NCBI GenBank assembly: GCA_014805015.1
Contig: JAAUYQ010000087.1
Location: forward strand, 1-33,403
Source of the DNA: Clostridia bacterium
GTDB lineage: Bacteria > Bacillota > Clostridia > Christensenellales > Christensenellaceae
Length of the DNA: 33,403 bases
Reading direction: 5' to 3'
The notes beneath the pieces were generated by a model. The model was given only the letters and a program-made list of their open reading frames with translations. It searched no databases and was not told the origin of the DNA. Positions 1 through 33,403 of this stretch are shown piece after piece. Within the stretch, counting starts at the first letter, position 1; every line of letters starts with the position of its first letter. Made by a program: the position numbers and the translations under genes.

Positions 1-7
1 CGATCAA

Positions 8-13
8 CCTCCT
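8..13 (-). promoter_or_regulatory. Ribosome binding site for a gene beyond the left edge
   Basis: On the minus strand these bases read AGGAGG, a near-perfect Shine-Dalgarno, with seven bases left before the window ends. A start codon just outside the window is expected. A TATACT -10-like hexamer lies upstream on the same strand (plus 34-39), but its -35 is poor. Only the ribosome binding site is reasonably supported. Confidence 0.45.
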
Positions 14-56
14 GTTCTTCTCACCCTCACAGTATACAGAACCGCAGCTGCTAGAA

Positions 57-272
57 TCACCCCTTTTCAAGCAGCGATTTTAACGATTGTTGGCAGATTT
101 CACCGCCCGTCGGTATATAAGGGTAACCTCTGCGGTTTGGCATCCTGGCGATCAACGTTTTGTCTGCATTCCCCGCCAGGTGCTGAATTACGTCCTTGCT
201 GATATAATCTGTATCCAGCACATATGACACTGACACTTTTTCTATCTGGATTTTTACGGCTTTTTTATTCAA
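57..272 (-). CDS. Small hypothetical protein (71 aa)
   Basis: The reading frame opens with TTG and has no visible Shine-Dalgarno. The product has a balanced composition (lysine-rich start, then a segment containing ARMPNRRGYPYIPTGGE) and no membrane segment or motif that I recognise. It ends just upstream of the strong ribosome binding site that leaves the window, and it sits beside a broken insertion sequence. It may be the tail of a decayed gene rather than an intact one. The AT-rich composition matches the surrounding accessory region. No function is assigned. Confidence 0.25.
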   Translation of the reverse strand: MNKKAVKIQIEKVSVSYVLDTDYISKDVIQHLAGNADKTLIARMPNRRGYPYIPTGGEICQQSLKSLLEKG

Positions 273-378
273 AAGGAGCGATTTACGAAGTTTTCTAGGC
301 CTGTAGCCAAAAATATCTTGTCAGGAGAGATAATTTTGAATAGAATTTGAATATAATATGTTAAAGAGATAAATATGA

Positions 379-2141
379 GTGGCTCAAGGCCGTCCCCGTG
401 ACCCAGATACCCCACACAAAATGCGGATTCACGCTGTTGGAAATTATATGTACGCGGCCACGCCAGTGTACGTCGAGGATCCAGTAACCGGTAAATCAAG
501 ACTAACTTTCAAGCACTGGGGGAAACTGACAGCGGACATGAAATTCGTTCCAAGCAACGAGTTTATGCTGCTGTCTCCGCAGGAAAGAGCAGAAATGATT
601 TTCCCAGCCGACTGGGATCTGAGCCTCGTTTCCAGTCTTCCCTCAGAGCGGAAAGCGGGTCGACCGGCCTATGCAGCAGCAGATTCTGACAAGCTGTACG
701 GTGCTGTCTGGCTGCTTGAGCATGTAGCTCAGAAAGTGCACCTGACGGCGGATCTTGAGCAGGTCTTTGACGGCAACAGAGAAATGGCGCTGGACGTTCT
801 GACGGTTGCGATGTTCAGCGTTATCTCTTCGCGGCCGTTCAGTCACCTGAGCAGATGGCAGCAGATTGAACGGTATCCCGCTGTTCACCAGCTGACGCCG
901 GCAGTTTTGAATCGGTTGTGCAGCAGAATCACAGAGCAGAACCGTATGGATCTGTTCCGACTCCGGAGGCAGCGGCTTGGAAACCATAACCTCTGCGCCG
1001 TGGATTCCACGACGCGGACAGCGTGCGGAGATTCGCTTGCGGACGCCAAAATCGGGAAACGAAAAGACGGCCACTATCATCGGCAGACAACCGAGGTTGT
1101 GGTCTGCTCGCTGGAGACACATGAGCCGGTATACAACCGAACTTTCCAGGGCAACACGTCGGACAGCCGCAGTCTGCGTGTCATTCTGGCAGAACTCCAG
1201 CACGCTGGGTTCGATGATCTGGTGCTGGTTTCGGACCGGGGCTACCAATGCGACCAGAATCTGACGATGTGCATCCGGAAGCATCAGGCTCTTGTGTCGG
1301 CAGCTTCCGTGCGGCAGAAAGTGATCCTGGACAAGATTGATTCCCTGTCATGGATAAACGGTGTTCCAGGGGATCTCGAATGGATTGGCGATCATCATGT
1401 ACTCGGGGTGCAGTACGATCTCGAGCGCAAGGTGCCGGGTCGCAAGGATGTCATGAAGACATCTGACCGTCTTCGTCTGAATCTGTACTACAACCCCGAG
1501 ACGGCATGGAACAAACAGCAGAAGTTGCAGGAAAAGGTGAGCAAAGAGCGTAAAGAGCTCGAAAAGCTGCAACACACTCAGACCCCGCTAACCGCTGCAG
1601 CGGCCAAGAAGTTCAAGTAATTTACAGTGACCAGACATGCTGAAACGGACGTCATTGAACAGTATGCTCGCAACGATGAAGCCATCCGGAAAGCTTCAAA
1701 GGCTTTCGGCTTCTTTGCTGTCGTCACACTGGGCGTTGACTATAGTGCAGCGGAGACCCTTTCTGTTTACCGCCTCCGCGATGAGCAGGAAAAGTACTTC
1801 ACCAGTATGAAATCGCGTCTGAAAGCAGACAGACAGCACTGTTGGTCAGAAGCAGCGAAGACAGGCAGGCGTCTCATCGAATTTGCAGGACTTATCCTGA
1901 TATCTTACGTGAGGTACATTTGGACGCAGTCTGGGGTGCTTCGCAAAGCATTCCCCTATATCTCTGCCATGCTCGAGGAGATGCAGCCGATCCACTGCCT
2001 GGAGCATACCGGACGAACCAGGGTTATCACGCCTTTTATAGTAAACAGCTGATCATCTGCAGGGAGTTCGGCTTTGAGGTGCCTAAAGACTGTTCGCCAG
2101 CATACACGCGGGCCAAAAGGCGAAAGAGGCAGAAAATATAA
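379..2141 (+). pseudogene. IS1634-like (IS4 superfamily) transposase, broken
   Basis: This is a DDE transposase of the IS4 superfamily, closest in layout to IS1634, about 585 codons when joined. The first catalytic Asp is in AVDSTTR (residue 209) and the second in VSDRGYQ (residue 286). The Glu lies in YRLRDEQEKYFTSMK, which fits the family's Y-(2)-R-(3)-E-(6)-K signature exactly. Two lesions break it. An in-frame TAA at 1618-1620 separates the Asp-bearing part from the Glu-bearing part, and reading continues in the same frame from 1621. A second lesion near 2035-2046, equivalent to one lost base, moves the conserved basic C-terminus (ending RAKRRKRQKI) into another frame ending at 2141. The start is taken as GTG at 379 and is uncertain. 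I could not identify convincing terminal inverted repeats or a target duplication. The element is almost certainly immobile unless helped in trans. Confidence 0.88.
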
Positions 2142-2328
2142 TACAGACAAAATATGAATAAAAACCCTGAAAAATCCAGATTGAGAAAAAAACGTAGCTG
2201 CTTTTGTCATTACAAAGATACCAAAATACGACATCAGCAGTATGATGAAATATCCGAAACGTCGGCAGCGAAAGCATGCCCGTGACGAGGCGAGAATGAC
2301 CGAAGTCGCGTAAGAGCCGCTTTGGGAA

Positions 2329-2569
2329 TTGCAATGCAGGATAGCCGCTCATGCATGGTCGGGGTCGGCCATTGCAACTGCATTGCAAATACGACCGTGC
2401 CGCAGCTTGCAATTAAATGCTTCCGCAAACGCAGCTATTTGCAATACATGCAGCCGGGTTGCAATACCGGACGCAGCGATTTGCAATGAGACCTTGTGGC
2501 ATTTGCAGCTGGCTTGCAATGCACTTGCAGCCAAAAGCCGGCCATTGCAGTCATTGCTAGGACTTGCAA
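2329..2569. repeat. Cluster of TTGCAA/TTGCAG hexamers with near-helical spacing
   Basis: Nine copies of the palindrome TTGCAA start at 2329, 2372, 2383, 2407, 2439, 2459, 2481, 2514 and 2564. Three TTGCAG copies start at 2503, 2525 and 2545. Several are extended to ATTTGCAAT or GCTTGCAAT. Successive distances are 43, 11, 24, 32, 20, 22, 22, 11, 11, 20 and 19 bases, mostly close to multiples of about 10.8. An 11-base step is not a codon multiple, so this is not a coding repeat, and overlapping reading frames on both strands look like chance. The cluster fills most of a 520-base gene-free stretch (2142-2664). It could be an array of protein-binding sites or a mobile-element-derived repeat. Confidence 0.7.
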
Positions 2570-2600
2570 AAGTGCAGACCGACCCCGAGGGATGCATCAG

Positions 2601-2633
2601 AGGGATGGTAGAATGCACTTTTCTACAATCCCT
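2601..2633. terminator. Hairpin, possible terminator near the GNAT gene
   Basis: AGGGAT-G-GTAGAA pairs with TTCTAC-A-ATCCCT, giving 12 base pairs with one mismatch and a 7-base loop. Only two or three T residues follow on the plus strand and none of note on the minus strand, so termination is uncertain. It lies 31 bases beyond the stop codon of the minus-strand acetyltransferase gene. Confidence 0.4.
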
Positions 2634-2664
2634 TTCGATTATGCTCTTTTATAAATCGGAATTA

Positions 2665-3105
2665 TTAGGTATCAATACGTACCATATCTACAAGAGTTCG
2701 ATTCCGATATATTAAATCAGTTCGCTGGGTAAAACCCATCTTTTCCCAAAAAGCATTGCCTTTTTCGTTATGAGCAAAAGCCACCAGGTTGACTTTATAG
2801 ATACCTTGTGCCTTTAAGGCGTTGAGAGCGGTCTCAACCAATTGCTTGCCAACACCTTGCCGCTGGTAGGATGGAGATACTGCTGTGTGACTAATATAGC
2901 CGCGCCGACCATCATGCCCTGCGAGAATCGCACCAATGATATCGCGCTGTTCCAAAGCGACAAAACAGGTATCTGGATTCCGGGCAAGGTACTTTGCAAT
3001 ACCTTCCCGTGAATCGTCCAAGTTGTTCAATCCCATTCCAGGACAACTCAGCCATAGAGCATATACGCTATCATAGTCATCGAGCTGCATATTCCGCATT
3101 TCCAA
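2665..3105 (-). CDS. GNAT family N-acetyltransferase
   Basis: This is a 146-residue single-domain acetyltransferase of the GNAT fold, expected to move an acetyl group from acetyl-CoA to a small molecule or protein amine in the cytoplasm. The acetyl-CoA loop is visible as YQRQGVGKQLV (about residues 79-89, Q/R-x-x-G-x-G). It follows the typical beta-4 strand YISHTAVSP. The C-terminal VNLVAFAHNEKGNAFWEKMGF carries the usual N-x-x-A-x-x-F/Y helix. The start is TTG at 3105, with GAGGTGG seven bases upstream; the ATG two codons later would sit too far from it. The gene stands alone between IS debris and a hexamer cluster, and its AT-richer composition suggests recent acquisition. The substrate cannot be inferred. 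Confidence 0.85.
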   Translation of the reverse strand: MEMRNMQLDDYDSVYALWLSCPGMGLNNLDDSREGIAKYLARNPDTCFVALEQRDIIGAILAGHDGRRGYISHTAVSPSYQRQGVGKQLVETALNALKAQGIYKVNLVAFAHNEKGNAFWEKMGFTQRTDLIYRNRTLVDMVRIDT

Positions 3106-3289
3106 GGTTAGACCACCTCAAATTTCGATTTTGCCGGCAGCCGTTGCACTAGAAGAACGCAGCGAATGGAGATTCATGACATATAACAGCTAAACCAACC
3201 AGTTGTGGTAAATTTAGCAGCCCTTAATGACGCACGAGACGCCCTCTAAATGCTCGATGGGCTCTTTTCTGGAATTTAGCGCGGCTTAA

Positions 3290-3538
3290 TCACAGGCGTT
3301 GACTTGAGAATCCACTACTTACGGCTATTCTTCCGCGGTACAATTTTGGCGGTTTCTGTGTCGAAGACCGCATCGTTAAATCCTTCACTATTGCTTCCAC
3401 GAACAGAGGCAGGAACCGGCTAAATATTCCAGTTACTGCCTCAATAGCCTGCGGCGCATTTGTCCATGTTGCCAGCGGTGCCTCGCGCAACAGGTCGGCT
3501 TCCAATTTCTGCATCAAGTCATGTATAATCTGTTCCAC
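3290..3538 (-). pseudogene. Small ORF, probable truncated transposase N-terminus
   Basis: This 82-residue frame starts at GTG and carries an amphipathic helical N-terminus (MEQIIHDLMQKLEADLLREA, then FSRFLPLFVEAIVKDL), followed by a basic, irregular tail after about residue 55. The helical opening resembles the start of ISLre2-type (UPF0236) transposases in general character, but I cannot prove homology by eye. The tail looks like out-of-frame sequence, as expected if the gene was cut by a deletion. An inverted repeat covering its ribosome binding site (3539-3586) is typical of IS leader regions. It is probably a remnant. Confidence 0.3.
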
Positions 3539-3586
3539 GGAGACCGTCTTTCTAGTGTTTTTCTCACTTTCTTGAATACGGTCTCC
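3539..3586 (-). promoter_or_regulatory. Inverted repeat covering a ribosome binding site
   Basis: GGAGACCGT (plus 3539-3547) and ACGGTCTCC (3578-3586) form a perfect 9-bp stem around a 30-base AT-rich loop. On the minus strand the upstream arm contains the GGAG of AAAAGGAG, and the other arm abuts the GTG of the small ORF. In the folded RNA the Shine-Dalgarno would be largely masked, the kind of control often seen at IS transposase genes. Confidence 0.5.
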
Positions 3587-3669
3587 TTTTATGATTAGTC
3601 AACTATATCTCTAAAAGTCCACAGCAAATCCACGCGGCCCCCTGCGCGATCCCAATTCATCCAAGCGCG

Positions 3670-4065
3670 CGGCTAATCTCTATGTATGTGGGGCTGATGC
3701 TGCCAGACTCAGGGCCCTTTACCGTGATATGCGGTTTACCCCCACGCATGTGGGGCTGACGAGTCTTCCATTACTGCGTCAGGCGGCGGAAGCGGTTTAC
3801 CCCCACGCATGTGGGGCTGACCGCAGCAAGGCAGAGCGGGAAGCGTGGCTCAGCGGTTTACCCCCACGCATGTGGGGCTGACGCCTTGGCTGCCGTTGCG
3901 TTCATAGTATGATCCGGTTTACCCCCACGCATGTGGGGCTGACGACAGAAGGAGCACAACCCGTTTGAATCACAGCGGTTTACCCCCACGCATGTGGGGC
4001 TGACGACCTTATCGCGTATCAACCGCACGCACTCTGCGGTTTACCCCCACGCATGTGGGGCTGAC
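3670..4065 (-). CRISPR. Type I-E-like CRISPR array, 7 repeats and 6 spacers
   Basis: Six identical 29-base repeats start at 3732, 3793, 3854, 3915, 3976 and 4037, exactly 61 bases apart, with 32-base spacers. On the plus strand the repeat begins CGGTTTACCCCCACGCATG and ends GGGGCTGAC. The CCCCAC/GTGGGG arms form the hairpin. A degenerate seventh copy occupies 3670-3698, separated by a 33-base spacer; it keeps the GTGGGGCTGA end but loses the left arm. Read on the minus strand the repeat ends GTAAACCG, matching the usual I-E crRNA handle (ATAAACCG in E. coli). Transcription should therefore run leftward, with the decayed copy at the trailer end as normally seen. No cas gene lies within this window on either side. 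Spacer origins cannot be determined here. Confidence 0.97.
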
Positions 4066-4242
4066 ACTTTGAGTTTAAGCCAAAAATCCGTCAAAAGCAA
4101 CCGACTAGTATCGATATCTCATATCGATCTCGTTATATATTGCTTATTTGTTTTTTCTCGCTTGGCACACGAACCTGCCACATGTGCGACGTCAGCCTAA
4201 TAGCAAAAAACATTCTGCTCATTTCAGCCATTCGCGACTCGC
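4066..4242 (-). promoter_or_regulatory. Putative CRISPR leader
   Basis: This gene-free, AT-rich stretch abuts the intact end of the array, where the leader of a minus-transcribed I-E array should be. It contains a run of T residues and ATATCGAT-type repeats (ATCGATATC, ATATCGATC). I cannot fix a promoter or an IHF site. The assignment rests on repeat orientation and on the degenerate repeat lying at the opposite end. Confidence 0.45.
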
Positions 4243-5673
4243 TTATGCCGTCTTATTCTGTTGTAATCTGCTGCAACGCAATACAATCCCAAGCCGGATG
4301 AGACCGCCTGTCAGGATCATCGCGCCTGACACGAGCAGCACTGTATATAGATCGGGTACAAATGCGCGCACCACCCAGTACGGCGCATCAAAAAAGACAG
4401 GCGGGGCTGCAAACAGGATCACAGCTGCAGAACAGTAGCCCAGTGCACTCAGCAGGGACAGGCACGGCTTTGTTTGGCCGCAGCGGCGATTGAAACGTGG
4501 GATCCGCAACAGCGCCATAGTGCCGGCTATGAGCAGCCCTGCATATATCAGATCGAACATGCCGTGTCTGCGCCAGTATTCTCCAGCTTCAATCCCGCCC
4601 GGTTCCATGCCCAGAATGCTCATAACCAGGTTCCACCCAATCCGATCCATCAGATCCGTGCCGACGAGATAATCGTTCATGTCAGCCATAAAGATGATAC
4701 CAAGACCTGCCTGCGGCAGCAGGTACATACACGTCATGCCTGTCTCAACCAGGCCGGCATGCCTGTAAACTGTCTGCGGCAATGGCTTGTGAATGACGTT
4801 CCATCCAAAACCATAGGCATATGGGATTTCATCTTCAACGGGAACAGCCTCATCAAACATGCGCTGCAGGCCTGCCGCAGACACGACTCCCTCGCCCCCG
4901 CGCAGGTACTTCTGCAGATAGCGTTCCATGTCACGCAGACTCGAACTGATGTAGCCGGCAGATGGCTGAATCCAGTCATCGGTGTCCGGAAACTGCGGCG
5001 CCGCTGAGACTGGAACGCCGAACCAGTTGGCGTACTGGTCAGCCAGTCCGTTCTGTATCGTCTCTGCCGGTTCTGCACTCGTGTGCAGCATGCCGAGCGG
5101 CGTCAAAACATGCTCTCTGAGGTAGTCTGAATATGTCTGCCCGGAAACGCGTTCAACAATGCGCCCGAGCAGGGCGTAGTTCAGATTTGAATAAACGTGT
5201 CTTCCTGGCGGGCTCTCCGGGACCTCATCGATCGACGTCTGATACGTACCATAGCCGCTTGTGTGGTTCAGCAGCTGCCGGATCGTGACGCCCCGCGCAG
5301 CGGTATCCACGTAGTCTGATACTGGCTCGTCCAGATCGAGAGCGCCGCTCTCAGCCAGCTGCATGATGCAAAGCGCGGTAAACGACTTGCTGAGAGATCC
5401 GAGAAGGAACACTGTGTCTTCCGTAACATTTGTACCGTAAAAACGCTCAAATACGACGCCGTCAGCATCCACCACAGCAATGGCCATCGCAGGAATATGC
5501 GACTCCGCCACAGCCGCGTCGAGGGCTTCAAGTGCCGCCGGATCAAGCTCAGCGGCGTAACTGCCCGCTGGAAACAGCAAAACCGCTGCAAGAAGCAGCG
5601 CCATGGTAGCGCGCACTCCGGCAGCCAGGTTCCGCCGCCCTGAACAGCACTTATGCGAAATACTGGACAGCAC
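4243..5673 (-). CDS. Membrane-anchored serine hydrolase (class C beta-lactamase/PBP4*-like)
   Basis: This exported serine hydrolase has the beta-lactamase/DD-peptidase fold. Numbered from the first GTG, it has a signal-like hydrophobic segment (MALLLAAVLLFPAGSYAA, 24-41), the nucleophile motif S-L-S-K (93-96), Y-S-N (161-163) and H-A-G (305-307) in place of the KTG box. After the catalytic domain come three predicted membrane helices (about 372-389, 405-426 and 442-466). That tail makes it a tethered peptidase or esterase rather than a soluble resistance enzyme. The start is uncertain: GTG at 5673 overlaps purL by 23 bases and has no good ribosome site, whereas ATG at 5604 has GGAG eleven bases upstream. 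It is the last gene of the purine transcription unit, with no terminator seen in between. The substrate is unknown; peptidoglycan or peptides are plausible. Beta-lactam resistance should not be assumed. Confidence 0.88.
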   Translation of the reverse strand: MLSSISHKCCSGRRNLAAGVRATMALLLAAVLLFPAGSYAAELDPAALEALDAAVAESHIPAMAIAVVDADGVVFERFYGTNVTEDTVFLLGSLSKSFTALCIMQLAESGALDLDEPVSDYVDTAARGVTIRQLLNHTSGYGTYQTSIDEVPESPPGRHVYSNLNYALLGRIVERVSGQTYSDYLREHVLTPLGMLHTSAEPAETIQNGLADQYANWFGVPVSAAPQFPDTDDWIQPSAGYISSSLRDMERYLQKYLRGGEGVVSAAGLQRMFDEAVPVEDEIPYAYGFGWNVIHKPLPQTVYRHAGLVETGMTCMYLLPQAGLGIIFMADMNDYLVGTDLMDRIGWNLVMSILGMEPGGIEAGEYWRRHGMFDLIYAGLLIAGTMALLRIPRFNRRCGQTKPCLSLLSALGYCSAAVILFAAPPVFFDAPYWVVRAFVPDLYTVLLVSGAMILTGGLIRLGIVLRCSRLQQNKTA

Positions 5674-8600
5674 TGCGGAACAGGCCCATATCGTAGCTCC
5701 CCGCTACGTTCCGGTAGAGATTTTCGCCAATGCGCTCACTGTGGCCCATCTTTCCGAAAATCCGGCCGTCCGGCGAAGTGATCCCCTCAACCGCCCAGAC
5801 GGAACCATTCGGATTCCAGTCAGTATCCATACTGGGCCTGCCGTCCTCGTCAACGTACTGGGTCGCAATCTGGCCGTTCTGCGCAAGTGCCGTCAGCACC
5901 TCTGGAGAAGCCAGGAATCGTCCCTCCCCATGGGATACTGGTACAGAATAGACCTCGCCCGGTTTTGTCCCAAGCAGCCACGGAGAGCGACAGTTCACAA
6001 CGGCAGTTCGCACAATCATGGACTGGTGCCGCCCAATCGTATTCGCAGTAAGCGTAGGCGAAGTCTCGTCCGGCTGCCGGATTTCCCCGTACGGCACAAG
6101 CCCTGTCTTGATGAGTGCCTGGAAACCGTTGCAGATACCCAGCATGAGGCCATCTCTGTTTTTCAGAAGATCATGCACAGCGTCAGACACGCGCGGATTT
6201 CTGAGCAGCGAAACGATGAATTTCGCCGAACCCTCGGGTTCGTCGCCGCCTGAGAAACCACCAGGCAGAAAGACAATCTGCGCCTGCTGTATCAGTTTCT
6301 CCAGCTCTTCCACAGAAGCGCTGAGGTCGGCCGGGGTAAGGGTCCGCATCACCAGAATCTGTGGATCGAGGCCGCCGGCAATGCACGCCCGCGCTGAATC
6401 GTACTCGCAGTTGGTTCCGGGAAATACCGGGATCACCACGCGCGGACGCGCCAGAGCCGGTCCATGGTAGACAGGCGTCGCGCTCGGGACCGGCTGAATC
6501 TGCAGAGCTTCGCCGCCTTCCGTCTGCGTCGGATAAACGTCCGCAAGAACTGCCTCGCTCAGCGAGAGCAGATTGCTTACCTGCTCTTCATCACTGCCGA
6601 TCCGGATGCGGGCAGCTGAAGTCGTGGTTCCGATCTGCTGCGCTTCTGGAATGTCAACCGGTGCCGTCAGTTCAGCCACAATGGTGCCGGCTGCCGCTTT
6701 CCACAAAAGGTCCTGCATGTCAGATTCAAAGCCGATGCCGTTTCCAAAGGACATATTGATAATGCCCTCTGCAGGTGTCCTCTCAACCGCCCAGGCGGCC
6801 CGCACCCTGCCTTCTGCTGCCAGCGCGAGCATCGCATCCCACGCCGCCTCGCGGTTTCCATCTGATCCGAACAGGTAGACCGGGCTGCCGGCAGTCTTGA
6901 ATTCCGGCGACAGCACCGCTTTCGCATCAATCGGCGTCACAGCAAACGAAATCAGGGTAGGCGGCACATCGAGATCGAGAAAAGAGCCGCTCATCGAGTC
7001 CTTGCCGCCTATCGCCGGCCGCCCGTACTGCAGCTGCGCCACCAGAGCTCCAAGCAGTGCTGCAAACGGTAGTCCCCAGCGTTCCGGATCTTCGCCCGGT
7101 CGCCCGAAGAATTCCTGCATCGTAAGATACGCCTTTTTCCAGTCCCCGCCGGCTGCAACCAGCTTGGCGAGAGAAACCTCCACGCTCTCAAAAGCGCCCT
7201 GATACGGATTCGCGCTCATCACCGCAGGATCAAAAGCCCAGGACATGAGACTGGCCTGGGACGTCGTCTCGTCAGGTGCGACAGGCAAAAGTGCAGCCAT
7301 CACCTGCGCCGGCGTTCTCTGCGAGCGCCCACCAAACGGCATGAGGACGGAGCCCGCGCCAACAGTACTGTCAAACCGTTCGGTGAGGCCGCGCCGGGAC
7401 GCAAAGGCCAGGTCAGACGCTGCTTCGCGGAGCGAAGACGGCAGCGAAGACGGCTCACTGCCACGCGCAGGAACGCGCACGCCGGCCTGCCGGACAGCTC
7501 CGTTCGTATTCAGAAAGGCACGCGAAAGGTCGAGAACGGTCCTGCCCTGCCATTTCATGACCATTCGGGGTTCGGCCTGCACAGAAGCAACCGGATAGGC
7601 TTCAACGTTTTCCCGGGCCGCTGCCTCAGTGAACCGTTCAACGTCCCCCGGGGCCACAACGACGGCCATCCGCTCCTGGCTTTCTGAGATCGCCAGTTCT
7701 GTACCGTCAAGCCCTTCGTACTTTTTGCGGACAGCGTCAAGGTCAATTACCAGACCGTCGGCAAGCTCGCCTACCGCAACGGCAACGCCGCCGGCTCCGA
7801 AATCGTTGCACCGCTTGATCATGCCGGCCGCTTCCGGGTTACGGAAAAGGCGCTGCAGTTTCCGCTCTTCCGGAGCATTCCCCTTCTGCACTTCGCTCGC
7901 CATCGAGGAAAGCGAAGTGAGATCGTGCGTCTTCGAGGAGCCAGTCGCGCCGCCGATACCGTCCCGGCCGGTTCTGCCGCCGAGCAGGATGACGACATCT
8001 CCCGGCTCCGGCCGTTCCCGCCGCACTGCATCAGAGCGCACTGCACCGACCACAGCGCCGGTCTCCAGGTGCTTGGCAATATAGCCGGGATGGTACACTT
8101 CCGCCACATGACCGGTCGCAAGCCCGATCTGATTGCCGTACGAGGAGTACCCTTCCGCCGCTGTCTGCGCAATCCGCCGCTGCGGCAGCTTGCCTTTGAG
8201 CGTCCCGGCAAACGGCGCGCGTGGATCACCGCAGCCGGTGACGCGCATTGCTTGGTGCACGTAGGCCCGGCCGGACAGCGGGTCCCGGATGCAGCCGCCG
8301 ATACAGGTCGCCGCGCCGCCAAACGGTTCAATCTCCGTCGGATGATTGTGCGTCTCATTCTTGAACATGAGAAGCCAGTCCTGCTCTGCGCCGTTCACGA
8401 CGGCCGGAACATGAATCGAGCAGGCGTTCACTTCTTCACTCTCGTCGAGTTCCGGCAGCAGACCACGCTTCTTGAGCAGTTTTGAGCCGAGGGTTGCCAT
8501 ATCCATCAGAGTCACAGGCCGGCTGTTGGCGTCGTCCCCGTATACTTCCGAGCGTGCCTGCAGGTATTCCTCCCAGGCCCGGCTCACTTCCGGCTCCTCT

Positions 8601-9319
8601 ATCTCCGGATCGCCCAGGTGCGTTCCGAATGTCGTGTGCCGGCAGTGATCAGACCAGTATGTATCCACAACCCGCACTTCTGTGATCGTTGGATCCCGGT
8701 GCTCCTCGTCACGGAAGTACGCCTGCAGAAAGGCCAGATCAGCGCTGTCCATAGCGAGTCCGAGCTCCCGGCGCACATCTTCGAGCCCGCGGCCGTCAAA
8801 GGCTGTAAACCCGGTCAGCGTTGCCACCATCGGTGCCGGCGTCAGCTCCTGCCGGAGCGTTTCCGGCTTCTCGGAAGACGCCTCCCGCGATTCCACCGGG
8901 TTGATCAGATGCGATCTCGCGGCTTCGAGATCCACCTCCGTGAGATCTCCCTGCAGAAGGTACACTTTGGCGCTCGCCGTCTCCGGACGCTCACCGCCTG
9001 TCAGCATGGCCACACACTGGGCCAGCGAGTCCGCCCGCTGATCAAACTGCCCCGGCAGCGCCTCAACTGCAAGCGTATGCCAGCCGTTTCCGGGGTCCGG
9101 GTACTGCTCGTCCCAGACAAAGTCGACCTGCGGTTCCGCCAGAACAGCGGTCCGGACCCGATCGTAAACCGGCTCGTCTATCCCCTCGAGGTCGTAGCGG
9201 TTGAGAATCCGGACCTGCTCAAGGGCGCGCAGTCCCAGAAACTCCCGCAGCTCCCGCTTCAGACGCTCCGCTTCGGGCGATAGTCCCGGTTTCTTTTCGG
9301 TGTAGGCTCGGAACACCAT
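5651..9319 (-). CDS. purL: Phosphoribosylformylglycinamidine synthase, single-chain PurL
   Basis: This 1222-residue enzyme converts FGAR, ATP and glutamine to FGAM, the fourth step of purine synthesis, in the cytoplasm. It is the large fused form, combining the synthase with its glutaminase, so no PurS or PurQ is needed. The N-terminal PurS-like part covers about the first 150 residues. The two AIRS-type halves follow, with DTYWSDHCRHTTF and ETHNHPTEIEPFGGAATCIGG visible. The C-terminal class I glutaminase has GTNCEYDSARA, nucleophile Cys1063 in MLGICNGFQAL, and His1193/Glu1195 in GHSER. The ATG shares its A with the TGA of purD (TGATG), which suggests coupled translation; AAGGA lies nine bases upstream. 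It is the only gene in this window with a clearly intact glutaminase site. Confidence 0.98.
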   Translation of the reverse strand: MVFRAYTEKKPGLSPEAERLKRELREFLGLRALEQVRILNRYDLEGIDEPVYDRVRTAVLAEPQVDFVWDEQYPDPGNGWHTLAVEALPGQFDQRADSLAQCVAMLTGGERPETASAKVYLLQGDLTEVDLEAARSHLINPVESREASSEKPETLRQELTPAPMVATLTGFTAFDGRGLEDVRRELGLAMDSADLAFLQAYFRDEEHRDPTITEVRVVDTYWSDHCRHTTFGTHLGDPEIEEPEVSRAWEEYLQARSEVYGDDANSRPVTLMDMATLGSKLLKKRGLLPELDESEEVNACSIHVPAVVNGAEQDWLLMFKNETHNHPTEIEPFGGAATCIGGCIRDPLSGRAYVHQAMRVTGCGDPRAPFAGTLKGKLPQRRIAQTAAEGYSSYGNQIGLATGHVAEVYHPGYIAKHLETGAVVGAVRSDAVRRERPEPGDVVILLGGRTGRDGIGGATGSSKTHDLTSLSSMASEVQKGNAPEERKLQRLFRNPEAAGMIKRCNDFGAGGVAVAVGELADGLVIDLDAVRKKYEGLDGTELAISESQERMAVVVAPGDVERFTEAAARENVEAYPVASVQAEPRMVMKWQGRTVLDLSRAFLNTNGAVRQAGVRVPARGSEPSSLPSSLREAASDLAFASRRGLTERFDSTVGAGSVLMPFGGRSQRTPAQVMAALLPVAPDETTSQASLMSWAFDPAVMSANPYQGAFESVEVSLAKLVAAGGDWKKAYLTMQEFFGRPGEDPERWGLPFAALLGALVAQLQYGRPAIGGKDSMSGSFLDLDVPPTLISFAVTPIDAKAVLSPEFKTAGSPVYLFGSDGNREAAWDAMLALAAEGRVRAAWAVERTPAEGIINMSFGNGIGFESDMQDLLWKAAAGTIVAELTAPVDIPEAQQIGTTTSAARIRIGSDEEQVSNLLSLSEAVLADVYPTQTEGGEALQIQPVPSATPVYHGPALARPRVVIPVFPGTNCEYDSARACIAGGLDPQILVMRTLTPADLSASVEELEKLIQQAQIVFLPGGFSGGDEPEGSAKFIVSLLRNPRVSDAVHDLLKNRDGLMLGICNGFQALIKTGLVPYGEIRQPDETSPTLTANTIGRHQSMIVRTAVVNCRSPWLLGTKPGEVYSVPVSHGEGRFLASPEVLTALAQNGQIATQYVDEDGRPSMDTDWNPNGSVWAVEGITSPDGRIFGKMGHSERIGENLYRNVAGSYDMGLFRSAVQYFA

Positions 9320-10605
9320 CAGATGCGGTCCTTCCCGTGCTGGTCGGCCTCAAGTGCCCGCCGGCCGATGTCGCGGCGCATATACGCCCCCTCAAATCGT
9401 ACCTGCTCAGCAAGCCCGTACGCTTTTTGCACAGCTTCTTCCAGGGTATCCGCCACTGCTGTCACGCCGAGGACCCGGCCGCCGGCTGTCACAAGCCCGC
9501 CATCCTGCTCCCTTGCCCCGGCCACGAAAATCTCCTCGTCACTGCCCGGCTCCGGGAGCGAAATCGGGAACCCGCTGCCGTAGCTCTCTGGGTAGCCGCC
9601 AGAAGCCACGATGACGCAGCAGGCACTTTTGTCGCGGTTCCGGATCGTTTGCGGATCCAGCGTGCCGCCGCTCACAGCGAGCATGGCATCAAGCAGACTG
9701 GTCTCAAGCAGCGGCAGCACCACCTGCGCTTCCGGATCGCCGAACCGGCAGTTGTATTCAATCACTTTGGGGCCGTCCGGCGTCAGCATAAGCCCGAAAT
9801 AGAGGCACCCCTTAAAGGGCCGGCCCTCCTCACGCATGCCGTCCACCGTCGGCTGAAAGATCTCGCGCATGCATTGCTCCGCAATCTCTTCGGTATAGTA
9901 CGGATTCGGCGCAATGGTTCCCATACCGCCGGTATTGAGGCCCTGGTCGCCGTCAAGCGCCCGCTTATGGTCCATGGAAGAGACCATGGGCGCGACTGCA
10001 CTGCCGTCCGTGAAAGCCAGCACGGAAACTTCCGGTCCGGTCAGAAATTCTTCTACCACAATCCGCTCTCCGCTTTTTCCGAACGCTTTTTCCTGCATCA
10101 TGGCCCGCACGGCCGCTTCAGCCGCTTCGCGCGTTTCGCAGATCCGCACACCCTTACCAAGCGCCAGGCCGTCTGCCTTGACGACCACCGGCAGCGGGGC
10201 CTCGCGCACGTACGCAAGCGCTGCCTGCGGATCCTCGAACACCTCTGCGCTGCCCGTCGGAATACCGTTGCGATGCATGAATTCCTTGGCAAAAATCTTA
10301 CTGCCTTCGAGCTGGGCAGCCGCTTTACGCGGACCGAAGCAGGCAGTGCCGGCCTGCTCCAGCGCATCCACGGCGCCGGCCACCAGCGGATCGTCCGGCG
10401 CAACGACCGCAAGGCCAATGTCATTTGCCTTGGCAAACTCCACCAGCGCCGCAATGTCCATGGCCGGTATGTCCACAAGCTCTGCGTCCCGCGCAATGCC
10501 GCCGTTCCCAGGCGCACAGTAGACCGTTTCCACGCGTGGATCCTCTTTCAGCTTGCGGATAATGGCGTGCTCACGTCCGCCGCTGCCAACGACCAGTATA
10601 TTCAT
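9319..10605 (-). CDS. purD: Phosphoribosylamine-glycine ligase
   Basis: This ATP-grasp enzyme joins phosphoribosylamine and glycine to make GAR, the second step of purine synthesis. The protein starts MNILVVGSGGREHAI, the diagnostic N-terminus of the family, at ATG 10605; the open frame runs further upstream but that part is not homologous. Length is 428 residues, normal for PurD. GPEVSVLAFTDG, NTGGMGTIAPNPYYT and EYNCRFGDPEAQ mark the ATP-grasp and metal-binding regions. Its stop overlaps the purL start by one base. There is no purine-rich sequence just before the ATG. The only good Shine-Dalgarno, GGAAAGGAG, is 33 bases away across a perfect palindrome, described separately. Confidence 0.98.
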   Translation of the reverse strand: MNILVVGSGGREHAIIRKLKEDPRVETVYCAPGNGGIARDAELVDIPAMDIAALVEFAKANDIGLAVVAPDDPLVAGAVDALEQAGTACFGPRKAAAQLEGSKIFAKEFMHRNGIPTGSAEVFEDPQAALAYVREAPLPVVVKADGLALGKGVRICETREAAEAAVRAMMQEKAFGKSGERIVVEEFLTGPEVSVLAFTDGSAVAPMVSSMDHKRALDGDQGLNTGGMGTIAPNPYYTEEIAEQCMREIFQPTVDGMREEGRPFKGCLYFGLMLTPDGPKVIEYNCRFGDPEAQVVLPLLETSLLDAMLAVSGGTLDPQTIRNRDKSACCVIVASGGYPESYGSGFPISLPEPGSDEEIFVAGAREQDGGLVTAGGRVLGVTAVADTLEEAVQKAYGLAEQVRFEGAYMRRDIGRRALEADQHGKDRI

Positions 10606-10645
10606 AAATAAATCCGGACAGCACTGCTGTCCGGCAATCTCCTTT
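10606..10645 (-). promoter_or_regulatory. Shine-Dalgarno/hairpin/start arrangement for purD
   Basis: Minus-strand order is AAAGGAG (plus 10639-10645), four bases, then CCGGACAGCA-G-TGCTGTCCGG (10614-10634), then ATTTATTT and the ATG at 10605. The palindrome is perfect over 21 bases, giving an 8-bp GC-rich stem with a 5-base loop. Linear spacing is 33 nt. With the hairpin folded out it is 12 nt. No second Shine-Dalgarno exists nearer the ATG. The phage T4 gene 25 leader is a known precedent for a hairpin bridging a distant Shine-Dalgarno. Confidence 0.65.
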
Positions 10646-10675
10646 CCTGCCCCGAGGGCGCTGCGTTCGAGACCG

Positions 10676-11860
10676 TCAGTGATGGAACAGACGCATGCCG
10701 GTGCAGGCCATGACCATATCGTGGTCATCGCAGGCCTGGATCACCAGATCATCCCGGATAGAGCCCCCAGGCTGCGCCACATATTTGACACCGCTGCGCC
10801 ATGCCCGCTCGATGTTGTCTGAAAACGGGAAAAACGCATCACTTGCCAGGGCCGCATTCCGTCTACCGGCCAGCCACTCACGTTTTTCGTCTTCTGTAAG
10901 CGGCTCAGGCCGCACGGTGAAATAGCGCTGCCAGATGCCTTCTTCACAGACATCCTCTTCATTGCCGTTGATATAGCCGTCGATGACGTTGTCGCGGTCC
11001 GGCCGGCCGAGACTGTCCAGAAACGGCAGGTTCAGCACTTTCGGGTGCTGCCGCAGATGCCAGGTGTCAGCCTTAGTGCCGGCAAGCCGGGTGCAGTGTA
11101 TGCGGCTCTGCTGACCTGCACCGACGCCGATAGCCTGCCCGTCCATGGCATAGCAGACGGAATTGGACTGCGTATACTTGAGCGTAATCAGCGCCACCAG
11201 AAGGTCCCGGACTGCTTCTTCAGGCAGGTCCCGGTTTTTCGTGACGATATTGGTCAGGTCCTCGGCAGTCGGCACGTACGTATTGTGGCCCTGTTCAAAC
11301 GTGATGCCGAAGACATCCTTGGTCTCGGTTTCCGGGGGTACGTAGTCCGGATCGATGCGCACGATGTTATAGTTTCCCTTGCGTTTTTTCTTCAGAATCT
11401 CAAGTGCTTCCTCACTGTAGCCCGGAGCGATAATGCCGTCAGAGACCTCCCGGGCCAGGATCCGGGCTGTGACAGCATCGCACTCCGTGCTCAGGGCAAC
11501 CCAGTCGCCAAAGGAAGACATCCGGTCTGTGCCGCGGGCCCGGGCATAGGCACAGGCAGCCGGCGACGAATCAAGGCCTTCAATATCATCGACCCAGCAC
11601 GCTTTTTTCAGCGTGTCGCTGAGCGGAAGTCCAAGCGCCGCCGACGTCGGCGAGACGTGCTTGAACGAAGCCGCTGCCGGCAGACCGGTGACAGCCGAGA
11701 GTTCCTTCACAAGCTGCCAGGCGTTGAGCGCGTCCAGGAAATTGATGTACCCCGGTCTGCCGTTCAGAACCTCGACCGGCATGTCTCTGCCGTCCCGCAT
11801 AAAGACGCGGGCCGGCTTCTGGTTTGGATTGCACCCGTACTTCAGCTCAAGCTCATCCAT
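10676..11860 (-). CDS. purH: AICAR transformylase, stand-alone (PurH C-terminal type)
   Basis: This 394-residue enzyme formylates AICAR with 10-formyl-tetrahydrofolate to give FAICAR, the ninth step. It corresponds to the transformylase half of PurH only; the N-terminal IMP cyclohydrolase (MGS-like) half is missing and its job is taken by the next gene upstream. ELKYGCNPNQKPARV is the family's opening, and SFKHVSPTSAALG holds the catalytic Lys-His pair. The domain also contains SDGIIAPGYSEEALEILKKKRKGNYNI, ending PGGSIRDDLVIQACDDHDMVMACTGMRLFHH. The start is ATG 11860, preceded by GAGGAGACTGTTG. An in-frame upstream extension would cut into the preceding gene. It overlaps the stop of the purO-like gene by eight bases, which points to translational coupling of two consecutive pathway steps. 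Confidence 0.95.
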   Translation of the reverse strand: MDELELKYGCNPNQKPARVFMRDGRDMPVEVLNGRPGYINFLDALNAWQLVKELSAVTGLPAAASFKHVSPTSAALGLPLSDTLKKACWVDDIEGLDSSPAACAYARARGTDRMSSFGDWVALSTECDAVTARILAREVSDGIIAPGYSEEALEILKKKRKGNYNIVRIDPDYVPPETETKDVFGITFEQGHNTYVPTAEDLTNIVTKNRDLPEEAVRDLLVALITLKYTQSNSVCYAMDGQAIGVGAGQQSRIHCTRLAGTKADTWHLRQHPKVLNLPFLDSLGRPDRDNVIDGYINGNEEDVCEEGIWQRYFTVRPEPLTEDEKREWLAGRRNAALASDAFFPFSDNIERAWRSGVKYVAQPGGSIRDDLVIQACDDHDMVMACTGMRLFHH

Positions 11861-12668
11861 CAACAGTCTCCTCTGCCGCCGGGGCAGGACCGTCTGCCGC
11901 GGCGCTCGCATTGTCGGCAGCGCTTTCCGCTTCTGCGGCAGCCTTTTCTGCCGCCTCCTTCAGATAGTTGCCGTTCACAATGAAGGCTTTCATCTCCCGC
12001 GTGCTCAGATTCACGAAGGCCGCGTAAACCGAAACCCGGTTGTCCTCATTAAGCGAATCCCAGAGGGCTTCCGCGAGCTCCTGCGGTCCGGTCTGCGGCA
12101 AGTTTACGTACAGCGGTTCCCCTGTGAAGGAAGGCAGCGGCGAGCCGTCATCCTGGTATGTGCAGATAAACTGACCTGCGCCCGCCGGCGGATTCTCATA
12201 TTCGAAGTATGCGCGGCAGCAGCAGGACGGATCACCGTCCAGAGCGCGGATAATAGAGAGCATATAGGAGCCGTCCGGCGAGAGGACGCCGGTGATGCGG
12301 GGTGTCCAGTTGGGATCATCCGGCTCAAACCGTCTGGCCGCGAGAGCCTGCTGCGCTGTCCAGCCGGCAGCGGCTGCCGAGCGCACTGAGTCTGTCTGAT
12401 CGCCGTTGCTCACAACAGTGCGGCCGTCCCCCAGCTTCGCGACAGCATTGTAGATGATCAGGGACGGATCCTCCATTTTGCTCTCATCATATGCCTTTGT
12501 GCGGGCGCCGTCGTTGGTTTCCTCGAGAACGCGGTTGCGGCTGTTGGCGCTGCGTCCCATGATAAAGTAGGCAATCACGCCGTTTTCCCCGTCAGGACTC
12601 CTGCCGAGCAGAATTCCCCGGCCGGGATAGCGCTTCTGTTTCAGATACTGGAAAAGATCCTGCTTCAT
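11853..12668 (-). CDS. purO: IMP cyclohydrolase, PurO-type
   Basis: This closes FAICAR to IMP, the final step. The protein has the PurO-type fold known from archaea and also found in Clostridia: GRGILLGRSPDGENGVIAYFIMGRSANSRNRV near the N-terminus, then DPSLIIYNAVAKLGDGRTVVSNGDQTDSV, and PNWTPRITGVLSPDGSYMLSIIRALDGDP in the middle. At 271 residues it is longer than usual because of an acidic, alanine-rich tail from about residue 235 (KEAAEKAAAEAESAADNASAAADG), which looks disordered. It lies directly before the transformylase and overlaps it. The ATG at 12668 has no adjacent Shine-Dalgarno; the good one lies 54 bases upstream across a strong hairpin. Confidence 0.93.
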   Translation of the reverse strand: MKQDLFQYLKQKRYPGRGILLGRSPDGENGVIAYFIMGRSANSRNRVLEETNDGARTKAYDESKMEDPSLIIYNAVAKLGDGRTVVSNGDQTDSVRSAAAAGWTAQQALAARRFEPDDPNWTPRITGVLSPDGSYMLSIIRALDGDPSCCCRAYFEYENPPAGAGQFICTYQDDGSPLPSFTGEPLYVNLPQTGPQELAEALWDSLNEDNRVSVYAAFVNLSTREMKAFIVNGNYLKEAAEKAAAEAESAADNASAAADGPAPAAEETVDG

Positions 12669-12729
12669 GAACTCGCGGCAGGGAGACTCCCACCTCTGCA
12701 GGCAGGGGAGGACTGCCGCACACTCCTTT
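12669..12729 (-). promoter_or_regulatory. Shine-Dalgarno/hairpin/start arrangement for the purO-like gene
   Basis: Minus-strand order is AAAGGAG (plus 12723-12729), three bases, a hairpin closed by GCGGCAG/CTGCCGC (12713-12719 with 12675-12681), then GAGTTC and ATG at 12668. Inside the 7-bp closing stem, CTCCC can pair with GGGAG to extend the structure. Linear spacing is 54 nt; with the 45-nt hairpin looped out it becomes 9 nt, a near-ideal distance. GAG, three bases from the ATG, is too close to act as a Shine-Dalgarno. Confidence 0.65.
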
Positions 12730-12801
12730 CAGACCTGTCTCGTGCCTCCGGTTTTGTATCGTTAGACTGCAGCTTCAGTGCGAGACCAAGAAATAGCTGC
12801 T

Positions 12802-13422
12802 TCAGGCATTTTCCTGTGCCGGTCCGCCCTTTTTCCGGTTAAGCTCCGCGGCCACCATCTGGGCGGCCTGCGGCAGGATAACCCATTCTGCCTGTTCCAT
12901 CACACGGCGCTGCAGCGTGGCCGGGCTGTCGTCCGGTTCCACCTCAACTGCTTTCTGCAGAATAATTTTACCACCGTCCGGGATTTCATTAACGTAGTGA
13001 ACAGTTGCTCCGGTCACCTTGACGCCGTAGTCAAGAGCTGCCTTATGGACCTTCAGTCCGTAGAATCCTTTGCCGCAGAAGGATGGGATCAGCGACGGAT
13101 GAATGTTGAGCACGGGCGCGTCAAACCGGCGCAGAAAGTCGGCACTCAGAATACCGAGAAAGCCGGCGAGGATACCCATGTCGATATCATTTTCCCGAAG
13201 TGCCGCCAGGACTTTTTCTTCAAAGCCCTCTTCTTTTCTGGGAATTACCACCGCCGGAATTCCGGCGCGCTCTGCCCGCTCAATGGCACCGATCCCCGGC
13301 TTGTCCGCAATTACGAGGGCAATCGTGCCGTCAGGCAGTGCTCCCGCCTGCTCAGCGTCTATGAGCGCTTGCAGGTTGGTGCCGCCTCCCGAGGCGAAAA
13401 CTGCAATGCGTGCCCTGCTCAT
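12802..13422 (-). CDS. purN: GAR transformylase PurN (folate-dependent)
   Basis: This formylates GAR with 10-formyl-tetrahydrofolate, the third step. Length is 206 residues, standard for PurN. It opens RIAVFASGGGTNLQALIDA, has the catalytic Asn and His in VLNIHPSLIPSF, and the conserved GATVHYVNEIPDGGKII containing the catalytic Asp. The ATG overlaps the purM stop by four bases (ATGA), and GGGAG lies eight bases upstream, so translation is likely coupled. A 133-base gap follows, holding the hairpin leader of the next gene. No promoter in that gap is convincing. Confidence 0.98.
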   Translation of the reverse strand: MSRARIAVFASGGGTNLQALIDAEQAGALPDGTIALVIADKPGIGAIERAERAGIPAVVIPRKEEGFEEKVLAALRENDIDMGILAGFLGILSADFLRRFDAPVLNIHPSLIPSFCGKGFYGLKVHKAALDYGVKVTGATVHYVNEIPDGGKIILQKAVEVEPDDSPATLQRRVMEQAEWVILPQAAQMVAAELNRKKGGPAQENA

Positions 13423-14441
13423 ACGGACTGCTCCCGCACCACGCGTCCTATCCGCACCGGACGTGCCCCGGCTTCTTGGGCTGCCTTCATTATTTCCTGC
13501 TCCGCCTGCGGTGCACCGACCAGCACCATACCGATTCCCATGTTAAAGGTGTTAAGCATATCGCGCCTCGAGACTTGGCCGCGTGCAGCCACTGCGCAGA
13601 ATATTCCGGGCACTTCCCAGGCCTCGTAGTCTATTTCCGCTTCGAGTCCGGCCGGCAGGCACCTCGGCAGATTCTCAATGAGTCCGCCGCCCGTTATGTG
13701 TGCGGCAGCGTGCAGGCCGCCGGTCTTCATGGCAGAGAGCACCGGCCGCACATAGATCTCTGTCGGCTGCAGCAGCTCCTCGCCAAGTGGTCTCTGCGTT
13801 TCTTCGAGCATCAGGCTGAGATCCGCGTTTTCAACATCAAAAACCTTGCGGACCAGCGAATACCCGTTTGAATGCAGGCCTGAGGACCGCAGCCCGATCA
13901 GGACGTCGCCTTCGCGGACGCGGCTGCTTCCGAGCATGTCTGCTTTATCCACAAGACCCACGGCAAAGCCGGCAAGGTCGTAATCGTCAGGCTCCATAAG
14001 GCCCGGATGCTCAGCCGTTTCGCCGCCAATGAGAGCGCAGCCGGCTTCGACGCAGCCTTCCGCGACCCCGGCTACAATCTCCGCCACCTTCTCCGGCACA
14101 TTCTTCCCGATGGCGATGTAATCCAGAAAAAAGAGCGGCCGGGCACCGGCACAGACAATATCGTTGACGCACATGGCGACGCAGTCGATGCCGACCGTGA
14201 CGTGCCGGCCCAGCAGCTGCGCAATACGGATCTTTGTGCCGACGCCGTCCGTTCCCGAAACCAGGCATGGCTCGCGCATTCCTGCATCCGGCAGGGCGAA
14301 CACCCCGCCGAAATCCCCGACTTTGCCGGCGCCGGGAATCAGCGTGCGCTCGATATGTTTTTTCATCAGTTCGACGCCGCGGTAGCCCGCCGTGATATCC
14401 ACGCCTGCAGCTGCATACGCGTCTGAAAAGCTGTCCTGCAT
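13419..14441 (-). CDS. purM: AIR synthetase (FGAM cyclo-ligase)
   Basis: This ATP-dependent enzyme cyclises FGAM to AIR, the fifth step. The protein is 340 residues, typical for PurM. It starts MQDSFSDAYAAAGVDITAGYRGVELMKKH at ATG 14441, with GGGGGAGG five bases upstream. The longer in-frame start inside purF is not homologous. GTDGVGTKIRIAQ, NDIVCAGARPLFFLDYIAIGK and ALIGGETAEHPG are the expected PurM/PurL-superfamily motifs. The start codon shares its A with the purF stop (TGATG). Confidence 0.98.
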   Translation of the reverse strand: MQDSFSDAYAAAGVDITAGYRGVELMKKHIERTLIPGAGKVGDFGGVFALPDAGMREPCLVSGTDGVGTKIRIAQLLGRHVTVGIDCVAMCVNDIVCAGARPLFFLDYIAIGKNVPEKVAEIVAGVAEGCVEAGCALIGGETAEHPGLMEPDDYDLAGFAVGLVDKADMLGSSRVREGDVLIGLRSSGLHSNGYSLVRKVFDVENADLSLMLEETQRPLGEELLQPTEIYVRPVLSAMKTGGLHAAAHITGGGLIENLPRCLPAGLEAEIDYEAWEVPGIFCAVAARGQVSRRDMLNTFNMGIGMVLVGAPQAEQEIMKAAQEAGARPVRIGRVVREQSV

Positions 14442-15862
14442 CAGTCCTCCCCCGTCCAGCAGTAGGTGCACAGACTGCACGGATCAATGCCGATCGCCTG
14501 CCTAAGTCCGTCAAGCGACTGGTACTCCAGGGAATCAAAGCCCATCTGCGAGCAGATGTGCCGGCGCAGGCTGCGGCCCCGTTCGGTGCTTGTGTCTGTA
14601 TATTCGTCCAGGTGCTCGTGCCCGCCGCCGCCTTCCAGCCTCTCCACGGTGGCTCGGGCCAGCAGCTCCATCTCGGAGTTGCTGCGGCTGAAGTTCAGGT
14701 AGCGGCAGGGAAACATGATCGGCGGGCAGGCAGAGCGCATATGTACTTCCCGGGCGCCGTTGTCAAACAGAAAGTCCACTGTCTCCCGCAGCTGCGTGCC
14801 CCGCACGATGGAATCGTCTACCAGCAGCAGTTTCTTGTCCTCAATGAGATCCCGCACCGGGATCTGCTTCATTTTGGCAACCTGATTGCGCACCGCCTGG
14901 TTTTCCGGCATAAAAGAGCGCGGCCAGGTTGGTGTGTATTTGACAAACGGCCGGGCAAAAGGAATCCCGGCTTCATGCGCATAGCCGATCGCGTGCGGCA
15001 CGCCTGAATCCGGGACACCAGCCACATAATCCACGTCCGGCAGGGTTCCGCCCTGCCTCTCGGCCGCCGCCATCAGTCGGCCGTTGCGGTTGCGCATAAC
15101 TTCCACGTTGACGCCTTCGTAGGCAGAGTTCGGGTAGCCGTAATAAGTCCAGAGGAAGGAGCACATCCGCATCTGAGAGCCAGGCTTCACAAGCGTTTCC
15201 CAGCCGTCCGGCGTGATCTTCACGATCTCGCCGGCTCCAAGCTCATGATCCGGCGCGTAGCCGAGCTTTTCGCCGGCAAACGACTCGAACGAGACGCTGT
15301 AGCCATCTTCCCCGCGTCCGATCAGCATCGGCAGGCGGCCGAGACGGTCGCGGGCGGCGACGATCCCATCTTCCTGCAGAATGAGGATCATCATGGTGCC
15401 GTCGATCACCTGCTGCGCATGCTGAATGCCCTCAACGAGGGTGGCTCGCTCGTTAATGAGCGCCGCGGTCAGTTCTGTGGAATTGACCGCACCTGAGCCC
15501 ATAGCCATAAACTGCATGCCCTGTGGCGCGAGATAATTGTTGACGAGTTCCTCCGCATTGTTGATGATGCCGACCGTGGCAATCGCGAAAATTCCGAGGT
15601 GAGAGCGGACCAGAAGGGGCTGCGGATCCGAGTCGCTGATGCAGCCGATCCCCATATTGCCGCGGAACTTACTGCAGTCCGCTTCAAACTTCGTGCGGAA
15701 CGGTGTGTTGGAAATGTTATGGATCTGCCGCTGGAAACCGTCCTGACTGTCATAGAATGCCAGGCCGCCGCGGCTGGTGCCGAGGTGTGAGTGGTAATCC
15801 ACCCCGAAGAAAACGTCGTAGACTACGTCCCTTTTGGAAACTGCGCCGAATACGCCGCCCAT
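14441..15862 (-). CDS. purF: Amidophosphoribosyltransferase PurF variant lacking the glutaminase cysteine
   Basis: This makes phosphoribosylamine from PRPP, the first step. The phosphoribosyltransferase half is intact, with LLLVDDSIVRGTQLRE as the PRPP loop. Iron-sulfur ligands also appear kept: Cys in MRMCSFLW, Cys in MFPCRYL, and C-x2-C-x2-C near the C-terminus (DPCSLCTYCWTG). The glutaminase half is altered. Canonical PurF has Cys at the mature N-terminus (CGVFG), while this protein begins MGGVFGAVSKRD, so Gly replaces the nucleophile. The usual HNG oxyanion region reads TVGIINN. A TAG lies in frame two codons before the ATG, so no longer start can supply a cysteine. I recall the same MGG-type start in other clostridial PurF proteins, which suggests a stable subfamily. 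It probably uses ammonia, free or from a partner. GGAGGAG precedes the ATG. Confidence 0.95.
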   Translation of the reverse strand: MGGVFGAVSKRDVVYDVFFGVDYHSHLGTSRGGLAFYDSQDGFQRQIHNISNTPFRTKFEADCSKFRGNMGIGCISDSDPQPLLVRSHLGIFAIATVGIINNAEELVNNYLAPQGMQFMAMGSGAVNSTELTAALINERATLVEGIQHAQQVIDGTMMILILQEDGIVAARDRLGRLPMLIGRGEDGYSVSFESFAGEKLGYAPDHELGAGEIVKITPDGWETLVKPGSQMRMCSFLWTYYGYPNSAYEGVNVEVMRNRNGRLMAAAERQGGTLPDVDYVAGVPDSGVPHAIGYAHEAGIPFARPFVKYTPTWPRSFMPENQAVRNQVAKMKQIPVRDLIEDKKLLLVDDSIVRGTQLRETVDFLFDNGAREVHMRSACPPIMFPCRYLNFSRSNSEMELLARATVERLEGGGGHEHLDEYTDTSTERGRSLRRHICSQMGFDSLEYQSLDGLRQAIGIDPCSLCTYCWTGED

Positions 15863-15865
15863 AGG

Positions 15866-16579
15866 CTACTCCTCCCCGAAGACGCGCCGCATCATTTCCT
15901 GATACGCCTCTTCAACGTCCCCGAGGTCGCGCCGGAACCGGTCCTTATCGAGCTTTTCGCCCGTGGCTGCATCCCAGAACCGGCAGGTATCGGGAGAAAT
16001 CTCGTCTGCAAGTACGATGCTGCCGTCCGGCAGCCTGCCAAATTCGAGCTTGAAATCCACCAGGCGCACCCCGCAGCCGGCAAAAAACTCGCGCAGAATG
16101 TCATTGACCTTAAGTGCCGCCTCCCGGATTTCCCGGACTTCGTCTTCCCCGGCAAGACCCAGGGCCAGGGCATGGGAAGTGTTGATCAGCGGATCGTGCA
16201 GTTCATCGTTCTTGTAGGAGAACTCGAAAGTGGGCTGCCCGAATTCGATGCCTTCCTCTACGCCGTAACGTCTCGCAAAAGATCCGGCAGAGATGTTGCG
16301 GACGATCACTTCCAGCGGCACGATGTCCACTTTTTTTACCACCGTGTCCCGGTCTGAAAGCTCCTTGACATAGTGCGTAGCGATTCCCTGCTCAGCAAGC
16401 ATCTGCATGAGGAAGTTGCTCATACGGTTGTTGACGGCACCTTTGCCGCGGATAGTCCCTTTCTTCTCCCCGTCAAAAGCGGTCGCATCGTCCTTGTAGG
16501 ACACAATCACCAGGGCTGGATCCTCTGTCTCGTAGACCCTTTTGGCCTTGCCCTCATATAACTGGTGCTTTTTTTCCAT
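15866..16579 (-). CDS. purC: SAICAR synthetase
   Basis: This ATP-dependent enzyme joins CAIR and aspartate to give SAICAR, the seventh step. It is 237 residues, the usual bacterial length. [13 protein letters not shown] and [17 protein letters not shown] form the nucleotide site; [20 protein letters not shown] and [11 protein letters not shown] are the two PurC signatures. GGAGG lies 16 bases before the ATG, longer than usual. A small CGC-GCTA-GCG hairpin between them could reduce the gap to six. The gene is eight bases after purE and three before purF. PurB, which acts next, is absent from this window. Confidence 0.98.
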
Positions 16580-16587
16580 GTATTTCG

Positions 16588-17082
16588 CTAGCGCGCCTCC
16601 ACGTCCCGGATCCCGGCATCACCGGCAAGTACTTTCTCGGCGCTGGCACGCCGCAGCTCCTCGAGGCTCGAAGCCAGCTGCGGCTCCGTCACAGCGAGAA
16701 TCTGTGCTGCCAGCAGCGCTGCGTTCACTGCCGCATCCACGCCCACGCACGCAACCGGAATTCCCGGCGGCATCTGCACAGTGGAGAGCAGAGCGTCCAC
16801 GCCATCCAGTGCCGCTGATTTCAGCGGCACGCCGATGACCGGCAGCGTCGTGCGCGCCGCGACAGCTCCAGCGAGATGCGCGGCCATGCCGGCTTCCGCA
16901 ATCAGCACCCCGTAGCCTTCCTCACGTGCCTTCGCCGCGAACTCAGCCACTGCGTCCGGCGTCCTGTGGGCGCTCATCACGCGCGCTTCGCAGGGCACAC
17001 CGAGCGACTTGAGTGTGTCCACAGTTTTGCTCGCCACAGGAAGATCGCTCGTACTTCCCATGATCACTGCAACTTTTTTCAC
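16588..17082 (-). CDS. purE: AIR carboxylase / N5-CAIR mutase PurE
   Basis: This is the sixth step of purine synthesis, and the gene is first in the operon. The protein has 164 residues and opens [21 protein letters not shown], with [12 protein letters not shown] as the conserved substrate loop. The next loop reads [16 protein letters not shown] where class I enzymes usually have GAGGAAHLPG, so one Gly and one Pro are changed. Class I PurE normally takes N5-CAIR made by PurK, and no purK is in this window. Whether this copy uses bicarbonate directly cannot be decided by eye. The start is GTG at 17082 with GGAGG six bases upstream. Confidence 0.95.
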
Positions 17083-17223
17083 CTATACCTCCAAGCTGCG
17101 CCGGCGCATCGCGTCGGACCCAGCATCTTCCATATCATTCTGTCCTGCGGCCCGACTGGCCTGGAATCTGCCCTGCCGACGGGCAAAAAAAACCGCAACC
17201 ATCATAGCTGTCAAGCCCCATAT

Positions 17224-17252
17224 ATGCTACCATTGAGACCCAGGCGATGCAA
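17224..17252 (-). promoter_or_regulatory. Predicted promoter of the purine operon
   Basis: On the minus strand TTGCAT (plus 17247-17252) and TAGCAT (17224-17229) are separated by 17 bases. This would give a leader of about 135 bases before purE. The leader contains a run of eight T residues (complement at 17186-17193) without a convincing hairpin before it. I found no match to the purine, PRPP or ppGpp riboswitch patterns I know, and no clear PurR box. Confidence 0.4.
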
Positions 17253-17308
17253 GAAAGGGCTCGTCCTCCGAGCAGCTGGAGCACCTCGGTGCCGGAACCG
17301 CTCTGTTC

Positions 17309-17339
17309 TTGACTTAAAGTCAGCTTTAGCCTGTATGCT
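17309..17339 (+). promoter_or_regulatory. Possible tautomerase promoter with a palindrome over the -35
   Basis: TTGACT at 17309-17314 is followed by TGTATG (17-base spacer) or TATGCT (19-base spacer), neither ideal. The 13-base perfect palindrome TGACTT-A-AAGTCA (17310-17322) overlaps the -35 and has the look of an operator. The gene starts about 130 bases downstream, after a small CTGTC/GACAG hairpin. The divergent purine promoter lies some 60 bases away. Confidence 0.3.
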
Positions 17340-17468
17340 CGTATCTGGTGACGGTGTGTCAGAACAAACCGGAGACCGCAGCATAGCCCGGCAGGTCCGG
17401 CCTGGCCGCCATCCCTGATTTCTCCGCCTGTCTCCAGGGACAGACCGCGCCTCCAGAAAGGAAGAAAT

Positions 17469-17657
17469 ATGCCTATCATTAATGTGGACGTCGGCAAACT
17501 CTCCAGAGATCAGAAAAAAGAGCTGGTACACGAGATGACCAGTACGCTCGCGCGCATATCTGGCGTGCCAGAAGCGGCGATTGACGTCGTCATCCGAGAA
17601 AACGATCCGGACAACATTGGGGTCGGCGGCGTGCTGCTGAGCGACACAGAATCGTAG
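17469..17657 (+). CDS. 4-oxalocrotonate tautomerase family protein
   Basis: This small protein of 62 residues is in the tautomerase superfamily, which works as oligomers and uses the amino-terminal proline exposed after Met removal as catalytic base. Pro2 is present (MPIINVDVGKLS), followed by the usual helix SRDQKKELVHEMTSTLARISG and the second strand IDVVIRENDPDNIGVGGVLLSD. Family members range from aromatic-degradation enzymes to proteins of unknown role, and nothing nearby suggests a degradation pathway. AAAGGAAG lies before the ATG. The gene is transcribed alone, divergent from the purine operon, and has its own terminator. Confidence 0.92.
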   Translation: MPIINVDVGKLSRDQKKELVHEMTSTLARISGVPEAAIDVVIRENDPDNIGVGGVLLSDTES

Positions 17658-17815
17658 ACGCTGGGGCAGCCAACCGGCCGGAACGCTCCGCCCATCCTCT
17701 GCCCCAAGTGAAAGACGGCCCGCAGGTGCTGTTCCCGCTTCCGGATGAAATCGCAGAACTGCAGGGCAGACCGTGCCGGAGGCATCGCAGCAGCGTCCCC
17801 GACATCCTAAGACTG

Positions 17816-17861
17816 AGGTCACAGCCCGGCCGGGAACAGACCGGCTGCGACCTCTTTTTTT
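17816..17861 (+). terminator. Rho-independent terminator after the tautomerase gene
   Basis: AGGTC pairs with GACCT, and inside it AGCCCGG pairs with CCGGCT with one bulge; seven T residues follow. It lies about 160 bases past the stop codon. The intervening stretch (17658-17815) holds a 7-bp GGGGCAG/CTGCCCC inverted repeat and no credible gene. Confidence 0.8.
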
Positions 17862-18307
17862 GTGCCCTTTTTCAGGCCCTGCTGCCGACCTCGAGCAGGC
17901 TTAAGGCTGATCAGACCACCGCCAGGCGCAGTTCTGCCTGATCTCCCAGATACGGTGATAGCCTCAGATTACCGCTCCCGAGAATACACAAGCTTTAATG
18001 CCCAGATTACTACCCAGATTACTTTTCGGGCACTCGTCCCCATTTTTTCGTATTTGTATTCCGATTTGCATACTGTGTTATGCATGACAAAATTGTATTA
18101 TTCGTCTGCAATTCATGTTAATATATTTGTACGGATCTTCGCAGTATCGTCTGATCTGTCATACAGGACACGGAAGGCGACGCCAGCAGCCGGACTTCCG
18201 GACATCAACATCGGGCTGTAGACCGTAGCTGGCCCAGAGTCTGCGCCTTTTGCTTTAGGACCGCAGGCATGGTGTCATCAGTAATCGTGTCAATTGGAGG
18301 GGACTGG
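17862..18307 (+). other. Gene-free, AT-rich upstream region of the PD-(D/E)XK gene
   Basis: There is no credible coding frame here. Three copies of CAGATTAC (17965, 18003, 18015) lie within 58 bases, followed by an AT-rich block (about 18040-18140) that probably contains the promoter of the next gene. I could not choose a convincing -35/-10 pair. GGAGGGG at about 18296-18302 is the ribosome binding site of the gene starting at 18308. Confidence 0.5.
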
Positions 18308-19531
18308 ATGACAGAAAGAAACAGCAGCGTGAGCAAACATTCTTCGCAGCCTGATGCAGCGCATCAGGCTGGCCCGGTCAGCAGCGGCCCCGTGGGCAAC
18401 CTGCTCGCAGCCGGCCCTGAGGCAGCTGCACTCGACGCCGCGGCCAAAAGTATTCTGAGAGACAAAGATGTCATGGCGTACATTCTGCGCGGCTGCATCG
18501 CCGAGCTTCGGCCATACAGCATGGAGTGTGTGCGGGACTATTTTATGGACCCGGACACGCGCACAGACCTGCCGGTGCACGCCGACGAACGCTATGCGAT
18601 CGAGACTATACGGCGGATGCGGTCCCTTGACCGGGAAAGCAAGGATCCTATCGAAGGTGCCACATACTACGATCTGCTGTGCAAGACCGGACTGCCAGAA
18701 GACGGGATGCCCGATACGGAAGCTGATCTGGTGACCGCCTCTCTCGATCCAGGAGTTCCCCTTCCCTACGAAGGTGTGGGCGGCGGCATCAGCCGGGATG
18801 AGATGCCAGCGCACAGGTCCTTCGCTCCGAGTCAGCTGCTCATAGCAGATTCGGAGATGCAGGTCAGATTCCGGTACGAGCGACTGCGCAGCTGCCGCGA
18901 CACATACTACCGCGCGCGCGTCGTCAGCGAAGAACGCGGGGTGGACTTCACAGACAGCAATTATCAGAATATGCTTGGCGTGGCGAGTATATGGATATAC
19001 CCCCGGCCGCCGGAGTCGTATGCAGCCCGGATCGCCGAGTGGCCGCTGAGGCACGAGGTCATGACCACCCAGGAGCGGAATGAGAGTCGCTCCCTGATCG
19101 CGGGCATGGCTCGTCCGGAGCGGTCCATAGACGTCTATTTGGGCTCAACCGAAGGGCACGTTACGGGCCCCCGAGCAGCAATCGAAATGATGCGCCTACT
19201 GCTGCTTCTCTTCACAGACACCGGAAAGACGCAGCAGGAAATCAGGGGCATTCTCGCAGATACTTATCGCATCCGTGATGCTGAGGGGCTTGCAGAAAGG
19301 AGCATAAACATGTCGAATCTTGCCTTGCAGTACTACGAACAAGGAGCCGATGAAGAACGGGCTAAGATGGAAGCGGAGTTCTCGAGGCTGAAAGAGGAAG
19401 TAAAGATCTCAAATCAGGAGGCAGAAACTTCAAAGCAGGAAACAGAAGCGTTAAAGCAGGAGGCAGAGACGCTGAGGCAGGAAGTCAAGCGACTGAAAGC
19501 GCAGCTTGCGGTCTCCGAACACAAGGCATAG
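18308..19531 (+). CDS. Rpn-type PD-(D/E)XK nuclease family protein with coiled-coil tail
   Basis: This 407-residue protein resembles the Rpn/PD-(D/E)XK nuclease family transposases common in Clostridia. Family landmarks appear in order: DKDVMAYILRGCIAEL near residue 55, EGATYYDLL with the probable metal-binding Asp, a hydrophobic strand LLIADSEMQ that supplies E-x-Q, then TDSNYQNMLGVASIWIYPRPPES. The segment between Asp and E-x-Q is longer than usual and acidic. The last 60 residues form a strong coiled coil with heptad-like EAETxKQE repeats. Rpn proteins promote recA-independent recombination and act as DNA endonucleases in E. coli; here that role is inferred. The start at ATG 18308 follows GGAGGGG; the open frame begins 13 codons earlier without a ribosome site. 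A damaged partial copy lies immediately downstream. Confidence 0.8.
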   Translation: MTERNSSVSKHSSQPDAAHQAGPVSSGPVGNLLAAGPEAAALDAAAKSILRDKDVMAYILRGCIAELRPYSMECVRDYFMDPDTRTDLPVHADERYAIETIRRMRSLDRESKDPIEGATYYDLLCKTGLPEDGMPDTEADLVTASLDPGVPLPYEGVGGGISRDEMPAHRSFAPSQLLIADSEMQVRFRYERLRSCRDTYYRARVVSEERGVDFTDSNYQNMLGVASIWIYPRPPESYAARIAEWPLRHEVMTTQERNESRSLIAGMARPERSIDVYLGSTEGHVTGPRAAIEMMRLLLLLFTDTGKTQQEIRGILADTYRIRDAEGLAERSINMSNLALQYYEQGADEERAKMEAEFSRLKEEVKISNQEAETSKQETEALKQEAETLRQEVKRLKAQLAVSEHKA

Positions 19532-20285
19532 ATCGTTCTCCGCGAGTTATACTGACGAGCCGTGACATCTGCCAAATCAACGTGGCTTCCTGTGCCCACA
19601 GAACCGAGGCTGCCCGAGTCGAAGGCAAATCTTGATGCCCGTCAGTATAGCTGCTTATAGCGGATTTGGAGATGTAGGTCAGATTCCAGTACGAGCTGCT
19701 GCATAGCTACCGCGACATATTCTACCGCGCGTGAGTCGTCAGCGAAGAACTCAGAGTGGACTTCACAGACAGCAATTACCGGAATGTGCTTGATGAGGCG
19801 AGTATATGGATATACCCGCGGCCGCCGGAGTCGTATGCAGCCCGGATCGCCGAGTGGCCGCTGAGGCACGAGGTCATGACCACCCAGGAGCGGAACGAGT
19901 GCTGCTCCCTGATCGCTGGTATGACTCAGCCAGAGCGGTCCATAGACGTCTATTTAGGCTCAACCGAAGGGTACGTTGCGGGCCCCAGAGCAGCTGCGCC
20001 TGCTGCTGCTTCTCTTCACAGATGCTGGAAAGACGCAGCAGGAAATCAGGGGCATTCTCGCAGATGCTTGTCGCATCCGAGATGCTGAAGGGCTTGCAGA
20101 AAGGAGCATAAATATGTCGAATCTTGCCTTGCAGTACTACGAACAAGGAGCCGACGAAGAGCGAGCGAAGCTAAACAAGGAGTTCTCGAAGCTGAAAGCA
20201 GAGGCTGAAGCAGCAAAGCAGGAGGCTGAGACACGGAGGCTGGAAGTCAAGCGGCTGAAAGCGCTGCGTGCGGTATACGAGCGCG
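18834..20285 (+). repeat. Partial tandem duplication of the PD-(D/E)XK gene
   Basis: Copy A spans about 18834-19520 and copy B about 19649-20285. They align without gaps at an offset of 815 bases from a sharp left boundary (AGCTGCT at 18834 and 19649) up to about 19170. Copy B then lacks 11 bases near 19990 (offset 804) and carries a shorter coiled-coil region. The 117 bases between the copies show no similarity to the gene. Confidence 0.9.
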
Positions 20286-20317
20286 AGGCGTCGTCTCTCA
20301 GGGAAAAGCTTCTCTGA
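19649..20317 (+). pseudogene. Decayed second copy of the PD-(D/E)XK gene (C-terminal part)
   Basis: This copy starts inside the E-x-Q region and lacks the entire N-terminal half. Two codons of the intact gene have become stops (CAG to TAG at about 19674, CGC to TGA at about 19732), and an 11-base deletion near 19990 shifts the frame. The C-terminus is still readable from about 20000 to 20317: SNLALQYYEQGADEERAK, then a coiled coil ending YEREASSLREKLL. The coiled-coil segment differs in heptad number from copy A, so it may have evolved separately before the rest decayed. Confidence 0.85.
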
Positions 20318-20499
20318 TCTGAGCACTGGGAACTCCGATTCAATGAAGTCCGGAAGGTGGACCGCTTCTGGACACACTGAGGGTGGTCCAATCGTCGCTT
20401 CCCGCTCTATCGCTTCTGCGGAGCTGACAGAAAAGCTCTGCAATCCTGTTTCAGCATTTGTCTCCGGGCTGCAGCCGCAACACAGAGCGCCAATCGAGC

Positions 20500-20531
20500 A
20501 GAAGACCTTCCAAAGAAGGTCTTCTTTTTTT
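20500..20531 (+). terminator. Strong rho-independent terminator
   Basis: AGAAGACCTTC-CAAA-GAAGGTCTTCT is a perfect 11-bp stem with a 4-base loop, followed by a T run. It lies about 180 bases after the end of the decayed gene copy, with no credible gene between. It may end transcripts from the PD-(D/E)XK region. Confidence 0.9.
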
Positions 20532-20696
20532 CATGACCAAAAGCGTCGGCTGGACGTCCTGCCGCGAAACAGGTGGCTCTTTCGGTCTGTCAGAAAGCAT
20601 TCCTGCGCAAGGAATCGGCCGCGGTTTCCGTGCTGGCTCTGCGCACAGTCTCCGTTTCCGCTGGTGCCTGCAGCTGCGACGTTTCACCGAATCCAC

Positions 20697-20725
20697 CGGC
20701 AGTTCCGATATTGTTATGCTATAAT
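20697..20725 (+). promoter_or_regulatory. Predicted promoter of the transglutaminase-like gene
   Basis: TATAAT at 20720-20725 is preceded by TG one base upstream, an extended -10 (TGCTATAAT). The -35 region CGGCAG is poor, as is common with extended -10 elements. The leader to the GTG start is about 130 bases. Confidence 0.55.
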
Positions 20726-20857
20726 GCACGTATATCTTTCGGATTTCCAGTCTTCTGCCGGGCCATTCACTTACCAGCACCGTTCAGATCGTACAGCGGA
20801 ATCAGGTACTGGCCCGTCAGGCAGCGGATACTGTCCTATCTCAAAGGAGTCTTTTTT

Positions 20858-22525
20858 GTGAAACAATCTCTTAGATTTCTTCTTGCAGTGCTTATTATGC
20901 TGTGTCCTGCCGTTCGGCCGGCCTTCGCTGCAGATATGCCTGAAAGCGCGATTATCAGCATCGAGTTCGCCCAAGCCGGTTCGCCAGGCGTGCTTTGTGC
21001 CGCCGTTTCCGGTGTCCCCGACGACATCGCCTCGGTCACCTGCACGGTCTGGTGCGACACCGAAGATACGCACAGCTATCCAGCTGAGAAGCACGAGGAC
21101 GGATCCTGGCAGATCGAGGTTTCGAGCGCTGATCATGGTTTCCGTACCGGCACCTACAGGCTTATCGCCTGGACGGACAGCACAGAACCCCACAGAATTC
21201 TGGGGACGGCAACTGCAGAGCTGCAGTATACCGGTGGCGTGCTGACAGCCGAGCCGGCAGATGAGCAATACACGCAGATTGCTCTGCGCCTGACCGGAGC
21301 GGAGCTTCCGGCTGGAAGTCCAGTTTGGTTCCGCTCGGCCTCTGTACAGAATCCGGACGACTTCCGGGTCTATTTCGGTCACTTACAGCCGGACGGTTCC
21401 TATGCCGGCATGATGTTTCCGTCCCGGCATGGTGCTGCTGGCAACTATCATATTTCAGCATTCGTTCATTCCACTGAGATCGCCTGCACAGAAATCGAAC
21501 TGCCCGGTTGCTCCAGTGCATCTGTCGAGGCCGACATGACAGATGTCTCGGCCGGTCTGTTCGAGATCCGGGCACACGCTGACGCACCTTCAGGCATCTT
21601 CCGCCTCTCGGCCGCTGTCTGGGCGTCGCCCGATCAGAGCGATATCGAGTGGCTCACCATGGAACAGTTCGGAGATTCCTGGATCACCCACACCTCCGCA
21701 GCTGCGCACGCCCACCGCTTCGGCACCTACAATGTGCACATCTATGCACGGCTCGGCAACGGTCTGCAGGCTCTTGCGGCTGCCCGAACTTTCCAGCTCG
21801 ATCCGGTCCGGTATACGTATGTTGAGCAGCCGGCTCCTGGTGAGTACGTCATCACCATGCTTGGAACCGGCCTCCCTGCCGGCACCACCCTCCAGCTCCC
21901 GACCTGGAGCGAAGAAAACGGACAGGACGACCTTTACTGGTACACAGCCGTCGTCGGTGAGGACGGCTCCGTGCACTGCCCGCTGAATCTCTCGCTGCAT
22001 GCAGCCTCGTCTCCGGTTTTCTTCACCCACGTGTATCATGGCAGCGAGGTTCTCGGCGCTGCAACCTACGATGTTCCTGATGTCTCTGAGCAGCCGTCTG
22101 TGCAGCTGCAGCTCAGCCGGGCCCGCCAGATGGTCTACGATGAAGTTGGCTACGATCTCCACAGTGTGTACCTGTGGACAGTGAATAACATCAAGTACAC
22201 CCCGCGTCCCTGGCAGGAGCACGCTCCGGCCGGCTACACCAGAGAGCAGTGGTTTGCGCTCGAAGGATTCAACGAGCGCAAAGGCGACTGTTTCGTCTAC
22301 GCAGCAGCCTTTGCCGAGCTGGCCCGCGGTCTTGGCTACGATGCGCAGTACGTCGAAGGTTATGTGTGGTCCGTCCGCGGGCTGTGGGCAGACCATGGTT
22401 TTGTCATTATCCGTCAGGATGGCGCCACATACGTCTGCGATCCGGAACTCCAGAGCGTCTCTACCAAGCCGCGGAATCTGTTCATGCAGCCGGTCGGCGG
22501 CAGCAGCGCTAAGTACAAATGGTAG
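20858..22525 (+). CDS. Secreted transglutaminase-like protein with Bsp-like repeats
   Basis: This exported protein of 555 residues starts at GTG 20858, eight bases after AAAGGAG; the longer open frame upstream is not coding. A signal peptide (KQSLRFLLAVLIMLCPAVRPAFA, residues 2-24) precedes ADMP. Roughly residues 35-390 form four diverged repeats of about 80-90 residues resembling the GBS Bsp-like domain; each has a W/WS core strand followed by H-x(4-6)-G-x-Y (for example HAHRFGTYNVHIYA). The C-terminal 130 residues are a transglutaminase-like domain with Cys478 (ERKGDCFVYAAAFAELARGLG), His513 (WADHGFVII) and Asp528 (VCDPEL), so the catalytic triad is complete. The domain may act as a cysteine peptidase or cross-linking enzyme at the cell surface. 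No anchor or sortase motif is seen. It has its own promoter. Confidence 0.88.
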   Translation: MKQSLRFLLAVLIMLCPAVRPAFAADMPESAIISIEFAQAGSPGVLCAAVSGVPDDIASVTCTVWCDTEDTHSYPAEKHEDGSWQIEVSSADHGFRTGTYRLIAWTDSTEPHRILGTATAELQYTGGVLTAEPADEQYTQIALRLTGAELPAGSPVWFRSASVQNPDDFRVYFGHLQPDGSYAGMMFPSRHGAAGNYHISAFVHSTEIACTEIELPGCSSASVEADMTDVSAGLFEIRAHADAPSGIFRLSAAVWASPDQSDIEWLTMEQFGDSWITHTSAAAHAHRFGTYNVHIYARLGNGLQALAAARTFQLDPVRYTYVEQPAPGEYVITMLGTGLPAGTTLQLPTWSEENGQDDLYWYTAVVGEDGSVHCPLNLSLHAASSPVFFTHVYHGSEVLGAATYDVPDVSEQPSVQLQLSRARQMVYDEVGYDLHSVYLWTVNNIKYTPRPWQEHAPAGYTREQWFALEGFNERKGDCFVYAAAFAELARGLGYDAQYVEGYVWSVRGLWADHGFVIIRQDGATYVCDPELQSVSTKPRNLFMQPVGGSSAKYKW

Positions 22526-22532
22526 ATCGGGG

Positions 22533-22554
22533 CTTCCGCTTATCGAAGCGGGAG
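22533..22554 (+). terminator. Hairpin after the transglutaminase-like gene
   Basis: CTTCCGCTT-ATCG-AAGCGGGAG forms nine pairs (one G-U) seven bases after the stop codon. There is no T run, so it may be a 3'-end stabiliser or a weak terminator. Confidence 0.45.
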
Positions 22555-22619
22555 TACCCACGCCATAAAGATGACGAACTGCCCCGGCTGCAGTCTTGCA
22601 AGCTATTTGATATGTCCTG

Positions 22620-22649
22620 TTGGCGCACCTTCGTTATATAGAGTATAAT
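22620..22649 (+). promoter_or_regulatory. Predicted promoter of the [FeFe] hydrogenase gene
   Basis: TTGGCG (22620-22625) and a perfect TATAAT (22644-22649) are 18 bases apart, about 100 bases before the gene. Confidence 0.6.
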
Positions 22650-22667
22650 GTTCTGTGTGTGGTTGGT

Positions 22668-22748
22668 TGTCCCGCCGTGGTGTTTCTGCGGTGGGACATC
22701 TACTTCTGCCGCAAAATCTGCCTGAAAGGGTGAGCGCCGGGGCGCTCA
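22668..22748 (+). promoter_or_regulatory. Structured leader of the hydrogenase gene with hairpin between Shine-Dalgarno and start
   Basis: Two hairpins occupy the leader. The first, TGTCCCGCCG/CGGTGGGACA (22668-22698), has ten pairs including one G-U. The second, GAGCGC-CGGG-GCGCTC (22732-22747), lies between GAAAGGG (Shine-Dalgarno, 22724-22730) and two in-frame ATGs at 22749 and 22758. With the second hairpin folded the effective spacing to ATG 22758 is 11 bases; to ATG 22749 it is two. The GGGG in the loop is a weak alternative ribosome site for ATG 22749. Confidence 0.5.
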
Positions 22749-24206
22749 ATGGAATATATGGAGTATAATTTCGACACAAAAGTTCAGTACATAAAGTTCC
22801 GGGTTTTGAGTGAAGTCGCCAAGCTGGCCTTCGAGGACAACCTCGAACAGGGTCTGCTCGGCATCCCGGAAATCATTTCACCTGGTCCGAATGCAACGAT
22901 GCGCTGCTGCATTTACAAGGAACGAGCGATTCTGGGTGAGCGCATCAAAATGGCGATTGGCGGCGATGACGAAGTGGACAACGTAATCCAGGTGCTGACA
23001 ATCGCCTGCGACGAGTGTCCGGTGTCGCAGATGGCCGTAGGCGACTCCTGCCGAGGCTGCCTGGCTCACCGCTGCAAGCGCAGCTGTCCGAAGGGTGCGA
23101 TTGACGTCTATCCCGATCCGGGTACGACAGACCACAAAGCGCACATCGATCTCGACAAGTGTGTCCGCTGCGGGAAGTGCGCGGAAGTCTGTCCTTACAA
23201 CGCCATCGTCAAGAATGAGCGTCCATGCGAACACGCCTGCCGCGCAGATGCCCTGCATATGGACGAGAACCAGAAAGCCTCAATCGATCATGAAAAATGC
23301 GTGCACTGCGGCCGCTGCGTCAATCAGTGCCCGTTTGGTGCTGTGGTCGACAAATCGGACATCCTTTCTGCCGTCCGCCTCCTTACGGGATCTGGAAACA
23401 ATCAGAACTATCACGTGTACGCCGTCGTAGCACCGAGTATCGCCAGTCAGTTTCATGAGATCCGTCTCGGTCAGGTCGTGGCAGCAATCAAGGAACTCGG
23501 GTTCTATGACGTGGTGGAAGCAGCGCTGGGCGCAGACATTACTGCCTACAAGGAAGCCGAAGAACTGGCAGAGCGGGGCTTTATGACCTCATCATGCTGT
23601 CCGGCTTTCGTCACCCAGATTCGCAAACAGTTCCCAGAGCTGGCCAAGCACATCTCAAGCAACCTGTCCCCCATGGCACAGATCGCCCGCGAACTCAAGA
23701 AGGAAGATCCACAGGCCAAGGTGGTTTTCATCGGCCCCTGCATTGCCAAAAAGGCAGAGGGAAAGGAAGAACGCGTCAAGGAGCACATAGACTGCGTGAT
23801 AACATTTGAAGAGATGGTCGCGCTGTTCGCTGCCAAGGGCGTGGAGCCCGATCAGCTCGAAGACGAGGAACTCGAAGATGCTTCTTTCTACGGCCGCATC
23901 TTCGCCCGGAGCGGCGGCGTCACGGACGCCGTAGCCCAGGCTATGAAGGAGCGCGGCCTCGATTTCGCCCTCAACCCGATCTCCTGTTCCGGCATTGATG
24001 AGTGCCGTACGGCACTGCTGAAGGCCAGCAAGGGCATTCTCAAAGAGAACTTCATTGAAGGAATGGCCTGCCGGGATGGCTGCATCGGCGGCCCGGTCGG
24101 CATGCTGCATGGTCCGAAAGACCGCCGTCAGGTGGACGTTTATGGCAAGGAAGCAAAACGCAGCACAATCAGTGAAGCAGTGAGCGGCATCCACGATCTC
24201 GACTGA
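22749..24206 (+). CDS. Monomeric [FeFe] hydrogenase, group B-like
   Basis: This cytoplasmic iron hydrogenase of 485 residues interconverts protons and H2, probably with ferredoxin. The N-terminal part has Cys-rich cluster motifs: C-x2-C with further cysteines at 87-113, then two ferredoxin-type [4Fe-4S] sets (CVRCGKCAEVC at 138-148 and CVHCGRCVNQC at 184-194) and an extra pair near 160-164. The catalytic domain shows the three H-cluster regions in variant form: TSSCCPAFV (280-288, where group A has TSCCPGW), GPCIAKKAEG (329-338) and MACRDGCIGG (439-448). These variants match group B enzymes as I recall them. No partner subunits or maturases (HydE/F/G) lie nearby. ATG 22749 or 22758 may be the start. 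A strong terminator follows 19 bases after the stop. Confidence 0.93.
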   Translation: MEYMEYNFDTKVQYIKFRVLSEVAKLAFEDNLEQGLLGIPEIISPGPNATMRCCIYKERAILGERIKMAIGGDDEVDNVIQVLTIACDECPVSQMAVGDSCRGCLAHRCKRSCPKGAIDVYPDPGTTDHKAHIDLDKCVRCGKCAEVCPYNAIVKNERPCEHACRADALHMDENQKASIDHEKCVHCGRCVNQCPFGAVVDKSDILSAVRLLTGSGNNQNYHVYAVVAPSIASQFHEIRLGQVVAAIKELGFYDVVEAALGADITAYKEAEELAERGFMTSSCCPAFVTQIRKQFPELAKHISSNLSPMAQIARELKKEDPQAKVVFIGPCIAKKAEGKEERVKEHIDCVITFEEMVALFAAKGVEPDQLEDEELEDASFYGRIFARSGGVTDAVAQAMKERGLDFALNPISCSGIDECRTALLKASKGILKENFIEGMACRDGCIGGPVGMLHGPKDRRQVDVYGKEAKRSTISEAVSGIHDLD

Positions 24207-24224
24207 TTAAATCCCAGGAAGCTG

Positions 24225-24266
24225 AAACGCCCCCGGTGTTCCGTCTGGAGCACCGGGGGCGTTTTT
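24225..24266. terminator. Terminator between convergent genes
   Basis: AAACGCCCCCGGTG pairs with CACCGGGGGCGTTT around a 12-base loop, followed by T residues on the plus strand. It ends the hydrogenase gene. On the minus strand, with three T residues after the stem, it may also serve the lipoprotein gene ending at 24279. Confidence 0.92.
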
Positions 24267-24278
24267 CTTGGCCCGGAA

Positions 24279-24704
24279 TCAGTAGAACTCGATCGTGCCG
24301 TCGTTCACGTTGTAGAGAACGTTGGTCTGTCCGTTCGGATCAAGCGTGATCCGGATCAGGATGATCTTCCCGTCGGTCACCGAATTATTGCCCATGGTCA
24401 GGGTCTGCACGCCGCTTTCACTGATCTCCGTATCCTGTACCTGCGCATACCCGATCGCTTCGAGGGCATCCACGTAGGCCTGCATATCCTCAGCACTAAC
24501 ACTCTCGTAGGTCACGCTCTTATACGAGTTCCCGTTCTCAAAACCCGTCTTGGTGTCCGTGATTTTCTTGCTGCCCACCGCAGTGTAAAGCGTTGGGATC
24601 TGGTCCTCCCCGACGCGGAAGAAATCGTCCTTGCCGGAGGAGCAGGCCGCCAGCAGCATCACTGCAGCCAGCACCAGTGCCAGCCAACTCCATTTCCTGT
24701 GCAT
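24279..24704 (-). CDS. Small putative lipoprotein
   Basis: This 141-residue exported protein has a lipoprotein signal: basic start MHRKWSW, hydrophobic core, and lipobox LAAC at residues 18-21, so Cys21 would be lipid-modified. The mature part has no motif that I recognise. It contains an acidic middle region (ESVSAEDMQAYVDALEAIGY) and a beta-rich end (IILIRITLDPNGQTNVLYNVNDGTIEFY). AAAGGAG lies six bases before the ATG. It follows thrS after 25 bases on the same strand, so it is probably cotranscribed and is the last gene of that unit. Confidence 0.85.
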   Translation of the reverse strand: MHRKWSWLALVLAAVMLLAACSSGKDDFFRVGEDQIPTLYTAVGSKKITDTKTGFENGNSYKSVTYESVSAEDMQAYVDALEAIGYAQVQDTEISESGVQTLTMGNNSVTDGKIILIRITLDPNGQTNVLYNVNDGTIEFY

Positions 24705-24729
24705 TCCTGCTCCTTTCCGCCCCTGCAGC

Positions 24730-26664
24730 TCAGAAGATAACCTTATCGTTTGTCTCCTGCACCACGAGGTCCAGGAAGTCCTTGGGCGTCATGTTCCCAA
24801 TCTCCCCGACACCGCGCTTGCGGACAGCAAAAGTCCCGTCTGCCACTTCCTTTTCGCCGGCAACCAGCATATATGGAATGCGCTCAAGGCGTGCCTCACG
24901 GATTTTGTAGCCGATCTTTTCCTGGCGGTCATCAAAGGTGGTCCGGATGCCCTCATCTTCAAGCAGTTCCTTGAACGACCGGCAGTGATCTGCCGCGGCG
25001 TCCGTGATATTCATGATCCGGACCTGCTCGCTCATCAGCCAAAGCGGCAGTGCCCCTTTGTACTTCTCGATCAGCATGGCCAGGGTACGCTCGTAGGAGC
25101 CGATCGAGGAGCGGTGAATGATATATGGCGTCTTTTTCTGACCATCCGCATCCACATAGGTCATATTGAACCGCTCGGCCAGGGAGAAATCAATCTGCAC
25201 CGTGATAAGCGTATCCTCCTTGCCGTACACGTTGCGGGTCTGAATGTCGAGTTTCGGTCCATAGAAGGCAGCTTCCCCCTCCGCTTCCACGTACTCGAGG
25301 CCGGCATCATCAAGGATAGTGCGCATAGCGCCCTGGACCCGTTCCCACTCTTCCTCGCTGCCAATGTACTTGCTGCGATTGTTGGGATCCCACTTGGAGA
25401 ACCGGTACCAGACATCGTCTTCGATCCCCAGCACACCCATGTTGTAGCTGATCAGATCAAGGACGTTCATAAACTCATCCTCAAGCTGCTCCGGCGTGCA
25501 GACAATATGGCCCTCGGAAAGCGTGAACTGCCGCACCCGCGTCAGACCGTGCATCTCCCCCGAGGCCTCATTGCGGAACAGCACCGAGGTTTCCCCGTAG
25601 CGGCACGGCAGGTCCTTATACGAATGATGCCCGGCATTGTACACTTCGTACTGGAACGGACAGGTCATCGGCCGCAGCGCCAGCACTTCCTTGTCGCCTT
25701 CGCTCTCAAGCACGAACATGCCGTCCTTGTAGTGATCCCAGTGCCCTGAGATCTTGTACAGATCGTTCTTGGCCATGTACGGCGTTTTGGTCAGCATGTA
25801 ACCGCGGCGCTGCTCCTCGTCTTCGACGAAGCGCTGCAGAATCTGCATCACACGGGCGCCCTTGGGCATCAGCAGCGGCAGACCCTGTCCGACGAGCGGA
25901 CTGGTCGTGAAGTACTGCAGTTCCCGTCCCAGCTTGTTGTGATCGCGCTCAACCGCTTCTTTCAGCTGGTTCAGGTGTTCTTCGACCTGCTTTTCAGTCG
26001 GATAGGCGACGCCGTAGATCCGGTTGAGCATCTTGTTATGCTCATCACCGCGCCAGTAGGCCCCTGCTGTCCTGAGCAGCTTCGGGAAGCGCACGCGTCC
26101 GGTCGAGGGCAGGTGAGGCCCGGCGCACAGATCCGTGAACTCTCCCTGCGTATAGAAGGAAATCTCCGCATCTTCCGGCAGGTCCTCAATCAGCTCGACC
26201 TTGTAGTCTTCACCCTGCTCTTTCATCCGCGCGATTGCTTCGTCCCGCGGCAGCGTGAAGCGCTTGATCGGCAGATTTTCCTGCACAATCTTCTTCATTT
26301 CCTTCTCGAGTTTCTGCAGATCCTCGTTTGTAAAGGAAGTTTCCGGATCGAAGTCATAGTAGAAGCCAGTGTCCGTCGCCGGTCCGATAGCCAGCTTGGT
26401 GTCCGGGTACAGCCGTTTCACCGCCTGCGCCAGCACGTGCGACGCCGTATGCCAGAGCGCTTTTTTGCCTTCCGGATCATCAAAGGTAAGCAGTTCGATC
26501 CGCTCACCGTCATGAAGCGGCAGAGCGGCATCGCGGGCTTCGCCGTCCGCTTTCAGCGCCACAACAGATTTCTCGAGCTTTTTGGATATGCTTCGGGCCA
26601 GATCAAGGCCGGTTGCACCCGCTTCCAGCTCACGTTCGCTCCCGTCGGGAAGTATGACTTTCAT
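24730..26664 (-). CDS. thrS: Threonyl-tRNA synthetase
   Basis: This 644-residue class II synthetase charges tRNA-Thr. The domain order is normal: N-terminal TGS (residues 1-63), the editing/second additional domain with HTASHVLAQAVKRLYP (HxxxH type), the catalytic core with motif 2 RNEASGEMHGLTRVRQF and motif 3 near HRSSIGSYERTLAMLIE, then the C-terminal anticodon domain (WLMSEQVRIMNI, then VADGTFAVRKRG). The zinc-binding Cys is in RPMTCPFQ and the two His are in LSEGHIVC and IIHRSS. AGGAGG is six bases before the ATG. No T-box leader is seen directly upstream because it follows the RelA/SpoT-domain gene after 18 bases and shares its transcript. Confidence 0.98.
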   Translation of the reverse strand: MKVILPDGSERELEAGATGLDLARSISKKLEKSVVALKADGEARDAALPLHDGERIELLTFDDPEGKKALWHTASHVLAQAVKRLYPDTKLAIGPATDTGFYYDFDPETSFTNEDLQKLEKEMKKIVQENLPIKRFTLPRDEAIARMKEQGEDYKVELIEDLPEDAEISFYTQGEFTDLCAGPHLPSTGRVRFPKLLRTAGAYWRGDEHNKMLNRIYGVAYPTEKQVEEHLNQLKEAVERDHNKLGRELQYFTTSPLVGQGLPLLMPKGARVMQILQRFVEDEEQRRGYMLTKTPYMAKNDLYKISGHWDHYKDGMFVLESEGDKEVLALRPMTCPFQYEVYNAGHHSYKDLPCRYGETSVLFRNEASGEMHGLTRVRQFTLSEGHIVCTPEQLEDEFMNVLDLISYNMGVLGIEDDVWYRFSKWDPNNRSKYIGSEEEWERVQGAMRTILDDAGLEYVEAEGEAAFYGPKLDIQTRNVYGKEDTLITVQIDFSLAERFNMTYVDADGQKKTPYIIHRSSIGSYERTLAMLIEKYKGALPLWLMSEQVRIMNITDAAADHCRSFKELLEDEGIRTTFDDRQEKIGYKIREARLERIPYMLVAGEKEVADGTFAVRKRGVGEIGNMTPKDFLDLVVQETNDKVIF

Positions 26665-26682
26665 AGGGGTCCTCCTGCTGAA

Positions 26683-28053
26683 TTATCTGGGTGCCAGCTC
26701 AACGGAGTTGTTGAGGTACAGAAAATACATGGATTTGTCTTTGTTCCAGTCCGGCTTATCCCGGACGATGTTTGCCACTGTCTTCGAGAGCGCTCCGGAC
26801 AGCGCGTCAATGCCGTCTCTGTACAGCAGCGAAATATCGGCATGACGGCGGAAAACGTACGCCATCTCGGTCATCAGGTCGCGCTTGATCTGCGCAGCAG
26901 CTTCCTTTGGAAAGACCTCGCGCAGTCTGTCCACGGCACCGTTCGAGGCAAGCCGCCCCTTATAGTAACGCAGGAACGTCTCGAGGCACTCAGCGGCGCC
27001 GCCGCCCTCAAGGTGGAAGAGTATGACAAAATACAGATGCCACTTGAAGTCCACGTTGACCAGCCGCTGAATCGTGACCGCCATCGTGTCGATAAAGCCG
27101 TTCTTCGTCGATATCTCGCGCTCAATCTCCACCGGTTCGCGGAAGGAAATCTCCTGCCGGGACAGATTACCGGTCAGATAGAAAGTGTCCATCATGACCC
27201 GTCCGAAATCCTCCATCTGCGCGGCATTGTTCACGACAAAGATATACTCGATAATGCTGTCGCAGATCTCCGTAAACTGCACGATAAAGCCCAGCTCACT
27301 TTTCATTTTGCGGGCGAAGATATCGTGCACGAGTTTGGAGAGCATCGTCTGGATCGTCTCTTTCCGGTAGTACATCTGGGAGTTGTCCTCCCTTTTGTAC
27401 CGCTTGTAGAGCGTATGCAGCTGCCGGTCGACCATATCGAGGTTTTCCTTGATTGACATCATAGCCTCGGATACCTGGTCCTGGGCCATGAAGTAGGACG
27501 GATTCTTGTATATGATCTTATGCTCGATCTCGCTCCAGAACATGTCGATCATGGACTTGATCTGGACCTCAAAGTTCACGCGGATGTTGCGTCCGCCTTC
27601 CTTGTCCTCGTAACGGCCGTCGATCTTGTAGATGTCGAAGCCGTTTTTCTGCTTGACCGGCTGCTGCTCCGAGAGTTTGAAGCGTATCTTCGGATAATCC
27701 TCGTTGTAGTAATAGATCTGATCGTCGGTCAGCGGAAAGAGATCAAGAAAAAGCGAGTATACGTAGGCCTCATCCTCCGTAAACTTGCACTCTATCCGGA
27801 GGCCGATCACATCCTGGATGTTGGCAACGATCTCTTCCTTGGTGGTGTGCAGCCGGTAGTAGCTGTTGCGGATCAGCTTTTCACGCAGGCTCTCCGCGCT
27901 TTTGACACGTCCGGTCACGGAAAGCGTGTACTCCGACTTCGCGACCACAATCTTCTCGAGCTGCGTCTGCAGCGTGCGGGCAATTTCCTTGTAGTGCGGC
28001 CGCGTCTCTCTGTAGTAGTCGACCACATCGTCGACATACTTAAATATATCCAA
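26683..28053 (-). CDS. RelA/SpoT-domain protein with long C-terminal helical region
   Basis: This 456-residue protein has an N-terminal domain of the (p)ppGpp synthetase fold: TGRVKSAESLREKL (47-60), DVIGLRIECKF (81-91), EVQIKS (162-167) and EIEHKIIYK (175-183). The G-loop motif, normally GYxSxH, reads NGFDIYK at about 137-143, so the usual aromatic/His pair is not obvious and activity is uncertain. No HD hydrolase domain precedes it, and no TGS or ACT follows. Residues about 200-456 form a mostly helical region that I do not recognise. The start is TTG 28053 with GAGGT eight bases upstream. Placement 18 bases before thrS suggests a link to amino-acid starvation, but that is inference. Confidence 0.8.
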   Translation of the reverse strand: MDIFKYVDDVVDYYRETRPHYKEIARTLQTQLEKIVVAKSEYTLSVTGRVKSAESLREKLIRNSYYRLHTTKEEIVANIQDVIGLRIECKFTEDEAYVYSLFLDLFPLTDDQIYYYNEDYPKIRFKLSEQQPVKQKNGFDIYKIDGRYEDKEGGRNIRVNFEVQIKSMIDMFWSEIEHKIIYKNPSYFMAQDQVSEAMMSIKENLDMVDRQLHTLYKRYKREDNSQMYYRKETIQTMLSKLVHDIFARKMKSELGFIVQFTEICDSIIEYIFVVNNAAQMEDFGRVMMDTFYLTGNLSRQEISFREPVEIEREISTKNGFIDTMAVTIQRLVNVDFKWHLYFVILFHLEGGGAAECLETFLRYYKGRLASNGAVDRLREVFPKEAAAQIKRDLMTEMAYVFRRHADISLLYRDGIDALSGALSKTVANIVRDKPDWNKDKSMYFLYLNNSVELAPR

Positions 28054-28172
28054 TCCGGACTACCTCAGTTTTATCCGGCGCAGCTTATGCGCCTTGCTTT
28101 CTTCCCCGTGCGGGCAGCTGCCGCTTCGTCCCCAAATGTCTGAGCCGTTTGCCGATCAGTGCCAGGCAGTTA

Positions 28173-29321
28173 TCAGAAACTTGTGATACGCCGGACTCTC
28201 CTGCCGAGCGCCTCAAGCTGCCCGGCCAGTCTGTCTGCCGCGGCCGTCGAACCCGATATCTTGACAAATTCATTGACGTTTGAAGCAATCGGGCCGTATT
28301 CCGGGCTGGTGAGCTCGGGGCCGGTGAAACAGTTATAGTGCGGCACTGGCGTATTCACTGTCTTGTTGACCTTCGTGACAAACAGCGGATCACAGGTGCC
28401 GGCATACAGCACCTGGTCCTGGGGATGCCGGTTCATATACCGCGCTGCCTTATCGGCGCTGCTTTCCGGACCGCCGCAGTGCACATGGGTCACGTGGCGA
28501 TCTGTCCGGTTAAGCCATGCCGGTGTGGGTGGCACTGCCCGTTTGTGGGCGCTGCGGTCGTAGAGCGATATGAGCCGCTCCTCCACATCAGCTTCGACGG
28601 GCCAGCCGCGCAGAAAGCGGCAGATGTCCCGGTAGGTGACTTTCAGCTCTGACTCATCGTCTTCTGAGATGCCGAGGCCGGCCGCCGGTTTCTTATCGAG
28701 TACCGCCTGCGGAGCTCCGAGGCGGGCGGAAAGCGCAAAGATGTCGTCTTTGATCAGCTGCCCGATCGGGTTGAAATCGGTTCCGCCGTCCCCGTACTTC
28801 GTATAAAAGCCGGTAACTGCCTCTGAACAGTGATCTGTGCCTGCAACCAGAAGACCCTGCGCGAACGCATATTGATACATCATGCGCAGCCGCGGCTGCA
28901 GATTGCCGAGTACATACACGTCCGCCGTAAATGCGGGTATTTCTTCCAGCGTCCTGACGCAGGCTTTGTACGCAGGGCCAATATTCAGCGTGTATACCTC
29001 CGCATCCGGATAGATCTCACCTATTCGCCGGCAGCAGGCTTCCGCGTCAGCAATATCCTTCTGCTCGCCGTTCGGCAGCATGACCGCTACCAGGCGCCAT
29101 GCTTTGTCACGGCAGACGCCGGCAAGCAGCGCTCCCACGAGAAAACTGTCTATGCCTCCGGACATGCCGATGACAGCGCCGCCGGCATGGGCGGCCCCGA
29201 TGTACTCGCCAATGAAGCGGCAGATCTCTGCCTCCACTTTGTCCAGGAAATCCTGCTCGCCCTCGCGGGCGAAATTCGGCTGCAGCGCGTTCAGTATCTC
29301 GCGCTGTTTCAGGGCTTTCAC
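28173..29321 (-). CDS. nadE: NAD synthetase (ammonia-dependent) with extra C-terminal domain
   Basis: This makes NAD from deamido-NAD, ATP and ammonia. The start is GTG 29321 after GGAAGGAAGGA; the upstream open frame is non-coding. Residues 1-270 are a typical NadE core: P-loop SGGIDS (54-59), GNLQPRLRMMYQYAFA (139-154) and GTDHCSEAVTGFYTKYGDGG (161-180) with FNPIGQLIK. There is no nitrilase-type glutaminase domain, so ammonia must come from elsewhere. Residues about 272-382 form an additional domain (HVTHVHCGGPESSADKAARY, then VLYAGTCDPLFVTKVNKTVN and HYNCFTGPELTS) that I do not recognise and that ordinary NadE of about 250-275 residues lacks. It contains conserved-looking Cys and His residues. 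The RelA/SpoT-domain gene follows after 119 bases. Confidence 0.92.
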   Translation of the reverse strand: MKALKQREILNALQPNFAREGEQDFLDKVEAEICRFIGEYIGAAHAGGAVIGMSGGIDSFLVGALLAGVCRDKAWRLVAVMLPNGEQKDIADAEACCRRIGEIYPDAEVYTLNIGPAYKACVRTLEEIPAFTADVYVLGNLQPRLRMMYQYAFAQGLLVAGTDHCSEAVTGFYTKYGDGGTDFNPIGQLIKDDIFALSARLGAPQAVLDKKPAAGLGISEDDESELKVTYRDICRFLRGWPVEADVEERLISLYDRSAHKRAVPPTPAWLNRTDRHVTHVHCGGPESSADKAARYMNRHPQDQVLYAGTCDPLFVTKVNKTVNTPVPHYNCFTGPELTSPEYGPIASNVNEFVKISGSTAAADRLAGQLEALGRRVRRITSF

Positions 29322-29400
29322 CGCTCTGTCCTTCCTTCCAAACACACAAAAAAGCACGCTCGGCGCCTTGGACGCCCTGCGCATACCCAATCTGATCAAA

Positions 29401-29429
29401 AGTATAGCAGTTTTCAGCGACCGCAACAA
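29401..29429 (-). promoter_or_regulatory. Predicted promoter of the nadE-relA/spoT-thrS unit
   Basis: On the minus strand TTGTTG (plus 29424-29429) and TATACT (29401-29406) are 17 bases apart, with TG one base before the -10 (TGCTATACT). It lies about 80 bases before the nadE start. Confidence 0.6.
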
Positions 29430-29642
29430 CGGTCCGCCAGCAGGCAGCATCGCGCACCAGACGATCGTGCACGCCCTCACGCAGCTGATGGAAGAATGAG
29501 CAGGGCGGCGAGTCGCTGGGAGATCTGAAGGAGTCCAGCTGCGCCTGCTAACCCTGCCCCGCGTCCATCGCCCCGCCATGTCGGGCGCTGGGTAATCTGC
29601 CGCAAAGCAGAAAATCAGGAAGCGAAACGTGATGGATAACGT

Positions 29643-29750
29643 CGCCCGCTGCGAAGGAATTCCGTCACAGAAAGCAGCGGGCGCAATTGGCAGCGGGTTT
29701 CCCCTGCTGCTGCCTGACAGAATCGTACCGGCAGCGGAAAGGGCCGGTAC
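29643..29750. ncRNA. Three consecutive hairpins in a gene-free stretch, candidate structured RNA
   Basis: Within the 600-base gap between nadE (start 29321) and the DUF296 gene (end 29929) three hairpins follow each other closely: CGCCCGCTGC/GCAGCGGGCG (29643-29683, 10 bp), GGCAGC/GCTGCC with inner GGG/CCC (29689-29714), and GTACCGGC/GCCGGTAC (29725-29750, 8 bp). Neither strand has a T run after them. Reading frames through the region look random in composition. Strand and function are unknown. The rest of the gap (29430-29642 and 29751-29928) shows nothing that I recognise. Confidence 0.3.
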
Positions 29751-29928
29751 AGCGCGCCACATAAGCGAGCCGGAAAAGAAAGGCTTCAGAAGCGCATCGC
29801 CGGTGCAGGACAGATTTGCAGCAGTCTTCAGATCTCGCCTGTCTGCCGCCGCCAGCGCACTGTTCTCACATTCCTCCGCGCAGGTTCAGCGGTCCCGCGT
29901 ACCGCTTTCCACGGCGGGCCGGATCACC

Positions 29929-30351
29929 TCACTTGAAATCTATCAGGTTCAGGCCAATCTCTTCAGAGTACTTACGATCTATTTCAGCGTCAATGATACT
30001 CAGCACGATTTCGCTGGTCGCGCTTATGCACGCGTTGTTTAAGTGTCCGCCCACCGTACCGCAGTCGCCGTTTGCAGCGCACATGTGAATGTGCGCATAC
30101 GGCTCCGATTCCATGCAGCTCAATGTACCGTTAAGTGACAGGATTTCATGGTCACCGGTGAAAGTCTTGGACGTGTACTCTTTTGTTCCAGGATGGAAGA
30201 CGCCGATCGTAAAGTTGTCTGTCGCTCCGATTCCGCTTACCGAGGCTGCTGCAATCTTTTCCGCCGCGGCGATGGTCAGCAACGACTCTACGATCTCCTC
30301 GCCTTTATCTATTCTGGCTACAATTCTGCCATCTGATATCTTGTATTCCAC
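29929..30351 (-). CDS. PPC/DUF296 domain protein
   Basis: This 140-residue protein consists of one PPC (DUF296) domain, a trimeric beta fold found in bacterial stand-alone proteins and in plant AT-hook proteins. The core is visible as AAASVSGIGATDNFTIGVFHP (middle), TGDHEILSLNGTLS, then HIHMCAANGDCGTVGGHLNNACIS with the conserved His and GGHL residues, which can bind metal in family structures. The cellular role is unknown. The start is GTG 30351, preceded by GAGGGGAG; the much longer upstream open frame (to 30594) has random composition and crosses a strong hairpin. It follows the MATE-GHKL gene after 217 bases on the same strand and could be cotranscribed or have its own promoter. Confidence 0.88.
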   Translation of the reverse strand: MEYKISDGRIVARIDKGEEIVESLLTIAAAEKIAAASVSGIGATDNFTIGVFHPGTKEYTSKTFTGDHEILSLNGTLSCMESEPYAHIHMCAANGDCGTVGGHLNNACISATSEIVLSIIDAEIDRKYSEEIGLNLIDFK

Positions 30352-30411
30352 AATAAAAGCTCCCCTCGATCTTATTTCACCCGCTGGCTTTCGGCACACA
30401 CGCGAACGCTC

Positions 30412-30438
30412 GCGCTGCTGTTCGGCGAACAGCAGCGC
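30412..30438. repeat. Perfect 12-bp hairpin upstream of the DUF296 gene
   Basis: GCGCTGCTGTTC-GGC-GAACAGCAGCGC is a perfect 12-bp inverted repeat with a 3-base loop. It is not followed by a T run on either strand. A weaker GCCCAG/CTGGGC inverted repeat lies at 30512-30540. Both are in the 217-base gap between two minus-strand genes, so they could be a processing or stabilising structure or an operator. Confidence 0.6.
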
Positions 30439-30568
30439 CCGCAGCCAGTGCCCAGTACTGTAGCGGTTTGGCACGCACGTACTGCTGCTTGAGAAACGAA
30501 ATTCATGAGCTGCCCAGACTGAATCTGTTGCAGACTGGGCACCAGTAAGTCCGCCGACTGGTGGACAT

Positions 30569-32368
30569 TCAAGCCGATTCTTTCGCGGTGCCATGTGTTC
30601 TGGTCGTCGTTTTCAGGATTTCAATGTTCAGATTGTTCAAGAGTCCCATCGTCCGGGTATAAGTCATCGAATCCGCCATACCATTGACGAGCCGGATGCC
30701 GATTTCATCGTTCCCTTTGTCTGCCTGCGCAACCAGGTGTTCGACTGGATGGAAAGGAGCACCGTTGTCCCGCAGCCGCACTTTGATGCGGTCCGGCTTA
30801 TCGAGAATGCACACGTCCAGCCATCTCTTTTCCCCTGGTTTGAACGCATGCTTCACTACATTGCCCGCCATTTCTTCGATGCTGAGAGACAGCACATCAA
30901 GCGTTCGCTGATCAATATCGCGCGAACGGCCGAATTTATGAATGCCCTCTGCAATCCGCACGACATCACTCATATCGTTGCCGATAGACAGATCAAGGCG
31001 GTCGTGCGGATCCCCGCCGAAAGACTCTGCTACGATCACATAATCTGAAAGATGCCGCGGGAAACGGCCAAGGCGGACGCCCGTTACAATGAGCACAATG
31101 AGAATTGTGGACACGTCAGCCAGCACAAAGGAAAGCCACACACCGAGAGCACCCATCACAGGCAGCAGCAGGGCAGCAAACAGCAGAATCAGCGCCAGGC
31201 GCTCCAGCACGCAGATAACCGCAGCCATCCCGACCCGTTCACTGCCCTGATAGAACGAAATGAGAACATTCACAATCAGCGAGAAGGGCATGCCCACCGC
31301 AAAGAAACGGACCGCTGTGGCGGCCATATCAAAGGACTCTGTTCCGCTCAGTCCCAGAATTTCCGGCAGTATGGGCGCCAGAAAGAACAGAAGCACGGCC
31401 ACAATCAGGTTGATCACAAGTCCGCGCCGGAATGCTGCCTTCAGAACGGAAGCCAGCGCCTCCCGGTCTTCCTCACCGTAGAACATACCAACGATGGGGA
31501 CACTGGCCTGGGCCAGCCCCAGTATAAAGGCCCCAAACAGATTGCTCGCTGTCGTCCGGACGTTGAAAGCTGCGAGGGCTGCTGTCCCGATGGCTACGGC
31601 CAGCATGTTGTTTAGAACCGTGACCTGCACGGTGTCGCAGATACGGGAGAGCGCCGTCGGCGCCCCCGTATAGATCATGGAGCCGATATCGCGGCCGTGC
31701 CGCGGCGGTTTCACCAGGTGAAGCGAGGCATGCGGACGCCGGAAATGGGTCAGCGCTACAGCCAGGGCGCAGCAGTAAGCAATTGTCGTTGCCAGTGCCA
31801 TACCAAACAGGCCCAGATGGAACACCGTCACCATAACCAGGTCCAGCACCACGTTCACAACGCTCATCACGCCGATCGTGATCAGAGGCAGCCGCGGCGA
31901 GCCGTCGATTTTGACAAACGCCGTCATCGTCGTGGTCAGCATCGTTGGGATGGCACCCCAGAAGTATCCCTGCAGATACTCGACCGTAGGGGCTACCAGC
32001 TCATCCGAGGCGCCCAGCATCCGCGCAATGGGCTCGGTAAACAGCAGACCAGCAGCAGTGAGGACCACACCGACAATCAGAACAAAGTAGACTGCCTGCG
32101 AGAAGATGCTCTGCAGCCGCTCCGTATCGCTGCGACCGAGCGCCTGTGCAGCCAGAGCCGTTCCGCCGCCGGACGAAATATTACCGCACGCGGAAAAAAT
32201 AAGGGACATCGGGCCCACCAGACTCATGACGCCGAGGCCGGTCTCTCCAAAAAACTGACCGACGATGACGTTATCGATAAGCATACCCAACGTCGCAGAC
32301 AGTGCTGACAGAATCGAGACCAGAACGAAGGACCCGTAGAGCTTATTTACGATATAGTCAGTTCTCAT
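30569..32368 (-). CDS. MATE-family transporter fused to a GHKL ATPase domain
   Basis: This 599-residue protein has two parts. Residues 1 to about 445 are a MATE-type multidrug/solute exporter with about 12 membrane helices in two related halves (opening LYGSFVLVSILSALSATLGMLIDNVIVGQFFG; second half from about 230). Residues about 455-599 are a soluble GHKL ATPase domain of the anti-sigma/RsbW class: N-box SLSIEEMAGNVVKHAF with Glu498/499 and Asn503, G1 box DNGAPF (534-539), and GIRLVNGMAD (557-566). The ATP-binding residues look intact. No histidine-phosphoacceptor domain is present, so it is not an ordinary sensor kinase. The cytoplasmic ATPase could control the transporter or phosphorylate a partner protein. 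Its ATG is 40 bases after the phosphotransferase stop, so the two probably share a transcript. The ribosome site is weak (AGGA 18 bases upstream). Confidence 0.9.
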   Translation of the reverse strand: MRTDYIVNKLYGSFVLVSILSALSATLGMLIDNVIVGQFFGETGLGVMSLVGPMSLIFSACGNISSGGGTALAAQALGRSDTERLQSIFSQAVYFVLIVGVVLTAAGLLFTEPIARMLGASDELVAPTVEYLQGYFWGAIPTMLTTTMTAFVKIDGSPRLPLITIGVMSVVNVVLDLVMVTVFHLGLFGMALATTIAYCCALAVALTHFRRPHASLHLVKPPRHGRDIGSMIYTGAPTALSRICDTVQVTVLNNMLAVAIGTAALAAFNVRTTASNLFGAFILGLAQASVPIVGMFYGEEDREALASVLKAAFRRGLVINLIVAVLLFFLAPILPEILGLSGTESFDMAATAVRFFAVGMPFSLIVNVLISFYQGSERVGMAAVICVLERLALILLFAALLLPVMGALGVWLSFVLADVSTILIVLIVTGVRLGRFPRHLSDYVIVAESFGGDPHDRLDLSIGNDMSDVVRIAEGIHKFGRSRDIDQRTLDVLSLSIEEMAGNVVKHAFKPGEKRWLDVCILDKPDRIKVRLRDNGAPFHPVEHLVAQADKGNDEIGIRLVNGMADSMTYTRTMGLLNNLNIEILKTTTRTHGTAKESA

Positions 32369-32408
32369 GATTGCTAAGCAGTCAGTTCCTAGACCTTCTG
32401 CAGTCCAC

Positions 32409-33401
32409 TCAGACCGCGGCAGCCGCTGCTCGGGCGTTGGCCGCTGTTATCCCGTTCAGTATATTGTCCGCGAGCAGCAGATCATTGAAGTACTGCTTCA
32501 TCTGCTGGATATCACCCAGACCATAATTTTCGATCATAGCCAGCATCAGGACAGTGTAGGCCACCCGATAGGCCAGGAACAGTGGCAGCAGATCCCACAG
32601 TTCTTCCGGCAGCTTGTGGTTCAGTTCATAGCCGTAGCGAAAGTGCGGCAGCAGTTCCTCTTCGAGGACTGTCCTCGCATCCCGCCCGAATCCAAATCCC
32701 TGCAGGAAACTCGATGAAATAAAGCTGGCGATGTCGTACAGGTAGTTAGCGTAGCAGCATCCGTCGAAATCAAACAGCCATACATTGTTTGCTTCCACAA
32801 AGAAGTTGTTGGCGTGAAAATCACCGTGACATAGTCCATAGGTGCCCAGCGTATCCGGCAGCTCGCTGACAGCCTTCTCCACCGCACTGACGCGTTCCTG
32901 GATCTCCGGACTGAGGCGATCCCAGGCAACTTCCTTCTGTTCGCGGAACTGCTCCAGCTGCGTGCGGCGTTTGTAGTGCATGCCGAGCGAACGCTCCTCC
33001 GTGGACACATGATGGATGGTGCCAAGGAGATCGCCCACGCAAACGAAGAACATCGGCGTAAAATTCACGACTTCCTGCACGTTGCCGCGTGCAGTGCGGA
33101 ACATGCTGGTCCTGTAAGTGACACCGTCAATCTCGAATTCCTCCAGCAGACGTCCTTTTTTGGAAATGTTTGGTTCGCAGATTGTCTGCTTGAACTGCTT
33201 CAGGTCGTCCACCCACATGAGCTCACTCACGATCTCCTGACGGCTCTTGCGGGGCGTCATACTGATCCGGATCATGTACGGACTCCCCGGAAAGATAATC
33301 GCATAGTTCTGCGTCGAAAAATGAATGACACCGTCGTTGATATCGACGCCATACAGATCTTCCAGGTACTTGCCTATCGACTGCTTGAGCTGTTCGTCCA
33401 T
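32409..33401 (-). CDS. Phosphotransferase, aminoglycoside/choline kinase-like (APH fold)
   Basis: This protein of at least 330 residues has a kinase-like APH fold. The catalytic loop CHGDFHANNFF (Brenner-type H-G-D-x-H-x-x-N) and the metal-binding DFDG are clear. The N-lobe is degenerate: a Lys is not obvious after VIHFSTQNYAIIFPGSPYMIRIS. Substrates in this family range from aminoglycosides to homoserine, choline and sugars; resistance should not be assumed. The C-terminus ends in an alanine-rich stretch (ANARAAAAAV). The ATG at 33401 is two bases from the window edge, so the true start may lie beyond. It probably forms an operon with the MATE-GHKL gene 40 bases downstream. Confidence 0.85.
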   Translation of the reverse strand: MDEQLKQSIGKYLEDLYGVDINDGVIHFSTQNYAIIFPGSPYMIRISMTPRKSRQEIVSELMWVDDLKQFKQTICEPNISKKGRLLEEFEIDGVTYRTSMFRTARGNVQEVVNFTPMFFVCVGDLLGTIHHVSTEERSLGMHYKRRTQLEQFREQKEVAWDRLSPEIQERVSAVEKAVSELPDTLGTYGLCHGDFHANNFFVEANNVWLFDFDGCCYANYLYDIASFISSSFLQGFGFGRDARTVLEEELLPHFRYGYELNHKLPEELWDLLPLFLAYRVAYTVLMLAMIENYGLGDIQQMKQYFNDLLLADNILNGITAANARAAAAAV

Positions 33402-33403
33402 TC

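Follow-up and report, generated by a model that had tools for sequence, protein, structure and literature searches.

The stretch between the Shine-Dalgarno sequence (SD) and the start codon of the purO-like gene is probably a solo right end of an IscB/HEARO transposon (OMEGA, IS200/IS605 superfamily) that acts as a portable, split ribosome binding site, as judged from sequence comparison. The window, i.e. the whole stretch of DNA analysed (33,403 nt), carries the gene on its minus strand (Table 1). AAAGGAG is followed by TGT, a 45-nt hairpin (12719-12675) closed by GCGGCAG/CTGCCGC, the spacer GAGTTC and the ATG. Looping out the hairpin leaves 9 nt (3 + 6 nt), exactly as described in a first-pass annotation of this DNA; by the count of our script the spacing is 53 nt linear and 8 nt bridged. 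The claim of that annotation that no other ribosome site lies near the ATG is borne out: a proximal SD is absent, and the only second candidate, GAGGTGGG, is part of the hairpin itself and lies 20 nt from the ATG. An ordinary proximal SD is found at most other operon genes, the exceptions being purO and purD, where a distant SD lies beyond a hairpin. The 64-nt stretch from SD to start of purO folds with −28.3 kcal/mol (z −2.6 versus dinucleotide shuffles). An intrinsic terminator was rejected for this hairpin, as no T run follows it.

Table 1. Features of the purO and purD leaders (window positions) and copies of a further right end (contig positions)
Feature	Position	Strand	Basis or remark
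Solo right-end repeat (R1 family), SD to start codon	12662..12733	-	Covariance model R1, 79 bits, E 1.4e-23, source genome
Alternative P0 5′ strand GGAGGC	12749-12744	-	Further up; pairs with GTCTCC
P0 5′ strand CGAGAC	12737..12742	-	Position and covariation over copies; GAGAC pairs with GTCTC 12687-12682
Shine-Dalgarno AAAGGAG	12723..12729	-	Duplex -8.2 kcal/mol; SD kept in 36/36 gene-start copies
P1 5′ strand GCGGCAG, outer stem of bridge hairpin	12713..12719	-	Sequence, covariation
P2 5′ strand CCTGCC, inner stem	12701..12706	-	R1 model alignment; covariation
P2 3′ strand GGTGGG	12689..12694	-	R1 model alignment; covariation
P0 3′ strand GTCTCC, directly 5′ of P1 3′ strand	12682..12687	-	Covariation
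P1 3′ strand CTGCCGC	12675..12681	-	Sequence, covariation
6-nt spacer GAGTTC before ATG	12669..12674	-	6 nt in most copies
ATGA, purO start codon and RTGA junction of element	12665..12668	-	RTGA at right edge in most copies
purO-like gene, 271 aa, IMP cyclohydrolase PF07826	11853..12668	-	
purD SD-palindrome-ATGA layout, sequence unrelated to purO repeat	10606..10645	-	AAAGGAG 10645-10639, palindrome 10634-10614, 8 nt, ATGA 10605
Right end TATAGAGGCGCAATTCCTCC...CTCCTTGCGCGATTTGTTGAA, five copies	C29:338, C95:9726, C50:3094, C15:16468, C18:136		L244, L248, L249, L250, L252

A comparison of the 76 nt around the purO hairpin with the source genome, a fragmented draft of 102 contigs, yielded 15 additional copies with 81-90% identity along with several weaker matches. 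With a covariance model built from 14 copies (R1), the 2.7-Mb source genome gave 57 copies at E < 0.005, and 17 further genomes of the family contained almost none. That a GC-rich genome produces such hairpins by accident has a negligible probability as an account of these data. The z score of purO is only −2.6, and scanning 332 kb de novo for the order SD-hairpin-start gave 8 cases versus 3 and 2 with scrambled SD motifs, but 57 homologous copies share one layout; chance is refuted as the origin at purO but may account for purD.

The like layout before purD, also reported in the first-pass annotation, is present, though in a sequence that has no relation to the purO repeat. The leader reads AAAGGAG-ATTG-CCGGACAGCAGTGCTGTCCGG-ATTTATTT-ATGA, with a perfect palindrome of 9 bp and a 3-nt loop, and 8 nt before the ATGA. 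It was rejected as an R1 copy: model R1 did not find it, and there was one weak partial match, away from a start. A palindrome similar to that of purD is present on contig C89, away from a gene start. The de novo scan returned more SD-palindrome-ATGA cases outside R1, at L098 ~5086, L113 ~10961 and L111 minus ~5724 (reversed coordinates), and the start is ATGA in all of them.

In the best-preserved copies, a transposon body adjoins the purO repeat on its upstream side. An example is contig C4, where a HEARO-like RNA (82.6 bits, cut-off 83) precedes a 459-aa open reading frame with RRXRR and HNH domains, characterizing it as IscB, the apparent ancestor of Cas9. The TGA of this iscB is directly followed by CAAAGGAGGCAG, the hairpin, GAGTTG and the ATGAAG of the next gene, and it is this right end that the purO hairpin matches. 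The genome contains 16 HEARO-like matches, 6 of them above cut-off, and two Y1 transposase (TnpA) genes. In most copies the right edge is RTGA (ATGA or GTGA), which fits the NTGA TAM reported for IsrB (PMC9581776). Complete copies resemble IscB/HEARO elements in their HEARO-like RNA, IscB, palindromic right end and NTGA-type junction, whereas the purO copy consists of the right end only: HEARO RNA and iscB are absent from it, with no Rfam match in the window and only ~70 nt from purN to the element. It is a right-end remnant and not an intact IscB/HEARO element. Upstream of solo copies, 7-mer counts revealed no conserved left end.

The same order of parts recurs in two more right-end families of the genome, both different in sequence. 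In one, AAGGAGGTG-hairpin-AAGCAA-ATGA stands before hslV, murG and rapZ; the other reads ACAGGAGC-hairpin-ATGG on contig C11. At hslV, two right ends are stacked at one ATGA (L238, G000:C93:75000-78600; C93:77487-77552 and C93:76978-77048): directly to the right of an older SD-hairpin comes a second HEARO-type insertion, and the SD-hairpin of this insertion abuts hslV. Another right end, present in five near-identical copies, has a weak SD and mostly no long open reading frame after it.

At least 36 of the copies examined terminate at the start codon of a gene that looks intact. The genes concerned include pth, rlmH, rimO, a CTP transferase gene, nif3, a low-molecular-weight phosphatase gene, ddl, pyrF, phosphomutase and amidase genes, hslV, murG, rapZ, an aspartate-semialdehyde-dehydrogenase-like gene and terD; in many of them, Pfam domains start within the first few residues. 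Judging by the translations, two copies seem to disrupt genes, one for an araC-type regulator and the other for an aldo-keto reductase. The density of RTGA is 7.6 per kb and strand, and starts would make up ~6% of RTGA sites if all of an assumed ~2,600 genes began with RTGA; the 36 of 57 copies seen at starts lie far above this value, an excess to which the loss of intragenic insertions must contribute.

All 36 gene-start copies form an SD/anti-SD duplex of −7.9 kcal/mol or better, with a median of −11.3 (the assembly lacks the 16S tail, which would hold the anti-SD of this genome). In linear sequence their SD is 42-57 nt away from the start, a spacing that shrinks to 7.7 ± 2.1 nt with the hairpin left out; its constancy is partly inherited from the element in copies that are not independent. 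No rival SD near these 36 starts is better than −3.3. Retention of the SD weighs more for bridging than the tight spacing: a strong SD is present in 36/36 gene-start copies versus 4/11 others, the classes having been assigned once the data had been seen, and in most copies away from gene starts it has decayed. Moreover, ~40 right ends without a transposon body retain both SD and stem.

Of 398 genomes sampled from the phylum, 46 contain R1-like right ends, source genome included. Elsewhere, right ends whose SD is strong are mostly found ahead of gene starts (a radical-SAM/BATS, biotin-synthase-like gene, YIEGIA, a sigma-54 activator and a 251-aa open reading frame), and SD strength is associated with position at a gene start (Fisher 0.018, 29 loci). 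In another genome (L303, G338, ~2740-2810), the sequence after iscB consists of AAAGGAGGTG, an AT-rich hairpin and CTAATT, and leads directly to the ATG of polA. Right ends of the TnpB type in other genomes share the hairpin, are without an SD and are mostly not at gene starts. These TnpB-type ends, the palindromic ends found in IS200/IS605 elements (PMC8612924) and the gene-interrupting copies would agree with a pure transposition signal, i.e. a single-stranded DNA palindrome recognised by TnpA, with the SD-like run and the placement at starts reflecting the choice of RTGA and the host genes expressed SD-independently or poorly. The fate of the SD, mostly lost away from gene starts and kept at them, its persistence together with the stem in body-less right ends, and the housekeeping character of many downstream genes make this explanation unlikely.

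The genus is represented by one genome, and covariation was therefore tested between copies, not between species. Over 47 distinct copies the hairpin pairs in 95.3% of cells, in an alignment that was fitted to the structure model and so favours high pairing. Two-sided changes occur in 9 of 13 pairs; 0 of 500 shuffles reach this covariation, and slid partners pair in 27-57%. The covariation could instead reflect a DNA hairpin needed for transposition. When longer stretches were folded as nested structures, other pairings were often favoured (mean outer-stem probability 0.41 without the helix P0, described below; z +0.8).

Most copies contain GGAGAC ~17-22 nt upstream of the hairpin. This motif is the complement of GTCTCC, which lies immediately interior to the 3′ strand of the outer stem. 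Across 35 non-redundant copies, 180 of the 210 positions of this helix (P0) pair, compared to 167.2 ± 2.3 with swapped partners, and compensated versions include GGATAT:GTATCC, GGGTAC:GTATCC and GGGGTC:AACCCC. The purO copy offers CGAGAC:GTCTCC (5 pairs) or, further up, GGAGGC:GTCTCC. Provided that P0 and P1 coexist, they would form an H-type pseudoknot with the SD in its first loop, which may either present or hide it. Visual inspection revealed no P0 in right ends of other genomes, and the helix may be specific to this lineage.

With at least 36 unrelated genes, strong SDs, no proximal SD and a covarying stem, the bridged Shine-Dalgarno reading is well supported by the sequence data. The first-pass annotation had coupled it to a control point of the purine operon that responds to temperature, a ligand or a protein, and this part is not supported. 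The same element precedes pth, rimO, murG, rapZ, hslV, ddl and terD, genes with no common pathway, and the sequence is that of a transposon right end. Moreover, among 83 purO homologues elsewhere, 80 are preceded by an ordinary proximal SD, so that conserved purO regulation was rejected. The annotation had named relatives with purO-like genes, no stem and a proximal SD as speaking against it; finding them argues against conservation, and it shows only that the arrangement is lineage-specific, not that bridging fails here. A purine riboswitch or other ligand-sensing leader, and likewise a known RNA family for the hairpin, were rejected: no relevant Rfam match exists in the window or in the other copies, where the only hits are to HEARO, from the transposon body, and weak ones attributable to chance. 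A regulated switch in general, in which P0 and the pyrimidine tracts of the hairpin compete for the SD, could draw on the covariation of P0, on the complementarity of both TTCCTCC and GTCTCC in the hairpin to upstream purine tracts and on the alternatives to P1 often preferred in nested folds. Given the diversity of the genes, the Rfam result and the plain SDs of the purO homologues, we consider it very improbable.

Translational coupling would require a short reading frame started from the SD, or an upstream gene, that stops at the TGA of ATGA and allows reinitiation at the ATG. The purO copy does contain a GTG frame from 12721 that stops at this TGA, and iscB itself stops at ATGA in right-end family 2. 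However, the GTG lies just 1 nt from the SD, and ATG, GTG or TTG is found 2-12 nt past the SD in only 1 of 42 copies, on which ground a conserved upstream reading frame was rejected. In solo copies the upstream stop codon is mostly tens to hundreds of nt away. Coupling has, in our estimate, hardly any likelihood.

For the split ribosome binding site we propose the following scenario. An IscB/HEARO right end would have become fixed immediately in front of the purO start codon, ATGA; an element sitting with RTGA at its right edge would find natural sites in ATGA and GTGA start codons. The right end would bring along a strong SD, the hairpin and ~6 nt. In the mRNA the hairpin (P1/P2) would be looped out and probably tied down by P0, and the 30S subunit could pair with the SD and reach the start codon at an effective spacing of ~8 nt, so that the host gene stays translated. 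Such rescue of the host gene may be the reason why insertions at start codons survive. We lean, by a small degree, towards the wider view that an IscB-type lineage evolved a portable, pseudoknotted, hairpin-bridged ribosome binding site that spares genes at RTGA starts, and that its remnants serve as dozens of native initiation sites, many of them of housekeeping genes.

Phages provide the known cases of bridged Shine-Dalgarno sites, in a couple of genes. Bridging of SD and AUG by RNA structure has been proven for genes 25 and 38 of phage T4 (PMC3014915), where it shortens the spacing from 27 to 11 and from 22 to 5 nt; here it would be from ~53 to 8. The T4 cases are single native sites with short stems, whereas here a longer hairpin with a covarying pseudoknot helix is transposon-derived and dispersed over dozens of genes. 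IStrons are likewise mobile elements of the IS200/IS605 or IS607 type in which a device at the RNA level limits harm to the host gene, but they splice themselves out of the mRNA, while the element described here would stay in it and supply the initiation site (PMC4227781). The present case also has a parallel in other mobile DNA, since REP- and MITE-type repeats and mobile promoters consist of short palindromes, repeated and dispersed, that supply genes with regulatory signals. The element described here would deliver a ribosome binding site in register with the start codon rather than a promoter. The preference for start codons may already be described in the founding HEARO, ISC and OMEGA literature; we found no description in the open-access literature of a right-end SD used by the host gene past the junction. 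Carriage of a bridged ribosome binding site by a transposon end appears to be new, bridging itself being known from T4. The proposal suggests how OMEGA transposons could occupy the starts of important genes, namely by supplying the translation signal themselves. Such starts would be misread by gene finders that rely on an SD close by. With 36 or more near-parallel cases, this one genome amounts to a natural experiment on the distance tolerated between SD and start when the intervening RNA folds.

Two further observations concern other parts of the window. At 379-2052, a transposase-like gene is split by a stop into two frames (ORFs 379-1620 and 1627-2052). At 18269-20317, a long stretch (FTDSNYQN...WIYPRPPESYAARIAEWPLRHEVMTTQERNE...) is nearly identical in two tandem, partly duplicated open reading frames, of which the second is truncated and frameshifted.
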